Positions 1 to 64,000 of a stretch of 64,000 bases of DNA are shown one piece after another (within the stretch, counting starts at the first letter, position 1; each line of letters starts with the position of its first letter). Source of the DNA: an uncultured Bryobacteraceae bacterium (lineage in GTDB: Bacteria; Acidobacteriota; Terriglobia; Bryobacterales; Bryobacteraceae); the NCBI GenBank assembly GCA_937924525.1, contig CALDSU010000005.1:744001-808000 (forward strand), given 5' to 3'. The translations under genes were made by a program, and so were the position numbers. The notes beneath the pieces were generated by a model. That model did no database searches. It had not been told where the DNA came from and was given only the letters and a program-made list of their open reading frames with translations.

Positions 1-133
1 CTTGGTTGGCGGCCTGGAGTTTTACGAAGAGCCGCCAGTGCTGCGGTTCTTTGCGGGCAAACTCAAGCCCCTGGGCGACTGGGGGGCGCGGCTGGCGGAA
101 GCGTTCGCGCGGGAGTTCGGCCCCGCCTGCTGA
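1..133 (+). CDS. C-terminal end of an unidentified protein (5' truncated)
   Basis: Frame 2 is open from the first base of the window to a TGA at 131-133 and encodes about 43 residues. The peptide has a plausible composition (GGLEFYEEP near its start, then a Leu/Ala/Glu-rich end, GARLAEAFAREFG) and codon use like the neighbouring genes, so I take it as the end of a real gene that starts upstream of the window. I do not recognise the family. The next gene starts 88 nt later on the same strand behind its own putative -10 element, so the two are probably not one operon. Confidence 0.5.
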   Translation, partial: LVGGLEFYEEPPVLRFFAGKLKPLGDWGARLAEAFAREFGPAC

Positions 134-221
134 CGCGGCGAGGGAAGAAAGCCCTCCGCCATAACCAGTCGGTAACCGGCTCGTGGTGTGGCGTTAACAC
201 TCGTCCGTTAGCATAACGGCC

Positions 222-3200
222 ATGCGCCGCTTCGCTTTGGCAACAGGTTTGTTCCTTGTCACGCTGACGGGCCGAATGTACGGCCAGACTGACTCGGCTT
301 CGCTTCGCGTGCTGGTGGAAGACGCCACGCTGTCGCCGGTGGGCGCCGCGGTGGTGACGCTGGCCAATCTCGCCACCGGGGTTCGGACCGAAGGCCTGAC
401 CAGCGCCGATGGCTACACGGTGTTCAGCCCGATTCAGCGCGGGCTCTATGAAGTGATCGTGGCCAAGCCCGGCTTCAAGAGCTTCAAAGTGAACGAGGTC
501 CGTATTAACGTGGACGAACGCCGTCTGCTGCGGGTACGTCTCGACGTCGCCGAGGTCAGCGAGACGGTCGAAGTCACGGCGAACGTGACCAGCATCCAGA
601 CCGAGCAGGGCTCGCTCGGACAAGTGATTGGAGGGCGGATCGCCATCGAGCTTCCGCTGGCCGGACGGCGGTACACCGACCTGGCGCTGCTGGCGCCGGG
701 CGTCGCGCCCAGCACGCTGACGCCGGTCACGCGCGGGCCCGGGTGGTTCGTGTCGAACGGCAATTATCATACGCAGAACAACTTCATTCTTGACGGCGTT
801 GACAATAATCAGGGCACCACGAATGCCCAGGCGTTGAGCGCGCAGGTAGTGCAGCCCAATCCGGATTCCATCGCCGAGTTCAAGGTGCAGACCAACTCGT
901 TCTCGGCCGAGTTTGGCCGCAGCGCCGGCGCCGTGGTCAACGTGTCCATCAAGGGCGGCACCAACGCAATGCACGGCTCCGGCTGGTATTTCAATCGTGA
1001 CGCCGCGCTGGCGGCCCGGGGCTGGTCCAACAATCTGAACAATCTGCCCAAGTCCAACCTGCAATGGCACCAGTTCGGCGGCACGGTGGGCGGGCCGCTG
1101 GTGAAGAACAAGCTATTCTACTTCGGCAGCTATGAAGGCTTCCGGCAGGACTTCGCGAACACCTTTCTCACCACGGTGCCGAGCGCCGAACAGAGGCAGG
1201 GCCGTTTCGACCCCGCCACCCGGATCATAGACCCCACTACCGGTCAGCCCTTTGCGAACTTCTCGGTGCCCGCCACGCGCTTCGATGCGCTTGGCAAGAA
1301 ATTGATCGACCTGTATCCCGCGCCCACGCAAGCGGGGCGGGTGGCGAACGGCCGCCCGGTGGATAACTTCGCCGCGCAGCGCGACGGCACGGAAAACACG
1401 CACAAATTCGACGTGAAGAGCGATTACGTGTCCAGCGAGCGCGACCAGTTCATGGTGCGGTTCAGTTTCTTGCGGCAGAAGTTCAACCGCGAGGCGATCT
1501 TCGAAGGGCTGGCCGACGGCGTCGGCAACCAGGGCTCGCAGTACAACGACAATCAGAGCCTGGCCACGAGTTGGACGCGCACGTTCAGCCCGCGCTTTGT
1601 GAACACGCTGCGGTTGGGGTTGAATCGCACGTTCGCCGAGTTTGCGCACGCCACGGCCGGCGCGCAGAAGGCGGACGCCTTCGGCTTTCGCGGCATCCCG
1701 GAACCGCTGCTGCAAGTGGGCGGGCTCCCGCTGATTGACGTAAATAACTACAACGACCTGGGTACGCGCAACTTCCGGCCCCAGTTCCAACGTCCGTACA
1801 CGACGCAGATTTTTGACAGCCTGTCGATGACGCTGGGACGGCACTTCATCCGCACCGGTTTCGAGGCGCGGCTAAAGGACAACACGTTCATTGACATCAC
1901 GCGGCGCACGCCCGCCTACGGCTTGCCCGGGGTGTTCACCGGCGACTCCATGGCCGACTTGCTGCTTGGCCTGCCGGAGTGGCTCCAACTGAACACCGTG
2001 CCCGAGGTCAAACAGCTGCAGCGAGCCTACAGCGGGTTCTTTCAAGACGACTGGAAAGTGCGCCGCGACCTGACCTTGAATCTGGGTCTGCGCTACGAGT
2101 ACACCACCCCCTTCTACGGCAGCGGTACGAACCGCAATATCAACTTCGACCCGAACACGGGCGGCCTGGTATTCGCCTCCGCCGACGACAAGTATCTGGT
2201 AACGCCGGACCGGAACAACTTCGGCCCCCGCTTGGGCATGGCTTGGCAGATGCTGCCCGAACGGCTCGTGCTGCGCGGCGGCTATGGGATCTTTTACAAT
2301 TCGGAAGACGTCTACGGTTCGGAGGCCAATCTGCCGCTCAACCCCCCGCAGTTGACGCAGGCCCGGTTGCAGCGCGTCGGCACCGGACCCGCCCCGGTGC
2401 GGCTGAGCGACCCCATTCCCAGCGGTGTCCTCTCCCGTTTCGATTCCCGCACCGTCGCCCTGCGCACCCGGGAGCGCGACCAGCGGTCGGGCCTGATCCA
2501 ACAATGGAATGTTGCGCTCCAAATCCAATTGGACCGTTCCTCCACCTATGAAGTGGCCTACGTCGGGAACCGGGGCCGGAATCTGTTCGGCCTGTATGAG
2601 CGCAACCAGACGCCGTTCGGCGTTGACGGGTCGGTGCCGGCCAACCGGCCTTTCCCCCAATGGCAGGGCATTCAGACCGGCGCCACGCGCGCACGTAGCT
2701 GGTACAACGCCATGCAGATGAAGTTCGAGCGCAATGTCACCAACAGCATGTTTGCGCTGGTCAGCTACACCTGGGCGGCTGCGATCGACCAGGCCGGCGC
2801 CTGGGACGCGGGCTCGTCGCCCCAGTTTCGGGATAACTTCGCCGCGGAAAACGGCCGCATGAGCCAGACGCCGAGACATCTGGTCACCATCGCCTCCACG
2901 TACGAGTTGCCGATCGGCCGCGGCCGAAAGATCGGCAACGGCTGGTCGCGGGGGGTAGACTTCCTGCTGGGCGGCTGGAAGGCGTCTGGCATTCTGTTGT
3001 GGCGGACGGGTCTGCCGATCAATGTGGGTTTGAGCCTGGCCGGCACCGATCCCGCCACTGGCCAGAATTACCGCTTCTTCAACCGCAACGGCGGCGGCCT
3101 GCGTCCCGACCGCGTGGGCGAGGCGAACACCGGCGTCAGCCCCAAGGAGAACCGCCTGCGGTTCCTCGATGTGGCCGCCTACCGCGTGCAGACCCTGAAC

Positions 3201-3446
3201 ACCCCCGGCAACGCGGCGCGCAATTCGGCTTACGGCCCGCGGTTCTTCAATACCAACTTCGTGTTCGCCAAGAGCTTCCGCCTGGCCGAAACGAAGGCGG
3301 TGGATTTCCGCTGGGAGGCCTTCAACTTGTTCAATACCGTGAACTTCGCCAATCCGAACACGTCGTTCGGAGGAACCACTTTTGGGCAGATCAACTCGGC
3401 GCTCGATCCACGTGTGATGCAATTGGGCATCCGGTTTGCGTTCTGA
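222..3446 (+). CDS. Oar-like TonB-dependent receptor with carboxypeptidase-regulatory-like domain
   Basis: This is a 1074-aa outer-membrane protein. Residues 1-22 are a signal peptide (MRRF start, hydrophobic core, ending near MYGQ). Residues about 25-105 form a carboxypeptidase-regulatory-like beta-sandwich domain (VLVEDATLSPVGAAVV, then LRVRLDVAEVSETVEV). A plug-like region follows (FILDGVDNNQGT, then FKVQTNSFSAEFGRSAGA, a motif run typical of Oar-like receptors). The rest is a long beta-barrel ending in an aromatic residue (IRFAF), as outer-membrane barrels do. Length and order match the large Oar/TonB-dependent receptors expanded in Acidobacteriota; the substrate cannot be read from sequence but is often an oligosaccharide or peptide. 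A TAGCAT hexamer at 209-214, 7 nt before the ATG, may be a -10 element, and there is no Shine-Dalgarno. The downstream Gfo/Idh/MocA gene may share a sugar-related role. Confidence 0.92.
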   Translation: MRRFALATGLFLVTLTGRMYGQTDSASLRVLVEDATLSPVGAAVVTLANLATGVRTEGLTSADGYTVFSPIQRGLYEVIVAKPGFKSFKVNEVRINVDERRLLRVRLDVAEVSETVEVTANVTSIQTEQGSLGQVIGGRIAIELPLAGRRYTDLALLAPGVAPSTLTPVTRGPGWFVSNGNYHTQNNFILDGVDNNQGTTNAQALSAQVVQPNPDSIAEFKVQTNSFSAEFGRSAGAVVNVSIKGGTNAMHGSGWYFNRDAALAARGWSNNLNNLPKSNLQWHQFGGTVGGPLVKNKLFYFGSYEGFRQDFANTFLTTVPSAEQRQGRFDPATRIIDPTTGQPFANFSVPATRFDALGKKLIDLYPAPTQAGRVANGRPVDNFAAQRDGTENTHKFDVKSDYVSSERDQFMVRFSFLRQKFNREAIFEGLADGVGNQGSQYNDNQSLATSWTRTFSPRFVNTLRLGLNRTFAEFAHATAGAQKADAFGFRGIPEPLLQVGGLPLIDVNNYNDLGTRNFRPQFQRPYTTQIFDSLSMTLGRHFIRTGFEARLKDNTFIDITRRTPAYGLPGVFTGDSMADLLLGLPEWLQLNTVPEVKQLQRAYSGFFQDDWKVRRDLTLNLGLRYEYTTPFYGSGTNRNINFDPNTGGLVFASADDKYLVTPDRNNFGPRLGMAWQMLPERLVLRGGYGIFYNSEDVYGSEANLPLNPPQLTQARLQRVGTGPAPVRLSDPIPSGVLSRFDSRTVALRTRERDQRSGLIQQWNVALQIQLDRSSTYEVAYVGNRGRNLFGLYERNQTPFGVDGSVPANRPFPQWQGIQTGATRARSWYNAMQMKFERNVTNSMFALVSYTWAAAIDQAGAWDAGSSPQFRDNFAAENGRMSQTPRHLVTIASTYELPIGRGRKIGNGWSRGVDFLLGGWKASGILLWRTGLPINVGLSLAGTDPATGQNYRFFNRNGGGLRPDRVGEANTGVSPKENRLRFLDVAAYRVQTLNTPGNAARNSAYGPRFFNTNFVFAKSFRLAETKAVDFRWEAFNLFNTVNFANPNTSFGGTTFGQINSALDPRVMQLGIRFAF

Positions 3447-3542
3447 GCGCCCGTACCCACAGGCGCGCCGGAAGAGGCTCTCCCGCGGACCCGCCGGCCT
3501 GGCTCTTGCGCTGAGGCGGTCACGGCGCGGCGGCGGGCGCGA

Positions 3543-3548
3543 TATGAT
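3543..3548 (+). promoter_or_regulatory. Putative -10 element for the oxidoreductase at 3555
   Basis: The hexamer TATGAT ends exactly 6 nt before the ATG at 3555. That would place the transcription start at or next to the start codon, giving a leaderless mRNA. No convincing -35 and no Shine-Dalgarno are visible. The same spacing recurs at other genes in the window. Confidence 0.45.
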
Positions 3549-3554
3549 CCAGCT

Positions 3555-4829
3555 ATGCCGACACGCCGTACGTTTCTCGAGGCCGGACTGGCCGGCGCGT
3601 TTGTCAATCTGAATCCCCGCGCGCTGGGCGCCAACGAGCGGGTGACGCTGGCTTTGATCGGAGGCCACAACCACGGCCGGGGCGTGGGGCTGCGCACCAT
3701 CCAGGCCGGCGGCCGCATCAAGACCTTCTGCGATCTGGACGACACCGTCCTGAACCGGGTGGGCGGGGAGTTGCGCGCCGCGCAACCCAGCGCGTGCGCG
3801 TACACCAAGGACTTTCGCCACACGCTCGATGACAAGGAGATCGACGCGGTCATCATCGCCACGCCGGACCATTGGCACGCCCGCATGGCCCTGCTCGCTT
3901 GCCAGGCGGGCAAAGATGTTTATCTCGAAAAGCCCGTGTCGCAGACCATCCACGAGGGAAAACTGATTCGCGACGCGGCGCGGAAATACAAGCGCGTGAT
4001 GCAGATCGGCACCATGCGCCGAAGCGGGGAACATTTCCGCACCGCCGCCGAGTACGTAGGCTCGGGCGCGCTGGGGAAGGTGTGCGAAATCAAGGCCTGG
4101 ATGTACCAGGAGCGAAAGTCGATCGGCCGCCCGCCGGACGGCGCGCCGCCCCCGGGCCTCGATTACGACCAGTGGCTGGGTCCGGCGCCCAAGCGCCCTT
4201 TCAACGAAAACCGGTTCCATTACAACTGGCGCTTCTTTTGGGATTACGGCAACAGCGAACTGGGGAACCAGGGAGTGCACATGCTGGATGTGGCGCTGTG
4301 GGGCATCCAGATGATGCGGAAGCAGGAGCGTTGTTTGCCCACGCGCGTCTCCAGCCAAGCGGGCATCTACTGGCTCGACGACGCCAAGGAAGTGCCGGAT
4401 ACCCAGGTGGCGACTTACGATTTTGGCGATCTGCTGGTCTCCTGGGAACTGCGCAGCTTCGGCCGGCATATGAAGCTCGAGGGGACCAACGCGGGCACGG
4501 CCTTCTACGGTGTGGACGGGGTGCTGGTGGCCGACAGCCGCGGCTGGCGGGTGACGGACCGCGACGGCAAGCTGGTGAAGGAGGTGAAAGCGTCGGGCGG
4601 TTCGCACGAAGGGAACTTCCTCGAGTGCGTGAAGAGCCGGCAGCGGCCCACCGCCGATATTGAGATCGGCCGGCTGAGCACCACGCTCACGCACCTGGGG
4701 AACATCTCGCACCACCTCAAGCGCGACGTGGTGTTCGATCCGGAAACCGAAACGTTCCCCGGCGACAAGCAGGCCAACGCTTACCTGGTGAAGGAATACC
4801 GCGCACCCTACGGCTTGCCCAAGGTGTGA
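3555..4829 (+). CDS. Tat-exported Gfo/Idh/MocA family oxidoreductase
   Basis: The protein has 424 aa and is probably NAD(P)-dependent, acting on a sugar or inositol derivative. Residues 1-26 are a Tat-type signal (TRRTFLEAGLAGAF). The Rossmann dinucleotide-binding loop is at about 33-44 (LALIGGHNHGRG), the IATPDHWH segment at about 101-108, and the family's catalytic EKP triad at 125-127. The C-terminal half is the mixed alpha/beta substrate domain. Secreted members of this family are numerous in Acidobacteriota and planctomycetes. The start is fixed by the Tat motif and by a -10 box 6 nt upstream. The next ORF begins 4 nt after its stop, so they were probably co-transcribed. Substrate is unknown. 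Confidence 0.9.
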   Translation: MPTRRTFLEAGLAGAFVNLNPRALGANERVTLALIGGHNHGRGVGLRTIQAGGRIKTFCDLDDTVLNRVGGELRAAQPSACAYTKDFRHTLDDKEIDAVIIATPDHWHARMALLACQAGKDVYLEKPVSQTIHEGKLIRDAARKYKRVMQIGTMRRSGEHFRTAAEYVGSGALGKVCEIKAWMYQERKSIGRPPDGAPPPGLDYDQWLGPAPKRPFNENRFHYNWRFFWDYGNSELGNQGVHMLDVALWGIQMMRKQERCLPTRVSSQAGIYWLDDAKEVPDTQVATYDFGDLLVSWELRSFGRHMKLEGTNAGTAFYGVDGVLVADSRGWRVTDRDGKLVKEVKASGGSHEGNFLECVKSRQRPTADIEIGRLSTTLTHLGNISHHLKRDVVFDPETETFPGDKQANAYLVKEYRAPYGLPKV

Positions 4830-4833
4830 GCTG

Positions 4834-5820
4834 ATGACGACCCGCCGGCTGTTTCTGCAAACCGCCGCCGCGGAGGCGCTGTCCTTGTACGGCGACGCCT
4901 CGCAGGCGATCTATGTCACGGACCTGGACCGCTGCCAGCCCGCCGGCGCGCTCTCGCGCAAGCCGCGCCGCAAGCGCTGGCGACTGCTCGATTTCGAGAC
5001 TGACCGCTGCCGGGGCGTGATGCTGGTGGCCGGCCACCAGACCGCGGCGCCGGAGGTCCGTTACGCGTTCGGCCGCCCGGGCTGGTACTGATCTGGTTCC
5101 TCCATCAGCCGGCGCCGCGCAGCGTCAAGGTGGACGAGTACTTCTGGAAATACGCGGACCTGACGGGTCAGGAGCTGCACTTGCGCCAGTTTGTCCGGCA
5201 GGTGGTGCCGGAGCATGCGGACTCCGTGGGTAATGACAGCAAGGCCGCCTGGCTGAGATACATCAAACTGGTTCCGCTGCGCGGCGAGCAAGTGCGCGCC
5301 CTCGAAGAAGAACGCCGCGGCGGCCGCCAGCGCCGCCTCTTCGGCCACCACGACGCTTGGAGCTACACGTACGAGTTTCGCCCCACCCGCGTCGCGGATA
5401 TTCAGCGCGAGATCGAGCCGTTCCGCGACACCGATTTCGCGAGGCTCTACTGGGAATGCGGCATGGGCGACCGCATGTACTATCCGAGCAAGCTGGGGCT
5501 GACCGCGGTGGACGATTGGATCGAGGATCCATACCGCCAGGGCGACCGCCTGGCGGCGGAAACCTGGCAGGCGTGGCGGAAGCAGGGCATCGACCCGTTC
5601 CGCACCGCCCTCGACTACGCCAAGTCGCTCGGACTGGAGTTCATGCGACCTACCGCCCCGCCGGATTTCATATTCCCGTGCCGGAAGACGAGTGGAACAC
5701 GGGCGGCGTTTACGACCGGCATCCCGAGTGGCGCGGGCGGGTTCGCCGGCGTTCGAGCTTCCAGGGACGCAGCTTCGCAAATCGGGCGATTGGGATTTGA
5801 GCTACGACACGCCGGGGTAG
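4834..5820 (+). pseudogene. Decayed Tat-signal protein gene with several frameshifts
   Basis: An ATG at 4834, 4 nt after the oxidoreductase stop, opens a Tat-like N-terminus (TTRRLFLQTAAAEALS) that stops at 5091. Homologous-looking coding then continues in frame 3 from about 5095 (PRSVKVDEYFWKYADLTG ... ECGMGDRMYY ... FRTALDYAKSLGLEF), shifts near 5640 to frame 2 (GFHIPVPEDEWNTGGVYDRH), and again near 5750 to frame 1 (KSGDWDLSYDTPG), ending with TAG at 5818-5820. Each piece looks like real protein and the pieces join in order, so this is one gene broken by at least three frameshifts, probably with deletions. It resembles secreted family-10-like glycoside hydrolase/hypothetical proteins of Solibacter, but I cannot assign it firmly. 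Sequencing error is possible but unlikely for several breaks in one gene. Confidence 0.72.
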
Positions 5821-5981
5821 GCATCGCCGCTCCAGCCCGGACGGGGCAAGAGGAGTCTGGACAGCGTCAAGCAGGAGCGGCGCCACCCCGCAAGTCCGGC
5901 AGCCGTCCTGCCGAAGATTCTCGAACGCGAGCCGAAGGTCGACTGCGGGTGATCGAGGGCGCTTGACGCGCCAGTTCACCC

Positions 5982-7136
5982 CTATGTTCTCGCGGCCACC
6001 GGTTCTCTGGCGAGGGCGGCACGCGCCGCCAGGGCTGCCTCCCGCGCCGCCGAAGCGCTGGCCGCCAGGGCGGTCAGGTGCCCCATCTTGCGTCCCGGGC
6101 GGGGTTCCAGCTTGCCGTAGAGGTGCAGCTTGACGTTCGGCATGGCCGTGGCGGCCACCCAGTCGGGCTCGCCGTTCCGCCACAGGTCGCCCAGCAGGTT
6201 CGCCATGGCCGCGGGCCGCAACTGCTCGGTCGAGCCCAAGGGCAGACCGCAGACGGCGCGCAGTTGCTGCTCGAACTGGCTGGTGACGCACGCGTCGAAC
6301 GTGAAGTGGCCCGAATTATGGGGGCGGGGCGCGAGTTCGTTGATCAGCAGCTTGCCGGAGCGCGTCCAGAAGAATTCCACGCAGAGCACGCCCACCACCT
6401 GTAAGGCGTCCAGGACGCCGCGTGCGAGGGCGACGGCTTCGGCGGCGACGGCCGGCGGCGCCTCAGCCGGCGCCGTCGTCACGTCGAGAATGTGCCGCGC
6501 GTGCCGGTTCTCCACCGCGCCATAGTGCGCGAACGCCCCATCCTGCCCGCGCGCCGCCACCACGGACAACTCACAGGCGAAATCGACGCACTCCTCGAGC
6601 ACGGCTTCCGCGGGCTGTACCCGCTGCCAGGCGGCGAGGGCCTCGCCCGCGGTCTCGATCTTCACCTGTCCTTTGCCGTCATAGCCAAAGCCGGCGGTCT
6701 TCAGAATGGCCGGGCAGCCCAGCTCCGCGAGCGCGGCGGGCAGCTCTGCGCCGTTGCGGATGTGCCGAAAACGCGCCACGGGAAAACCGTGCCGGCTCAG
6801 GAACTGCTTCTCGCGCAGCCGGTGCTGCGTGATGTGCAGCACCTCCCCGGCAGGCCGGACCGGCGCCAGCGCGGCCGCTGCCGCAGCCGTGGCGGAAGGC
6901 ACGTTCTCGAACTCAAAGGTCACGACGTGCACCTGCGAGGCGAAGCGGCGCACCGCGTCCAGGTCTTCGTAAGCCGCGGCGATCTCGACATCCGCCACCT
7001 GGCCGGTCGGGGTATCCGAGTCCGGCGAGAACGTATGGACCCGATAGCCCATCCGCCGCGCGGCGATCGCAAACATGCGGCCAAGCTGCCCGCTGCCGAG
7101 CACGCCGATGACGCTGCCGGGAAGGACCGGGTTCAC
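5982..7136 (-). CDS. purK: N5-carboxyaminoimidazole ribonucleotide synthase
   Basis: PurK (384 aa) uses ATP and bicarbonate to carboxylate AIR to N5-CAIR in de novo purine synthesis. The N-terminus carries the family's nucleotide-binding loop ([11 protein letters not shown], about 11-21). An ATP-grasp fold follows, with [19 protein letters not shown] in the centre, [19 protein letters not shown], and [23 protein letters not shown] near 255-278, which is diagnostic. Length is normal for the family. Its start overlaps the end of purE by 4 nt, so the two are translationally coupled and their products act in sequence. The last gene of an icd-purE-purK operon on this strand. Confidence 0.96.
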
Positions 7137-7633
7137 GGCAGCGTTTCACCGAGGATCTTTTCGGTCTGACGGCGGCGAAACTCGGCCAGCCGCTCGCGCA
7201 GTTGGGGGCGGTGGCGGGCCAGCAGGGCCACCGCGAACAAGCCGGCGTTCCGCGCCCCCGCGGCGCCGATCGCCATAGTGGCCACCGGAATGCCGGCCGG
7301 CATCTGCACTATGGACAACAGCGAATCGATCCCTTTCAAGGTCCTGGATTCCACCGGCACGCCGAGCACGGGCACCGTGGTGTGGGAGGCTACCATGCCA
7401 GGCAGGTGCGCCGCGCCGCCCGCCCCGGCGATAATCACCTCCAGTCCGCGCTCTTCTGCCGACGCGGCGAATTCCGCCATCAACAGCGGGGTCCGGTGCG
7501 CGGAGACGACCTTGCACTCATGCGGCACGCCGAACTCGGTCAGGGTTTCGGCGGCGTGCCGCATGGTTTCCCAATCGGACTTGCTGCCCATGATCACCGC
7601 CACCAGCGGGCGGTCGGCGGCGGAGGCTGACAT
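7133..7633 (-). CDS. purE: N5-carboxyaminoimidazole ribonucleotide mutase
   Basis: Class I PurE (166 aa) converts N5-CAIR to CAIR, the step after PurK. Diagnostic motifs are GSKSDWETM (16-24), SAHRTP (44-49) and the glycine-rich [13 protein letters not shown] (about 71-83) that builds the active site. The pairing with purK, overlapping by 4 nt, confirms the bacterial two-enzyme route. The start lies 3 nt after the isocitrate dehydrogenase stop, so it is probably transcribed from the icd promoter. Confidence 0.97.
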
Positions 7634-7636
7634 GGC

Positions 7637-9073
7637 TTACTGCCCCTGCGCGAGGGAGAAGCCGGGGACGCCGTCGAAGTATTGCAGGTGTTCCATCTTG
7701 GCGATCGACAGGCCCAATCCGGCCACGCGGCCGAGCAGGCTGACGGTCTGTTGCTGAGTCACCTGTCCCTTCTCGCCGATGAACCGGCACCGCCAGTTAT
7801 CCACCGTGAAGGTCTCCGGCATGCCTTCCGGCCACACCTTCACGCCCCGGTTGGAGATCATTTGCAGGGCGAGACCCTCGCCGTTGGCCTGCTGGAGCGT
7901 CACGGCGAGTTCGTCGGCCCGGTAGCCGTTCCAGTTTACGTACACGTCGACTCCGGTCAACTCGGCATTGGCTTCGATCCGCGAATGCGTGATCGGCCGG
8001 CCGCCGCCGGCGGCGTACTGCACCGCCTGGAGCGTCTCAGGTTTTTGTCCGATGCGGGCGATCACGGCGTCGGCGAACTCCTTGGTGCCCACTTTCTGTT
8101 TGCTCACGTCCGGCTTGAAGATGTCGTAGGTGTGAATGCCGTCTTCGATGGTCTTCAACCAGGCATTGTGAACGCGCGCCGCTTCTTCGGTTTGCCCGAT
8201 GTGCACCAACATCTGCACCGCACCCAGGAGCAAACCGGAGGGGTTGGCCAGGTTCTGGCCCGCGCGCCGCGGCGCCGAGCCATGAATCGCCTCGAACATC
8301 GCGGCGTGGTCGCCGATGTTCGCCGAGCCCGCCAACCCCACCGATCCGGCGATCTGCGCGGCCACGTCGGACAGGATATCGCCGTACAGATTCGGCATCA
8401 CGATGACATCGAAGGTTTCCGGCGTGTCCGCCATCTTCGCAGCGCCAATGTCGACGATCCAGTGTTCTTTTTCCAGGTCCGGGTACTCGGCGCCGATCTC
8501 ATCGAACAGCTTGTGGAACAAGCCGTCCGTCATTTTCATGATGTTGTCTTTGGTGAAGCAAGTCACCTTCTTCCGGTGGTTCTGCCGGGCGTATTCGAAG
8601 GCGTAGCGGATGATTTTCTCGCTCCCCGGCTTGGTAATCAACTTGAGACACTGGGTGACGTTCGGACTCAGGCGGTACTCGATACCTGCATAGGTATCTT
8701 CCTCGTTCTCGCGGACAATCACCACATTCATGTTCGGATGCCGCGTCTTGACGTAGGGGTGATAGGATACGCAGGGGCGCACGTTCGCGAACAGGCCCAG
8801 CGTCTTACGGGTGGTGACGTTCAGGCTCTTGAATCCGCCGCCTTGCGGCGTGGTGATGGGCGCCTTCAAGAAGACCTTGGTCCGGCGCAAGGATTCCCAG
8901 GCGCTCGGCTCGATGCCGGCAGTGTTGCCGCGCAGGTAAACTTTCTCACCGATTTCGATGGTTTCGATGTCGAGGGCGGCGCCCGCCGCTTCCAGGATAC
9001 GAAGCGTAGCGGCCATGATCTCGGGCCCGATGCCGTCGCCGTGCGCGACGGTAATAGGTACTTTCTTAGACAT
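7637..9073 (-). CDS. icd: Isocitrate dehydrogenase (Thermus-like, long form)
   Basis: The protein (478 aa from the chosen start) oxidatively decarboxylates isocitrate to 2-oxoglutarate in the TCA cycle. It shows the isopropylmalate/isocitrate dehydrogenase fold: GDGIGPEIM (12-20), the substrate-binding VIVRENEEDTYAGIEYR, and NLYGDILSDVAAQIAGSVG with metal-binding aspartates. A roughly 140-residue C-terminal extension is typical of the Thermus-type enzyme. An upstream GTG/ATG could add 46 residues, but those are Arg/Pro-rich and unlike the family; MSKKVPITVAHGDG at 9073 fits the known N-terminus. The cofactor (NAD or NADP) is not decided by sequence alone. First gene of an operon with purE and purK, a combination with no obvious metabolic logic. 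Confidence 0.93.
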   Translation of the reverse strand: MSKKVPITVAHGDGIGPEIMAATLRILEAAGAALDIETIEIGEKVYLRGNTAGIEPSAWESLRRTKVFLKAPITTPQGGGFKSLNVTTRKTLGLFANVRPCVSYHPYVKTRHPNMNVVIVRENEEDTYAGIEYRLSPNVTQCLKLITKPGSEKIIRYAFEYARQNHRKKVTCFTKDNIMKMTDGLFHKLFDEIGAEYPDLEKEHWIVDIGAAKMADTPETFDVIVMPNLYGDILSDVAAQIAGSVGLAGSANIGDHAAMFEAIHGSAPRRAGQNLANPSGLLLGAVQMLVHIGQTEEAARVHNAWLKTIEDGIHTYDIFKPDVSKQKVGTKEFADAVIARIGQKPETLQAVQYAAGGGRPITHSRIEANAELTGVDVYVNWNGYRADELAVTLQQANGEGLALQMISNRGVKVWPEGMPETFTVDNWRCRFIGEKGQVTQQQTVSLLGRVAGLGLSIAKMEHLQYFDGVPGFSLAQGQ

Positions 9074-9152
9074 AAGAGAGCCGTTCGTTGAGGGGATTTT
9101 TGACCTTTCAGAATAACAGAGGCCGCGCCGGGTAGCACCCCTCGGCGGCGGC

Positions 9153-9959
9153 ATGGGTACAATAACGGGGCAGGGAGGCGCACCGCCGCTGCGGACCGCT
9201 GTCGACATCAATTGCGACCTGGGGGAGAGCTACGGCCGGTATGTTCTGGGCCGCGATGACGAGGTGATCCGCTGGATCAGTTCGGCGAACGTGGCGTGCG
9301 GTTTTCACGCGGGCGATCCGCATGTGATGCGGCGCACCGTGGAACTAGCCCGAGCGCACGGGGTGGCCGTCGGCGCCCACCCGGGACTGCCGGATCTGCT
9401 CGGCTTTGGCCGGCGGCCGATGGCGGTCTCGCCAGGGGAACTGCGGGATTATTTCACCTACCAGATTGGCGCGCTGCGGGCGTTCACCGAGGCCGCCGGG
9501 CTCCGGCTACAACACGTGAAGTTGCACGGCGCATTATTCGAGATGGCGCTGGCGGACCGGGCGCTGGCGGACGCGATGGCCGCGGCCACCCGTGAGGCGG
9601 ACCCGGAACTGATCTGGCTCTGCCCCGCCGGAGCGGCGGCCGCCGCAGCGCGCGAACAGGGATTGCGAGTCGCCGAGGAATTCTACGCGGACCGCGCGTA
9701 CCATGCCGATCTGCGGCTGGTCTCCCGGCGTCTGCCCGGCGCGGTCCTGGCGGACCCGGCCGCCATCGAGCAACGTCTGCGGGAGGCGTTTTCGGAGGGG
9801 ACGGTGACGACGGTGGACGGCGTGCGTGTTCCGGTGGTTTTCCAGTCGGTCTGCGTGCACGGCGATACGCCCGGCGCCGCGGAAATCGCCCGGCGGATTC
9901 GCCAAACGGCCGAAGGTGCGGGCGTGGCCGTGCGCCCGCTGGCCGCGCTTGCCGACTGA
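9153..9959 (+). CDS. pxpA: 5-oxoprolinase subunit A (LamB/YcsF family)
   Basis: PxpA (268 aa from the ATG) is the LamB/YcsF subunit of the ATP-dependent 5-oxoprolinase PxpABC, which opens 5-oxoproline to glutamate. Motifs are VDINCDLGESYG (about 17-28), SANVACGFHAGDP (about 47-59) and GAHPGLPDL, with the late HVKLHGALFE segment, all characteristic. Homologues usually start only 3-5 residues before the VDxNCDLGE motif. Here the first ATG adds about 12 residues and has no Shine-Dalgarno, so a CTG at 9189 preceded by GGGAGG may be the real start. First gene of pxpA-pxpB-pxpC. Confidence 0.94.
   Translation: MGTITGQGGAPPLRTAVDINCDLGESYGRYVLGRDDEVIRWISSANVACGFHAGDPHVMRRTVELARAHGVAVGAHPGLPDLLGFGRRPMAVSPGELRDYFTYQIGALRAFTEAAGLRLQHVKLHGALFEMALADRALADAMAAATREADPELIWLCPAGAAAAAAREQGLRVAEEFYADRAYHADLRLVSRRLPGAVLADPAAIEQRLREAFSEGTVTTVDGVRVPVVFQSVCVHGDTPGAAEIARRIRQTAEGAGVAVRPLAALAD
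9158..9163 (+). promoter_or_regulatory. Putative -10 element inside the annotated pxpA 5' end
   Basis: TACAAT lies 5 nt after the ATG at 9153. If used, transcription would begin near 9170, downstream of that ATG. A purine-rich GGGAGG at 9173-9178 is followed 10 nt later by a CTG codon (9189) in frame, which would give the canonical short PxpA N-terminus. See the pxpA entry. Confidence 0.35.
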
Positions 9960-9971
9960 CGAGACCTCACG

Positions 9972-10691
9972 ATGGATCCCGTCCTGACCCCAACTGGAGA
10001 AGACGCGCTGCTGGTGGAATTCGCGCCGGAGATCTGCCTGGAAGTGAATCGCCAGGTGCGCCGTCTGGCGTTTGCGCTCGAGCAGGCGGCGGTAGAGGGC
10101 GTTGCCGAGGTCGTCCCGGCCTATCGGTCGTTGATGGTCTATTTCGATCCCGCGCGGCTGGAACTGCCGCGCCTTGAAGAGATCGTCCGCTCGCACGCGG
10201 CGCGCGCCGAATCCATCGTGCTGCCCCCTTCCCGGCTTTTCCGGATTCCTACCGTCTATGGCGGACCTTATGGACCGGACCTGGAGTGGGTGGCGGAAGC
10301 CGCGGGGATGCCGCCGGCGGAGGTCGCGCGGATCTTCGCGGCCGGCCGCTATCCGGTGTATTGCCTCGGGTTCCTGTGCAGCCTCGCCTATTTGGGCGAC
10401 GTGCCGGCGCCGCTCCGGTTGCCGCGCCGCGCCACGCCGCGGACCCGCGTGCCGGCGGGCAGCGTGGGGGTGGCCGGCGGGCAGGCGGTCATCCTCCCGG
10501 TCGATCAGCCATCGGGCTTCCACTACCTGGGACGCACGTTCGTCGCGGTGTACGATCCGCGATATTCTCCGCCGACCCCGATCCGGCCCGGGGACTGGAT
10601 CGAGTGCCCTGCCGTGGAGGAAACGGAAGCCCGCCGCGCCGAGGGCGTCTATCTTGGAGAATTGCCCGGTGCAAGTCTTCCTGGTGCGTAA
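9972..10691 (+). CDS. pxpB: 5-oxoprolinase subunit B (KipI-like)
   Basis: PxpB (239 aa) belongs to the KipI/allophanate-hydrolase subunit 1 family. It has the expected N-terminal segment (GEDALLVEFAPEICLEVN), then VPAYRSLMVYFDP near 52-64, and the signature LGFLCSLAYLGDVPAPLRLPRR (about 135-155) followed by a PRTRVPAGSVGVAG run. It forms the catalytic complex with PxpC. The start is 12 nt after pxpA, and its 3' end overlaps the pxpC start by 23 nt, so it is translationally coupled. Confidence 0.95.
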   Translation: MDPVLTPTGEDALLVEFAPEICLEVNRQVRRLAFALEQAAVEGVAEVVPAYRSLMVYFDPARLELPRLEEIVRSHAARAESIVLPPSRLFRIPTVYGGPYGPDLEWVAEAAGMPPAEVARIFAAGRYPVYCLGFLCSLAYLGDVPAPLRLPRRATPRTRVPAGSVGVAGGQAVILPVDQPSGFHYLGRTFVAVYDPRYSPPTPIRPGDWIECPAVEETEARRAEGVYLGELPGASLPGA

Positions 10692-11619
10692 GCCGGGACC
10701 GTTCACGTCGGTGCAGGATGCCGGCCGGACAGGGTGGCGGCGGTTCGGCATTCCCCCCTCTGGGGCGCTCGATCAGTTTGCGTTCCGCGCGGCGAATCTG
10801 CTGGCGGGGAACGCCCCGGACGCCGCCGTGCTGGAGATCACCTTGCCGGGGCTGGTTCTGGAGGCGCTCGCGCCGCAGGTGGCGGCAGTCACCGGCGCCG
10901 ACCTGGACGCCCGGATCAACGGAGCCGCCGCGCCGCAGTGGACCGCGTTTTCGCTTCGCCGCGGCGATGTCTTGACATTTCGCCAACGGCGGCAAGGGTG
11001 CCGCGCCTACCTGGCGGTGGCGGGGGGGTTGGATACCGCTGTCTGGCTGGGTTCGCGCTCCACCTTCGCCGCCGGCAAGATGGGCAGCCCCCTGCGCGCG
11101 GGGGACGTGCTGGAGTCCTTTCCCCCGGGGCCGGACGCCCGCCCGGGCCGGCGGGTGTCCCTCTCCTGCCTGCCTGCGTCTCCGGCGATCCACCGGATCC
11201 GCGTCACACTGGGCCCGCAAGACGGCTGGTTTACCCGGCGCGGACTCCAAACCTTCCTGGGATCGGTGTATCGCTTGAGTCCGCAATCCGGCCGCCAGGG
11301 CTTTCGCACCGAAGGTCCCGTCATCGAGGCGGCGCGGCAGGCGGACCTGATCTCAGACCCAACGCCGCTCGGCGCGGTCCAGGTGCCCGGGGACGGCAAA
11401 CCGATTGTCCTCCATCGGGACGGCCAGTCGACGGGCGGCTACCCGAAAATCGCCCGGGTGATTTCGGCGGATCTGGACTGGTTCGCCCGCATGATGCCGG
11501 GAGACGCGCTGCGGTTCGAAGCGGTTTCCCGCGAGGAGGCGCTGCGCCTGGCCGAAGCCGCGGCGGAGAACTGGCGGGCGATCGTCAGGGCGGTGGAAGA
11601 AAGCACGCCGCGGCCCTAA
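10669..11619 (+). CDS. pxpC: 5-oxoprolinase subunit C (KipA-like)
   Basis: PxpC (316 aa) belongs to the KipA/allophanate-hydrolase subunit 2 family. The N-terminus VFLVRKPGPFTSVQDAGR and the following GIPPSGALDQFAFRAANLL are the family hallmark, with DGKPIVLHRDGQSTGGYP near the C-terminus. The open frame extends far upstream, but that is the antisense-like shadow of pxpB. I place the start at the GTG at 10669, which has a GGAG 9 nt upstream (10656-10659). A TTG at 10654 is an alternative. Together with PxpA and PxpB it recycles 5-oxoproline formed by glutamine or glutathione-like chemistry. Confidence 0.94.
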   Translation: MQVFLVRKPGPFTSVQDAGRTGWRRFGIPPSGALDQFAFRAANLLAGNAPDAAVLEITLPGLVLEALAPQVAAVTGADLDARINGAAAPQWTAFSLRRGDVLTFRQRRQGCRAYLAVAGGLDTAVWLGSRSTFAAGKMGSPLRAGDVLESFPPGPDARPGRRVSLSCLPASPAIHRIRVTLGPQDGWFTRRGLQTFLGSVYRLSPQSGRQGFRTEGPVIEAARQADLISDPTPLGAVQVPGDGKPIVLHRDGQSTGGYPKIARVISADLDWFARMMPGDALRFEAVSREEALRLAEAAAENWRAIVRAVEESTPRP

Positions 11620-11628
11620 GGACCAACG

Positions 11629-12600
11629 TCAAGCCAGCAGGCGGGCGGCGGGTTTGGCGAAGTAGGTCAGGATCATGTCCGCGCCGGCGCGGCGAATCGC
11701 GGTCAAGGTTTCCATCATGATGCGCTCGCCATCGATCCACCCCTGCTGAGCGGCGGCCATGATCATCGAGAACTCACCGCTGACCTGGTAGGCGGCCAGC
11801 GGCACGTCGAACCTGCGCCGGGCTTCGGCCAGAATATCCAGGTAGGCCAGCGCGGGTTTGACCATGATCATGTCGGCGCCTTCTTCCAGGTCGAGGGCGA
11901 TCTCGCGCATCGCCTCCCGCGCGTTCGCCGGATCCATCTGATAGCTGCGGCGATCTCCGAACTGGGGCGCCGATTCGGCCGCTTCGCGGAACGGGCCATA
12001 GAAGCCAGAGGCGTACTTGGCCGCGTAGGACAGGATCGGCGTCTTCAGGCACCCCTCCCGGTCGAGCGCATCGCGAATCGCCCGGACACGGCCATCCATC
12101 ATGTCGGAAGGCGCCACGATATCCGCGCCCGCGCGGGCGTGCGACACGGCGGACGCCGCCAGCCAGGGCAGCGTCGCGTCGTTGTCCACGTCGCCGTCCA
12201 CGATCTTCCCGCAGTGGCCATGGCTGGTGTACTCGCAGTTGCACACGTCGGTGATCACCAGCAGATCGGGAGTGGCGCGTTTGATGGCGCGGATCGCCCG
12301 CTGGACGATGCCCTCCTCGGCGTAGGCCCCCGACGCAATTTCATCCTTGTGTTCTGGAACGCCGAAAAGGATCACGCCGCCGATGCCCAGCTGGCGGACC
12401 TCCTCGCACTCGGCCACCAGAGTGTCGATGGACATCTGGTAGTTGCCGGGCATGGAGCGGATCTCACGCTTCACGTTCTCTCCCGGGCAGACAAACAAGG
12501 GCAGGATGAACTGTGTGGGCGACAGGCGGGTCTCCCTAACCAGTGAACGGATCGCCTCGGTGGTCCGCAACCGCCGGGGCCGGTGAATCGGGAACGGCAT
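11629..12600 (-). CDS. hemB: Delta-aminolevulinic acid dehydratase (porphobilinogen synthase)
   Basis: HemB (323 aa) condenses two 5-aminolevulinate molecules to porphobilinogen in haem synthesis. The Schiff-base lysines are visible at about 195 ([17 protein letters not shown]) and 248 ([12 protein letters not shown]). Cysteines at 120, 122 and 130 ([14 protein letters not shown]) form the catalytic zinc site, so this is the zinc-dependent type rather than the magnesium-only type. A TAGAAT box 8 nt before the ATG on this strand (12609-12614) is a likely -10, giving a very short leader. It is convergent with the pxp operon (10 nt between stops) and appears to be transcribed alone. Confidence 0.97.
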
Positions 12601-12682
12601 ACCTTTGGATTCTACTCCTGGGCGGTACTACGGCGAATCCCCGGGAGCCAGCCCGAAGATTTCCGCGCCTCCGAAGAAATCC

Positions 12683-12710
12683 TTGACAAGTCCCAACCGA
12701 TAAATAAAAT
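12683..12710 (+). promoter_or_regulatory. Strong sigma-70-type promoter for the 52-aa protein gene
   Basis: A perfect -35 TTGACA (12683-12688) and a near-consensus -10 TAAAAT (12705-12710) are separated by 16 nt, in a locally AT-rich stretch unlike its surroundings. The predicted start of transcription is near 12717, about 12 nt before the ATG at 12729. An overlapping ACCGATAA (12696-12703) resembles a sigma-28 -10 but lacks a matching TAAA at the right distance. Confidence 0.6.
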
Positions 12711-12728
12711 GACGAATATCGTCGGACT

Positions 12729-12887
12729 ATGAACCCCGTAGCCTGCCAGCATCGCCGTGTTGTGTTTTTAACCCGCAGGGATGGCGTCGATTATGTAGAA
12801 TGCCTGGACTGCCGCCGGATCTTCGAAGCGGAAGACCTGGAAACCGAAGACCTGGAAACCGTTGGCGTAGACGACGGGGAGGAGTAA
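12729..12887 (+). CDS. Small acidic CxxC protein, 52 aa (function unknown)
   Basis: This short ORF encodes 52 residues. The first half carries a compact putative metal-binding pattern: Cys6-x-His8, then Cys25-x2-Cys28 (YVECLDCRRIF). The second half is very acidic with a near-exact repeat (EDLETEDLETV) and ends in DDGEE. The reading frame is supported by the consensus promoter just upstream (12683-12710), an ATG at a suitable distance and codon use like a real gene. A zinc-ribbon-like fold is my inference; I do not recognise a named family. It lies between hemB (divergent) and bshC (same strand, 100 nt downstream). Confidence 0.68.
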   Translation: MNPVACQHRRVVFLTRRDGVDYVECLDCRRIFEAEDLETEDLETVGVDDGEE

Positions 12888-12987
12888 ACGCGGCGCGGAG
12901 GACCGCCAGCCGCAGGCAGCCTGTTCCCGGAGGGGATGCAGTTGGGCCGGACGGTTGGCGCGGAGGGGGTGTTACGCTGTAGAGCGC

Positions 12988-14559
12988 ATGCCCGCTCTTT
13001 GCATCCGCCACTCGGATCTGCCTGGCACGTCGAAACTGTTTGCCGATTTCCTTTACCATTTTGACCGGGTGAAGCCGTTCTACCGGCACGCTTGGCTGGA
13101 CGCCGATTCGTTCGCGGCGGCGGCGCGGGAAATCCGCTTCCCGCCGGAGCGCCGGGCGGCGCTCGCCGAGGCGCTGCGGCCGGCGAATGCGGGCAATCCG
13201 TCGCTTTCTTTGCTCGAGCAGCCAAATACGGTCGTGGTGGTGACCGGCCAGCAGGTGGGGCTTTACTCCGGACCAGCGTACACGTTGTACAAAGCTTTCA
13301 GCGCGGTCAAGCTGGCTGCCGAACTGCGCGATGCGGGCATTCCGGCGGTCCCGGTATTCTGGCTGGCGACCGAGGATCACGATTTTGACGAAGTGCGGGT
13401 TTCCTGGGCGTTCGGCGCGGACGGCCAACCGCGAGCCTTCGCGCTGGATCCGGCGCCGGCTACCGGCGGACCCGTGGGCGCGATCCCGATCCCTGAGTAC
13501 CCTCATCACGCGTTGCGCGCGGCGCTCCAGGAGTTTCCGTTCGGCCCAGAGATGGCCGAACTGGCCGAATCGTGCTATCGGCCCGGAACCACGCTGGGGC
13601 AAGGGTTCCGCGCGTTGCTGGGAAAGCTGACCGAGGGACGGGGTTTGTTGCTGCTGGACCCGCTGGACCCGGCGATTCGCGCCCTGGCCCGTCCTGCGCT
13701 GGAGGCGGCGTTGGAAGGCGCCGCGGAGCTGACCGCGGACCTGCTGGAGCGGAATCGGGCGCTGGTGGCCGCCGGTTACCACGCGCAGGTGCACGTGGAG
13801 GAGCACACCTCGCTGTTCTTTCTGCTGGAAAATGGCCGGCGGATCCCCCTGAAGCGTAACGGCGACCAGTATTTCGCGGGCGCCCGCAAGATCACCCGCG
13901 AGGAGCTGCGCGGGATGGACCTGTCGCCGAACGCGCTGTTGCGCCCGGTGGTGCAGGATTCCATTCTGCCCAGCGCGGCGTATGTTGGCGGCCCGGCTGA
14001 ACTGGCTTACCTGGCGCAGTCTGACGTGTTGTACCGCGAAATCCTCGGGCGCATGCCGGTGGTGTTGCCGCGGGCGGCCTTTACGCTGACCGATTATCGG
14101 GCGCAGAAACTGTTGGAGCGATACCGGCTGGAACTGGCGGATTTCTTCCACGGCCTGGAAGAGGTGCGCGACCGGATGGCGCGGACGCTGACGCCGCCGG
14201 AACTGGCAGAGGCGGCAGACCGGGCGCATCGCGGCGTGGTGCAAGCGATCGGGGAACTGGCGCGCCCGCTGGAGGCGTTTGACCCGACGCTCGGCGCCGC
14301 GCTGGCCAAAAGCCGCCAGAAGATCCTCTATCAGCTAGCCAAGATCGAGGGCAAGATCCGGCGCGAGTCCCTGCATCGCAACGGGCGGGCCGCGGCGGAC
14401 GCGGCCTGGTTGAACGGACTGCTGTTTCCCCACAAGCATTTGCAGGAGCGCACCTATTCGATTCTGCCGTTCCTGGCCAAGCACGGCTGGGACGCGCTCG
14501 ACCGGATCTACGAAGGCATCGAGACCGCCTGCCCAGACCATCGCCTGCTGCCTCTGTAG
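12988..14559 (+). CDS. bshC: Putative cysteine ligase BshC of bacillithiol synthesis
   Basis: BshC (523 aa) adds cysteine to glucosaminyl-malate in the last step of bacillithiol synthesis. Diagnostic stretches are VTGQQVGLYSGPAYTLYKAFSAVKLA (about 90-115), FWLATEDHDFDEV (about 122-134) and the C-terminal HLQERTYSILPFLAKHG. Length fits the family. An upstream GTG (12955) would add 11 residues with no family match, so the ATG at 12988 is preferred. The bshA and bshB genes are not in this window. The presence of BshC implies a bacillithiol-like thiol rather than glutathione as the main redox buffer. Confidence 0.93.
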   Translation: MPALCIRHSDLPGTSKLFADFLYHFDRVKPFYRHAWLDADSFAAAAREIRFPPERRAALAEALRPANAGNPSLSLLEQPNTVVVVTGQQVGLYSGPAYTLYKAFSAVKLAAELRDAGIPAVPVFWLATEDHDFDEVRVSWAFGADGQPRAFALDPAPATGGPVGAIPIPEYPHHALRAALQEFPFGPEMAELAESCYRPGTTLGQGFRALLGKLTEGRGLLLLDPLDPAIRALARPALEAALEGAAELTADLLERNRALVAAGYHAQVHVEEHTSLFFLLENGRRIPLKRNGDQYFAGARKITREELRGMDLSPNALLRPVVQDSILPSAAYVGGPAELAYLAQSDVLYREILGRMPVVLPRAAFTLTDYRAQKLLERYRLELADFFHGLEEVRDRMARTLTPPELAEAADRAHRGVVQAIGELARPLEAFDPTLGAALAKSRQKILYQLAKIEGKIRRESLHRNGRAAADAAWLNGLLFPHKHLQERTYSILPFLAKHGWDALDRIYEGIETACPDHRLLPL

Positions 14560-14600
14560 CGGTCTCGCGTTGCGCCCGTTTCCCCTCGCGGCGGGGCTGG

Positions 14601-15095
14601 TTACAGGCGGTCCCCTTCCTCCGGATCCAGTTCGCCGCTGCCGGCGAGACGTTGCCGCCGCAGCGCGACCCACGGCGGGAACACGGCCGGGTCTTGCAGC
14701 CAGACCAGCATCCACCGCGCCATCTCCGCCTTCAACCGCCGCTTGCTTTCGGAAAGTCGAGGATTGCGGGAGGCCAGTTTGGCGTGGTCTTTGGCTTCGA
14801 TCACCACCTGCCGGCACAGGCTCGCCCTGGCGCGATCTCCCGCGGCGCGGCAGCGCGTGTAGAGTTCGGCCAACTCGGCCAGCGACCGGCCCAGCGCGTC
14901 GAGATCGGTCTGCCGCACTCCCCCATAGGGCGGGGCGACGGGGACGGCAAGGTCGCGCAGCGCGCGACGCAGTTGGGCGTCCGACATGGGCTGGAGCCGC
15001 TCGCGGAGCAGGAGCCAGGCTGGCTCGTCCACGCTAGGGATGCCGAGTTGCTGGAGCAACCGCCGGACCGACTCCTTGCGAGAGGGCTTGGGCAT
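14601..15095 (-). CDS. Hypothetical basic helical protein (166/164 aa)
   Basis: This ORF encodes about 164 residues starting at MPKPSRKESVRRLL. It is rich in Arg, Leu and Ala and predicted to be all-helical, with a late segment VIEAKDHAKLASRNPRLSESKRRLKAEMARWMLVWL that looks like a long amphipathic helix (quoted here in parts: VIEAKDHAKLA, then RRLKAEMARWM). No signal peptide or known motif is seen. A longer frame to 15179 exists, but its extra residues overlap the mltG 3' end and look spurious. Even the short form overlaps mltG by about 60 nt, so it is probably read through from the ruvX-mltG transcript. Function unknown. Confidence 0.6.
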   Translation of the reverse strand: MPKPSRKESVRRLLQQLGIPSVDEPAWLLLRERLQPMSDAQLRRALRDLAVPVAPPYGGVRQTDLDALGRSLAELAELYTRCRAAGDRARASLCRQVVIEAKDHAKLASRNPRLSESKRRLKAEMARWMLVWLQDPAVFPPWVALRRQRLAGSGELDPEEGDRL

Positions 15096-16071
15096 CGCGA
15101 TACCTTCGCGCCGCGGCGGCGTGAGACGCCAGATCGCGGGAGAACTGGTGCCTTCCCGAGCCGTCGGGCAGCGCCACAAAAAAAAGATACCCGGTCTCGG
15201 CGGGCGCCAGCGCGGCCCGCAGGGAAGCCAGCCCGGGATTGGCGATCGGACCCGGCGGCAAGCCGGGATGCCGGTACGTGTTGTAGGGATGCGGGCTGTC
15301 CAGGTCGGACCGGTAGATCACGCCGCGCCAGCGTCCCTCCAGCAGCGCCGCGTAGATCGTGGTGGGATCGCAGTCCAGCTTCATGCCTTGCGCCAGCCGG
15401 TTGGCGAACACGGAAGCAACCAGCGGACGTTCCTCGGCGACGGCGGTTTCCTTTTCCACCAGGGAGGCCAGCGTGACGATGCGGTGGGGATCCGCCGGCG
15501 AGCCCAACTCAGCCCAGACTTTCCGGAAGCGGCGGACCATCATGCGGCACAGATCCGCTTCGGTGCTCTCCCGGGTAATGCGATAGGTATCGGGGAACAG
15601 ATACCCTTCCAGCGTTTGCGCTTGAGGCGCCAGATCGCGAATCAGGGCGGGATCGCGAGCTGTTTCGAGAAAAGCTTCGCCGCGGAGGAAGCCCACCTCT
15701 TCCACCGCGCGGGCGATATCGAACAGGTTGTAGCCTTCCGGAATGGAGATCTCGTAAAACATCACATCGCCGCGGATGAGCCGTTCCACCACCTCAAGCG
15801 GCGTAGCCGGTTGGGAAAAGCGATACTCTCCCGCTTGCAGCACCCGTCCTCGGCGGATGGCGCGCGCCGCCAGAAACAGCCACATGTGGCGGACGACGCC
15901 CGCGTCCGCCAATTGCCTGGCCATGGCGCGCGAGGTGGACCCGCGCGGGATTTCCACGCGAATCGAACCGGAAAAGGCCGCGTAAGGTCGCCGCAGCAGC
16001 CAGGCCGCTCCGCCGGCAAACGCCGCCGCCAGCGCCGCCACGCCCGCGGCTGCGAGCAGACCACGCTTCAC
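15034..16071 (-). CDS. mltG: Endolytic murein transglycosylase MltG
   Basis: MltG (345 aa) cleaves nascent peptidoglycan strands at the inner membrane and limits chain length. Residues 4-27 are an N-terminal membrane anchor. A LysM-like subdomain follows (VEIPRGSTSRAMARQLADAG), then the YceG catalytic domain with PEGYNLFDIA, EGYLFPDTYRI and the active-site loop LASLVEKETAV, in which Glu206 is the expected catalytic residue, followed by ANRLAQGMKLDCDPTTIYA (key residues only). Its start overlaps ruvX by 4 nt. The last about 20 residues (after YRDAQALSQ) are Pro/Ala-rich and not conserved. Confidence 0.95.
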   Translation of the reverse strand: MKRGLLAAAGVAALAAAFAGGAAWLLRRPYAAFSGSIRVEIPRGSTSRAMARQLADAGVVRHMWLFLAARAIRRGRVLQAGEYRFSQPATPLEVVERLIRGDVMFYEISIPEGYNLFDIARAVEEVGFLRGEAFLETARDPALIRDLAPQAQTLEGYLFPDTYRITRESTEADLCRMMVRRFRKVWAELGSPADPHRIVTLASLVEKETAVAEERPLVASVFANRLAQGMKLDCDPTTIYAALLEGRWRGVIYRSDLDSPHPYNTYRHPGLPPGPIANPGLASLRAALAPAETGYLFFVALPDGSGRHQFSRDLASHAAAARRYRDAQALSQGVGPAVAPATRHP

Positions 16072-16532
16072 CCTCCGCCTCCCAGCGAACGCCAGTCAAG
16101 ATAACTCTGCAACAGCAGGACGGCCGACAGCCGGTCCACCGCCTGATTGCGCTTGGCGATGCCGATGCCGCTCTCGCGCAGGACGCGCGCAGCCTCCCGC
16201 GTGGTCAGCCGCTCATCCCAAAGCCGGACCGGGCGCCCCGCCTGCGCTTCCAATTTCGCGGCAAACTCCCGCACCCAGCCCGACTGGGCGCCCTCCCGGC
16301 CGCTCAGGTGCATGGGATTTCCGATGAGCACCAGATCCACCGCGTGTTCGCGGATCAGGCTGGACAGCGCGTGAAGGTCTGCCTTGAGGTTCCGGCGCTC
16401 GAGCGTGGGTAGCCCCTGGGCGGTAATGCCGAGGCTGTCGCTCACCGCCAAGCCGATGCGCCGCTTCCCCAGATCCAGGGCCAGCACACGGCACGCCGGC
16501 GGCCTCGCCGGACCGTCAGGGAAGGACACCAC
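16068..16532 (-). CDS. ruvX: Putative pre-16S rRNA nuclease / Holliday junction resolvase-like protein
   Basis: This is a YqgF/RuvX family protein of 154 aa. The RNase H-like fold is shown by VLALDLGKRRIGLAVSD (about 16-32, with the first catalytic Asp), LVLIGNPMHLSG in the middle, and RLWDERLTTREA and DRLSAVLLLQSYLD at the end, all family signatures. In E. coli this protein helps mature the 5' end of 16S rRNA. The open frame runs to 16961, but upstream residues are the shadow of the divergent permease. Two consecutive GTG codons (16532, 16529) are the best starts; no clear Shine-Dalgarno is present. First gene of ruvX-mltG. Confidence 0.9.
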   Translation of the reverse strand: MVSFPDGPARPPACRVLALDLGKRRIGLAVSDSLGITAQGLPTLERRNLKADLHALSSLIREHAVDLVLIGNPMHLSGREGAQSGWVREFAAKLEAQAGRPVRLWDERLTTREAARVLRESGIGIAKRNQAVDRLSAVLLLQSYLDWRSLGGGG

Positions 16533-16534
16533 AC

Positions 16535-16540
16535 TATAAT
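16535..16540 (+). promoter_or_regulatory. Consensus -10 TATAAT between ruvX and the permease
   Basis: TATAAT sits in the 18-nt divergent gap, 10 nt before the GTG at 16551. A transcript from here would have a leader of only about 3 nt. No good -35 is seen. The reverse complement (ATTATA) is not a match for the opposite direction. Confidence 0.5.
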
Positions 16541-16550
16541 ACGCGGTAGA

Positions 16551-17723
16551 GTGACTCTCGTTGCGCGCCGCCTTCGCAAACCCGAGTCGTTGCTTCCGGC
16601 CTCCCCGTTGGTGACGGCCGCGGTGATCATCGGCCTGTTGTACTGGGGTCGGGTTTTTTTTATCACGCTCATTACGGCGGTGGCTATCGCGTTCATCCTG
16701 GACCCGCTGGTCAGCCTGCTGATGCGCGCGCGCCTGCCCCGCGGTTTCGCCAGCTTCGTCGCGTGCAGCCTGGCGCTGCTGGTGATGTACCTGCTGGGAA
16801 TGGCGGCATATTCCCAACTCGTCAGCCTCGCGCAAGACTACCAGGAGGCCTACAGCGCCCGGGTATCGGAACTGATCGAGGAGGGCCGCAACCAGATCGA
16901 ACAGGCCGAGCGCGCGCTTTACGAACTGATCATGCCCACCCGCCAGCGGCAGGCGCAGCAACCACCGCCGCCGGAGACCGACGTCAGAAAGACGCGCAAG
17001 CGGACCGTAACGGCCAAACCCCCGCCCCCGGACCCGAGTGTGCCCCCCCTAGTCCCCGAGGTGAGAATCCGCACCGAACCTAAGCCGCTGATGGCCTACG
17101 TAGTCCAGCAATGGCAGTCCCTCTACCAAGTCCTGCTCATGGCGTCGTTTGTCCCGTTCCTCGTCTATTTCATGCTGAGTTGGCGGGACCATATCAACCG
17201 GAGTTTTCTCCAGTTCTTTGAGGGAGAAGACCGCGCGGTGGCCGCCAAGAGCTTGCAAGGCATTGCCGGACTGGTGCGGACCTACGTGGTGGGCAACTTC
17301 GTCCTGGGACTGATGCTGGCGGCGCTCAGCTCCCTGATCTTCTGGCGCATGAATATCCCGTACCCCGTGCTGGCAGGCACGATCAGCGGGTTTCTCAGCC
17401 TGATTCCTTACGTGGGGCTGCCGCTGGCGATCGTCCCCCCGTTTCTGGTTTCGATCACCGTGCTGCACAACGTGTCCGCCTATGTGCTGATCGCCGCCGT
17501 GGTTTCGGTCTTGCATCTCATTGCCTTAAATCTCCTGTATCCGAAGATCGTCGGCTCTCGAGTCCACCTGAACCCGCTGGTGGTCACGGTGGCGTTGATG
17601 GTGTGGGGGTTTCTCTGGGACGCCGCCGGTTTGGTGCTGGCGATTCCGCTGACGGCGGGCATCAAGGCGGTTTGCGACAACGTGCCCAGCCTGCGCCAGT
17701 ACGGCAAGTTTCTGGGCGACTAG
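16551..17723 (+). CDS. AI-2E family transporter (PerM/TqsA-like permease)
   Basis: This integral membrane protein has 390 aa. Two or three N-terminal membrane segments (about 17-50 and 64-84) precede a soluble, charged and proline-rich insert (about 100-180, with KTRKRTVTAKPPPPDPS), then about five more segments to the C-terminus. The motifs LIPYVGLPLAIVPPFL and NLLYPKIVGSRVHLNPLVV, then the terminal VWGFLWDAAGLVLAIPLTA, are characteristic of the AI-2E/PerM family. Members export small molecules or act as Na+/H+ antiporters; substrate is not predictable. The start is a GTG 10 nt after TATAAT. An extended proline-rich cytoplasmic insert is somewhat longer than usual. Confidence 0.9.
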   Translation: MTLVARRLRKPESLLPASPLVTAAVIIGLLYWGRVFFITLITAVAIAFILDPLVSLLMRARLPRGFASFVACSLALLVMYLLGMAAYSQLVSLAQDYQEAYSARVSELIEEGRNQIEQAERALYELIMPTRQRQAQQPPPPETDVRKTRKRTVTAKPPPPDPSVPPLVPEVRIRTEPKPLMAYVVQQWQSLYQVLLMASFVPFLVYFMLSWRDHINRSFLQFFEGEDRAVAAKSLQGIAGLVRTYVVGNFVLGLMLAALSSLIFWRMNIPYPVLAGTISGFLSLIPYVGLPLAIVPPFLVSITVLHNVSAYVLIAAVVSVLHLIALNLLYPKIVGSRVHLNPLVVTVALMVWGFLWDAAGLVLAIPLTAGIKAVCDNVPSLRQYGKFLGD

Positions 17724-17825
17724 GCCCTGCCGCTGCGGGGAGCGCGCGGTTCTTTTGCGGGGGCCGGTTCGGGTTCACGGGTTCTTCTATTGTATTAAAC
17801 GTCTGTTTTTCTATTGGTTAGAAAG

Positions 17826-17848
17826 CCAGCCGACAGGCGGGCGGCTGG
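17826..17848 (+). other. Inverted repeat in the leader of the 51-aa gene
   Basis: CCAGCCG (17826-17832) and CGGCTGG (17842-17848) form a perfect 7-bp stem with a 9-nt loop, ending 15 nt before the Shine-Dalgarno of the small gene at 17873. Just upstream lies an unusually AT-rich tract (about 17780-17824) that could hold a promoter. The stem could affect translation or simply stabilise the leader. Confidence 0.4.
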
Positions 17849-17872
17849 AGAATGGGGGCGGAAGGAGAGCCT

Positions 17873-18028
17873 GTGCCCGAAACGAACCCCGTCGAGCAAT
17901 TGCACAAGGACGTGCGGGTCTGGTCCCGCCGGAGGGAGGCCGAAATCGCCCTGCGGGTGTATTTCGACCGGAGCGAGCAGGATGGCTGCACGATCTACCG
18001 GATTCGTCAAATCGAAGAGTTGGGCTGA
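17873..18028 (+). CDS. Small charged protein, 51 aa (function unknown)
   Basis: A GTG at 17873 preceded by a strong Shine-Dalgarno (GGAAGGAGAG, about 5 nt spacing) opens a 51-codon frame ending in TGA at 18026-18028. The peptide is highly charged (DVRVWSRRREAEIALRVYF, then QDGCTIYRIRQIEELG) and predicted to be mixed helix/strand, without a signal peptide. The ribosome site is among the best in the window, which argues for real translation. No family is recognised. It lies 70 nt upstream of the PilZ gene on the same strand. Confidence 0.6.
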   Translation: MPETNPVEQLHKDVRVWSRRREAEIALRVYFDRSEQDGCTIYRIRQIEELG

Positions 18029-18058
18029 CGGCATGGTACTTAAGGTAAAACTCGGCTG

Positions 18059-18088
18059 TTGACTGAAGGATCCAAAACCCACTAGGCT
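18059..18088 (+). promoter_or_regulatory. Putative promoter of the PilZ gene
   Basis: TTGACT (18059-18064) and TAGGCT (18083-18088) are separated by 18 nt. The predicted start is about 4 nt before the GTG at 18099, so the transcript would be almost leaderless. No Shine-Dalgarno precedes the GTG. Confidence 0.45.
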
Positions 18089-18098
18089 ACGAGTTGCA

Positions 18099-18434
18099 GT
18101 GATAGAACAGCGAAAATCTAAGCGCTTTGACCTGGATCTGCGCGTGGAGGTGGTGAGAGCCGGGGCGGAGCGTATGTCCCATGTGGGTCGAACCCGGAAT
18201 ATCAGTTCCGGCGGCGTCCTGTTTACAGCCTCCACGCGGATGGAGATCGGCGGGCCTGTGGAGTATATCATCACGCTGTCGTCAGGGTCGAGCGGGAACG
18301 TGAACCTGCGCTGTATGGGCAAGGTTTTGCGCATCGAGGAGAACGTCAGCCCGCAGGTGATCGACTCGCCTTACATGGTAGCCGCGTCACTGGAGCGCTA
18401 CGAGTTCATGCGCTCGAATGCGCGGGTCGCCTGA
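18099..18434 (+). CDS. PilZ domain protein
   Basis: This 111-aa protein is a single PilZ domain. The N-terminal basic motif (QRKSKRFDLDLRVEV) and the downstream NISSGGVLFTAS (about 35-46) are the two c-di-GMP-binding elements of the family (RxxxR and D/NxSxxG). The rest is a small beta-barrel. Such stand-alone PilZ proteins couple c-di-GMP to motility or envelope functions, and the gene lies tail to tail with the flagellar operon (98 nt between stops). The start is a GTG with a putative promoter 10 nt upstream. Confidence 0.88.
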   Translation: MIEQRKSKRFDLDLRVEVVRAGAERMSHVGRTRNISSGGVLFTASTRMEIGGPVEYIITLSSGSSGNVNLRCMGKVLRIEENVSPQVIDSPYMVAASLERYEFMRSNARVA

Positions 18435-18531
18435 GCGCCCGCTCGCCGGACGACGTCGCGCTTGCCGGGCGGCGGGCGGAGCTGGGTATCCGGGTGAGAG
18501 GGGAGCGGGCCGGCGTTGCTTGGTCCTTCTG

Positions 18532-18942
18532 TCAAAATGTCACCATGACTTCCCGGGGAGCGTCGCTTGCGGACACGGGACTTCTCGCGCATTCCCTCCA
18601 GCCGTCGAGCAGCGTTGTCAGCAACCGGGAGACCTCTTCGAGTGGAGTGGGGGTTTGCTCGCGGTTGGCCTCGGCGAGCCGAGCCAGAAGGTAAGCATAC
18701 AGCTCACTGAGGCGGGCGGCGAGATCTCCCGCCTCCAGATCCAAAGAGGTCGACAGTTCGCCCAGGATTAGCTGGGCGCGGGTGATTTCGCGCGAGCGGC
18801 CGCGGATGTCGCCGCGGGATAGCGCTGCGAGGGCCTCGCGGACCGACTTTTCCGCCTCCTCGTAGAGAATTACGACCAACTCCAGCGGGCTGGCCGACAA
18901 GATGCGGTTCTCCAAGTAAGTATTGCTTGCTCGGTTGGCCAT
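18532..18942 (-). CDS. fliS: Flagellar export chaperone FliS
   Basis: FliS (136 aa from the ATG at 18942) binds flagellin and keeps it from polymerising before export. The N-terminal NTYLENRILSASPLELVVILYEEA is the classic FliS signature (quoted: TYLENRILSASPLELV), followed by a helical bundle (EITRAQLILGELSTSLDLEAG and LYAYLLARLAEANRE). Upstream GTG/ATG codons at 18987/18984 would add 15 residues and cannot be excluded. The C-terminal 20 residues after LLDGWREC are not conserved. Last gene of the flgM-to-fliS operon. No flagellin gene is in the window. Confidence 0.88.
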   Translation of the reverse strand: MANRASNTYLENRILSASPLELVVILYEEAEKSVREALAALSRGDIRGRSREITRAQLILGELSTSLDLEAGDLAARLSELYAYLLARLAEANREQTPTPLEEVSRLLTTLLDGWRECARSPVSASDAPREVMVTF

Positions 18943-19013
18943 ACGAACTGTGCGGTCCCCAAGACCGTTTTTCTTCTCTCCCATCACGGGGCTCTTACGG
19001 AGCCAACACGCTG

Positions 19014-19301
19014 TTAAACAGACCGTGCCGCCGAGAGTTTCAGTTGTTCCGCCATTCTCAACAGGTCCTCGGCGGGGATTTGCGTCACGACTTCCTGGGT
19101 CTTCCGGTCCAGTATCCGGATCACCATGCGTCCGGCGTGCTGATGGAACGCAAAGGTGAGTTCGCGTCCGCGCTCGTTAAAGTCCGAGGCCAGGACCGCT
19201 TTTGCCGCCTGAATCAGTTCGCGGTGCTGCTCCTGCTCGACGAGGCGGCGCTGCGGGACATTGACCATGTCCAACGGGGGCAGGGAAGAATCGATCTTCA
19301 T
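19014..19301 (-). CDS. flaG: FlaG family protein
   Basis: This 95-aa protein ends in the FlaG-type core: RELTFAFHQHAGRMVIRILDR, then VVTQIPAEDLLRMAEQLK, which is the family signature (DxxTGEVIRQIPxEE-like). FlaG proteins influence flagellar filament length. The open frame extends to 19529, but the extra residues are an antisense-like shadow; the ATG at 19301 (MKIDSSLPP) is the natural start. A sigma-28-like -10 (GCCGATAA) lies 38 nt upstream. Confidence 0.85.
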   Translation of the reverse strand: MKIDSSLPPLDMVNVPQRRLVEQEQHRELIQAAKAVLASDFNERGRELTFAFHQHAGRMVIRILDRKTQEVVTQIPAEDLLRMAEQLKLSAARSV

Positions 19302-19339
19302 GTTCTTACTCCGGACAGGTTTTCCTGTGCCTGCTGCTC

Positions 19340-19347
19340 TTATCGGC
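19340..19347 (-). promoter_or_regulatory. Sigma-28-type -10 element upstream of flaG
   Basis: On the minus strand the octamer GCCGATAA is a full match to the FliA (sigma-28) -10 consensus and lies 38 nt before the flaG ATG, in the only sizeable gap of the flagellar operon. No good TAAA-type -35 is seen at 15 nt, so it may be weak or a chance match. Confidence 0.4.
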
Positions 19348-19405
19348 GCGCTCCCCGGGTCCGGCGGGAAATCTTGCCCCCTGCCCGCGGCACAGCCCGG
19401 CCGGG

Positions 19406-20308
19406 TCAGCCAAGGTAATCGAACAAGCTGGCGCGGGGCAAACGGGCCCTCGCCGACAGCGCGGCTTCCAGGCCGGTGCGCGACTGCACCAGTTCCAGCG
19501 ACGCCTCCACCAGATCGGTTTCCCTCCATCGCGCGATGGTCTGCTGAAAGTCCAGCACGGCGCCCGAGGCGGCCGCCAATTCGCCGTCCACCCGATTCTG
19601 CACCGTGCCGTAGAATGCCAGTTGCCGGTTCAAGTGCTCCCGGGCGGGCGCCAGTTTCGCCAGGGCGGTCCAGATCGCGGGTTCGTCGTTGGCTTCGAGC
19701 GCCAAGCGCAGTTCGTTCACCGTGCCGAACACATTGGCTTCCGAGCCATTCTGAAAGATGGTTTCCGCGTTGCGGGAAACCGCAAATCTTCCTCCGTTGG
19801 CGTCCTCCGCTTCCCGGGTGGCCGGACCGCCCGCGTAGATACTGACCCCGTCGGTGAGGGTGAGGTCGAGCGAATATGGCAGCGTCTGGTCCTGATCTCC
19901 GGCAAAGACAAAGCGATTGTTGACCGACGTGTTGGCGGCCGCCACCAGCCGCTCCAGAGCCGCGCCCACCTCTCCGGCCAGCGCGGCGCGGGCGTCCGCC
20001 GTCACCGTAGTCGAGGCGCCCTGCGAAGCGAGCACGGAAACGCGGTCCAGCAGCGCCACCGCCGACTGCAAGGCCCGCTCGGCGGCATCGGTCTCCGCCT
20101 TGAGCTGGCCCAGGTTCCGCTGCACCTGGCGAACCCGATCGAGTCCGGTCTGCGCGTGGATGATCTCCGGCACGGCGCCGGGGTCGTCGGACGGCTGGAT
20201 CACCCGGTAGCCGGAGGAGATTTGGCGTTGCGCCCGGTCTCCCCGGGCTTTGATCCGGTTGATTTCGTATAAAAATCGTTCCGTGGAGGGGTCAATTCCG
20301 GAGAGCAT
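19406..20308 (-). CDS. flgL: Flagellar hook-filament junction protein FlgL (HAP3)
   Basis: FlgL (300 aa) forms the second ring of the hook-filament junction. The N-terminal helix region (FLYEINRIKARGDRAQRQISSGYRVIQPSDDPGAVPEIIH, in parts: RQISSGYRVIQPSDDPGAV) matches the flagellin/FlgL D0-D1 domain, and the C-terminal TDLVEASLELVQSRTGLEAAL matches the closing helix. The central region (NRFVFAGDQDQTLPY) is the variable FlgL insert with the usual F-x-G motif. It starts 9 nt after the flgK stop. Confidence 0.93.
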   Translation of the reverse strand: MLSGIDPSTERFLYEINRIKARGDRAQRQISSGYRVIQPSDDPGAVPEIIHAQTGLDRVRQVQRNLGQLKAETDAAERALQSAVALLDRVSVLASQGASTTVTADARAALAGEVGAALERLVAAANTSVNNRFVFAGDQDQTLPYSLDLTLTDGVSIYAGGPATREAEDANGGRFAVSRNAETIFQNGSEANVFGTVNELRLALEANDEPAIWTALAKLAPAREHLNRQLAFYGTVQNRVDGELAAASGAVLDFQQTIARWRETDLVEASLELVQSRTGLEAALSARARLPRASLFDYLG

Positions 20309-20317
20309 GGCACGCTC

Positions 20318-21673
20318 CTATCGCAACATGTTGATGGTGGTCTCCGTCAGACTGTCCAAGACGGTGACCAGCCGCGCCGTGGCCTGATAGGCGCGTTGAA
20401 GTTCGATCAGGCGGGCGGCTTCTTCGTCCAGCGAGACCCCGGATTCCTGATGCCGGAGTTCCCGCGCCTGAACCAGCAGGGCGGAGGCGGTTTCGTGATT
20501 CTGCATCCCTCTGGAGATTTCCTGTCCGACGCCGGCGGCCAGCCGGGCGTAGAATGCCGGAAAAGTCAAACCGTCGAGTTGCGGATCCCGAACGAGCGCC
20601 GCCAGATCCAGGGCGTTGGCGTTTCCTCCCGGCCCGGCGGCGGCCGCCGCGGCCAATTGTTCCGGCAGAATCGGCGCGACCTGCAGGGTTCCCGCCGCTT
20701 GGGAGGCGAGCGCGTACGAAAACAACGCCGCTCCCGGCACGCCGTTCTGATCCACGCCGTTGGCCAGCGCCGCGTTGACTGCGTCGGCAAGCCCCGCGGC
20801 CAGCCGGTGGAGTTCCTGCCGCCATGCCGGCAAGTGGGTGTTGGCCGCGTCCAGCACGCCCCGCAGCCGCCCTCCTTGCAGCACCTCGGTCACGTCGTTG
20901 CCTCCGGCATCGGTCAACCGGATCTCGGCGCCGTCAAAGCTGGCCGACAGCGCATACGCCTCCTGCCCGATCGCCAGCGGCGTCTGCCCCCCCAACAACA
21001 CGGTCAGCGTCCCGTCGGACGCCTGCAACGCCTGGATGTCGGCGAGCGCCGAGAGCTCCTCCAGCGTGGAGTAGACTTCCGCGTCCATGCCCGGGTCGGC
21101 GCCGACGTCGCGGTTGGAGCGGATCTCGGTGTTGAAACCCCGCAACCGTTCCGACAAGGCCTGGATGCGCCCCACCAGCCGCGTGCTTTGTTCCACCGCT
21201 TCCTGCTGCGCCCTGGCCAGTTCGCCGTCCATGGCCCGGAATTCCCGCGCCACGTCCCCGGCCCGGTCGAGCACTGCTTGCCGGCTCAACAGATCGTTCG
21301 GGCTCACCGCCAGGGCCGAAAAGCTTTCGAACAATCGATTGATGGCCCGAGGCAGCCCTTTGGTCCCGGTCGGGTCAAACGCGCCTTCCAGCCGCGTGAG
21401 CTGCGCCAGCAGTTCGGAGAAGCGTCCCGCCAGCGAATTCTGCCGCCGAACGGCCCGTTCGGCGTAGTCGCGCCGCCCGCTTTCCGGACTGCCGGCCGTA
21501 ACTCCGCCCGCCACCCCCTGGGCCGGGTCAAACAGCTTCGGCAACAGCGTCGGCCGCTGGCGGACATACCCCGGGGTGTTCGCGTTCGTGACGTTGTTCT
21601 GGGTGACCGCCAGCGCCCGGCTGAAGGCTTCCAGGGAGTTGGCCGAAGCGTTTAGGGCGCCAAACAGGGACAT
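20318..21673 (-). CDS. flgK: Flagellar hook-associated protein FlgK (HAP1)
   Basis: FlgK (451 aa) is the first hook-filament junction protein. The start SLFGALNASANSLEAFSRALAVTQNNVTNANTPGYVRQR (in parts: VTQNNVTNANTPGYVRQ) is the rod/hook-family signature, and the end GVSLDEEAARLIELQRAYQATARLVTVLDSL (in parts: LIELQRAYQATARL) is the matching C-terminal coiled coil. The centre is Ala/Leu-rich with long helices. It starts 3 nt after the flgN stop. Confidence 0.95.
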   Translation of the reverse strand: MSLFGALNASANSLEAFSRALAVTQNNVTNANTPGYVRQRPTLLPKLFDPAQGVAGGVTAGSPESGRRDYAERAVRRQNSLAGRFSELLAQLTRLEGAFDPTGTKGLPRAINRLFESFSALAVSPNDLLSRQAVLDRAGDVAREFRAMDGELARAQQEAVEQSTRLVGRIQALSERLRGFNTEIRSNRDVGADPGMDAEVYSTLEELSALADIQALQASDGTLTVLLGGQTPLAIGQEAYALSASFDGAEIRLTDAGGNDVTEVLQGGRLRGVLDAANTHLPAWRQELHRLAAGLADAVNAALANGVDQNGVPGAALFSYALASQAAGTLQVAPILPEQLAAAAAAGPGGNANALDLAALVRDPQLDGLTFPAFYARLAAGVGQEISRGMQNHETASALLVQARELRHQESGVSLDEEAARLIELQRAYQATARLVTVLDSLTETTINMLR

Positions 21674-21676
21674 GGT

Positions 21677-22072
21677 TCACCCCTCAAGGGACACGCACAC
21701 CGGGGCGGGAAGCCCCGGCGCCGCAGGCCCGTACCCGCCGGCCTCGGGCGGGGCGGCGCCAAACTGCGCCAGCGCCGTCCGGTGGGCGAGCAACATCCTG
21801 ACGAGGATATGAAACCGGGCAAGCTGCTCCCGCACCCGTTCGAGTTCCTTCCTGGTCTCCCGGGCCTCCGGGACTGCTCCTCCCAACGCCCGCACCCGCC
21901 CGGCCAACTGCTGGACCTGCGCCAAGGCCGCCGCCAAATGCGCATGCGCCCCAGTCAACGCCAGCGATTGGCTCACCCGGTCGACTGCCGCCGCCACCTG
22001 GTCGGCCGCGACCGCAGCGTCCAGAGCCAGGCTGCATCCCCGGCCTCCCGCTCCTTGCTGCGGATCAGTCAC
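21677..22072 (-). CDS. flgN: FlgN-like flagellar export chaperone
   Basis: The GTG at 22072 opens a 131-aa frame. It is almost entirely helical (LDAAVAADQVAAAVDRVSQSL, LAAALAQVQQLAGRVRAL, TRKELERVREQLARFHILV in parts), as expected for FlgN, the chaperone of FlgK and FlgL. Sequence identity to known FlgN is low, so the call rests on size, helical make-up and its place between flgM and flgK. A longer frame to 22315 is the shadow of flgM. It overlaps flgM by 8 nt. The C-terminal 25 residues are Pro/Gly-rich. Confidence 0.7.
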   Translation of the reverse strand: MTDPQQGAGGRGCSLALDAAVAADQVAAAVDRVSQSLALTGAHAHLAAALAQVQQLAGRVRALGGAVPEARETRKELERVREQLARFHILVRMLLAHRTALAQFGAAPPEAGGYGPAAPGLPAPVCVSLEG

Positions 22073-22391
22073 GGGCGCTCCCACCGCCTCCCGCGATATC
22101 GCCAGCCAGCGCTTCGTCCACCATCCGGCGCGCGGTGGCTTCCGCATTCGCCTCGTACCGCCCGGCCCTGACCAGTTCCCGCAGTTCGGCCACCCGCGCC
22201 ACCCGATCCGCCGCCTCGCCGCGGACCTCCTCGGAAACGCGCGCCGCCAGTCCCGAAAGCTCCGCGCGATCTTCTCCCGCGGCTCGCGTTCCCTGTCCGC
22301 TCCGCCCGGGCGCACGGGAATCGGCGCCTCCTACCCGCCCGGCAGAACCCGTCGCGCCGACGCCCAACAGGTCCCGATCATGGATCTTCAT
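22065..22391 (-). CDS. flgM: Anti-sigma-28 factor FlgM
   Basis: FlgM (108 aa) binds and inhibits the flagellar sigma factor FliA until the hook is complete, then is exported. The N-terminal half is a disordered Gly/Arg/Ala-rich tail. The C-terminal RVARVAELRELVRAGRYEANAEATARRMVDEAL (in parts: VAELRELVRAGRYEANAEA) is the sigma-binding helix pair of the family. First gene of the operon; a predicted sigma-28 promoter at 22445-22471 means that the sigma factor would drive its own inhibitor, the standard late-flagellar feedback. Confidence 0.88.
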   Translation of the reverse strand: MKIHDRDLLGVGATGSAGRVGGADSRAPGRSGQGTRAAGEDRAELSGLAARVSEEVRGEAADRVARVAELRELVRAGRYEANAEATARRMVDEALAGDIAGGGGSARD

Positions 22392-22444
22392 ATCTTGTCG
22401 GCTCCCGCCGGGACTGTCGCCCGGCTACCAGCCCCTCATGGGTC

Positions 22445-22471
22445 ATATCGGCGCGATCCCGTGAAACATTA
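22445..22471 (-). promoter_or_regulatory. Sigma-28 (FliA) promoter of the flgM-fliS operon
   Basis: On the minus strand a -35-like TAAT (22468-22471) and a -10-like GCCGATAT (22445-22452) are separated by exactly 15 nt, against the consensus TAAA-N15-GCCGATAA (3/4 and 7/8 matches). It lies 54 nt upstream of flgM. This is what the late class of flagellar genes requires. Confidence 0.7.
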
Positions 22472-22502
22472 GCGCCGCCCCTCGGGCCCTTGCCTCTTGC
22501 TT

Positions 22503-23285
22503 TCACCAAAGATGGTAGTACCCGTCTTGCTCCTGTAATTGCACCGGCAGGCCGAACAATTCCGACAGGGACCCGGAAGTCAGCACTTCCCCTTTCGGAC
22601 CATCCCGGAATACCTGCCCGTCTTTCAGCAGAATCACCCGGCCGATCTCCGGAATCACGTCCGGCAGGTGATGCGTCACCAGCAGCAGCGTGATCCCTCG
22701 CCCCACCAGTTTGCGCAGAATCTCGCGTAGCTCATACAGGGCCCGCAGATCGAGACTGTTGGTGGGTTCGTCAAGGAGCAGCGCCTGCGGCTCGTGCACC
22801 AGCGCCCTCCCGATCATCAGGCGGCGCGCCTCCCCGGTGGACAGTTCGTCCATCGGGCGGTCCGCCAGATGTTCCACCTCCATCAGGTGCAACACTTCCT
22901 CGGCCTTCTCTCGCATGGCCGCGGTCACTTCATGGTGCGGCCACACGCCGACGCTCGAGAAGAATCCCGAAAGGATCACTTCCCGCCCGGTGACCTCGCG
23001 TTTGTAGGAATCCACCAGGTCCTGGGTGACAATGCCCAACAGCGAGCGAAGCTCAAACACGTGCCACCGCTCGCGGCCAAAGAGGCGGATCCGGGAATTC
23101 GGATCTTCCAGCAGGGGGTAGCATTCGCGGTTAATCGTTTTGATGAGCGTGGATTTGCCCGATCCGTTCGGCCCGAGGATAGCGGTGTGCTCACCCAAGC
23201 AGATTCGCAGGGTCACCTGGCGAAGCGCGACCCGGTCGCCCCGGGCAATCGACACGTTGTTCAGTTCGAGAAGGGGAGGTTGCAT
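22503..23285 (-). CDS. ABC transporter ATP-binding protein
   Basis: This 260-aa ATPase has Walker A GPNGSGKST (38-46), a Q-loop region (GIVTQDLVDSYKREVTG), the signature LSTGEARRLMIGRALV, Walker B LLLDEPTNSLD and the switch THHLPDVIPEI. The pattern resembles the ModF/YlmA group of ATPases, which often lack a linked permease. No membrane partner lies next to it: it is divergent from the MutS-like gene and downstream lies the flagellar operon. The start MQPPLLELNNVSI at 23285 fits the family; the frame extends 36 nt further upstream without support. Confidence 0.93.
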   Translation of the reverse strand: MQPPLLELNNVSIARGDRVALRQVTLRICLGEHTAILGPNGSGKSTLIKTINRECYPLLEDPNSRIRLFGRERWHVFELRSLLGIVTQDLVDSYKREVTGREVILSGFFSSVGVWPHHEVTAAMREKAEEVLHLMEVEHLADRPMDELSTGEARRLMIGRALVHEPQALLLDEPTNSLDLRALYELREILRKLVGRGITLLLVTHHLPDVIPEIGRVILLKDGQVFRDGPKGEVLTSGSLSELFGLPVQLQEQDGYYHLW

Positions 23286-23365
23286 GAGCGGTTGACGGAA
23301 GCGGCCGGGCGCCGGCCGCAAAACGGGTAGTGTACTACTCCGCCGGGGCCAGCGGATAATTGGGT

Positions 23366-25195
23366 GTGGATCCGATCGAAACGTATCGCACCCGGCTTCA
23401 GGAACGCCTGGGCACGGCGGCCGGCGGCGAAAGGCTCCATATTCGCATCGGGAATTTGCGCCTGTTGACCGCCGTCGTCGCGCTGGCGCTGATCTGGATG
23501 TCCTGGAGCCGTGCGGCCGTGCCGCCGTGGATTCCGTTGGCGCCGGCGCTGTTCTTCAGCGGGCTGGCGGTCTGGCATGCGCGGGTGATCCGCCGCCGGG
23601 ATCGCGCCGCCCGCGCAGCCCGGCACTTCCAGCAGGGCCTGGATCGGCTGGCCGGGAGTTGGGCAGGCCAGGGCGATCCCGGCGACCGTTTCCGGGACGA
23701 GGCGCACGTCTACGCCGAAGATCTCGACCTGTTCGGTCCCGGGAGCCTCTATGCCCGGCTGTGCACCGCGCGCACGCCCGCGGGCCAGGAAGTGCTGGCG
23801 GAATGGTTGCGCGCGCCGGCGCCGCTCGCCGAGGTGAAACAGAGGCAGCAGGCGGTGGAGGAACTGAGGAACCGGGTGGATTTGCGGGAGGCGCTCGCCC
23901 TGCTCGGCGAGGCTCCTTGCGGCCTGCACTCGCGCGCGCTCATCGAATGGGCCGAAGCGCCGCTCGTGCTGGCGGAGGGCCGACTCTGGCTGGCGGCGAT
24001 GGCTCTGTCCGCCTGCATGCTGGTTTCCTGGACGGTCTGGGCTTTGCTTGGCAGCGCGGCGGCGTTCCTGGTGGTCTTGCTGCCTGTTGCGATTTTGGGG
24101 TGGCGCTTGCGGCAGCGCGTGCGGCGGGTCTTGGGCGGCGTCGATGCCGCGCTGCACGGCTTGGACCTGTTGTCGGGGGTGCTGGCTTTGTTGGAGCGGG
24201 AAGCGTTTGCCGCGCCGCGTCTGGCCGCGCTCCGCGCGCGCCTCTCCTCCGGCGGAGATCCCGCTTCCCGGCGCATCGCCCTGCTCGGCCGGATCGCCGA
24301 ATGGATCGACTCCCGCGACAACCTGCTGCTCCGGATGGCCGGACCTCCATTGCTGTACTCCACCCACCTCGCCTTTGCCGTGGAGCGCTGGAGAAGACTC
24401 TCGGGTCGGGACGTGCGGCGCTGGCTCGAAGCCGCCGGCGAGTGGGAAGCGCTCTGCGCGATCGCCGGCTATGCGTTCGAGCATCCCGAAGATCCGTTTC
24501 CGGAACTGGCCGAGACGGGGCCGGAGTTTTCGGCGGAGGGCCTGGCCCATCCTTTGCTGCCATCCTCGCGCGCCGTCCGCAACGATGTCCGTTTGTCGGC
24601 GGCCGAGCCCCTGCTCATCGTCAGCGGGTCGAACATGTCTGGCAAGAGCACGCTGCTGCGGACGGTGGGCGTCAATGCCGTGCTGGGATTAGCCGGGGCG
24701 CCGGTGCGCGCCCGCCGGCTCAGGTTGAGTTTCCTCCACCCGGGAGCCACCATGCGGATCCACGACTCGCTGCGCGAGGGGGAATCGCGGTTTTCGGCGG
24801 AGATCAAGCGGCTGCGCAAACTGCTGGATCTGAGCGCCGGCGGGACGCCCGTCCTGTTCCTGCTGGACGAACTCCTGCATGGCACCAACTCGCACGACCG
24901 GGCGATTGGCGCCGAAGCCGTTGTCCGCGGTCTCGTCCGGCACGGGGCCATCGGGCTCATCACGACGCACGATCTGACGCTGACTTCGATCGCCGCCACG
25001 GCCCACGGGCGCAACATCCATTTCGAGGACCGCCTGGAGGACGGCCGCATGACCTTCGACTATCTGGCGCGCGACGGAGTGGTCACCAAGAGCAACGCCC
25101 TTGAACTGATGCGCCTGGTCGGTTTGCCTGTTGCCCTGTCCGAGGCGGACAAGAGCGAAGGGCCGCTGGCGCGACCCGCGGAAAAACGCCCCTAG
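23366..25195 (+). CDS. Membrane-anchored MutS-family ATPase
   Basis: This 609-611-aa protein carries only the MutS core and ATPase parts. Two hydrophobic regions are seen at about 33-75 and 205-245 (for example AMALSACMLVSWTVWALLG), predicting about four membrane segments. The lever/core region (ARLCTARTPAGQEVLAEWL ... LEEVKQRQQAVEELRNRVDLRE in parts) is MutS-like. The ATPase has Walker A SGSNMSGKSTLLRTVG (about 420-432), the MutS-specific GATMRIHDSLREGESRF, Walker B PVLFLLDELLHGTNSHDR and LITTHDLTLT. The mismatch-recognition domain (F-x-E) is absent, so it is not a classical repair MutS. GTG at 23366 follows a GATAAT box by 5 nt; a TTG at 23360 is the alternative. Confidence 0.88.
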   Translation: MDPIETYRTRLQERLGTAAGGERLHIRIGNLRLLTAVVALALIWMSWSRAAVPPWIPLAPALFFSGLAVWHARVIRRRDRAARAARHFQQGLDRLAGSWAGQGDPGDRFRDEAHVYAEDLDLFGPGSLYARLCTARTPAGQEVLAEWLRAPAPLAEVKQRQQAVEELRNRVDLREALALLGEAPCGLHSRALIEWAEAPLVLAEGRLWLAAMALSACMLVSWTVWALLGSAAAFLVVLLPVAILGWRLRQRVRRVLGGVDAALHGLDLLSGVLALLEREAFAAPRLAALRARLSSGGDPASRRIALLGRIAEWIDSRDNLLLRMAGPPLLYSTHLAFAVERWRRLSGRDVRRWLEAAGEWEALCAIAGYAFEHPEDPFPELAETGPEFSAEGLAHPLLPSSRAVRNDVRLSAAEPLLIVSGSNMSGKSTLLRTVGVNAVLGLAGAPVRARRLRLSFLHPGATMRIHDSLREGESRFSAEIKRLRKLLDLSAGGTPVLFLLDELLHGTNSHDRAIGAEAVVRGLVRHGAIGLITTHDLTLTSIAATAHGRNIHFEDRLEDGRMTFDYLARDGVVTKSNALELMRLVGLPVALSEADKSEGPLARPAEKRP

Positions 25196-25208
25196 AGCGG
25201 GGCGCCTT

Positions 25209-25234
25209 TGGTACTTAAGCCGGCCAGAGTACCA
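25209..25234 (+). terminator. Inverted repeat after the MutS-like gene (possible terminator)
   Basis: TGGTACT (25209-25215) and AGTACCA (25228-25234) form a perfect 7-bp stem with a 12-nt loop, 14 nt after the stop codon at 25195. No T-tract follows, so a Rho-independent terminator is only a possibility. The rest of the gap up to 25458 is AT-richer than its surroundings and holds a TATAAT (25274-25279) with no following gene start that I trust. Confidence 0.3.
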
Positions 25235-25394
25235 GAGGCTTCCCGGATACTCGTCCTCACGCCTCATGTTCCTTATAATCAATGGCTTAACGATCGCCGT
25301 CCTGTCGATACGGGACAAAAAGCTTAAGCGCCGCATCCTAGTACGAGCCGCTCCAAAGTTCCAGTGGTACCGATGGGACCGAGATTAACCTGAT

Positions 25395-25422
25395 TTGTAC
25401 CTTTTGGCGGTGATGTTATTCT
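25395..25422 (+). promoter_or_regulatory. Promoter of the pseudokinase-TonB gene
   Basis: TTGTAC (25395-25400) and TATTCT (25417-25422) are separated by 16 nt, and the -10 is preceded by TG (an extended -10). The predicted start near 25429 gives a leader of about 29 nt that contains GAGGA (25444-25448) before the ATG at 25458. Confidence 0.5.
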
Positions 25423-25457
25423 CAGCGTGGGCCGAACAGGTCCGAGGACGAATTGCC

Positions 25458-26795
25458 ATGGGGGACTCGATCTTGTCTGATTGGGCGGATACGCCCGCTC
25501 CGATTCGCGCCGAACCCTCCAGACCCGGTTTGGATCTGGCGGGCGCGCGTCGCGCCGCCCTGAGTCAGTTGCGCGGGCGGTTGCGCCGGGAGCCGGATCT
25601 GGTGGCGGCTTTCTGGGCGGAGATCGCCTCCCCCGACCGGATCGCCAATCCCGATGCGACGGTGTTGTACGCGCAGCTGGGATACGCCGGCAAAGCTTAT
25701 ACCATTCTTGAATTCGTTTCCGGAGAGACGCTGGAACAATTCGTCAAGCGGGCGGATCCGGCCGAATGCGAGTCGGCGATTCCGCTGTTCTGCCGGGTCC
25801 TGGATGCGTTCGAGGAGGCGGAGCGCAAGCCGGGCGGTCTGCCGCTGGCGCCGAGCAGTTTTGCCGATTCCGGCGTGGCGCTGAGCGATTTCGGGATCTG
25901 CCGGGTGACGGCGGAGTGCGCGGGCCGGGCGTACGGCACGCTGCTGTTTACGCCGGGAGGGCTGTCTCCCGAAGAGATCGTGCGAGAAGATCACGCCAGC
26001 CGGGCCGAGGTGGTTGGCCTGATGTTGGCCGTGCAGCAGAGTCTTGGGGGCCACCTTCCGGCGAACGCGGACGTAACCCCGGCCAAGCTGGCGGACATCT
26101 TCATCGCGCCGCTCCACGGCCGGCAGCGGAGGCTGGAACGGCCAGAGGCCGCCCAGGCGGCGCGCGAACCGGCGGCGCCGTCGCACCGCGGCAGGTTCTA
26201 CGTCCCAACTCCCGTCATTGCCTTCGTCACGGCCGCTCTGCTTCTGGTGGCGCTGTTCGGTTCGGCGCAAGTGGTTTCCCAGTTTGCGCCGCGCCAGAGT
26301 GCGATGTCCCTGCCTCAATTCCCGCCGCTGCCGGCCGAACTGGCCGCCGACGATGCGGCCAAACCGGCGCCGGATCGGTCCGTGATTCCGATTACGGTCA
26401 CCCCGGAGACACCTGCGGCGCCGAAAACCGCGCCGGGGCGGCAAACCGCCGCGACGAACCGGACGCCCGCGCTGTCGGCCGCCGCCAGCGTGAGCCAAGC
26501 GCCGGTCGCCGCCGGGCTTACCCGGGGCGCCAAGCTGCTCTCTTCCCCCGAACTGGCCTATCCGGAAAAGGCCAAGGACCAGCGGGTCTCCGGCGTGGTG
26601 CGCCTCGAGGTCCTGGTGGACGAGGATGGAACCGTCAAGCAACCGCGTATCCTGAGCGGTCACCCGCTGCTGCGGGCGGGACTGGTGGATGCGGTGCGGC
26701 ACTGGATGTATCAGCCGGCGCTCCTCAACGGGAAGCCGGTGCCGATGACCGCGGAGATCGAGATTAAGTTCAACCTGGACCGCAGCCGTCCCTGA
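25458..26795 (+). CDS. Degenerate protein kinase fused to a TonB C-terminal domain
   Basis: The protein has 445 aa. Residues about 65-200 look like the remains of a Ser/Thr kinase: AYTILEFVSGETLEQFVKR (hinge and alphaD), then ALSDFGICRV with DFG at 144-146, and YGTLLFTPGGLSPEEIV in the activation-segment/APE position. The HRD catalytic loop and an ATP-binding Lys/Gly-loop are not recognisable, so I infer a pseudokinase. Residues 252-272 are one membrane segment (VIAFVTAALLLVALFG). A Pro/Ala-rich periplasmic linker (about 285-355) leads to a TonB C-terminal domain (about 365-442: LAYPEKAKDQRVSGVVRLEVLV, DAVRHWMYQPALLNGKPVP in parts). ATG at 25458 is chosen for its GAGGA; a TTG at 25395 lies inside the promoter. 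The layout suggests an energy-coupling or envelope-sensing role with cytoplasmic input. Confidence 0.8.
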   Translation: MGDSILSDWADTPAPIRAEPSRPGLDLAGARRAALSQLRGRLRREPDLVAAFWAEIASPDRIANPDATVLYAQLGYAGKAYTILEFVSGETLEQFVKRADPAECESAIPLFCRVLDAFEEAERKPGGLPLAPSSFADSGVALSDFGICRVTAECAGRAYGTLLFTPGGLSPEEIVREDHASRAEVVGLMLAVQQSLGGHLPANADVTPAKLADIFIAPLHGRQRRLERPEAAQAAREPAAPSHRGRFYVPTPVIAFVTAALLLVALFGSAQVVSQFAPRQSAMSLPQFPPLPAELAADDAAKPAPDRSVIPITVTPETPAAPKTAPGRQTAATNRTPALSAAASVSQAPVAAGLTRGAKLLSSPELAYPEKAKDQRVSGVVRLEVLVDEDGTVKQPRILSGHPLLRAGLVDAVRHWMYQPALLNGKPVPMTAEIEIKFNLDRSRP

Positions 26796-26885
26796 TCGCG
26801 GGCGTGGCCGCTCGTAATCTGACAACCGGTGTCCAAGATCGCGATGCCGCGCGAGGTCCGCTCTTCAGCCACGGAAACGAGAAGC

Positions 26886-26906
26886 CGCGACCGGCAGGGG
26901 GCGGGC
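26886..26906 (+). repeat. Dispersed 21-nt repeat, copy 1
   Basis: A 21-nt GC-rich element beginning CGCGACCGGCAGGG and ending GCGGGC. It matches an element at 46464-46484 at 20 of 21 positions. Both copies are intergenic and downstream of a stop codon on the same strand. Possibly a member of a small dispersed repeat family. Confidence 0.45.
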
Positions 26907-26932
26907 ATCTCCGGGCTTTGGACACGGGCTGC

Positions 26933-26960
26933 TAAAGGGCGCCGCCCGGCTTTCCGATCT
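26933..26960 (+). promoter_or_regulatory. Sigma-28-like promoter of fliM
   Basis: TAAA (26933-26936) and TCCGATCT (26953-26960) are separated by 16 nt. The -35 is exact and the -10 keeps CCGAT of GCCGATAA. It ends 7 nt before the GTG, so the transcript would be leaderless or nearly so. Weaker than the flgM promoter but well placed. Confidence 0.4.
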
Positions 26961-26967
26961 TTCTCAT

Positions 26968-27924
26968 GTGAGCCGCTTACTGTCCCAGGAAGAGATCGAT
27001 AAGGTATTCCGCAAGGGCAAAGAGAGCGAAACCGAAGAATCCCTGAGCCGGAAAGCGGCTGCGTATGACTTCCGCCGGCCAGATCGCATCGCCAAGGACC
27101 AATTGCGGGCGATCCACTTGCTCCACGACAACTTTGCGCGAAACCTGGCTTCCAGCCTTTCGGCCTATTTGCGGGCGTACGTCATCGTCAACCTGATCTC
27201 GGTGGAGCAGCTTTCGTTCGCCGAGTTCTCGCAATGCCTGCCCTCGCCCACCTGCCTGGTGTCTTTGGGCATGAAGCCGTTCGATGGCAACGCCGTCATG
27301 GAGATCAACCCCTCGCTGGTGTTTCCCCTGCTCGAGATGCTGCTCGGCGGCACGGGCAAGAGCGGAGTCAAAATCAACCGCGAGACGACGGAAATCGAAC
27401 AGACGATCCTCGACGGGCTGTTTCGCATCATTCTGCAGGACCTCCGCAACGCCTGGGCGCAGGTCACCAACCTGTCTTTTTCCATCGAGGGCCGGGAAAC
27501 CGAGCCGCAACTGCTTCAGATCCTGGCGCCGAACGAAGCGATCGTGTCCATTGGCCTGGAAATTCGGGTTGCCGACAACTCCGGCATGATGAACATCGGC
27601 TTTCCCTCGATCGTGATCAAGATGCTGCGCCACCGCTTCGACCAGCAGTGGTCGGTACGCAAGAGCGACACTTCCGGCGAGCAGCAGGCGCGCATGCTGA
27701 AACTGCTGAAGCCGACCCGGATGCACCTGGACGCTCGCCTGACCGGCCCCGCACTCCAGGTGGATGACATGCTGAAAATCGAAGTGGGGGACGTGCTGGC
27801 GTTCGATTATCCGGTGGACCGGCCGATCACGCTGACCGTCAACGGCAGGGCGAAGTACGAAGGCCACATTGTGGGAGTCCGCCGCAAGCGCGGGCTGCGG
27901 ATCGAGAAACTGGTCAACTCCTAA
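26968..27924 (+). CDS. fliM: Flagellar motor switch protein FliM
   Basis: FliM (318 aa) is the C-ring protein that binds CheY-P and FliG. The N-terminal LSQEEIDKVFRKGKE (about 4-18) is the CheY-binding peptide. KAAAYDFRRPDRIAKDQLRAIHLLHDNFARNLASSL (in parts: YDFRRPDRIAKDQLRAIH) and VMEINPSLVFPLLEMLLGG are FliM signatures, and the C-terminal SpoA/FliMN domain is about 235-315. A GTG start with a sigma-28-like box 7 nt upstream is used. It stands apart from other C-ring genes in this window. Confidence 0.95.
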   Translation: MSRLLSQEEIDKVFRKGKESETEESLSRKAAAYDFRRPDRIAKDQLRAIHLLHDNFARNLASSLSAYLRAYVIVNLISVEQLSFAEFSQCLPSPTCLVSLGMKPFDGNAVMEINPSLVFPLLEMLLGGTGKSGVKINRETTEIEQTILDGLFRIILQDLRNAWAQVTNLSFSIEGRETEPQLLQILAPNEAIVSIGLEIRVADNSGMMNIGFPSIVIKMLRHRFDQQWSVRKSDTSGEQQARMLKLLKPTRMHLDARLTGPALQVDDMLKIEVGDVLAFDYPVDRPITLTVNGRAKYEGHIVGVRRKRGLRIEKLVNS

Positions 27925-28004
27925 ACCTGCGGGGACTGGGGGGGACCGCACTCCCCTCCGGCGGAAGGCGGGCCTCGTTTTCATGCCATATTAGAAAGGA
28001 ATCC

Positions 28005-28025
28005 ATGTCGGCGGGCCTGCCTTGA
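28005..28025 (+). other. Mini-ORF overlapping the start of the second receptor
   Basis: A Shine-Dalgarno (AGAAAGGAA) precedes an ATG at 28005 that reads six codons (MSAGLP) and stops at TGA 28023-28025. That stop overlaps the TTG at 28022 where the receptor frame opens. Either the receptor starts at TTG by termination-reinitiation, or a one-base error has separated the true ATG from the frame. Confidence 0.4.
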
Positions 28026-31000
28026 CTTCTTCATTGTTTCGCCTGATCGTGCTGGGAGCGCCGCTGGCCTGGCTGGCGCTGCACGCGCAGAACCGCCTGG
28101 CGGCGGTATCCGGCCGGATCAGCGACGCCGACGACCGGCCGCTGGCCGGCGCCCGCGTGGCGCTGGTTTCGCTGGATACGGGCCGGGTCCGCGCGGTGGC
28201 GAGTGGCAGCGGGGGCGAATTCGCGCTGGCGCAGGTGGCGCCCGGCCGCTACCGCGTACAGGTGAACCGGGAAGGCTTTCGCGAGTCGGTCCAGGAGTTC
28301 GAGTTGTTGTTGAATCAGGAGGCGCGGGTGGACATCCGGCTGCTGCCGGGCAGCCGCAGCGAGCAGGTGCAGGTCACGGCCGCTCTTCCGGTGCTGCGCA
28401 CCGAATCGGCCGCCATGGCCACCGTCATCGAGAATCACCAGGTGCGCGGCTTGCCGCTGGACGGGAGGAATTTCTACGAACTCTCATTGCTGGCGCCGGG
28501 GACGGCGCCCGCCGCGCCCGGCTCGCCGGGTTCGGTCCGCGGCGATCTGGCGATCCATACCAACGGCGCGCGGGAGGACTCGAACAACTACGTGCTGGAC
28601 GGCATTTACTCGGGAGATCCGAAGCTGAACGGCTTTGGCATCACGCCGCCCGTGGACGGCGTCCGCGAGTTTGAAGTGCTCACCAACTCGTACGACGCCT
28701 CCTTCGGCCGCAACGCGGGCGGACAGATCAACGTGATTCTCAAGTCCGGCTCGAACCGCGTGCATGGGACCGCGTATCAATTCTTCCGGAACGCGGCGCT
28801 GGACGCCCGGAACTTCTTCGCTCCGGCCGCCGAACCCACTCCGAAGTACAACCGCCATCAGTACGGATTCGCGCTGGGCGGTCCGGTGCGGAAGGATCGC
28901 ACGTTTTTCTTTGCCGATTATGAGGGCCGGCGCGTGCGGGAGGGCATCACCCGGCTGACCAACGTGCCGACGGCGCAGGAACGCGAGGGCGATTTTTCCG
29001 CCGGCCCCGCGCCGGTGATCGATCTGTTCACGCAGCGGCCGTTTCCCGGCAACCGAATCCCCGCCGCGCGCCTGCATCCCGTCGGCGCGGCGATCGCACG
29101 TCTCTATCCCCTGCCGAACCGGGCCACGCCGGGACAGAACTACGTCTCCTCACCCACCCTGCGCGACCGCAGCGACCAGTTTGATATCCGGCTCGATCAG
29201 GCCTGGACGGCGCGGGACGAGCTGACGGCCCGCTACAGCTTCGGCGACCGCAGCCTGTACGAGCCGTTCGCCGGCGCGGCGTTCGCCCAGGTGCCAGGAT
29301 TCGGGAACGACGTCGCCAAGCGGGGGCAGAACGCGCTGCTCAGCCACACGCACACGTTCACTCCGCGCCTGCTGAATGAACTGCGGCTGGGCTTCAACCG
29401 GATCGGGTTCGGCGTGCTGCACGAGAACAGCGGCGTCAGCCTGAACCGGCAGGTGGGCCTGCCTGACCTGGCGACCGCGGCGCGGGATCAGGGCCTCAGC
29501 CTCATCACTCTCACCGGCTTCTCCCCGCTGGGCGACGAGTACTTCAACCCGCAGGCCAGCGTGACCAACACGTACCAGGTGAACAACCAGACCAGTTGGG
29601 CGGCCGGAAGGCACATGGTGCGCTTTGGGCTGGACGTGCGCTGGCTGCAACAGAACGCGTTCCGGAACATTCAAGGCCGCGGGTTCATCAACTTCCTGGG
29701 GCGGAGCGGCAATGCGCTGGCCGAGATGCTGCAAGGGATTCCCTCCGTCTCCGGCGGGGCGCGGATGGATAACCCGCAGCATCTGCGGACGCGGAGTTAC
29801 AACGCGTTTTTTCAGGACACGGTGCGGCTGCGGTCCGACCTGGCGCTGAACCTCGGCGTGCGGTACGAGTACAACACCCCGGCGGTAGACCCGCGCGACC
29901 GCGCCACGCTGTTTGACGAAACCACCGGCGCGCTCACCCCGGTGGGCCAAGGGGGGATGCCGCGCGCCGGTTACGTGCCGGATCGCAACAACTTCGCGCC
30001 GCGGGTAGGCTTGGCGTGGAATCCGGGCAGAGGGGGCACGGTGCTCCGCGCCGGCTACGGGGTCTATTTCGACCAGTCGGCCCTGGCGCCGAGCGAGGGC
30101 TTGTATTTCAACGCGCCGTATTACCAGTTTCAGTTGTACTTCTCCTCGCCTTTCTACACACTGCTGCTGCACGATCCGTTTCCCGCCGCGTTTCCGGCGC
30201 CTTGGCCCCAGTCGGCGCTGGCTTTCCAGCGCGACCTGCGGACGCCCTATGTACAGCAGTGGAGCCTTGGCGTCCAGCGGCAGATCGGTCCCGGACGCGT
30301 GGTGGAGGCGGCTTACGTCGGATCGAAGGGGACCAAGCTGATCTCCGGGCGCGACATCAATCAGCCCGCGCCGAGCCCGCTGCAACCCAATCCGCGGCCG
30401 AACCCGCGCTATGACGACGTGAACCGGATCGAATCGCGGGCCAGTTCCAACTATCACAGCCTGCAACTGCGCGCGCAGCAGCGATTGCGCAAGGGGTTCT
30501 CGCTGCTGGCGGCTTTTACGTATGCGAAATCCATCGACGACGCGTCGAATTTCTTTCCGAGCGCGGGCGATCCCAGCTACCCGCAGAACAGCCACGACGT
30601 GCGGGCGGAGCGGGCGCGCTCGGCGTTCGATCTGCGCCAGCGCCTTTCGGCGGCCTACTCGTACGAACTGCCGGTTCTCCGCCGGCGCCGCTGGCTGGGA
30701 GGCTGGCAGACGTTCGGCATCCTGACCTTGCAAACCGGGCGCCCGTTCACGGTCGCGCTGCCGTCGGAGTTCGACAACAGCAACACCGGGCGGAGCGCGC
30801 TGGGCTTTGGCGCCAACGACCGGCCGCATGTGCTCCGCGACCCCCGCTTGCGCAATCCCACCCCGGAACGCTGGTTCGACACCGCGGCGTTCGCGGTGCC
30901 GGCCTTCGGCACGTTCGGCAACTCGGGGCGCAACGTGCTGGACGGGCCGGGCCTGGCCTCCTGGAACGTATCTCTTCTCAAGGACACCCGGGCCAGCGAA

Positions 31001-31156
31001 AGCCTGACCGTGCAGATGCGGCTGGAAGCGTTCAATGTGTTCAACCGGCCCAACTTTGACTTGCCGGGTTTGTTCCTCGGCGGCGCCGGCTTTGGCGCCG
31101 TGCAGGCGGCGCAGCCCGCCCGCCACGTGCAACTCGGCCTGAAGTTTCTGTTCTGA
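28022..31156 (+). CDS. Oar-like TonB-dependent receptor with carboxypeptidase-regulatory-like domain
   Basis: This 1044-aa outer-membrane protein parallels the receptor at 222. Residues 1-23 are a signal peptide (SSLFRLIVLGAPLAWLALHA), about 25-105 a carboxypeptidase-regulatory-like domain (VSGRISDADDRPLAGARVAL ... RYRVQVNREGFRE in parts), then a plug-like region (YVLDGIYSGDPKLNGFG, FEVLTNSYDASFGRNAGGQI) and a barrel ending GLKFLF. The first codon of the frame is TTG with its Shine-Dalgarno serving an overlapping 6-codon ORF. No binding partner is linked, though the FAD oxidoreductase follows convergently. Confidence 0.9.
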   Translation: MTSSLFRLIVLGAPLAWLALHAQNRLAAVSGRISDADDRPLAGARVALVSLDTGRVRAVASGSGGEFALAQVAPGRYRVQVNREGFRESVQEFELLLNQEARVDIRLLPGSRSEQVQVTAALPVLRTESAAMATVIENHQVRGLPLDGRNFYELSLLAPGTAPAAPGSPGSVRGDLAIHTNGAREDSNNYVLDGIYSGDPKLNGFGITPPVDGVREFEVLTNSYDASFGRNAGGQINVILKSGSNRVHGTAYQFFRNAALDARNFFAPAAEPTPKYNRHQYGFALGGPVRKDRTFFFADYEGRRVREGITRLTNVPTAQEREGDFSAGPAPVIDLFTQRPFPGNRIPAARLHPVGAAIARLYPLPNRATPGQNYVSSPTLRDRSDQFDIRLDQAWTARDELTARYSFGDRSLYEPFAGAAFAQVPGFGNDVAKRGQNALLSHTHTFTPRLLNELRLGFNRIGFGVLHENSGVSLNRQVGLPDLATAARDQGLSLITLTGFSPLGDEYFNPQASVTNTYQVNNQTSWAAGRHMVRFGLDVRWLQQNAFRNIQGRGFINFLGRSGNALAEMLQGIPSVSGGARMDNPQHLRTRSYNAFFQDTVRLRSDLALNLGVRYEYNTPAVDPRDRATLFDETTGALTPVGQGGMPRAGYVPDRNNFAPRVGLAWNPGRGGTVLRAGYGVYFDQSALAPSEGLYFNAPYYQFQLYFSSPFYTLLLHDPFPAAFPAPWPQSALAFQRDLRTPYVQQWSLGVQRQIGPGRVVEAAYVGSKGTKLISGRDINQPAPSPLQPNPRPNPRYDDVNRIESRASSNYHSLQLRAQQRLRKGFSLLAAFTYAKSIDDASNFFPSAGDPSYPQNSHDVRAERARSAFDLRQRLSAAYSYELPVLRRRRWLGGWQTFGILTLQTGRPFTVALPSEFDNSNTGRSALGFGANDRPHVLRDPRLRNPTPERWFDTAAFAVPAFGTFGNSGRNVLDGPGLASWNVSLLKDTRASESLTVQMRLEAFNVFNRPNFDLPGLFLGGAGFGAVQAAQPARHVQLGLKFLF

Positions 31157-31181
31157 TCCAAGGCGGGCCAGCGGCGCTGGC

Positions 31182-32834
31182 CTAGGGGGCAGGCGAAGGA
31201 TGTTCCAGCACCTGGCCGTCCTTCAGCAGCCGCTCCCGCAGGCGGGCGTAGGGCACGTCCTGGACCGGGATGTTCGAGTCGATGGCGAGCGCCGCGGCGG
31301 TCGCCGCCGATTGCCCGAGCACCATAAACACGGGTTCCATCCGGATCGAGCCGAAAGCGATGTGCGAGGAACTGACGCACACCGGCGCCAGCAAGTTCTC
31401 CGCCTGATCCTTCTTGGGGGTCAGCGACCCATAGGCGATTTGATAGGGGCCCTTGGTGGGCACCCCGATGTCCCCTTCGTTCTGCACGTAGCCTTCGGGG
31501 GTGATGTAGCGCTGCACATTGTGGGAATCGATCGTGTAGGAACCCATCCCCACCGGCTCAGGGACTGACCGGCGCTGCAACAACTCGTGCTCGGTCATGA
31601 TGTAGCGGCCGATCATCCGGCGCGCCTCCCGCACGTAGATCTGGTGCGGCCAGTTCCGGTTGTCAGTGAATTCGTCCTTGGCCAGCCCCCACTTCGCCAT
31701 TTCCGTGCGGACTTCGGCGGGCACCCGCGGATCGTTGGCGATGAAGTAAAACCAGCCCTGCTGATACTGGACATGTTCGTTGATGATTTCCTGGCGGCGG
31801 TGGTAATCGGCTTCCGGGTAATCGTAGTTCATCCCGATGTTGTCTGTGCTGAACGGCCCATGGTTGTTCGTGTCGGTCTTGGCGTTCGGGATCGGGTCGA
31901 ACTTGTGGAAGGTCTCGCGCCAGCCGGCGCCGAAGATCCGCAGCAGCAACTCATACTGCCGGGGATCATAACCCGGCGGTTTCGGAAAGGGCGTGCGGTT
32001 GGCCTCCACTTTGGTGAGACACACGCGGAAGCAATAGGCCTGCACCTTGTGGTCGCCGTCGCCGTAGTTGCCGGGAGGGGCGGTGCTGATGCGCGGCAGC
32101 ACTCCGCTGGCAGGGTCGCCTGGAACCACGTAAGGCGAGAGAGGGGTCCTCAATACGCCGAAGTGATGGCGGTGGTGCAGCACGCCGGTCTGCACTCCAT
32201 TCCAGTCCTCGCCGTAGGTGGCTTTCGATTCGCGTCCCACGTGGTAGGAAACGCCCGCCGCCGCCAGCAGGTCGCCCTCATAGGTGGCGTCGACAAATAC
32301 TTTGGCGCGGTAGGCATCTCCATTCAGCATGCGGATGGCGGCGATGCGGGAGCCCTCCTTGCGGACGCCTCCCTTGCGGTCCAGCCAGGAGTTGCGGTAG
32401 ACGGGAATCTGATACTCTTTCACCCACTCTTCGTAAACCTTTTCGGCCACGTGGGGCTCGAAGATCCACATGGTGCGCATGGCGCCGTCGATGGCGGCCG
32501 TACCCTGCCCCCGGTTGCCGTATTCCTCCTGGTTCTGCCACTTCCAGGCCTGGGGCTTCTGATAGTGGAGCCAGACGCGATGATAGAACTCCCGCGCCAG
32601 CCCGCCGATGACGGCTTTGTTGCCGGTATCGGTCCAGCCCAGACCGCCCGCCGTCAGGCCGCCGAGATGCTTTTCCGGGCAGACCAGGATGGCGCTCTTG
32701 TCCATGCGCCTGGCCTGAATCGCGGTGGTGATGGCGCCGGAGGTGCATCCGTAGACCACAATATCCGCCTGTCGAGTCGCGCCGGCGGCGCCGGGGACAA
32801 GAAAGCAAGAAAGAAACCAGATGAGCCGCTGCAT
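31182..32834 (-). CDS. Secreted FAD-dependent oxidoreductase
   Basis: The protein has 550 aa. Residues 1-19 are a signal peptide (LIWFLSCFLVPGAAGA). The FAD-binding N-terminus is DIVVYGCTSGAITTAIQARRM (about 24-43) followed by LVCPEKHLGGLTAGGLGWTD (in parts), and the fold continues with VDATYEGDLLAAAGVSYHVGRE, the FAD-family signature. The end, SSSHIAFGSIRMEPVFMVLGQSAATAAALA (in parts: IRMEPVFMVLGQSAATAA), closes the dinucleotide fold. This is the FAD_oxidored group common in acidobacteria and planctomycetes, with unknown substrate. It is convergent with the receptor and divergent from dinB. Confidence 0.88.
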   Translation of the reverse strand: MQRLIWFLSCFLVPGAAGATRQADIVVYGCTSGAITTAIQARRMDKSAILVCPEKHLGGLTAGGLGWTDTGNKAVIGGLAREFYHRVWLHYQKPQAWKWQNQEEYGNRGQGTAAIDGAMRTMWIFEPHVAEKVYEEWVKEYQIPVYRNSWLDRKGGVRKEGSRIAAIRMLNGDAYRAKVFVDATYEGDLLAAAGVSYHVGRESKATYGEDWNGVQTGVLHHRHHFGVLRTPLSPYVVPGDPASGVLPRISTAPPGNYGDGDHKVQAYCFRVCLTKVEANRTPFPKPPGYDPRQYELLLRIFGAGWRETFHKFDPIPNAKTDTNNHGPFSTDNIGMNYDYPEADYHRRQEIINEHVQYQQGWFYFIANDPRVPAEVRTEMAKWGLAKDEFTDNRNWPHQIYVREARRMIGRYIMTEHELLQRRSVPEPVGMGSYTIDSHNVQRYITPEGYVQNEGDIGVPTKGPYQIAYGSLTPKKDQAENLLAPVCVSSSHIAFGSIRMEPVFMVLGQSAATAAALAIDSNIPVQDVPYARLRERLLKDGQVLEHPSPAP

Positions 32835-33098
32835 GATCTTCTGCCACTACTTTACGCCAGTCGTCGTTTTCCGGCCAGGATCGCCACCGCCTCGCCCGTC
32901 ACGGCGACAGCAGTGGTTCCGGCATGGACATCGCGTCCGGCAAACAGTAGCTTAGAGACAAGAGCGGCCTGCTCCGGGGATGCGCGGCGCTGCCGGCTTC
33001 ACCCCTCTGGCGGCGTATCTCCGCGTCCCTGCAAACTGGCGGTGGGTCGCTCCGTCACGAGGAACCGGTGGCCTGGCGAAGCCGGGCGCGGAGGACGC

Positions 33099-34334
33099 AT
33101 GGCGGCGCACACGTACTTCCATGTGGACATGGACGCCTTCTTCGTGTCCGTCGAAGAGCTGTTCGACCCCTCGCTCAAAGGCAAGCCGGTGATTGTGGGT
33201 GGCAAGGGGCCGGAGCGCGGCGTGGTGTCGGCGGCTTCGTACGCGGCCCGCAAGTACGGCGTCCATTCCGCGATGCCGCTCCGGCGCGCGTATGAGTTAT
33301 GCCCGCACGCCATCTTCCTGGCAGGCCATCGGGAACGCTATGCCGAGTACTCGCGCCGGGTCCGGCGGGTGCTCGACGACTTCTCCCCCCTGGTGGAGAT
33401 GGCTTCCATCGACGAAGCCTACCTGGACATGAGCGGCACCGCCCGGCTGTTTGGTCCCCCGCTGCGGGCGGCGCATCTGCTCCACGAACGGATGAAGGAG
33501 CGAACCGGCCTGAACTGCTCGGTCGGCATCGCGGGCGCGCGGATGGTGGCCAAGGTCGCCTCGGATCAGGCCAAGCCGAACGGCGTGCTATGGGTCATGC
33601 CCGGGATGGAGGCCGCGTTCCTGGCCCCGCTCGAGGTGCGCAAGATCCCCGGAGTCGGCAAGGTGACGGAACGGCGGCTGCACGACATCGGCATCCGCCG
33701 CGTGGGCGACCTGGCCGGCCTCGACGAGGCTTTTCTCGAAAAGCGCTTCGGGAAATGGGGCCTGGCGCTGGCGGGCAAGGCGCATGGCCTCGACGCGGGC
33801 GGCTGGTACGACACGCCGGTCGGCGAGGACGAAGGACCGAAGTCCATCAGCCACGAGCGCACATTCGGGGAAGACACCGCCGATCCCGAGGTGCTGGAAG
33901 CCACGCTGGCGCGATTGGCCGAAATGGTGGGACGGCGGCTGCGCGAGCACGGATTGCACGCGCGCACGGTGCAGCTCAAGCTGCGCGATCACCGCTTTCA
34001 TACCATCACCCGCGCGCGCTCGCTCGACCGCGCGACGCAACTCGACACGGAGATCTTCACCGAAGTCCGGCGGTTGTTCCGCGCCGCGTGGAAGCCGGGG
34101 ACGAAGGTCCGGCTGCTGGGCGTCCACACCTCCGGGTTCGATACGCCCGCGGCGCAACTCGACCTGCTCGATGGCGGCCAAAGCGAGCGCTGGCGGAGCG
34201 TCCTCGCCGCCGCCGACCGGATCCGCGACAAGTTCGGCGACGCATCCGTCTCCCTCGCCAAGGCGATGCGCGGGCGCTTCCGCGAGCGGGTCCACGAAGC
34301 CCAGCCGCGGCGGGAAGAGGATCGCTCGGAATAA
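33099..34334 (+). CDS. dinB: DNA polymerase IV
   Basis: DinB (411 aa) is a Y-family translesion polymerase. HVDMDAFFVSVEELFDPSL (about 8-26) holds the first catalytic Asp, YAARKYGVHSAMPLRRAYELCP is the fingers motif, and MASIDEAYLDMSGTA holds the catalytic D-E pair. GVGKVTERRLHDIGIRRVGDLAGL is the helix-hairpin-helix. The open frame runs back to 31587, but that is the shadow of the oxidoreductase; the ATG at 33099 has a GGAGGA Shine-Dalgarno 4 nt upstream. The last about 20 residues are charged and do not end in a recognisable beta-clamp motif. Confidence 0.96.
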   Translation: MAAHTYFHVDMDAFFVSVEELFDPSLKGKPVIVGGKGPERGVVSAASYAARKYGVHSAMPLRRAYELCPHAIFLAGHRERYAEYSRRVRRVLDDFSPLVEMASIDEAYLDMSGTARLFGPPLRAAHLLHERMKERTGLNCSVGIAGARMVAKVASDQAKPNGVLWVMPGMEAAFLAPLEVRKIPGVGKVTERRLHDIGIRRVGDLAGLDEAFLEKRFGKWGLALAGKAHGLDAGGWYDTPVGEDEGPKSISHERTFGEDTADPEVLEATLARLAEMVGRRLREHGLHARTVQLKLRDHRFHTITRARSLDRATQLDTEIFTEVRRLFRAAWKPGTKVRLLGVHTSGFDTPAAQLDLLDGGQSERWRSVLAAADRIRDKFGDASVSLAKAMRGRFRERVHEAQPRREEDRSE

Positions 34335-34482
34335 GAACCGGGGCCATAGTTCCTGCCGCGTCCCGACGACGCGCGCCCAACCGGAAAGATTAAGGTCGAA
34401 ACCTCGAAGCGCGTTGCGCCACCTTGCCAGGCCGTGCCGAGCCATGCGCTTGCGTCGTTCGCCGCGACCCGGCAAATGCGTC

Positions 34483-35496
34483 TCAACTGAGATCGAAACC
34501 GTGCTGCCGCCGGTGGTGTACCCCGTCGAACTGCTTGGACGACTTGAATAACTCATGGCGGCCGTCGCCCGCTTCGTCCTTCACCCGCGCCACCAGGGCG
34601 TTGCGCTCGCTTTGGGACATCGGCTGGAAGTTGCGGGCGATCCGCAGATCCTGCTCAAGCTGGGCCATCGTCGTAATCCCGACCACCTGGGTCGCCACCG
34701 GCAGACTGAGACAGTAGCGGAAGCACTCTTCCACCGAAAGATTCATCTTCGCCAGCAGCCGGCCCTCGGGATAGCCGCCCGCCAAACCTTTCATCCCGAT
34801 CACGCCGACGTTTTTCTTGAGGCAGACCGGCACCACTTCCTTCTGGAAGCTCCGGAAGTGCGCGTCCATCACGTTAATCGGCATTTGGGCCGCGTCCCAG
34901 GGGTGCGGTTTGCCCAGCATCTTCAGGTGAATCAGCGGATCCTTGTGCCCGGTGAATCCGATGAATCGCACCTTGCCGGCTTTCTGGGCCTCGAGCGCCG
35001 CGCGGATGCCGCCCTTCTCGAACACCCAGTCCGGATCGTTGTCGTAGACCATTTCGTGGAATTGCCAGAGGTCCAGCCGGTCGGTACGCAAACGCCGCAG
35101 ACTGTCCTCCAGGTTCTTCATCGACCCGGCGTAGTCGCGCTCGCAATTCTTGGTCATCAGAAATACCTTCTGGCGATAACCGTCCTGGGCCAGGGCCTCG
35201 CCCATCAACTCCTCGGCGTACCCGTTGTGGTAGTCCCAGGCGTTGTCGAAGAAGGTCAGTCCGTTTGCGACCGCATGGTGCATGATGCGGAATGCTTCCT
35301 TTTTATCCTTGACCGTGCCGATGTGCCATCCTCCGAGGCAGAGAATGGAGACGCGCTGGCCGGTGCGCCCCAGTACGCGAGTGGGCAGGCCGGTGGCGGA
35401 AGCAGATGAAGTCTGGGCGATTACCTGTTCGGCCAGCGCGGCGGCGGATAGCAGACCGCTGGCCCGGTGGAAAAACTGACGGCGGGAAGGATTCAT
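34483..35496 (-). CDS. Tat-exported aldo/keto reductase
   Basis: This 337-aa protein starts with a Tat signal (NPSRRQFFHRASGLLSAAALA). The aldo/keto reductase barrel follows: SILCLGGWHIGTVKDKKEA, then the catalytic FFDNAWDYHNGYAEELMGEAL region with Asp and Tyr, and the lysine-containing KVFLMTKN. The active-site His region (DLWQFHEM) and AQLEQDLRIARNF are also present. Tat-exported members are common in this lineage. The start at 35496 gives the twin-arginine motif; an upstream ATG at 35598 would precede it by 34 unrelated residues. A TAGACT at 35523-35528 on this strand may be the -10. Confidence 0.9.
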   Translation of the reverse strand: MNPSRRQFFHRASGLLSAAALAEQVIAQTSSASATGLPTRVLGRTGQRVSILCLGGWHIGTVKDKKEAFRIMHHAVANGLTFFDNAWDYHNGYAEELMGEALAQDGYRQKVFLMTKNCERDYAGSMKNLEDSLRRLRTDRLDLWQFHEMVYDNDPDWVFEKGGIRAALEAQKAGKVRFIGFTGHKDPLIHLKMLGKPHPWDAAQMPINVMDAHFRSFQKEVVPVCLKKNVGVIGMKGLAGGYPEGRLLAKMNLSVEECFRYCLSLPVATQVVGITTMAQLEQDLRIARNFQPMSQSERNALVARVKDEAGDGRHELFKSSKQFDGVHHRRQHGFDLS

Positions 35497-35674
35497 CGGC
35501 GCGAACTTCCTTTCATGGGACGAGTCTACAACAGGAGCGGGGAGCGCCGGGCTTGCTCCACGGCTCATAAAAACGCCGGAACAGGCAACTCTGCCCACGC
35601 GGGTTCATCGCAAGTCCCTGATTTTGCCGAGGCAGAGCAGCTTGTCCCGGTTCTTCACCAAGTCTTAGGCCGGA

Positions 35675-36745
35675 TCAGGAAGCCTTTTCGACCGCTGCAT
35701 TCGCGGTGCGCTTCGCCTCGGCAAGCCGGCGCAGCGCCTCTTCGGTCTCTTCCCACCCGAGGCACCCGTCCGTGATGCTCTGGCCGAAGACCAGCGGCCG
35801 GCCCGGTTCCAGATCCTGCCGTCCGGCGACCAAATTGCTCTCCAGCATCACCCCGAGGATGTGCGGCGAGCCCGCCGCAATCTGCGCGGCCACCCCCTCG
35901 GCCACCTCCACTTGCCGCCGGTAATCTTTGTTCGAGTTAGCATGGCTGCAATCGATCATCAGCCGGTGGGGCAACCCCCGCTTTTTCAGTTCCAGGGCGA
36001 CCGCGTCGACGGATTCCGCATCCCAGTTCGGCTGCTTGCCGCCGCGCAGAATCACGTGGCCGTCCCGATTGCCCCGGGTGGCCACAATCGCGGTATGCCC
36101 GTACTTGGTGACCGAGAGGAAATGATGGGGGTCCCGCGCCGCCCGCACGGCGTCGATGGCGATGCGCGTATTGCCGTCCGTCCCGTTCTTGAAGCCGACC
36201 GGGCAGGAAAGCCCGGACGCCAGTTCCCGATGCACCTGGCTCTCGGTGGTGCGCGCGCCAATGGCGCCCCAGGCAATGAAATCCGCCACGTATTGAGGCG
36301 TGATCATGTCCAGGAACTCGGTCGCCGCCGGCACGCCTAACTCATTGATCTCACTGAGCAGCCGCCGCGCCATCCGGAGCCCCTGATTGATTTGAAAGGT
36401 GCCGTCCAGGAAGGGGTCGTTGATCAGGCCCTTCCAGCCCACGGTCGTCCGCGGCTTTTCAAAATAGACACGCATCACCAGCAGCAACTCCTGCCGGTGC
36501 CGCGCAGCGCATTCCAGGAGGTTGCGGGCGTAGGCGAGCGCGGAGGAGGGATCGTGAATCGAGCACGGGCCGACCACCACCAGCAGCCGGTCGTCTTCCC
36601 CGTACAGGATGTCGTGAATGGACTGCCGGGTCCGGAAGATCAGTTCGGAGGCCTGGTCGCTGCACGGAAACTCCGCAATCACTTGTACGGGAGACAGCAA
36701 TTCCTTGATGCCCTGGATTCTGACATCATCAGTGGTGTAATGCAT
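35675..36745 (-). CDS. aroF: 3-deoxy-7-phosphoheptulonate synthase (class I, AroF/G/H type)
   Basis: DAHP synthase (356 aa) condenses phosphoenolpyruvate and erythrose-4-phosphate in the first step of the shikimate pathway. Motifs are VVGPCSIHDPSSALAYA (about 57-73), RVYFEKPRTTVGWKGLINDP, TEFLDMITPQYVADFIAWGAIGARTTESQVHRELASGLS (in parts: AIGARTTESQVHRELASG) and IDCSHANSNKDYRRQ. The N-terminal extension carries the residues that in E. coli set feedback sensitivity to Phe or Tyr, but which amino acid applies here is not decided. A promoter with AGGGA Shine-Dalgarno and an upstream palindrome control it. Confidence 0.96.
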   Translation of the reverse strand: MHYTTDDVRIQGIKELLSPVQVIAEFPCSDQASELIFRTRQSIHDILYGEDDRLLVVVGPCSIHDPSSALAYARNLLECAARHRQELLLVMRVYFEKPRTTVGWKGLINDPFLDGTFQINQGLRMARRLLSEINELGVPAATEFLDMITPQYVADFIAWGAIGARTTESQVHRELASGLSCPVGFKNGTDGNTRIAIDAVRAARDPHHFLSVTKYGHTAIVATRGNRDGHVILRGGKQPNWDAESVDAVALELKKRGLPHRLMIDCSHANSNKDYRRQVEVAEGVAAQIAAGSPHILGVMLESNLVAGRQDLEPGRPLVFGQSITDGCLGWEETEEALRRLAEAKRTANAAVEKAS

Positions 36746-36765
36746 GAACGTCCCTAAAAGCTAGA

Positions 36766-36794
36766 AGGATATCACAAAAATAGAGACTGGCCAA
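36766..36794 (-). promoter_or_regulatory. Promoter of aroF
   Basis: On the minus strand TTGGCC (36789-36794) and TATCCT (36766-36771) are separated by 17 nt. The predicted start is about 36759, giving a leader of about 15 nt with the Shine-Dalgarno AGGGA (36751-36755) 5-6 nt before the ATG at 36745. Confidence 0.55.
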
Positions 36795-36798
36795 GAGG

Positions 36799-36819
36799 TG
36801 CCACCTCGCTCAGGTGGCA
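36799..36819 (-). promoter_or_regulatory. Palindromic operator-like element upstream of aroF
   Basis: TGCCACCT (36799-36806) and AGGTGGCA (36812-36819) are a perfect 8-bp inverted repeat with a 5-nt spacer. It ends 4 nt upstream of the aroF -35, at about -40 to -62 relative to the predicted start. The position suits a transcription factor that controls the aromatic pathway. It could also serve the divergent gene at 36977, about 160 nt away. Confidence 0.5.
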
Positions 36820-36976
36820 TATCGGCAAGCGACCTCGTCCTGGTTGTAGGATACCATCCCGCCCGCGACAGCAGGACGAAGGGGGATGGGCTACCTGTGT
36901 TGGGGCCGCGACGGATACAGCCTCCTGCCCCAAGACGCCTTGCGTTCGGCAGTGCGCTTCTGCCACGATTCCTCTC

Positions 36977-38272
36977 ATGTGGAACCGCAGGGAATTCCTC
37001 GGAGCTTTCTGGGGAGCCGCCGTGCTGGCGCAGGCGCCTGCCGAACCGGAGGCGGGCCGTGGCCTGCGCGTGGGCTTCATTGGCGTCGGAAACCGGGGAA
37101 CCAGCCTCCTCCGCACATCTCTGGCTCTGGGCGTCGAAGTTCCCGCCATCTGTGACATCAATGAGGCGCACCTCGAGCGCGCCCTGACGTTGGTGGAGAA
37201 CACCGGGCGCGCCCGTCCGGAGGGCTACGCAAGCGGACCCGAGGATTTCCGGCGCCTGGTGGCGCGCCAGGATCTGGACGCCGTCATCAACGCGGGACCC
37301 TGGGAGTGGCATACGCCGATGTCCGTGGCCACGATGCAGGCGGGCAAGTACGCCGGCGTCGAGGTGCCCGCCGCCGTCACCCTGGAAGAGTGCTGGCAGC
37401 TGGTCCACACTTCCGAGCAGACGGGGATGCCCTGCATGATGCTCGAGAATGTCTGCTACTTCCGCAACGTGCTGATGGTTTTGAACCTGATCCGCCAGGG
37501 CTGGCTCGGCGAGTTGACCCACTGTGAAGGCGGCTACCAGCACGACGTGCGCGGAGCGCTGGTCGGCCACGAGCGCCGGGGCCTCCCGGGCGAAATCACG
37601 TGGCGCGGCGCGCACGCGGTCACCAAAAACGGCAACCTGTACCCGACCCATCCCATCGGTCCCATCGCCTGGTGGCTGGACATCAACCGTGGCGATCGCT
37701 TTACCTACCTGGTGTCGATGAGCAGCAAGTCGCGCGGCCTGAACTACTATGTAGGCAGGCGGCACGGGCCCGAGCATCGCAACGCGAAACGCGCTTACGC
37801 CCTGGGCGACGTCAATACCTCGCTGATCCGCACCGAACAGGGCGCCACGGTGACGCTGTATCACGATACGGTATCGCCGCGGCCCTATGACCTGATTCTC
37901 CGCGTGCAGGGAACCAAGGGGATTTACTCCGGCACGCTCGACAAGCTCTACCTGGAGGACCGCAGTCCGCAGAAGGACGCTTGGGAGGAAGCGTCCGTCT
38001 ACTACCCGGAGTTCGAGCATCCGTTGTGGAAACGGCTGGGCGAGCGAGCGCGGACTCACGGCCACGGCGGAGCGGACTACCTGACCCTGCACGAATTCCT
38101 GACGGCCGTGAAGCGCCAGGTCCAGACGCCCATCGATGTCTACGACACGGCTGCCTGGAGCGCGATCCTGCCGCTGTCCATCGAGTCGGTCGCCGGGCGG
38201 AGCAAGGCGGTGGATTTCCCGGATTTCACCCGCGGCAAGTGGCGAACCCGTCCCCCGGTCCAGGTGGCGTAA
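36977..38272 (+). CDS. GH109-type NAD-dependent glycoside hydrolase (Gfo/Idh/MocA fold)
   Basis: This 431-aa protein has a short Tat-like signal (WNRREFLGAFWGAAVLA). The Rossmann loop is GFIGVGNRGTSLLR (about 33-46). In place of the EKP triad of ordinary Gfo/Idh/MocA enzymes it has YAGVEVPAAVTLEECWQLV, and then MPCMMLENVCYF and NGNLYPTHPIGPIAWWLDINRGDR (in parts), the run that characterises glycoside hydrolase family 109. GH109 enzymes remove terminal N-acetylgalactosamine using NAD+ in an oxidation-elimination mechanism. The expected activity is therefore an exported alpha-N-acetylgalactosaminidase or a near relative. The -10 is weak (CACGAT 7 nt before the ATG). Confidence 0.85.
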   Translation: MWNRREFLGAFWGAAVLAQAPAEPEAGRGLRVGFIGVGNRGTSLLRTSLALGVEVPAICDINEAHLERALTLVENTGRARPEGYASGPEDFRRLVARQDLDAVINAGPWEWHTPMSVATMQAGKYAGVEVPAAVTLEECWQLVHTSEQTGMPCMMLENVCYFRNVLMVLNLIRQGWLGELTHCEGGYQHDVRGALVGHERRGLPGEITWRGAHAVTKNGNLYPTHPIGPIAWWLDINRGDRFTYLVSMSSKSRGLNYYVGRRHGPEHRNAKRAYALGDVNTSLIRTEQGATVTLYHDTVSPRPYDLILRVQGTKGIYSGTLDKLYLEDRSPQKDAWEEASVYYPEFEHPLWKRLGERARTHGHGGADYLTLHEFLTAVKRQVQTPIDVYDTAAWSAILPLSIESVAGRSKAVDFPDFTRGKWRTRPPVQVA

Positions 38273-38360
38273 GACGCCCGGCAAGCCGTGCTCCCGTCCC
38301 GGCCCGCGGATGGCCGGAATCTGTGGAGGGAATCTGCGCGGGGAAGGCAGGCCGCTGCCG

Positions 38361-38366
38361 TACAAT
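38361..38366 (+). promoter_or_regulatory. Putative -10 element of the lipoprotein operon
   Basis: TACAAT ends exactly 6 nt before the GTG at 38373, the same layout as at 3543. It supports the GTG as start and predicts a leaderless transcript for lipoprotein-permease-ATPase. No -35 is visible. Confidence 0.45.
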
Positions 38367-38372
38367 GAAAGG

Positions 38373-39275
38373 GTGCCCGGAGGGCGCCGGCGGGATGTCC
38401 GGTTTCTCCTTGTTGTTCTTTTGTGGTCGGCGCTGGCGTTGCTCCCCGCCTGTGTGTCGCGGACGCGCGTCATCGCCCGGCCGGGAGCGCGTCCCCAGCA
38501 GCCTCTTCTGGAAGCCAGCAAAGAAGACCTGTTGCGGCGGATCGCGGCGCAATACGAGACGATTCGCACCTTGAACCTGACCGTCGACCTGATCCCCACG
38601 CTCGGGAGCGCCAAGCAGGGCAAGCTGACCGAGTACCGGGATGTGCGCGGCTACTTGCTGTACCGGCGCCCGGCGGAACTGCGGCTGATTGGACTTTATC
38701 CTGTGTTTCGCGCCAAGGCGTTTGACATGGCCACCGACGGCGAGCGCTTCCGTCTGTTTGTGCCGTCCCGGAACCGGTTTCTGGAAGGCCGCGACGTCCC
38801 TGCTCCCCCCTCCCGGAAGAAACTGGAGAACCTCCGGCCGCATCACTTCTTACAGGCGCTCGTGGTCCGTCCTCCGGTCCCCGGGGAGGAATTGCCGATG
38901 CTGCACAGCCTGACCGACGAAGTCCGCGCGACGTACGTCCTGGACTTGGTCAACGCCAACCCATCGGAACTGCGCCTCCGGCGGCAAATCTGGTTCGACC
39001 GCCTGACTTTGCTGGTGAGCCGCCAGCTTGTTTTTGACGACAAAGGGGAAATCCTCACCGACGCCCGTTATAGCGGCTGGCGGCGGGAAGACGAGGTGGA
39101 CTTCCCGCACCAGATCGAGATCCAGCGTCCGCAGGACGAGTACGGCCTGCTGCTTCGGGTGACGAAACTGGAGATCAATCCGCCCCTGCGCGACAGCCAG
39201 TTTGTCCTGGATCGCCCTGAAGGCGTGGAATCGTATCAACTTGAAGGGTATGTAGAAGGGAAAGCACCCCAGTGA
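38373..39275 (+). CDS. Lipoprotein with LolA/DUF4292-like domain
   Basis: This 300-aa protein has a lipoprotein signal (RFLLVVLLWSALALLPACVS, Cys near 27). The mature part resembles DUF4292/LolA-like half-barrels that bind lipoproteins or lipids: IAAQYETIRTLNLTVDLI, then KLTEYRDVRGYLLYRRPAEL and AFDMATDGERFRLFVPSRNRFLEG (in parts). The GTG at 38373 is preferred over the much longer frame from 38136, because a -10 box and a lipoprotein signal begin there. It overlaps the following permease gene by 4 nt and is the first gene of a probable lipoprotein-handling operon. Confidence 0.85.
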   Translation: MPGGRRRDVRFLLVVLLWSALALLPACVSRTRVIARPGARPQQPLLEASKEDLLRRIAAQYETIRTLNLTVDLIPTLGSAKQGKLTEYRDVRGYLLYRRPAELRLIGLYPVFRAKAFDMATDGERFRLFVPSRNRFLEGRDVPAPPSRKKLENLRPHHFLQALVVRPPVPGEELPMLHSLTDEVRATYVLDLVNANPSELRLRRQIWFDRLTLLVSRQLVFDDKGEILTDARYSGWRREDEVDFPHQIEIQRPQDEYGLLLRVTKLEINPPLRDSQFVLDRPEGVESYQLEGYVEGKAPQ

Positions 39276-40372
39276 TCCACAAACTTGTGTGGGAGAATGT
39301 CCGGCATCGTCCGGTGCGCACATTTCTGAGCGCGCTGTTGATCGCGATCCCGGTCACCCTGGTTTTGACCCTGGTAGGGTTGAGCGAAGGCATGCTGTCC
39401 GAGGCCCGCCGGCGCGCCAACGGCGTGGGCGCCGACATTGTCATCCGTCCCAAAGGATCCTCCTTCGCCTCCAGTCTGTCCAGCGCGCCGATCCCGGCGG
39501 CGCTCGTCGATTTTGTGCGCAAGCAGCCGCATGTGCGTCTAGCCACCGGAACCATTATTCACTCCATCTCCGCGCCGCTGACCAGCGCCGCCGGCATCCA
39601 GCTCGAGGAGTTCAGCGCCATGAGCGGGGGGTTCCGTTTCGTCGCCGGCGGCCCGTTCCGTAATCCGCGCGAGATCCTGATCGACGAGAACTACGCCCGG
39701 GAGCGCAACGCCAAAGTGGGCGCGGTCCTGAACCTAATGAACCTCGATTGGCGGGTCGCCGGCATTGTGGAGCCCGGGAAGCTCAACCGGGTGTTCGTCG
39801 ACCTGGAAGAGTTGCAGGAGCTCACGGGCAATCGCGGTAAAGTCACCCAGATTTATGTGAAGGTCGACGCGCCTGAGAACGTCGGGGCGGTCATCGAGGC
39901 GCTGAAGAGCCAGTTGGAAGATTACCCGATTTACGCGATGAGCGATTTCATCTCCCTGTTCAGCGTGGACAGCTATCCGGCCCTGAAGTCGTTCATCAAC
40001 GTCATGATCGGCATCGCGGTGGTGATCGGCTTCGCCGTCGTGTGCCTGTCCATGTACATGGCTGTGTTGCAGCGCACGCGCGAAATCGGCATCCTGAAGT
40101 CGCTCGGCGCGTCTAAGGCATTCATTCTGACCCTGATTCTGCGCGAGGCGCTGCTGCTGTCGCTGGTGGGCGCGGTGATTGGCGTGGGTTTGAGTTTCGG
40201 CGCCAAGTGGGCGCTGGAGACGTTCGTCCCCGCCTCTTTGTCGCCGGCCATCGTGCCGGGCTGGTGGCCCCGGGCGGCTCTGATCGCGATGACCGGCGCC
40301 ACCCTGGGCGCGTTGTACCCTGGCTGGCGGGCCGCCAGTCAGGATCCCATCGAGGCGCTGGCCTATGAGTAG
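39272..40372 (+). CDS. ABC transporter permease (FtsX/MacB-like)
   Basis: This 366-aa protein has an N-terminal membrane segment (about 17-37), a MacB-type periplasmic domain (about 40-235) and three C-terminal segments (about 250-275, 290-315 and 330-350) in an FtsX domain with GILKSLGASKAFILTLILREALLLSL (in parts: TREIGILKSLGASKAFIL). The MacB/LolCE group moves substrates at the inner membrane without crossing it. Its GTG start overlaps the lipoprotein stop (GTGA), so translation is coupled, and it shares 8 nt with the ATPase gene. Confidence 0.93.
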   Translation: MIHKLVWENVRHRPVRTFLSALLIAIPVTLVLTLVGLSEGMLSEARRRANGVGADIVIRPKGSSFASSLSSAPIPAALVDFVRKQPHVRLATGTIIHSISAPLTSAAGIQLEEFSAMSGGFRFVAGGPFRNPREILIDENYARERNAKVGAVLNLMNLDWRVAGIVEPGKLNRVFVDLEELQELTGNRGKVTQIYVKVDAPENVGAVIEALKSQLEDYPIYAMSDFISLFSVDSYPALKSFINVMIGIAVVIGFAVVCLSMYMAVLQRTREIGILKSLGASKAFILTLILREALLLSLVGAVIGVGLSFGAKWALETFVPASLSPAIVPGWWPRAALIAMTGATLGALYPGWRAASQDPIEALAYE

Positions 40373-41042
40373 TTCCCACGTCATCCGGATTGAAAAACTG
40401 CGCAAGGTTTACCGCGTCGGTAAAGTGCAGGTGGAGGCGTTGCGCGGGGTCGATCTGCTGGTCGAGCGCGGCGAATTCGTTTCCATCGTCGGCCCGTCCG
40501 GATCCGGCAAGTCCACTCTCTTTCACATCGTCGGCGGGCTGACGCCGCCGACGTCGGGAACCGTCATCGTCGAGGATCGAGACTTGGCGCGCATGTCCGA
40601 CGCCGAGCGGACACGCCTGCGGAAAACCCGCGTCGCGTTCGTATTCCAGAAGTTTAACCTGCTGCCCACCCTGAGCGCCGCCGATAACATCGCCATCGCG
40701 CGCCACCTGTCCGGCAACCGCAATGGAGCCGATCCCCAGTTCCGCGATGTGCTGGAAATGCTGGGGATCGCCAACCGGCTGCACCACCGGCCGAGCGAAC
40801 TCTCCGGCGGGGAGCAGCAACGGGTCGCCATCGCGCGCGCGATTGTCAATCACCCGGCGATTCTGCTGGCCGACGAGCCCACCGGCAATCTCGACACGAC
40901 GAACTCGCAGCTTGTGCTCTCCGTGCTGCGCGACCTGAACCAGCGCCTGGGGCAGACGATCCTCATGATCACGCACAACCCGGAAGCGGCCGCTTTCGGC
41001 CATCGCACCGTCCACATGCGCGACGGACGGATCGTCGCGTAG
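40365..41042 (+). CDS. ABC transporter ATPase (LolD/MacB-like)
   Basis: The 225-aa ATPase has Walker A GPSGSGKST (about 43-51), a Q-loop (VFQKFNLLPTLSA), the signature ELSGGEQQRVAIARAI, Walker B ILLADEPTGNLDT and the H-loop ITHNPEAA. The LSGGEQQR signature and VFQKFNLLPTLSA are typical of the LolD/MacB/FtsE class. With the upstream lipoprotein and FtsX-type permease it forms a three-gene operon. Probably tripartite with a periplasmic or outer-membrane partner encoded elsewhere. Confidence 0.95.
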   Translation: MSSSHVIRIEKLRKVYRVGKVQVEALRGVDLLVERGEFVSIVGPSGSGKSTLFHIVGGLTPPTSGTVIVEDRDLARMSDAERTRLRKTRVAFVFQKFNLLPTLSAADNIAIARHLSGNRNGADPQFRDVLEMLGIANRLHHRPSELSGGEQQRVAIARAIVNHPAILLADEPTGNLDTTNSQLVLSVLRDLNQRLGQTILMITHNPEAAAFGHRTVHMRDGRIVA

Positions 41043-41064
41043 CGCGCGCGACGCGGGCAACCGC

Positions 41065-41757
41065 ATGGGGAACCCCCTCCTGGCCGCTCGCGTGGAAGAG
41101 CTCGCGCGGGACCGCTCGCGCGGCGCGGCCGAATTGGCCTTGCGCGCAGCGGAGTTACTGGCCCTGGCGTCCCCGGATGAACTGCCGGCGGCCGCCCAGG
41201 CCGTGATCCAGGCTCAGCCTGCCATGGCCCCGGTGTACAACGCCGCGCAGGCGGCGCTCCGCGGCCGTCTGCCGGAATTCCTCGCGCGGTTACGGCAAAG
41301 CCGGGACGCCCTCGCCCGGAAGGCGGCGCCCCTGACCGGAGGGCGAACCGTGCTGACGCATTCTTACAGTTCGACCGTGGTGCATGCGCTCCGCTTCGCA
41401 CCGCCGGCCCGCCTGCTTTGTACCGAGTCGCTGCCAGGCGGCGAAGGCCGCCGGACCGCCTCCCTTTTGCATGGAGAAGTGATTCCGGACGCTGCCGTAT
41501 ATTCCGCGCTCGCCGGCGTGGAGGTCGCGGTGGTCGGCGCCGATGCAGTCACGCCCGCCGTCGTGGTCAACAAACTCGGCACCGCCTTGCTTGCTTTGGC
41601 CGCGCGGGCGCGTGGCGTTGCGGTGTGGGTGCTCTGCGGTTCGGAAAAGTTCGTGCCCGCGGATTGGAACCCGGACCTTGGCGAACTGTTTGAAGCCACG
41701 CCGCGCGCCTGGTTCACCGGCGTGCTGGACGGTGAAGAAGCCGCGGATTTCTCGTAG
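41065..41757 (+). CDS. IF-2B family protein (eIF2B-like / sugar-phosphate isomerase-like)
   Basis: This 230-aa protein shows the IF-2B fold: LTHSYSSTVVHALRF (about 99-113), LCTESLPGGEGRRTASLL (about 117-134), VAVVGADAVTPAVVVNKLGTALLALAARARGVAVWVLCGSEKF (in parts: VGADAVTPAVVVNKLGT) and the acidic end. Bacterial members include methylthioribose-1-phosphate and ribose-1,5-bisphosphate isomerases. Its shorter length and lack of a recognisable substrate loop prevent an exact assignment. It starts 22 nt after the ABC ATPase and may be co-transcribed. Confidence 0.82.
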   Translation: MGNPLLAARVEELARDRSRGAAELALRAAELLALASPDELPAAAQAVIQAQPAMAPVYNAAQAALRGRLPEFLARLRQSRDALARKAAPLTGGRTVLTHSYSSTVVHALRFAPPARLLCTESLPGGEGRRTASLLHGEVIPDAAVYSALAGVEVAVVGADAVTPAVVVNKLGTALLALAARARGVAVWVLCGSEKFVPADWNPDLGELFEATPRAWFTGVLDGEEAADFS

Positions 41758-41759
41758 CC

Positions 41760-42574
41760 CGCTGGGAGGAAACGGCTTCCCAACCGGAACCGGCACACCA
41801 CGCCGACGTCGTCGCAATACCACAGGAATCCCTCCCAGATCGTCATGCCGTGCGGCAACGGATCGGACTCGGCGAGCTGGATTTGTTCGAGCACGCGGCC
41901 GATACGCGGGTCGTAGCGATGGAAGGCGTTGGCGTTGGAGTCCGCGCACCAGAGCCATTCGTCCTGCCAGCCGAGGCCGTGCGGCCGGTCGCCCGCCGTC
42001 GGGAATTGCAGTTCCACTTGCCAGGGCGCCGGGTTCAGGCGGTAGATCGTCTTGGCCGGCGGCGTGGCGATCCACAGCTTGCCGTCCCGCCATTCGAGGC
42101 CATGCGCGCCGGTGGCGGCCTTGGCGGGCGCCGGTCCGGCCGGCCGGGGAGGCGAGGGTTTTGGCGGGGCGGGCTCCGGCAGAGCCAGCGGACTGCGTCG
42201 CGGACGGGGCCAGTCGACGGTTCCCGCCCCTGGAGTGTCGAACTTCCGGAGCGTCCGCCCGGTGCGGGCATCGGCGCGGATGATCTCGCGGCTGTAGGTG
42301 GATGCAGCCAGAGCCCCTCACCGTCGAAGGCGATCCCGCTGCCGGCTCTGGAATCCGTTTCCAGCGTGCGGAGCACGCGACCGCCATCGTAGGAGACCAG
42401 ATAGGCGCGGTTGTCGCCTTGATCGAGAATCCACAGGCCGTCCGCGGTGGCCTGCAACCCATTGGGTTTCGGACCCGGAGAGGGGAACGCCGTCTCCACC
42501 TGGACAGTGCGGACGGGCGGCGCCGGCGTCGCCGAAGCGGCGAGAGCGAGGGACAGGAACGCACGTCGTTGCAT
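41760..42574 (-). pseudogene. Frameshifted beta-propeller-like exported protein
   Basis: The ATG at 42574 opens a signal-bearing N-terminus (QRRAFLSLALAASATPA) with repeats such as GLQATADGLWILDQGDNRAYL. The frame is lost near 42299: reading HPP in the first frame continues naturally as YSREIIRADARTGRTLRKFD in the next (a 1-nt deletion). The second frame runs through GLEWRDGKLWIATPPAKTIYRL, GWQDEWLWCADSNANAF and IWEGFLWYCDDVGVVCR, three more propeller blades. It has no stop before the convergent IF-2B gene and continues antisense for about 390 nt. The signature WLW/WIA repeats suggest an NHL/SMP-30-like beta-propeller. A single-base sequencing error would restore most of the gene. Confidence 0.7.
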
Positions 42575-42662
42575 GGCGGCGGTCTCCCCAAGGACGGTGT
42601 GCGGCTATCGTATACCGGAATGATTGCCACGGGTGCGGCGGATCGGCTACGGTGAAGGTAGC

Positions 42663-42752
42663 GGAGGAATGGCCGAGCGGTTGAAGGCAGCGGTCTTGAA
42701 AACCGCAGACGGGGTGACTCGTCCGGGGGTTCGAATCCCTCTTCCTCCGCCA
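42663..42752 (+). tRNA. tRNA-Ser(UGA)
   Basis: The acceptor stem GGAGGAA (42663-42669) pairs with TTCCTCC (42742-42748); discriminator G and an encoded CCA follow to 42752. The anticodon stem GCGGT/ACCGC encloses CTTGAAA, with anticodon TGA at 42697-42699. The long variable arm (class II) and the TpsiC stem with GGGGGTTCGAATCCCTC (in the 3' half) confirm a serine tRNA. A strong terminator-like hairpin follows. Confidence 0.96.
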
Positions 42753-42754
42753 GC

Positions 42755-42798
42755 GGCCGCGAAAAAAGCGGGCTCGGACACCTTTTTTCGCTCGCGGC
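42755..42798 (+). terminator. Symmetric A-tract/T-tract terminator after tRNA-Ser
   Basis: GCGAAAAAAG (42759-42768) and CTTTTTTCGC (42782-42791) form a perfect 10-bp stem with a 13-nt loop, so an A-run flanks one arm and a T-run the other. Outer bases (GGCCGC, then CGCGGC) can extend the pairing. It could stop transcription from either side and would insulate the tRNA from the gene at 42848. Confidence 0.6.
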
Positions 42799-42820
42799 TC
42801 ACCGGGCGAGGCAGGGCCGA

Positions 42821-42826
42821 TATAAT
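42821..42826 (+). promoter_or_regulatory. Consensus -10 for the DUF1549/DUF1553 gene
   Basis: TATAAT lies 21 nt before the ATG at 42848, just after the tRNA terminator. The leader would be about 15 nt and has no Shine-Dalgarno. No -35 consensus is seen. Confidence 0.5.
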
Positions 42827-42847
42827 GACAGCAGTCTCTCTCTTCTG

Positions 42848-45014
<2,167 letters not shown>

Positions 45015-45025
<11 letters not shown>

Positions 45026-46442
45026 CCCGCACTTTCCGAAGGCCGTCTCGCGGCGCGACGTGCTGGTGCGCGCGGCACACGGATTTGGCGCGCTGGCGCT
45101 CGGTGCGCTGCTCGACCCGCCGGCGCACGCCCAAGCGCGGGTGAACCCGCTGGCCCCCAAACCGCCCCACTTCGGCGGCAAGGCCAAGTCTGTGATCTTC
45201 ATGTTTATGGTCGGCGGACCGAGCCACATCGACACGTTTGACCCCAAGCCGCTGCTGGCGAAGTACGAAGGCCAGCCGCTGCCCGAGTCCTTCGGCAAGG
45301 TGCCGAGCCAGTTCACCAACGGCGACACGCCCATCCTGGCCACACCCTGGAAGTTCTCCAAACATGGCCAATGCGGGATGGAGGTCTCGGAACTGTACCC
45401 GCATCTGGCCGGGTGCGTGGACGATATCTGCTTTGTCCGTTCCTTCTACACCGAGAGTGTGGTGCATGCGCCGGCGATGTACCAGGTCCACACCGGACGC
45501 ATTCTGATGGGCTATCCGAGCATGGGCTCGTGGGTCACCTACGGCCTGGGGAGCGAAAGCGAAAATCTGCCGGCGTACGTGGTGATGCCGCAGCCGGAAG
45601 GGACGCCGGAAGGCGGCACGCCGTGCTGGGGAGCGGCGTTCCTGCCCGCGGTCTATCAAGGCGCCGTGTTTCGCTCGGGACCCAATCCGATCCTGCATTT
45701 GCAGCCCCCGCCGGGCATGACGCCGGAACGCCAGCGGGCCACGCTCGACCTGCTCCAGAAGATGAACGAACAGGATACGCTCGACTCCGACACAGAACTG
45801 GCCGCGCGAATCAGTTCCTACGAACTGGCGTTCCGCATGCAAAGCCACGCCCCGGAGGCGGTGGATGTCGCCAGGGAGCCCGAGCACATCCGCCGGATGT
45901 ATGGACTCGATCAGAAGCACACGGCCGACTTCGGCGCGCGCTGCCTGCTGGCGCGCAGGCTGGTGGAGCGCGGCGTGCGTTTCATCCAGCTCTATTCCGG
46001 CGGCGGACCGCTGATCACGCAGTGGGATGCCCACAAGGACCTCGTGGCTAACCACACCAAGATGTGCGGCCACACCGACCAGCCGATCGCGGCGCTGCTC
46101 CAAGACCTCAAGCAACGCGGGTTGCTGGACTCCACCCTGGTGATCTGGGGCAGCGAATTCGGCCGCCTGCCAATGTCCCAGAGCGGCAATGGCCGCGACC
46201 ACAATCCGCACGGGTTCACCATGTGGTTCGCCGGGGGCGGGGTGAAGGGAGGGCAGGTGATCGGCGCCACCGATGAGTTCGGCCTGCGCGCGCAGGGCGA
46301 GCGCTGCCACATGCGGGACTTCCATGCCACCATCCTCCATGCGCTCGGCCTGGACCAGCACAAGCTGTGGTTCCTGCACAACGGGCGGCACGAGAAGCTG
46401 ACGGATTTCGGCGGAAAAGTGATTTCGCAGGTATTCGGATGA
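45015..46442 (+). CDS. DUF1501 family secreted protein
   Basis: This 475-aa protein starts with a Tat-like N-terminus ([20 protein letters not shown]). The DUF1501 (sulfatase-like fold) motifs are [20 protein letters not shown] (about 56-75), [21 protein letters not shown] and [33 protein letters not shown] (in parts), then [21 protein letters not shown]. The alkaline-phosphatase-like metal-binding residues ([13 protein letters not shown]) are present. A TTG at 45009 could add two residues. The DUF1549/DUF1553 partner overlaps by 11 nt, so the two are made together. Confidence 0.93.
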
Positions 46443-46463
46443 GCCCGCGCCGAACGCGCCGAA

Positions 46464-46484
46464 CGCGACCGGCAGGGAGCGGGC
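46464..46484 (+). repeat. Dispersed 21-nt repeat, copy 2
   Basis: This copy differs at one position from the element at 26886-26906 (CGCGACCGGCAGGG, A for G, GCGGGC). A GCCCGC at 46443-46448 can pair with the closing GCGGGC, and a tandem CGCCGAACG doublet lies between, so the region may fold. It sits in the short convergent gap between DUF1501 and murJ. Confidence 0.45.
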
Positions 46485-46587
46485 CTGTTGCCCTCGCAAC
46501 CCCGACGCCGGGCCCACTCGCTACCGCTCGTGGTCCGGAACGATTGAACTCCGCGGCGGTCCCGGGCTTGGCGCCATCCGCTCCCCT

Positions 46588-48231
46588 TTAGCCGCGCAGG
46601 CCCAGTTTCCGTAGGAGCGGCCGTCCCAGGGAGTTCCAGGCCGCTTCGACTTCGGAGACCCGGAGCAGCCGCGCGGCGCCATAAAACACCGCGATCCCGG
46701 CGGGGATCGCGACGCCTAATTCGACCGCGCGGGCGAGACGGCCGCGGCCCAGTTCCGCGGCGATGGTCTCGCTCAGCCACCAGGAGGCCACGCCCATGAT
46801 CGCGGAAGCCGCCCCGATCTTGGAGACGCTCGCGAGCAGAGCGCGTCCGTAAACGCCCCCGATCGGCCGCCGAATCCGCCACAGCAGGACGAGAAAATTG
46901 AACATCGCCACCAGCGAAGTCGCCAGCGCCAAGCCGGCATGGCCAAATCCGGCCGCTTTCACCAGGGTCGCCGCCGCGGCGAAGTTGATGAGAATGGAAA
47001 GCAGACTCACCACCATCGGCGTTTGGGAATCGCCCAGCGCGTAAAAGGCCGGCGCCAGCACTTTCACCGCGGAGTATCCGGCCAGCCCGAGGGCATACCA
47101 GGCCAGCGCCACCGCCGTCTGCTGCGTGTCGTAGGGGGTGAACGGGCCGCCTTCGTAAATCAGGCCGATAATGCTCTCGCCGAGCACCGCCAGCCCCACC
47201 GCCGACGGGACGGTCAAGAGGAACACCATCCCCAGCGACCGCGCCAGCAGGTCGCGGAACTTGGTGAAGTCCCGCGCGGCCGCGCTGCGGGAAACGGCGG
47301 GAAGCGTGGCCGACGCAATCGCCACCCCAAACAAACCCAGAGGGAGTTGCATGAAGCGGAAGGCGTAACTCAGCCAGCTTACCGGACCGTTGATGACTTG
47401 GCCGGCCTCGTTGGTGATGCCGGCAGCGTAATGGGTGTTCACCATGACGTTGATCTGCACGGCGGCGCTGCCGAGGATGGCGGGTCCCATCAGCAGCGCA
47501 ATCTGGCGGAGGCCCGGGTGGCCGAAATCGAACGCGGGCCGGAAGCGGAACCCGCTGCGCACCAGCGACGGAACCTGGCACAACCACTGGAGGGCCCCGC
47601 CTACCACGACACCCACCGCCATGCCGTAAATCGGCTCGACGCCCAGTCCGGGCGCGACCCAGAGCGCCCCCGCCACGCCTACCGCCAGGGACCCCACGTT
47701 GAAAAACGTGGAAGCCAGCGCCGGGATCCCGAACTGCTGGTTCGCGTTGAGAACCCCCATCGCCTGGGCCGCCAGGGCCACCAGCAGCAGAAACGGAAAC
47801 ATCACCTGGGTGAGACCCACGGCGAGGTCGAATTTGCCCGGCACCTGCTGGAATCCCGAGGCCAGCAGCGCCACCAGGGGGCCGGCCAGCAAAATGCCCA
47901 GCAAAGTGATCGCGCCGACCACCAGGATGAGGGCGGTGGCGACCAGGTTCGACAGGTGGGCGGCCTCAGCCCGCCCGTGCTGGGTAAGGTAGCGCGTGAA
48001 CGTGGGCACGAAGGCGGACGACAAAGCGCCTTCCGCGAACAGGTCGCGCGTCAGGTTGGGAATCCGGAAACCGAGGTCGAAGGCGTCCTTGGCGATGCCC
48101 GCGCCGAACAGGCGGGCCATCGTGATCTCCCGGGCCAGACCGGTCAGCCGGCTCAGCAGCACGGCCGCCGAAACAATGCCGGCGGAGCGGACCACATCCT
48201 GCCGGGGATGACTGAGATCCGCCTCGCTCAT
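46588..48231 (-). CDS. murJ: Lipid II flippase MurJ
   Basis: MurJ (547 aa) flips lipid II to the periplasmic side of the inner membrane. About 14 membrane segments are evident. The N-terminus SAAVLLSRLTGLAREITMARLFGAG and LTRDLFAEGALSSAFVPTFTRYL (in parts: NLTRDLFAEGALSSAFVPT) are MurJ signatures, with KVLAPAFYALGDSQTPM in the middle. The long frame and its position downstream of a pfkB-family kinase are typical of no set pathway. It overlaps pfkB by 4 nt, so is likely the second gene of that operon. Confidence 0.96.
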   Translation of the reverse strand: MSEADLSHPRQDVVRSAGIVSAAVLLSRLTGLAREITMARLFGAGIAKDAFDLGFRIPNLTRDLFAEGALSSAFVPTFTRYLTQHGRAEAAHLSNLVATALILVVGAITLLGILLAGPLVALLASGFQQVPGKFDLAVGLTQVMFPFLLLVALAAQAMGVLNANQQFGIPALASTFFNVGSLAVGVAGALWVAPGLGVEPIYGMAVGVVVGGALQWLCQVPSLVRSGFRFRPAFDFGHPGLRQIALLMGPAILGSAAVQINVMVNTHYAAGITNEAGQVINGPVSWLSYAFRFMQLPLGLFGVAIASATLPAVSRSAAARDFTKFRDLLARSLGMVFLLTVPSAVGLAVLGESIIGLIYEGGPFTPYDTQQTAVALAWYALGLAGYSAVKVLAPAFYALGDSQTPMVVSLLSILINFAAAATLVKAAGFGHAGLALATSLVAMFNFLVLLWRIRRPIGGVYGRALLASVSKIGAASAIMGVASWWLSETIAAELGRGRLARAVELGVAIPAGIAVFYGAARLLRVSEVEAAWNSLGRPLLRKLGLRG

Positions 48232-49163
48232 GGAATCCGGCGGACTTCCACGCGCCGGCGCATCTCATCGGTTTGGGCCAGGTTTGCGAAGCGGATGCCG
48301 GGCAGCAGCGCGGACGCCGTACCGGCCGCCACGCCCCAGCGAGCCGCCTCCTCCGGAGCATGCCCGCTGGTGAGCGCCCAAACGTACGCCGCCGCCAGCG
48401 CATCTCCCGCGCCGATCGGGCAAACGGCGTCCACCGGGGGCGGGACGATTTCGAAGACCCCCTCCGGGCGCGCCAGCAACGCCCCGCGGCTGCCCAGCGA
48501 GAGCAGGACGGACTCGGCTCCCCGCTTCCGCAGGGTTTCCGCAGCTTCGACCATGTGATGCCGGGTAAGCAGCACGGTCCCCAGCAGCGCCTCCGCCTCC
48601 TGCTGGTTCGGACACACCACCGCAGGCCGGGCCTCCAAACCTTCCCGCAGCGCGTCCCCGTCGGCGTCGAGCAGCACCGGCACGCCCAGCCGGCGGCCGA
48701 ACCGGATCAACCGGGCGTAAAAATCGTCCGGCACGCGCGGCGGGAGACTCCCGCACAGCATCACCCACGCGGCTCCTTGCATGCGCGCGCAAACGGCGGC
48801 TTCCAGCCGTTCGAGCTCCTCGGGCGCCAACAGGGGCCCGCGCTCGTTTAGCTTGATGGTCAGGCCCTGTTCGTCGGAAATGGAAAGGTTCACCCGCACC
48901 GCGCTCTGCATGCGGATGGCTTCGTAGGGAAATCCCGCGCTGTCGAGAAAACTTGCCAGCCGGTCTCCGGTTTCGCCGCCGCAGGGCAACAGGGCCAGCG
49001 TGTCGCCGCCGAACGAATGAATGACGCGCGAGGCGTTGATGCCCCGTCCGCCCGCCGAATCGTAGGCGTTCAGAATGTAGGCGCGATCTTCGAATACCAG
49101 CCGGTCCGCGGTCACATTGCGGTCGAGCGCGGGGTTGATCGTGACGGTAAGGATGGTCGGCAC
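48228..49163 (-). CDS. PfkB-family sugar kinase (1-phosphofructokinase-like)
   Basis: This 311-aa protein begins PTILTVTINPALDRNVTADRL, the FruK/LacC signature. AGGRGINASRVIHSFGGD (about 40-57) is the substrate loop, and CPIGAGDALAAAYVWALTSG (about 250-270) the second PfkB motif with the catalytic Asp. The most likely activity is phosphorylation of fructose-1-phosphate or tagatose-6-phosphate. A longer frame from an ATG at 49208 is open, but a TACAAT (-10) at 49188-49193 on this strand lies inside it, so the GTG at 49163 is preferred. Confidence 0.88.
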   Translation of the reverse strand: MPTILTVTINPALDRNVTADRLVFEDRAYILNAYDSAGGRGINASRVIHSFGGDTLALLPCGGETGDRLASFLDSAGFPYEAIRMQSAVRVNLSISDEQGLTIKLNERGPLLAPEELERLEAAVCARMQGAAWVMLCGSLPPRVPDDFYARLIRFGRRLGVPVLLDADGDALREGLEARPAVVCPNQQEAEALLGTVLLTRHHMVEAAETLRKRGAESVLLSLGSRGALLARPEGVFEIVPPPVDAVCPIGAGDALAAAYVWALTSGHAPEEAARWGVAAGTASALLPGIRFANLAQTDEMRRRVEVRRIP

Positions 49164-49187
49164 GGAGGCGAGCGGAGATCTCGCTTC

Positions 49188-49216
49188 ATTGTAGTCGAAG
49201 GCCTGCATGCTACGCT
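49188..49216. promoter_or_regulatory. Interleaved divergent promoters of pfkB and the EamA gene
   Basis: On the minus strand TACAAT (49188-49193) serves pfkB. On the plus strand TTGTAG (49189-49194) and TACGCT (49211-49216) are separated by 16 nt and serve the gene at 49223, whose TTG lies 6 nt after the -10. The minus -10 and the plus -35 overlap, so the two promoters cannot be bound at once. Confidence 0.5.
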
Positions 49217-49222
49217 GATCGC

Positions 49223-50113
49223 TTGGCGCAACGCGAGCAGTTTCTCGCTTATCTGGCCCTGGTTTCCGTCTGCATTTTTTGGGGTACCACCTACCTGGCC
49301 ATTCGTATGGCGCTGGAGGCGATTCCGCCGCTGTGGCTGGTCAGCGGCCGCTTTCTGCTCTCGGGCGGCATCCTGACCGCGGTGGTCTGGTTGCGAAGGG
49401 AATGGATACCGCCCGGCCGCGATCTGTGGCGCAGCGCGCTCTATGGCGTCCTGATTCTGGGGATCGGAAATGGGGCGCTAACTTTCTCCGAACTGTACAT
49501 CGCCAGCGGCCTGGCGGGGCTGTTCATTACCTTCTCGCCGTTCTGGATGGTGGGCATTGAAGCCCTGCTGCCCGGGGGAGAACGGCTGCACGGCCCGACG
49601 CTGGCGGGCATGCTGGTGGGGCTGGCCGGAGCGGTGCTGCTGCTGTCGCCGGCGCTTTCCGGAGATACCCACGCGCAGTCGCTGCTGACGGGCTTTCTGA
49701 TCCTTCAGGCAGGCATGGCAAGCTGGTCGTTCGGCTCGATTGCCCAGCGGCGTCTGCCCTCGGCCGGCAGTCCGCTCGCCGTGGGCGCCCTGCATCAACT
49801 GGCGGCGGGGTTGGCCTTCCTTCCCCCGGCGCTGCTGGGTCCGGCGCCGCCGCTGATCTGGGACGCCCGGGCGCACGGAGCACTGCTCTATCTGGTGTTG
49901 TTCGGTTCGATCATCGGCTACACGTCATATTTTTATGCCCTGCGCCATTTGCCGGTGGCCTTGGTCTCCATCCACAACTACGTGAACTGCGTGGTAGCGG
50001 TGGCGCTGGGCTGGCTGTTCTACCGCGAGCCCTTCGGCATGCGCGAAGCGTTGGCGATGGGAGCGATCTTCGCGGGCGTGGCCATCGTCAAACGGAGCGC
50101 CGGCCGCCGGTAA
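49223..50113 (+). CDS. EamA/DMT family transporter
   Basis: This 296-aa protein has about ten predicted membrane segments in two EamA repeats (VSVCIFWGTTYLAIRMALEAIPPLWL in parts, and LVLFGSIIGYTSYFYALRHLPVALVS in parts). The first repeat has the RhaT/YedA-like TTYLAIR motif. Substrates of this family are metabolites or amino acids and are not predictable. The TTG start is supported by a -10 TACGCT 6 nt upstream; no Shine-Dalgarno is seen. Confidence 0.92.
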   Translation: MAQREQFLAYLALVSVCIFWGTTYLAIRMALEAIPPLWLVSGRFLLSGGILTAVVWLRREWIPPGRDLWRSALYGVLILGIGNGALTFSELYIASGLAGLFITFSPFWMVGIEALLPGGERLHGPTLAGMLVGLAGAVLLLSPALSGDTHAQSLLTGFLILQAGMASWSFGSIAQRRLPSAGSPLAVGALHQLAAGLAFLPPALLGPAPPLIWDARAHGALLYLVLFGSIIGYTSYFYALRHLPVALVSIHNYVNCVVAVALGWLFYREPFGMREALAMGAIFAGVAIVKRSAGRR

Positions 50114-50118
50114 GGCGC

Positions 50119-50742
50119 CTAATCCTTGTGCAAGATCTTGGCGCCCAGCGCGCCGCCCGCCGTGCAGAACGCGGTCACCACGGCGAACAGAAACGCGAAG
50201 GAGGTGAGAAAGACCGCCGCCATGCCGCCGGGCGTCTCCAGCATCTTCACCGCCTCGGCCACTTTCGGGTCTGTGGCGGGCATTTGCCGGAGCTGTTCCT
50301 GGTACAACTGCGCGAGCTGGTCGCCGGACAGCGCCGCCGAAACCGCGAACAGCACCGCCAGCAACGCGAAGTTGAGAATGCCCGTGATCCAGCCCAGGTA
50401 CGCGCCCGCACGCACACTGAGCACCTGCTGCGTGCGCCGGGAGAACAGATACGCCGCCAGGAAGCCAGCGCCCACCAGCCAGACCACGAAACCATACTGG
50501 ATCAGCAGGAACAGCAGTGTCGCCAGACTCGCGGCGAGCAGCGCCACGCGCAACGCGATGGGGTTCTGAAAGCCGGGAGCCGGAGCGGCCGCGGGAGGCT
50601 TGACCGGCGCCGGTTCGCGCGCAAACGTAATCTCCACCGCTTCGTCGCGGAGCAGATCCTCGGCTCGCTGCGGCTTCCCGCAGCGATGGCAAAACCTCGC
50701 GTCCACCGGCAGTTCGGCGCCGCACGTGCAGAAATCAGGCAT
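50119..50742 (-). CDS. Zinc-ribbon membrane protein of unknown function
   Basis: This 207-aa protein begins with a zinc ribbon: DFCTCGAELPVDARFCHRCGKPQ, with Cys4/6 and Cys18/21 pairs. A proline/alanine linker is followed by about four membrane segments (ALRVALLAASLATLLFLLIQYGFVVWLVGAGFLAAYL; AGAYLGWITGILNFALLAVLF; GMAAVFLTSFAFLFAVV in parts). A longer frame from 50799 adds residues not matching the zinc ribbon. It is probably the last gene of an operon glpX-50768-50119. Function unknown; zinc ribbons on membrane proteins often sense or recruit partners. Confidence 0.8.
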   Translation of the reverse strand: MPDFCTCGAELPVDARFCHRCGKPQRAEDLLRDEAVEITFAREPAPVKPPAAAPAPGFQNPIALRVALLAASLATLLFLLIQYGFVVWLVGAGFLAAYLFSRRTQQVLSVRAGAYLGWITGILNFALLAVLFAVSAALSGDQLAQLYQEQLRQMPATDPKVAEAVKMLETPGGMAAVFLTSFAFLFAVVTAFCTAGGALGAKILHKD

Positions 50743-50767
50743 CTTCGCTCGGAGAGGACCCTGCCCT

Positions 50768-51280
50768 TCAGTTTGACGCAGGCTCTCCGATGGACGCAAC
50801 CGCGATCACCGTCCCCCCGGACTCGCGCCGCAGGAGGATCATGCGCCGGTAGCCCTCTCCCACCAGTTCGATTCCGTCCGGTGTGACCATCCAGTGCGGC
50901 AGTTCGTCCCGGTAGAACTGGCGCACCTTTGCAGGGTCGTCGCAGGTGCGGTAGACGGCGGCGACCACGGTCACCCCGGCGCGTCGGCGCCGCAACTCGA
51001 ACTCAATGGTGGCTGCATGCTGCCGCCGGTCGACCACCTGCGCGCCCGGATACACCGGCACCCCTAGCTTCGCCGCATCGAGATCGTGTCTTTTGATTTC
51101 AATGCCGCCGATGGGGGTGGCCACCCGGGTCCGCGATCCATCCGCACTCCGGGTTCTTTCCACCCGCCACTCGGGCGGAAGCTCCCACCATCCGAACAGC
51201 CACCAGGCCAACGCGGCCGCCAAGGCAGCCAGCAGCAGCAAGCCGCCCACCGCGCCGCCGGTTTGGCTCGAACGAAGCAT
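50768..51280 (-). CDS. Single-pass membrane protein of unknown function
   Basis: This 170-aa protein has one N-terminal membrane segment (GAVGGLLLLAALAAALAWWLFGWW). The remainder is a soluble domain of about 140 aa with GVPVYPGAQVVDRRQHAATIEF, VVAAVYRTCDDPAKVRQFYRDELPHWMV (in parts), and GGTVIAVASIG at the end; the YPGA and QFYRDEL features recur in small secreted acidobacterial proteins. No catalytic motif is seen. It lies between glpX (75 nt upstream) and the zinc-ribbon gene. Confidence 0.75.
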   Translation of the reverse strand: MLRSSQTGGAVGGLLLLAALAAALAWWLFGWWELPPEWRVERTRSADGSRTRVATPIGGIEIKRHDLDAAKLGVPVYPGAQVVDRRQHAATIEFELRRRRAGVTVVAAVYRTCDDPAKVRQFYRDELPHWMVTPDGIELVGEGYRRMILLRRESGGTVIAVASIGEPASN

Positions 51281-51354
51281 AGGGACCTCCTGGGCTCATT
51301 GGCTTCTACGAAGAGTCCGCCCCGCAGGTTCCGCACGCGTCGCCGGATGGCTGC

Positions 51355-52332
51355 TTACTGGAAGCGCACTCTTACGTCCGGGCGGTTCTCCAGGTGCACC
51401 GAATCAATAAACCGCACCCGCGCCGGCGAAAGGTTCATCACGACCGACTGGGTCCGGATCCCGTCGCCGAAGAAGCGGACGCCCTTCAACAGGTTCCCGT
51501 CGGTCACTCCCGAAGCCGCGAACACGAGATTCCTGCCCGGCGCCAGATCCTTTGCGGTGTAAATCTGTTTCAGGTCGCGAATCCCCATCTCCTGCATGCG
51601 CTCGGCCTGCGCGCTGTCCTTCACCACCAGCCGGCCGACAATCTCTCCGTTCAGGCAGCGCAGCGCCGCGGCGGACAGCACGCCCTCGGGCGCCCCTCCA
51701 ATCCCCATGACCGCGTGCACCCCGGTGCCGATGACCGCCGCGGCGATCCCCGCCGAAAGGTCGCCGTCGGCGATCAGGCGGATCCGCGCGCCCGCCTCGC
51801 GGATGTCGCGGATCAGTTGCTCATGCCGGGGCCGGTCCAACACCACGATGACCAGGTCGTCCACCCCTCGCTGCAATCGCCGGGCGATGGCCTTCAGGTT
51901 GTGCTTGACGGGCGCATCCAGGTCGACCGCGCCCTTCGCCGAAGGTCCCACGATGATCTTCTCCATGTAGCAATCCGGCGCATGTAGCAAACCGCCCTTT
52001 TCCGACGCGGCCAGCACGGTGATCGCTCCCCCGGCGCCCGTGGCGCAGAGATTGGTGCCCTCGAGCGGATCCACCGCGATGTCCACGGACAAAGAACCAT
52101 CCACATCGCGCCCGGTGCCGACTCTTTCGCCGATGTACAGCATGGGTGCTTTGTCCCGCTCGCCTTCACCGATGACAATCGTCCCGTCGATCGGGATGGT
52201 GTCCAGCACGCGGCGCATGCTTTCGACAGCCGCGTGGTCGGCCGCTTTGCCGTCACCCATGCCCATCGTGCGCGCGGCCGCGATCGCCGCCTCTTCCACC
52301 ACCCGTACCAGTTCCAAGGACAAGTCAAACAT
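51355..52332 (-). CDS. glpX: Fructose-1,6-bisphosphatase, class II
   Basis: GlpX (325 aa) hydrolyses fructose-1,6-bisphosphate in gluconeogenesis. The signature motifs are [49 protein letters not shown] and [45 protein letters not shown] (in parts: [18 protein letters not shown]) confirms the family. A pfkB-family kinase is encoded nearby on the same strand, but I see no direct operon link. Confidence 0.95.
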
Positions 52333-52418
52333 AAAGGCGAATCCTGCCCGAGGCGCAAGCCCGCGCGGGCTTCGCGCCGGCCGCGCTCCTCCCCCCTTAT
52401 GCTACATTCAACTTCCGC

Positions 52419-53387
52419 ATGAAACCAAATGTGCTGTTGGTGCTCGCTGATCCCCGCGACGCCAAGCTAGCCTACCTGGAGCGGCTACCCGACGGAACCA
52501 GCATGGCGGTGGGCAACACGCCCGATGCCTTCCGCAACCTCGCCCCGGAGGCCGACGCGATCCTGCTCTGGTGGCCGCCGCGCGGGTTGTTGGACCACGT
52601 GCTGGCGATGACTCCGCGCGTCCGCTGGATTCACTCGCCCGCAGCCGGACTCGACGGCCTGCTCAGTCCCGCGGTCATGGCCAGTCCGGCCACGCTAACC
52701 AACGGCCGCGGCGTGTTTAGCCAGTCTCTCGGCGAGTTTGCGCTAGCGGCGATTCTGTTCTTTGCCAAGGACCTGCGGCGCATGGTGCGCAGCCAGCAAG
52801 CCGGGCGCTGGGACCCGTTCGACGTGGACGAGATCCGTTTTCAGACCCTGGGCATCGTGGGCTATGGCGATATTGGCCGGGCCTGCGCGCAGCGGGCCAA
52901 GGCCCTCGGGATGCGCGTGCTCGGACTTCGCAAGCGGCCTGCGGAGTCGCAAGGCGACCCCTGGGCCGACCAGATTTACGGCCTCAGTCAACTGGAAGAG
53001 ATGCTGCCGCAATGTGACTATGTCATCGCCGCCGCGCCGCTCACGCCCGAGACCCGGGGGATGATCGGGGATGCGGCCTTGGCCTCTATGAAGCCGGAGG
53101 CAGTCCTGATCAACGTGGGGAGGGGTCCGGTGGTGGACGAAGCCGCGCTGACTCGCGCCCTCGAATCCGGACGCATCCGCGGCGCCGCGCTCGATGTCTT
53201 CGCAGTCGAGCCGCTGCCCAGGGGACACCCGTTCTATCGTTTGGAAAACGTCCTGCTCTCGCCGCACTGCGCCGACCACACGCGCGATTGGCTGGACCAG
53301 GCCATGCTTTTCTTCCTCGATAACTTTGCGCGCTACCACGCCGGCCAGCCGCTGCTGAATATCGTGGACAAGCAGCGCGGGTATTAG
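52419..53387 (+). CDS. D-2-hydroxyacid dehydrogenase
   Basis: This 322-aa NAD(P)-dependent enzyme has the family Rossmann loop [20 protein letters not shown] (about 147-166), the [36 protein letters not shown] run (in parts: [18 protein letters not shown]) that carries the catalytic Arg-Glu, and [10 protein letters not shown] with the catalytic His near 288. The N-terminal lid is less conserved ([20 protein letters not shown]). Substrate unknown; homologues act on glyoxylate, hydroxypyruvate or sugar-derived acids. A TATGCT/TACATT tract lies about 10 nt upstream. Confidence 0.92.
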
Positions 53388-53390
53388 ACT
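53385..53390 (+). promoter_or_regulatory. Putative -10 element for the GT39-like gene
   Basis: TAGACT overlaps the last codon of the dehydrogenase and ends exactly 6 nt before the TTG at 53397. This again gives a leaderless layout, although read-through from the dehydrogenase is possible. Confidence 0.3.
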
Positions 53391-53396
53391 AGGGGA

Positions 53397-55148
53397 TTGG
53401 CCCGCGCGGGTATGCTTCCCGCCTCACCGTCCATCCAGTTGCGCTTGGCTACGCACCCCCCAAAGCCGCCGGTCACCGCCGCAGAACTGCGCTGGCTCGG
53501 CGGGCTGCTCGCCGTGCTGGCGGCGCTGCTGGCGTACCAGGCGTGGCGGGTGGGCGTAACCGCCGACGAACCCAGTCACCTCCTCTCCGCCACGCTGTAT
53601 TGGGAGGGGCGCGACCGTCTGAAGCCTCAGGACATGCCGCCGCTCATCAAGATCGTGGGCGGATGGGTTCCGCGCTGGCTCGGTCTGCCGCTGTCGGCGT
53701 CGCATCCATCCTGGAAGACAGAGCATGAGTGGAACATCTCCACGGCCATGATGGAGGCGTTTCCTCCCCCGCGCATCCAGAGCTTCTTCTTTTGGTCGCG
53801 GCTGCCGATGCTGTTATTCCCGCTGGCCACCGCGGTCTTGCTGTGGTGGTGGGGGCGGCAGCTTTGTGGGCCCGCGGCCGCGTTGCTGACGGCGGCAATC
53901 TTCGCCACCGAGCCCACGGCGCTGGGGCACGGCGCTTTGTTCAAAAACGACCTGGCCGCAACGTTCGCCTACCTGGGCTTCTGGTACGCCGCTTGGCGCT
54001 ACTGGCGTCAGCCGGACACGGCGCGCGCGTGGTGGCTGGCAGCGGCGCTGTTGGCTGCCTGCCTGGCGAAGTTCTCCATGCTGATTGTGGTCCCGGCCGG
54101 TTGCGCAGTGATCCTGGCGCGCGCCGCCCTCCGGCCGCGGTCCCCGGCGTGGCGAACGGCGGCCCATCTGCTGGTGGCCTTCTCCGTCCTCTATGCGGGG
54201 GTTTGCCTTGCTTTTCCCGGATCGATGCGCACGCCGCACCCCGCTGAAGTCGAGCGACTCCGCGACTACGCCGGTACGCCCGCCGTGGTGCGGGTAGCCC
54301 TGCCGCTCGCCGGATGGTTGCCCGCACCGCGAGGATTCTGGGAGGGGTTCCGCTCCCTGGTTTTCTCGAACGCGGCTCCCGCTCCGGTGTACCTGCTTGG
54401 CAAGGTCTGGCCTGCCGGACACCCCCTGTATTTTCTCGTGGCGCTCGCCGTCAAGGTTCCTTTGACGCTGCTGGTCCTGCTACTTGCCAGCGCCCTGGTG
54501 TTGTTCCGCCGCTTGCCGGCCGGGACCACCGTCTTTCTGGTTTTGCCGCCGGTCCTGTATCTCGCCGCCGCGTCCGCGTCGTCGCTTCAACTTGGGGTAC
54601 GGCTGGTATTGCCGGCGCTGCCATTTGCTCTCCTCTTGGCCGGCTGCGGCGTCCAGGAGATGGTGCGGCGGGGCCGCACCGCGGCGCTGGCGATCGGGTG
54701 CGTGCTGTGGCTGGCCGAGACGCTTCCATCTTTCCCCTACGGGATCAGTTTCACGAATTGGGGAACGGGCGGGACGCATCGAGCGCTCGCCTATGTAGGG
54801 GACAGCAATCTTGACTGGGGTCATGGCCTTCCGGCGCTTGCCCGCTTCACGCGTGAGAGGGGAATCTCGCGCATCCGGCTGGCGTACTTTGGCATGGATC
54901 AGCCGAATCGCTATTTCGGACCCGGCCAGTACGAGTTCCTCATCCCGCCCTGGGGACCCGAGTGGGCGAAGGACACGCGCCTGCGGCCCGAGCCAGGCGT
55001 CTACTACGCGGTGAGCGCAACGCTTTTGACTGGCGCACACTTTGCTCCGGAATATCGGGATTATTATGCCGCCTTCCGCCGCCTTCGTCCGGTGGCCCAG
55101 CCTGGGGGAGGCATCCTCGTTTACCGCCTTCCGGAATCCGGCAGGTAA
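53397..55148 (+). CDS. GT39-like membrane glycosyltransferase
   Basis: This 583-aa protein has about ten membrane segments. The first extracytoplasmic loop carries GVTADEPSHLLSATLYWEGR (about 51-69), with the catalytic Asp-Glu motif of the phospholipid-dependent GT39/PMT/ArnT fold, followed by PPLIKIVGGWVPRWLGLP. ATEPTALGHGALFKNDLAATFAYLGFWYA (in parts: GHGALFKNDLAATFAYLG) is the second family motif. The C-terminal soluble part contains AYVGDSNLDWGHGLPALARFTRER. A TTG start 9 nt after the preceding stop is supported by TAGACT 6 nt upstream. Acceptor unknown. Confidence 0.85.
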   Translation: MARAGMLPASPSIQLRLATHPPKPPVTAAELRWLGGLLAVLAALLAYQAWRVGVTADEPSHLLSATLYWEGRDRLKPQDMPPLIKIVGGWVPRWLGLPLSASHPSWKTEHEWNISTAMMEAFPPPRIQSFFFWSRLPMLLFPLATAVLLWWWGRQLCGPAAALLTAAIFATEPTALGHGALFKNDLAATFAYLGFWYAAWRYWRQPDTARAWWLAAALLAACLAKFSMLIVVPAGCAVILARAALRPRSPAWRTAAHLLVAFSVLYAGVCLAFPGSMRTPHPAEVERLRDYAGTPAVVRVALPLAGWLPAPRGFWEGFRSLVFSNAAPAPVYLLGKVWPAGHPLYFLVALAVKVPLTLLVLLLASALVLFRRLPAGTTVFLVLPPVLYLAAASASSLQLGVRLVLPALPFALLLAGCGVQEMVRRGRTAALAIGCVLWLAETLPSFPYGISFTNWGTGGTHRALAYVGDSNLDWGHGLPALARFTRERGISRIRLAYFGMDQPNRYFGPGQYEFLIPPWGPEWAKDTRLRPEPGVYYAVSATLLTGAHFAPEYRDYYAAFRRLRPVAQPGGGILVYRLPESGR

Positions 55149-55156
55149 ACTCTGGA

Positions 55157-55573
55157 CTACTCTTTCAGAATACGGAGATTGGTGGCCTGAAGCTTGCCGG
55201 TCCGGTCGTAGTCCAGATCATACGAGACACGCACCATCGGCGCCAGATCGTCCGGAAAGCCTTCCACCAGCCGCGTGACATGGAAAAAGACATCCTTGCC
55301 TCCGTCTTCCGGACGGATAAAACCGAAGCCTTTTTCCGCGAAGTACTTGACCACCGTGCCCGTCAGCGGCGCGGCAGGTTCGGCTTCCGCGCCGGGGGAG
55401 GCGCCTGCCGGCCCCCCGCCGGCCCGCGGACTCTTATCGCCGACCCCCTGTTTGATCAGCGCGAAATCCTCATCCGTCAAGTCGGCGGATGGAGCGGCGG
55501 GTTCGGAGGGAACCTTCAAATTCGGGTTGCGCTTTCGCGCCTCTTCAAAAAGACGCTTCTGCCGTGCGTTCAA
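55157..55573 (-). CDS. Cold-shock-domain protein with N-terminal extension
   Basis: This 138-aa protein carries a cold-shock domain in its C-terminal half (about 72-137). GTVVKYFAEKGFGFIRPEDGGKDVFFHVTRL (in parts: EKGFGFIRPEDG, KDVFFHVTRL) holds both nucleic-acid-binding motifs, though the usual G-Y-G-F-I is G-F-G-F-I. The first 70 residues are an acidic, Pro/Ala-rich extension (NARQKRLFEEARKRNPNLKV). It starts at a TTG and is convergent with the GT39-like gene (8 nt between stops). Probably an RNA chaperone. Confidence 0.87.
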   Translation of the reverse strand: MNARQKRLFEEARKRNPNLKVPSEPAAPSADLTDEDFALIKQGVGDKSPRAGGGPAGASPGAEAEPAAPLTGTVVKYFAEKGFGFIRPEDGGKDVFFHVTRLVEGFPDDLAPMVRVSYDLDYDRTGKLQATNLRILKE

Positions 55574-55594
55574 ATCGCAATTCCTTCTGGCGAG

Positions 55595-55819
55595 CTACTC
55601 GGAGGCAGGCGCCGGCTTGGCCTTCTTCGACCGGCTGCCCTTCTTCTCGGTAGGCGGCTGACGATCGCTCTTCTTAAGCGAACCCTCGACCAGGGGCGTG
55701 ACAAACTTTTTCTCCCCATGATCATCGAACTTGATCACGATGCGGTCTTCATTGCGGGAGACAACGTATCCCAAGCCGTATTTCGGGTGCTCCACCTGAG
55801 CGCCCTGATTGAAGGCCAT
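55595..55819 (-). CDS. Small tudor-like (UvrD/PcrA C-terminal-like) protein, 74 aa
   Basis: This 74-aa protein consists of GAQVEHPKYGLGYVVSRNED and RIVIKFDDHGEKKFVTPLVEG, a beta-rich segment like the tudor-like C-terminal domain of PcrA/UvrD (DUF3553-like), with a basic tail (KKSDRQPPTEKKGSRSKK). The ATG at 55819 is preferred, since the longer frame has no family match. A -10 TATGCT (extended TGG) lies about 30 nt upstream on this strand. Possibly an RNA-polymerase- or nucleic-acid-binding accessory. It lies directly upstream of the cold-shock gene and may share its transcript. Confidence 0.72.
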   Translation of the reverse strand: MAFNQGAQVEHPKYGLGYVVSRNEDRIVIKFDDHGEKKFVTPLVEGSLKKSDRQPPTEKKGSRSKKAKPAPASE

Positions 55820-55902
55820 AGTATCAATACTCCAGCTTTCAGCATACCAAACCGCTATGCCAGCGTTTGCCGCCGGGGGTGCGATACTGAGATTCCGGAC
55901 TG

Positions 55903-57588
55903 GTGGCGCACCCGAACCCATCCCCCCCGCGGGACGCGCTGGAGCGGCGCGCCGCGCGTGCATTCCCGTGGCTGCTTGTCGGCTTGCTGGCCGCGCAGGC
56001 CATCGTCCTCTTCACCACCGCCAGACAGGAATCGCAGACCTGGGACGAGGCGATGCATCTGGCCGCCGGCTTCGCCTATTGGAAGCAGGCGGACTTCACG
56101 CAGAATCCGCAGCACCCTCCCCTGCACAAGTTGCTCGCCGCGCTGCCGCTGCGCTTCGCCGCCGTGGACTTGCCCCCGCGGGGCGAACTGGACGAGGTCG
56201 CGTATGGCCGGACCTTCCTGTTTGAGAACCGGACGCCATGGCGGAGGATGCTCGCGCTGGGACGCGCAGCCTCCATGGCGTTGGCGCTCGGGCTCACCTT
56301 CGCGGTGGCGTGGTGGACCCGCCGGCGCTTTGGCGCGCTGGCCGCGCTGCTGGCGGCCATCTTTACCGCCAGCGATCCCAACCTGCTCGCGCATGGCCGG
56401 TACGTAACCACCGATGCGGCGCTGGCGTGGTGGTTCTTTCTCGCCTGCGCACTGTGGCTCGACTACGCCGAATCCGGGTCCGGGCGCAGGCTGTTGCTGG
56501 CGGGTGTTTGTCTGGGCGGCGCGCTCGCCACCAAGTTCTCGGCCGTGATCCTGCTGCCGTTGCTGCCGCTGCTGTACTGGATCGTGGCGCCCCGGCCAAC
56601 CGGACGGCGGCGCTGGCTCGGTGGGTGCGCGGTCCTGGCCGGCGCTGCCGCGCTGGTGGTTTGGACCTCGTATCTGCCCTGGCGCCGCCCGCCCGAGCAA
56701 CTGCGCCTCCACCAGATCACGCTGTCGGACACACCGGCTGGACGCGCCCTGCGCTGGGCAGGCCGCGCGCTGCGCGTCCGGGCGCATCCGTACTGGGTAG
56801 GGCTCGACCGGGTGGCGGAACGCAACCGTGCCGGCCACCCCTCTTACCTGCTCGGCCGGGTCTCGGAACACGGCGACTGGCGGTACTTTCCGGTGGCGTT
56901 TCTGGTGAAAACCCCGGTGGCCGTGCTGGCGATGCTGGTGGCGATGCTCATCGGCGGCTGGTGGACGCGGTGGAATCGGGTGCAGACCGCGCTGCTGGCG
57001 GCCGGCGCGGTGTTCTTTCTGTTCTGCGCGTCCAGCCGGATCAATCTCGGCTTCCGGCATTTGCTGCCGTTGTTCCCGGTGCTGTACGTGTTGCTGGCGT
57101 CCGCGGTCAGCGCCCTGGTAAGCAGCCGGGCGGCCGTCGCGCTGCTGGCGCTCGCGATCGCCGGACACTTTTGGGAAATCGTCCGGATCCACCCGCACTA
57201 CCTGGCTTTCTTCAACGCGGCGGCCGGCGGCCCGCAGGCAGGACCGCAGTATCTGCTCGATTCAAACATCGATTGGGGGCAGGACTTGGACCGGCTGATG
57301 AAGTTCCTGACGGCGAACGGGGTTCGGAGGGTGTACCTTTCCTACTTCGGGTCGGCGAGTTGGGCGGAGTACCCGCTGGAGGTGGAAGCCGTGCCGGCTA
57401 CCTGGGAGACGTGGAAAACCGAAGCGATGCGGGACGTGGTGGCGGTGAGCGTGACGCCCCTATACGGGCTTTACACGCCCCGGACGGAGTATGCGTGGCT
57501 GCGGGCCCGGCCGCCGGACCGCCGCATCGGGCATTCCATCTATGTTTGGGACTTCCGGCGCCTGTCGGAGACTAGCCCCACGGAGTGA
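55903..57588 (+). CDS. Second GT39-like membrane glycosyltransferase
   Basis: This 561-aa protein has the same layout as the one at 53397: QESQTWDEAMHLAAGFAYWKQADF (about 43-66) holds the Asp-Glu motif, NPQHPPLHKLLAALPLRFA is the second loop, and ASDPNLLAHGRYVTTDAALAWWFFLACALWL (in parts: NLLAHGRYVTTDAALAWW) the third. Ten or more membrane segments are predicted. The C-terminal periplasmic part ends with YLSYFGSASWAEYPLEVE. The two paralogues are 755 nt apart and share the domain order but not high identity. It starts at a GTG without a clear Shine-Dalgarno. Confidence 0.85.
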   Translation: MAHPNPSPPRDALERRAARAFPWLLVGLLAAQAIVLFTTARQESQTWDEAMHLAAGFAYWKQADFTQNPQHPPLHKLLAALPLRFAAVDLPPRGELDEVAYGRTFLFENRTPWRRMLALGRAASMALALGLTFAVAWWTRRRFGALAALLAAIFTASDPNLLAHGRYVTTDAALAWWFFLACALWLDYAESGSGRRLLLAGVCLGGALATKFSAVILLPLLPLLYWIVAPRPTGRRRWLGGCAVLAGAAALVVWTSYLPWRRPPEQLRLHQITLSDTPAGRALRWAGRALRVRAHPYWVGLDRVAERNRAGHPSYLLGRVSEHGDWRYFPVAFLVKTPVAVLAMLVAMLIGGWWTRWNRVQTALLAAGAVFFLFCASSRINLGFRHLLPLFPVLYVLLASAVSALVSSRAAVALLALAIAGHFWEIVRIHPHYLAFFNAAAGGPQAGPQYLLDSNIDWGQDLDRLMKFLTANGVRRVYLSYFGSASWAEYPLEVEAVPATWETWKTEAMRDVVAVSVTPLYGLYTPRTEYAWLRARPPDRRIGHSIYVWDFRRLSETSPTE

Positions 57589-57673
57589 GAGAGAGATTGG
57601 CCAGGTGGCGCAAGTCTCCGGCCGGCCCCTTCGGGAGGACTGTCGCCGCAGCCGGAACCACGTTCCCCGGCGG

Positions 57674-58357
57674 CTACAGCGGCTCGCCCGCCGCCACGCG
57701 CTCGAGCGCGTCCGCGCGCAGAATGCGCACGCCGCGGCCCTCCATCTGGATCAGGCCGCGCTCCTGATAGCGAGCCAGGTTTCGGTACACCACCTCGCGC
57801 ACGGCGTGGAGGGCGTCGGCAAACTCCTCGACCGAACCCGGCAGTTCAAACGAACCGCCGCCGGCTTTGCGGCTCTCTTCGAGCAAGCGCCGCGCCAGGC
57901 GTTGGGCGACGCTTTCGATGGTGATGCCTTCGAACATCTCGAGCAGGTTGCGCAACCGCCGGCCGACCGAAGCCAGCACTTTCAGCGCGACCTCGGGGTG
58001 GCGGCGGCACAAGTCGCGGAAATCGTGCTTGGAGATGTAGTACGCCGTCACCGGTTCGCTCGCGGAAACCGACGCCGGATACGGCCCGTCGTCGAACAGG
58101 GGCAGTTCGGCGATGGTGGCCGGCGCGGCTTCCACCGCCAGCGTCGCCTCCGTTCCATCCTTGGCCCGGCGGAAGATCCGCACCGCGCCGGACGCGATCA
58201 GGAACAAACCCTGCGAAGCTTCTCCTTCCTCAAAGAGCACCGCGCCCGCCGGAAACGCCCGCTCCTCCAAGGCCTGGCTGAGACGCGCCGCTTCTTCCTC
58301 GCTAAGGCCGGCGAACAAAGGCGCGCGCGCGATGATGTCCCGCTTCAGATCGTGCAT
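57674..58357 (-). CDS. Crp/Fnr family transcription regulator
   Basis: This 227-aa protein has a cyclic-nucleotide-binding-like domain (about 12-130: LFAGLSEEEAARLSQALEERAFPAGAVLFEEGEASQGLFLIASGAVRIF in parts) and a C-terminal winged helix (about 150-220: EVVYRNLARYQERGLIQMEGRGVRILRADAL, in parts: EVVYRNLARYQERGLIQM). The cluster of cysteines needed for an FNR iron-sulphur centre is absent, so it is not an oxygen sensor of the FNR type. A CATAAT about 14 nt upstream may be the -10. Targets are not visible in the window. Confidence 0.93.
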   Translation of the reverse strand: MHDLKRDIIARAPLFAGLSEEEAARLSQALEERAFPAGAVLFEEGEASQGLFLIASGAVRIFRRAKDGTEATLAVEAAPATIAELPLFDDGPYPASVSASEPVTAYYISKHDFRDLCRRHPEVALKVLASVGRRLRNLLEMFEGITIESVAQRLARRLLEESRKAGGGSFELPGSVEEFADALHAVREVVYRNLARYQERGLIQMEGRGVRILRADALERVAAGEPL

Positions 58358-58390
58358 GAAAAGCCTACTTCATTATGGCTTCTCTGGCGG

Positions 58391-59992
58391 TCACCGGACG
58401 GTCAACTTCACGCCCTGCTGGCTGGGCCACCCGCCGACATAGAGAACGACGGGATGCACGCCGGGAGACAGGGCGGCGGGGACGCGGGCGTTCACCTGGA
58501 ACGCGCCCGCCACCAGCCCCGGAGCGCCCCCCGCGTATTCCACGGCCGTGTCTATTCCGCCGATGACCACCCGCACGGGAAGGCGGGGCGCCGGCGCGGG
58601 CGCGGTTAGCGTGATCCCGTCGCGGCCCGGGGGATCGGTCTGCCCCTCCCCGGTGGCGAAGATCTGCACAATCGAGCCGCGCGCCGCCGGGTTCTGGGCG
58701 CCGTTCACCGTGAAGTCCTGGTTCAGGATCGCGCCCTGGCCCGCGCCCGAAACGTCCAGCGTGAAGATGCCGGGCGCCGCCGGCACGATGTTCACCTGGC
58801 CGAGAAACGTGCGCCGGTTCTGGTAGCGGACTTCCAATTGGGCGCTGGTCTCACCCGCCATAGCGTACGGAACGATGAAATTGATTTGGTCCGGCCGGGC
58901 CGCCAGCACCACCGCGCGCACCGTCTCGTTGTTAAAGAAGACGCGCGTCTCGGTGGGCTCGTTCGCCAGTTGCGCGCCAAAAACCGAACCGATCATGCCG
59001 GGCGACAGGTAACCGGGACGGTAACTGGCGGCGTTGGTCACGTTGGCGACGCGGGTTTCCGGCCGGACGTAGGACGCTTCGGGATCCCGGATCAGACTGC
59101 TGGAGTCAACCGCCTGAAAGTCGGATCCGCGCACGCGGCCGAGCGCCGCCAGCGCCCCGTTATCCCAGCGGTCGTCCGGCGCCCCGTCCAGTTGCCAAGC
59201 GGGACCCTGGTCGGCCAGGATCATGCCGTACCGTTTCAACGCCCGCAGAATCACCTGGGCCTGCGGCGGAAAACCGGTGACATCGAAATCCGGCCGCAGG
59301 CGGAACCGCTGCCCCATGGGGGGCAGGTTTGCCGCGGAGGAACCGGGCGGCGCGCTCCGCGCGGGCCAGACGTAAGCATCGCGGCTCGCCGGCGCGGAGA
59401 AACGCAACGGATGGCGGATTTCGCCCGCCGCCACTTCGTCGTACCGCACCAGGCCCGGCAGCACCGGCAGACCGGCTGGGTCGGCGGACGGACGCCCGCG
59501 CGTCCGCAGGGAGTTCTGTTTCAGGTCGAAGATTGCGCCCGCGGCGGCCCGCCATCCGCCGGGCCCCGGGGAGGCGCCCCGCAGTTCGTACAGCAGGCAA
59601 TTCTCGTTTTCAAGCGCCAGCACCAGCCTGCGGCCCGTGCCGACGGCGCCGCCCTCGATCGGGGCGTTCAGCGGAATGGCGTAAGGTCCGGCGTCGGCTT
59701 CCAGGCTGTCAAACTGTACCGGAAGTTTGGGTGCGTCCCGCGGCACCACGGAAAACGGAATGCCCACGGGTACGCCATTCACGCGTCCGGATCCAAAGGC
59801 GGCGGCGAGCGCCGCGCCGGCGCCGATGGCCGCGAGATAGTCGGCGGAACGGGGGTCGAGCGGTAGTGCGTCTGCCGGGTTGTTCCATACATTGTCGGGG
59901 GGAAAAATCTCACAGGCTTCGATTCGCCGCGCTTGGGCATGCGCGGTCGCCGTGAACCCCACCAGCAAGGCTGCTGCGTAGAGGCTCTGCAT
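58391..59992 (-). CDS. Secreted protein with Solibacter-type (TIGR03437-like) C-terminal domain
   Basis: This 533-aa protein has a signal peptide (QSLYAAALLVGFTATAHAQ). The N-terminal half (about 25-310) is a mixed domain with ACEIFPPDNVWNNPADALPLD, PLRFSAPASRDAYVWPAR and PPMGQRFRLRPDFDVTGFPPQ, a set seen in extracellular proteins of unknown role. The C-terminal part (about 320-533) contains ANVTNAASYRPGYLSPGMIGSVFGAQL and SAQLEVRYQNRRTFLGQVNIVPAAPGIFTLD (in parts), which I recognise as the Solibacter uncharacterised C-terminal domain (TIGR03437). A TATAAT on this strand lies exactly 6 nt before the ATG. The longer frame to 60769 is a shadow of the 5'-nucleotidase. Confidence 0.88.
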   Translation of the reverse strand: MQSLYAAALLVGFTATAHAQARRIEACEIFPPDNVWNNPADALPLDPRSADYLAAIGAGAALAAAFGSGRVNGVPVGIPFSVVPRDAPKLPVQFDSLEADAGPYAIPLNAPIEGGAVGTGRRLVLALENENCLLYELRGASPGPGGWRAAAGAIFDLKQNSLRTRGRPSADPAGLPVLPGLVRYDEVAAGEIRHPLRFSAPASRDAYVWPARSAPPGSSAANLPPMGQRFRLRPDFDVTGFPPQAQVILRALKRYGMILADQGPAWQLDGAPDDRWDNGALAALGRVRGSDFQAVDSSSLIRDPEASYVRPETRVANVTNAASYRPGYLSPGMIGSVFGAQLANEPTETRVFFNNETVRAVVLAARPDQINFIVPYAMAGETSAQLEVRYQNRRTFLGQVNIVPAAPGIFTLDVSGAGQGAILNQDFTVNGAQNPAARGSIVQIFATGEGQTDPPGRDGITLTAPAPAPRLPVRVVIGGIDTAVEYAGGAPGLVAGAFQVNARVPAALSPGVHPVVLYVGGWPSQQGVKLTVR

Positions 59993-59998
59993 GGGCCG

Positions 59999-60006
59999 AT
60001 TATACT
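59999..60006. promoter_or_regulatory. Overlapping divergent -10 elements
   Basis: One 8-nt segment holds TATAAT for the minus strand (59999-60004, 6 nt before the ATG at 59992) and TATACT for the plus strand (60001-60006, 10 nt before the ATG at 60017). The two genes would be transcribed in opposite directions from almost the same base pairs. Confidence 0.55.
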
Positions 60007-60016
60007 GAAAGATTGC

Positions 60017-61711
60017 ATGCTGCTTCGTTGGATTCTGGCGCTCACCGCCGCGCTGACGCCGTTGCTCGCCGCCCGGCAGGTGCAAGTTACCCTGCTGGCG
60101 ACCACGGATCTCCATGGCAACATCTACCCCTGGGATTATTACCTGGCCAAGCCGGCGCCCCGCGGTCTGGCCAAGCTGGCGACCTTGATCCGGCAGGTCC
60201 GCGAGGAGAACCCCAACACGGTCCTGATTGACTGCGGAGACACGATTCAAGGCACGCCGCTCGAGTATGTTTATCAGACCTACGTCCGCACCGGAACGGC
60301 GCCGCTGGGGCTGCCCTGGCCGGGCGGCGCCGCTCCCGCCGTCGACCCGATGATGGCGGTGATGAACCATCTGCGGTTCCAGGCGATGGCCGTCGGGAAT
60401 CACGAGTACAATTTCGGCTTGAAAAACCTCCAGCAGGCCCGGCGCGACGCGCGCTTTCCCTGGCTCTCCGCCAACACGGCCGGCGGAAAAGAGTATCTGC
60501 GCTACACCATTGTGCGGGCCGGGCCGATCCGGGTCGCCATCATCGGTGTCACCACCCCGGGGATCCCGATCTGGGAGAAGCCGGAAAACTACGCCGGCTA
60601 CGAGTTCCTCCCGATCCCCAAGGCGGTGGAAGAAACGCTGGCCGAACTCAAACACCAGGAGTACGACACGATCGTGGTGGCCGCGCACACCGGCCTGGAC
60701 CGCGACCTGAAAACCGGAGAAGTTTTTCCCAGTCCGGCCGGCGAGAATGCGGTGTACGACATCGCGCAATTACCGGGGATCGACGCCATTATTTTTGGAC
60801 ACACGCACCGGGAATTGCCGGAAGCCCTGGTGAATGGAGTGCTGTTGAACCAGCCGCGGCAGTGGGGCATGGCGCTGGGGCGCGTGGACCTGACGCTGGA
60901 AAAGGCCGCGCGGGGCTGGCGGGTGATTGCCAAACGCGCCACCACGCTCCCGGTGACGGCGGACACCCCCGCCGACCCCGAAGTGCTGGAAATCGCCAGG
61001 CCGTACCACGAAATGGCCGAGCGGTATCTGAACACCGTGGTGGCCGAGACGCCCGTGGCGCTGGATGCTGCGGCCGGCCGGGTGCGCGACAACCCGCTGG
61101 TCGACGCCATTCACGAAGTGCAACTCCACTATGCGCAGGCGGACGTTTCGTTCGCGGCGCTGTTCAACCCGCGCGTGCGGATTCCACCCGGTCCGATCAC
61201 CGTCCGGGAGATCGCGGCGTTGTACTTGTACGAGAACGAACTGTACGCCATCGAGGGGACGGGGCGCATGGTCAAGGATGCCTTAGAGCATGCGGCCCGG
61301 TTTTACCTGTCCTGCCCCGACCGGGCGTGCTCGCAGGGGCCGTTGATCAACCGCAAGATCATCGGCTACAACTACGAGACCGCGCAGGGCGTGGACTACG
61401 AGATCGACCTTACGCAACCGGAAGGCCAGCGCATCCGCAATTTGCGCCGCCACGGCAAACCGCTGGACATGGACGCTCCCTTGCGCCTGGCCGTGAACAA
61501 CTACCGCGCCGGCGGCAGCGGCGGCTACCGGATGTTCCGCGGCGCGAAGATCCTGTGGCGGTCGAATCAGGACATCCGGCAGTTGATGATCGATTACTTC
61601 AGCGAACGGAGGCGATTCCCCAGCCAGGCGGATGAGAACTGGCGCGTGGCGCCCCCGGCGGCGCAGCGCCTGCTGGATCAGGAAGCCCGTGCGAGCGCGC
61701 CGGCGCCGTAG
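60017..61711 (+). CDS. Bifunctional UDP-sugar hydrolase / 5'-nucleotidase-like protein
   Basis: This 564-aa protein has a signal peptide (LLRWILALTAALTPLLAA). The metallophosphoesterase domain shows LLATTDLHGNIYPWDY (about 26-41), LIDCGDTIQGTPLEY, MAVGNHEYNFGL and IIFGHTHRELPEA, the four metal-binding blocks. The 5'-nucleotidase C-terminal domain follows (about 360-535: NPLVDAIHEVQLHYAQADVSF, LRLAVNNYRAGGSGGYRM). The expected role is periplasmic nucleotide or UDP-sugar hydrolysis and phosphate scavenging. The start at 60017 is supported by a -10 just upstream. Confidence 0.93.
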   Translation: MLLRWILALTAALTPLLAARQVQVTLLATTDLHGNIYPWDYYLAKPAPRGLAKLATLIRQVREENPNTVLIDCGDTIQGTPLEYVYQTYVRTGTAPLGLPWPGGAAPAVDPMMAVMNHLRFQAMAVGNHEYNFGLKNLQQARRDARFPWLSANTAGGKEYLRYTIVRAGPIRVAIIGVTTPGIPIWEKPENYAGYEFLPIPKAVEETLAELKHQEYDTIVVAAHTGLDRDLKTGEVFPSPAGENAVYDIAQLPGIDAIIFGHTHRELPEALVNGVLLNQPRQWGMALGRVDLTLEKAARGWRVIAKRATTLPVTADTPADPEVLEIARPYHEMAERYLNTVVAETPVALDAAAGRVRDNPLVDAIHEVQLHYAQADVSFAALFNPRVRIPPGPITVREIAALYLYENELYAIEGTGRMVKDALEHAARFYLSCPDRACSQGPLINRKIIGYNYETAQGVDYEIDLTQPEGQRIRNLRRHGKPLDMDAPLRLAVNNYRAGGSGGYRMFRGAKILWRSNQDIRQLMIDYFSERRRFPSQADENWRVAPPAAQRLLDQEARASAPAP

Positions 61712-61841
61712 TACTCCCGCTCGCGCCGGGTGGCCAGCGGCGCCGCCCGGCCTCACCGTGGCCAAACCTGCGATACGGTTAGAGGTTCATTTACACTGGC
61801 GTCGGGCCGCGTTATCCTGCGGTTCGCGTTGGGGCTACGCC

Positions 61842-62843
61842 ATGATGAAAAAAATCCTGAACGAACCGCGGAACTACGTCGCCGAGACGCTGGAAGGGCT
61901 GTGCGCCGCGCATCCGAAGTACTTCAAGCGGACCGGAGCCGAGGGCCGGGTCCTGGTGCGCCCGGACGCTCCGGTCGCCGGTAAGGTGGGCATAGCCACC
62001 GGGGGCGGCTCCGGCCACCTGCCGGTCTTCACCGGCTACCTGGGACCGGGGCTGGCGGACGCCTGCGCCATCGGCGAAGTGTTCTCGTCGCCGGGCGTTG
62101 ACCTGATGGCCGACGCGATTCGCGCCGCCCACGGCGGGGCGGGCGTGCTGCGCTTGTACGGCAACTACGGCGGCGACAACATGAATTTCGACATGGCCGG
62201 AGAGATGGTGGAGTTCGAGAACATCCGCACTACCACGGTGCGGGTGACGGACGATGTCGCCAGCGCGGGCCCCGACGAGCGCCCCAAGCGGCGGGGAATC
62301 GCCGGCCTGGTTTATTGCTACAAGATCGCGGGCGCCAAAGCGGACACCGGAGCCGACCTGGATGCCGTCACCGCCACGGCGCAGCGGGCAGTGGACGCCT
62401 GCCGCACCGTGGGCGTCGCCCTGACGCCTTGCACCGTGCCCGCGGCGGGCCGGCCGACGTTCTCCCTGGGCGAGGACGAGATGGAGATCGGCATGGGCAT
62501 CCACGGCGAGCCCGGCGTGCGCCGCGGTACGCTGCGCGCCGCCGACGAGATCGCCGAAGAAATGCTGCAAATGCTGCTCGCCGACCGGCCGCTGGCCGCC
62601 GGCGACCGGGTATCGGTGCTCTGCAACAGCCTGGGCGCAACGCCCCTCGAAGAACTCTACATCACGTACCGCTACGTCGCGCGTCGCCTGGCCGGCGTGG
62701 GCGTCACCATCGTCCAGCCGCTGGTGGGCCGCTACGCCACCTCGATGGAAATGACCGGGATGTCGGTCACTCTCTTCAAGCTGGACGAAGAATTGGAGCC
62801 CCTGCTGCTGGCCCCCTGCGACTGCCCCTTCCTGCGGATCTGA
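61842..62843 (+). CDS. Dihydroxyacetone kinase subunit DhaK-like
   Basis: This 333-aa protein contains the DhaK fold: KVGIATGGGSGHLPVFTGYLGPGLADA (in parts: TGGGSGHLPVFTGYLGPG) and EIGMGIHGEPGVRRGTL, whose His is the residue that binds dihydroxyacetone covalently in known enzymes. Both the GGGSGH loop and the catalytic His are intact. The open frame extends upstream to 61632, but an ATG at 61842 (or 61845) gives the family start MMKKILNEPRNYVAE. It starts 130 nt after the nucleotidase and 2 nt before dhaL. Whether it uses ATP or PTS phosphate is not decided by this gene alone. Confidence 0.9.
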   Translation: MMKKILNEPRNYVAETLEGLCAAHPKYFKRTGAEGRVLVRPDAPVAGKVGIATGGGSGHLPVFTGYLGPGLADACAIGEVFSSPGVDLMADAIRAAHGGAGVLRLYGNYGGDNMNFDMAGEMVEFENIRTTTVRVTDDVASAGPDERPKRRGIAGLVYCYKIAGAKADTGADLDAVTATAQRAVDACRTVGVALTPCTVPAAGRPTFSLGEDEMEIGMGIHGEPGVRRGTLRAADEIAEEMLQMLLADRPLAAGDRVSVLCNSLGATPLEELYITYRYVARRLAGVGVTIVQPLVGRYATSMEMTGMSVTLFKLDEELEPLLLAPCDCPFLRI

Positions 62844-62845
62844 CG

Positions 62846-63460
62846 ATGCTGACGACTGATTCCCTCCGCTTCGCGATCGGCCGGTGGGCGGAGTGCCTGC
62901 CGCGCTGCGCCGATGAACTCAACGCGCTCGACGGGGACTTGGGCGACGGGGACCTGGGGGCGAACCTGATCCGGGCGGCAGGCCGGCTGGAGGAGGCCGC
63001 GCCACAACTGCCCGCGGATGTGGGCCTCGCGCTCCTGCGCTGCGCGCAGGCGTTCACCAGCGTGTCGGCTTCCACCTACGGCACCTTGCTGGCGACGGGG
63101 CTGATGGCGGGCGCCAGGCTGACGAAGGGCCGGGAGGCCGTGCCCTGGACGGAGATCTCCGTGCTGCTGGAGGCCGCGCTGCGGGCGATGATGCAGCGCG
63201 GCCAAGGGCAACTGGGCGACAAGACGGTGCTGGATGCGGTGGAAGCGGCGCGATCAGCGACGGCGGGCCTGGCGGCGCCCGCAGCGCTCCTGGACGCCGC
63301 CCGCGGTGCGATCGCCCAGGCGTGCGACCGCCTGCGCGACGCCCGCCCGCGCCAGGGGCGGGCCCGGATCTTCGGCGACAAGGGCATCGGCCGCGACGAT
63401 CCGGGCATGGTGGCCTTGCTCCGGCTGGTCGAGTGCCTCCAGCCCACCGCCGCGCCGTAG
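62846..63460 (+). CDS. Dihydroxyacetone kinase subunit DhaL-like
   Basis: This 204-aa protein is the nucleotide-binding partner of the upstream DhaK. LNALDGDLGDGDLGANLI (about 26-43) is the metal-binding aspartate loop and GQGQLGDKTVLDAVEAA (about 121-137) the second signature. The usual D-x-D-x-G-D order is intact. The start is 3 nt after the dhaK stop. No DhaM-like PTS subunit is encoded in the window, which leaves open an ATP-dependent reaction. Homologous pairs in many bacteria act on other sugars such as L-erythrulose. Confidence 0.92.
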   Translation: MLTTDSLRFAIGRWAECLPRCADELNALDGDLGDGDLGANLIRAAGRLEEAAPQLPADVGLALLRCAQAFTSVSASTYGTLLATGLMAGARLTKGREAVPWTEISVLLEAALRAMMQRGQGQLGDKTVLDAVEAARSATAGLAAPAALLDAARGAIAQACDRLRDARPRQGRARIFGDKGIGRDDPGMVALLRLVECLQPTAAP

Positions 63461-63645
63461 CGGCCCGCGTGAACGAGGTGGCGCACGCTTGAGGCCCTCG
63501 TGCGGGCCGGCGCCGCGAATGCCCGCCGGAACTTTCCCATCAGACTACCGCCGGCACGGGGAAACGGAAGTTTCTATGCTCCCTGCAGCGCGCGCCGCCG
63601 TCGTCGCGGGAGAGCCCCCGCGACGCTCACCCGAGCCTGGCATGC

Positions 63646-64000
63646 TTACCGGACCGTCTGGCGAAATTCGTCGGTTTCCAGCCCTATCTTTTCCAGCGGC
63701 AGGGCCTGAAATCCGCGCAGGAAACCGGGGAAATCGGGTTTCAGACGAAAATCGCCTTTGGCGCGGTCAAAGAACTGCCCGTCTTCGGCCACCAGGTTGT
63801 CGCCGATGTCGAGCAACTTCTCCCAGCCGCGAGTTCGCAGTCGCAGCCAGGTTCCGTCGGCGGCGCCTTTGCCGTTCACCACGTTGCGCCGCACGCGCGT
63901 TCCCTCGGGAGGGACGCCCTCGTCGCCCGCCAGCCACTTGTCGATGGTTTGCAGCAGCGGATAGCGGTCGCGGTAGGGCGGCGCGTGATGGTTCATCGCC
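63646..64000 (-). CDS. Probable right-handed beta-helix protein (5' truncated)
   Basis: The frame is open at the window edge and ends at 63646. About 117 residues are visible: HHAPPYRDRYPLLQTIDKWLAGDEGVP, then GDNLVAEDGQFFDRAKGDFRLKPDFPGFLRGFQALPLEKIGL (in parts: DFRLKPDFPGFLRGF, LPLEKIGLETD). The LKPDFPGF / PLEKIGL pattern is the closing segment of large parallel beta-helix proteins found in acidobacteria and planctomycetes. An ATG at 63996 is within the window, but the open frame upstream suggests the gene begins beyond it. Confidence 0.6.
   Translation of the reverse strand, partial: AMNHHAPPYRDRYPLLQTIDKWLAGDEGVPPEGTRVRRNVVNGKGAADGTWLRLRTRGWEKLLDIGDNLVAEDGQFFDRAKGDFRLKPDFPGFLRGFQALPLEKIGLETDEFRQTVR

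Follow-up and report, generated by a model that had tools for sequence, protein, structure and literature searches.

A membrane pseudokinase with a TonB-type C-terminal domain in a Bryobacteraceae bacterium: a possible unpowered transmembrane scaffold or sensor

A gene in a 64,000-nucleotide stretch of DNA from an uncultured Bryobacteraceae bacterium (the whole stretch is called the window below) codes for a protein in which, as read from its sequence, a segment derived from a Hanks-type kinase and devoid of the catalytic residues is followed by a single membrane helix, after which comes an intact TonB_C domain. The sequence-only reading had proposed that a degenerate kinase and a TonB C-terminal domain, with a membrane helix between them, form one protein, and Pfam, NCBIfam, phmmer, hhalign and alignment agree on this combination. 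We favour tentatively, at slightly less than an even chance, the hypothesis that this membrane pseudokinase with a TonB-type C-terminal domain serves, without being powered, as a scaffold or sensor across the membrane; its topology, docking partners and signal direction are inferred.

Layout of the gene and its product

The gene is a 445-codon ORF with an ATG at 25458 and a stop codon ending at 26795. A start at an in-frame TTG at 25395 would add 21 residues, still without a glycine-loop motif. The features are the following, the relative being the only other full-length fusion (P0003):

25458 to 26795, + strand: whole gene, pseudokinase segment, membrane helix, linker and TonB_C, 445 amino acids
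25527 to 26057, + strand: kinase-derived segment, residues about 24-200 (about beta3 to alphaF), from sequence matches
25563 to 25565, + strand: Ser36 where kinases have the VAIK lysine (the relative has Pro there), from alignment with five intact-looking kinases
25620 to 25622, + strand: Glu55, at the alphaC glutamate position, identical in 7 of 7 aligned rows
25821 to 25826, + strand: deletion in the catalytic loop (HRD lost) between residues 122 and 123, just before the retained Lys124-Pro125, from alignment
25887 to 25895, + strand: retained DFG, Asp144-Phe145-Gly146 (Glu-Phe-Gly in the relative), from alignment
26205 to 26273, + strand: single membrane helix, residues about 250-272, without Ser-x3-His/Gln, from hydropathy, pattern scan and comparison
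26274 to 26549, + strand: Pro/Ala-rich linker, residues about 273-364, presumed periplasmic
26550 to 26777, + strand: TonB_C domain, residues 365-440, Pfam PF03544

The C-terminal domain belongs to the TonB family by its Pfam score (E 1.7e-17, 64.1 bits for a curated cut-off of 24.6) and NCBIfam TonB_Cterm also matches the 445-residue protein above its cut-off. Besides TonB_C, Pfam at E up to 10 gives one chance-level match only. The best 19-residue hydrophobic window, 249-267, marks the sole hydrophobic helix. The 20 residues flanking this window hold three Lys/Arg before and one after; these counts weakly indicate an N-terminus inside, since the relative has four before yet three after, and the orientation is drawn mostly from the layout.

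Kinase descent of the N-terminal segment

Several profile and sequence comparisons place the N-terminal segment, by clear homology, within the Hanks-type kinase superfamily. NCBIfam PknB_PASTA_kin matches residues 26-201 (E 1.3e-6, 27.8 bits), a score so far under the equivalog cut-off of 450 that it denotes homology and not membership. When PDB sequences are searched by phmmer with residues 1-261, StkP matches at 1.3e-7, followed by PknB and PknA at 2.5e-6 to 7.8e-6. A profile built from the two fusion members alone reaches PknB at 1.2e-11. In a single hhalign comparison, the pair of members matches five kinases of the same order (intact-looking, picked from the best matches) with 99.6% and E 6e-24. 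Scored with an HMM made from 15 viral-contig kinases, the whole fusion protein reaches 43.4 bits and the relative 26.9; among 2000 shuffled versions of residues 1-240, the highest score is 6.4. The N-terminal profile, run over 257 genomes of the order, gives 511 and 493 bits for the two members and at most 85 for everything else; the six of these lower matches that were inspected are Ser/Thr kinases with HRD and DFG. The sequence-only reading had considered that the N-terminal region might instead match a different family, which it did not. A kinase that ranks among the intact sequences nearest to the pseudokinase segment has its gene start overlapped by a PP2C-like phosphatase gene, named by reading (L019:512-2859).

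AlphaFold2 with 15 kinase rows and the two members (17 rows) yields a kinase-like model of low confidence (mean pLDDT 49.6), with Foldseek matches to kinases (best 1.4e-5) and VIA-align Z up to 8.5, values around 8 being middling by the tool's own warning. Since 15 of its rows are kinases, this model is no independent proof of the fold. The two members alone give pLDDT 40.9 and no match at E <= 0.001. A kinase fold is thus a deduction from homology. It is very improbable that the segment is not kinase-derived and that the likeness arose by chance, as could be argued from that two-row model and from Pfam Pkinase, which finds no match in the fusion protein at E up to 10 nor in the relative at 0.01, when NCBIfam, phmmer, hhalign, the 15-kinase HMM and the two-member profile all give strong kinase matches.

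Loss of the catalytic apparatus

The motifs of the catalytic apparatus, given here under their standard names, were located in a seven-row alignment of the two fusion members and five intact-looking kinases. No glycine-loop motif is recognisable there before Gly24. VAIK reads Ala-Ala-Leu-Ser36 in the fusion protein and Tyr-Ala-Ile-Pro in the relative. HRD is removed by an 8-column gap after which Lys124-Pro125 remain; the relative has lost the His of HRD in a 7-column gap and carries a Gly at the Asp position. The catalytic Asn position is Gly127, the Glu172 of the APE motif is kept, and the alphaF Asp position is Glu184. Since about 50 residues are left between alphaF and the membrane helix, there would be no room for alphaG-alphaI, and the C-terminal loss is deduced from this length; the C-lobe of the relative is shorter still. 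The sequence-only reading had placed DFG correctly at residues 144-146 and had seen neither HRD nor an ATP-binding Lys/Gly-loop, which is right and understated, the HRD being deleted, the lysine replaced by Ser36 and no glycine motif present.

Of the VAIK Lys, HRD Asp and DFG Asp that characterise an active kinase, only the DFG Asp is kept. The review PMC12599244 defines a pseudokinase by kinase homology together with the loss of one or more of these three residues; two of the three are lost here and all three in the relative. Catalysis by the kinase-derived segment would be very unlikely, and nucleotide binding unlikely. We rejected membership of the GLW pseudokinases, described in the same text as carrying a GLW motif in place of HRD (PMC12599244), because HRD is deleted here rather than substituted and the GLW motif is absent.

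Neighbouring genes and receptors

The neighbours of the fusion gene are a MutS-like gene, fliM and a receptor gene. The MutS-like protein (window 23360-25195, + strand) has MutS domain V, with a domain III match below cut-off, and apparent hydrophobic helices, by eye, in its N-terminal half. The fusion gene ends 172 bp before fliM. The gene of the relative is flanked by a cysH/cysC-like stretch and an enolase-superfamily-like gene (both named by reading), and no neighbour is common to the two members. Because the only relative has these different neighbours, so that the proximity to fliM is not conserved, we rejected a flagellar role.

The sequence-only reading had also pointed to two very large TonB-dependent receptors in the window. 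Both are present. The ORF at 28022-31156 has matches to OMP_b-brl_4, CarboxypepD_reg and the TonB-receptor barrel, with Plug below cut-off; the ORF at 222-3446 contains a barrel of the same family between window positions 948 and 3422 (G000:C5:744948-747422). Their presence does not, however, argue for a functional link, since the genome (5.5 Mb) has 69 matches to the PF25183-type barrel in 65 places and two receptors in 64 kb are unremarkable. These roughly 65 large outer-membrane barrels compare with 7 TonB_C proteins in the same genome.

The membrane helix and coupling to ExbB/ExbD

The helix was compared with those of 11 short TonBs, one from contig 9 of the same genome, six from others of the bacterial family and four from elsewhere in the class; L008 was left out because of a frame error. 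All 11 carry a Gln in the helix, preceded four residues earlier by Ser in 10 and Gly in one. This Gln falls where E. coli TonB has the His of Ser16-x3-His20, and three other TonB_C proteins of the genome have Ser-x3-His. Passages of PMC12215075 on the E. coli complex describe the Ser-His pair as contacting ExbB and report the His as essential. A pattern scan for Ser/Thr-x3-His/Gln/Asn finds nothing in the helix of either fusion member; one such pattern occurs in the relative at residue 282, beyond the helix. Because Ser-x3-His/Gln is absent from both helices, membership among the ExbB/ExbD-coupled TonBs appears to fail on the single feature of that class that can be tested, which does not prove the absence of contact with ExbB/ExbD.

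A tonB-exbB-exbD-exbD run (exbB named by reading) lies on contig 9, away from the fusion gene, and a Tol-like set (Tol names by reading) on contig 7; no exbB or exbD gene adjoins either fusion member. The sequence-only reading had suggested that the kinase-like part gives a cytoplasmic input to powered TonB-dependent transport. This idea is weakened by the missing helix signature, by the lack of adjacent exbB/exbD and by the uninformative receptors. On this reading, the protein would be a genuine additional TonB that ExbB/ExbD drive and that the pseudokinase regulates as its head in the cytoplasm. The TonB_C domain is indeed close to those of short TonBs, with which it shares an SGHPLL stretch (best match in its own genome 42% identity), and the genome offers three ExbD matches and about 65 candidate receptors. 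The Gln of the 11 short TonBs nevertheless has no counterpart in the two fusion helices and neither gene has an exbB/exbD neighbour, and we regard a second TonB as unlikely, if the best of the alternatives.

Two further short TonB_C proteins of the genome (L083:1300-1731 and L085:1168-1734, 143 and 188 residues) have N-terminal parts that look hydrophobic and signal-like by eye; their genes lie away from exbB/exbD.

Distribution and constraint

Full-length fusions were found in 2 of 237 genomes of the bacterial family with 7 candidates per genome scored; 53 of the 237 match at 1e-24, the rest of them at the TonB_C end. Even samples of 399 genomes of the class and 396 of the phylum, searched at 1e-30 with 4 candidates per genome scored, returned only the window's own fusion; these samples overlap the family set, evidently without the second fusion genome. 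A pattern scan of genome contigs found one relative among 45 stretches, in JACOSH010000339.1 (an Acidobacteria groundwater MAG), whose protein is the same as that of the second family genome (G003). The two fusion proteins are 42% identical. In the one pairwise comparison between them (dS 1.3-1.7, near saturation), the kinase segment has a dN/dS of about 0.36, compared with 0.19 for TonB_C and 0.75 for the periplasmic linker. The kinase segment looks constrained, given its value of about 0.36 against 0.75 in the linker.

These figures bear on two alternatives of about the same, low probability, each somewhat behind the second TonB. One is an unpowered decoy, whose TonB_C would occupy TonB boxes and damp transport while the pseudokinase merely anchors or dimerises. 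An intact TonB_C behind a helix without the coupling signature would suit it, but a decoy has no need of a constrained kinase-derived domain. The other is a relic, a receptor kinase with a decaying domain and little or no present function. The rarity of full-length copies, together with the missing DFG Asp and shorter C-lobe of the relative, speaks for decay; against it, neither frame is interrupted anywhere along its length, and the kinase domain evolves more slowly than the linker.

TonB_C as a module in the bacterial family

Among 16 long TonB_C frames analysed with Pfam, nine carry M56 (BlaR1-type), two TPR, one DUF4097, and four have no other domain. The M56 fusions are L172, L173, L176, L177, L178, L183, L184, L185 and L189, seven of which have two or three TonB_C stretches. 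No kinase domain was found by Pfam in any of 20 TonB_C frames from other genomes, chosen for long open frames among the matches listed; an intact-kinase ancestor joined to TonB_C was thus not found in this set. Outside this 20-frame scan stand L174, L179, L180, L181, L004, L014, L016 and L030; by eye, L174 is M56-like with a complete TonB_C and the beginning of a second, and L004 has no kinase. The frames of L179, L180 and L181, at the coordinates used, contain stops.

The frames L171:115-2397, L175:201-2549, L182:324-2486 and L186:329-2278 share an N-terminal domain without a Pfam name, followed by a Pro-rich stretch, a membrane helix and TonB_C; by eye, their helices also lack Ser-x3-His/Gln. 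Scored alone, this domain is matched in 108 of 121 genomes of the family and occurs in the window's own genome at G000:C1:417577-418128. One of the four has a sub-threshold JAB/MPN match (E 0.056), RSN, RSN, RSQ and RSH stand at the expected metal site, and a profile search of PDB gave no match. These TonB_C proteins may carry a JAB-like domain that is inactive.

With M56, TPR, DUF4097 and unnamed-domain fusions among the scanned frames, the joining of TonB_C to non-motor proteins is ordinary in the family; its fusion to a pseudokinase is a rare case of this.

Proposed function

In the hypothesis that we favour, the pseudokinase would be cytoplasmic and TonB_C periplasmic. TonB_C would dock at the outer membrane, on the TonB box of a receptor or on another envelope partner, without drive from ExbB/ExbD. 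The pseudokinase would offer a docking or dimerising surface to a cytoplasmic partner, plausibly one of the Ser/Thr kinases of the genome, where 11 Pkinase matches above the Pfam cut-off are candidates. Engagement in the periplasm would thereby be reported to the cytoplasm, or tethered from it. The protein would work like the pseudokinase scaffolds EssB/YukC or MviN, unlike TonB, which is a motor arm.

A broader idea, which we consider improbable, is that Acidobacteria have evolved a whole class of TonB-like sensors that are not powered. Their TonB_C would contact outer-membrane receptors, and a domain across the membrane would report the receptor state inwards, so that signals pass from the outer membrane to the cytoplasm without ExbB/ExbD. 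The reporting domain would be a dead kinase here, and an M56 peptidase or the unnamed domain in relatives. If the TonB end does bind receptors undriven, the cell would have a route to learn which of its dozens of receptors are engaged. The analysis also suggests that TonB_C in these bacteria is not to be equated with energy coupling, and the helix signature separates the likely motors from the pseudokinase fusion.

What is new is the TonB-type domain as the partner of a membrane pseudokinase, membrane pseudokinases themselves being known. We found no report of a pseudokinase joined to a TonB domain among the open-licence PMC papers listed. To our knowledge, few bacterial pseudokinases have been studied.

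Comparison with known systems

MviN is a membrane protein. In receptor Ser/Thr kinases of the PknB/StkP type (Hanks type), the kinase domain is followed by a single membrane helix and then by a C-terminal domain. The fusion follows this receptor layout with a homologous kinase-derived domain, but it has no catalytic residues, its C-lobe is truncated and TonB_C stands instead of PASTA repeats.

EssB/YukC and MviN resemble the fusion in having a kinase-derived domain without catalytic motifs in a membrane protein, and the scaffold role given to them in the main text of PMC12599244 is taken as precedent for the one proposed here. That text describes the EssB/YukC pseudokinase as recruiting partners and stabilising dimers, and the MviN pseudokinase domain as recruiting FhaA once phosphorylated by PknB; TonB goes unmentioned in it (PMC12599244). 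Both differ from the fusion by serving T7SSb and peptidoglycan synthesis, with other partner domains and no TonB_C.

The fusion shares with ExbB/ExbD-coupled TonB a membrane helix, a Pro-rich linker and TonB_C, and differs from it by a large pseudokinase head and a helix without Ser-x3-His/Gln. The M56 (BlaR1-type) fusions of the same bacterial family likewise carry TonB_C on a signalling-type protein; their N-terminal domain is an M56 peptidase, and they often have two or three TonB_C stretches.
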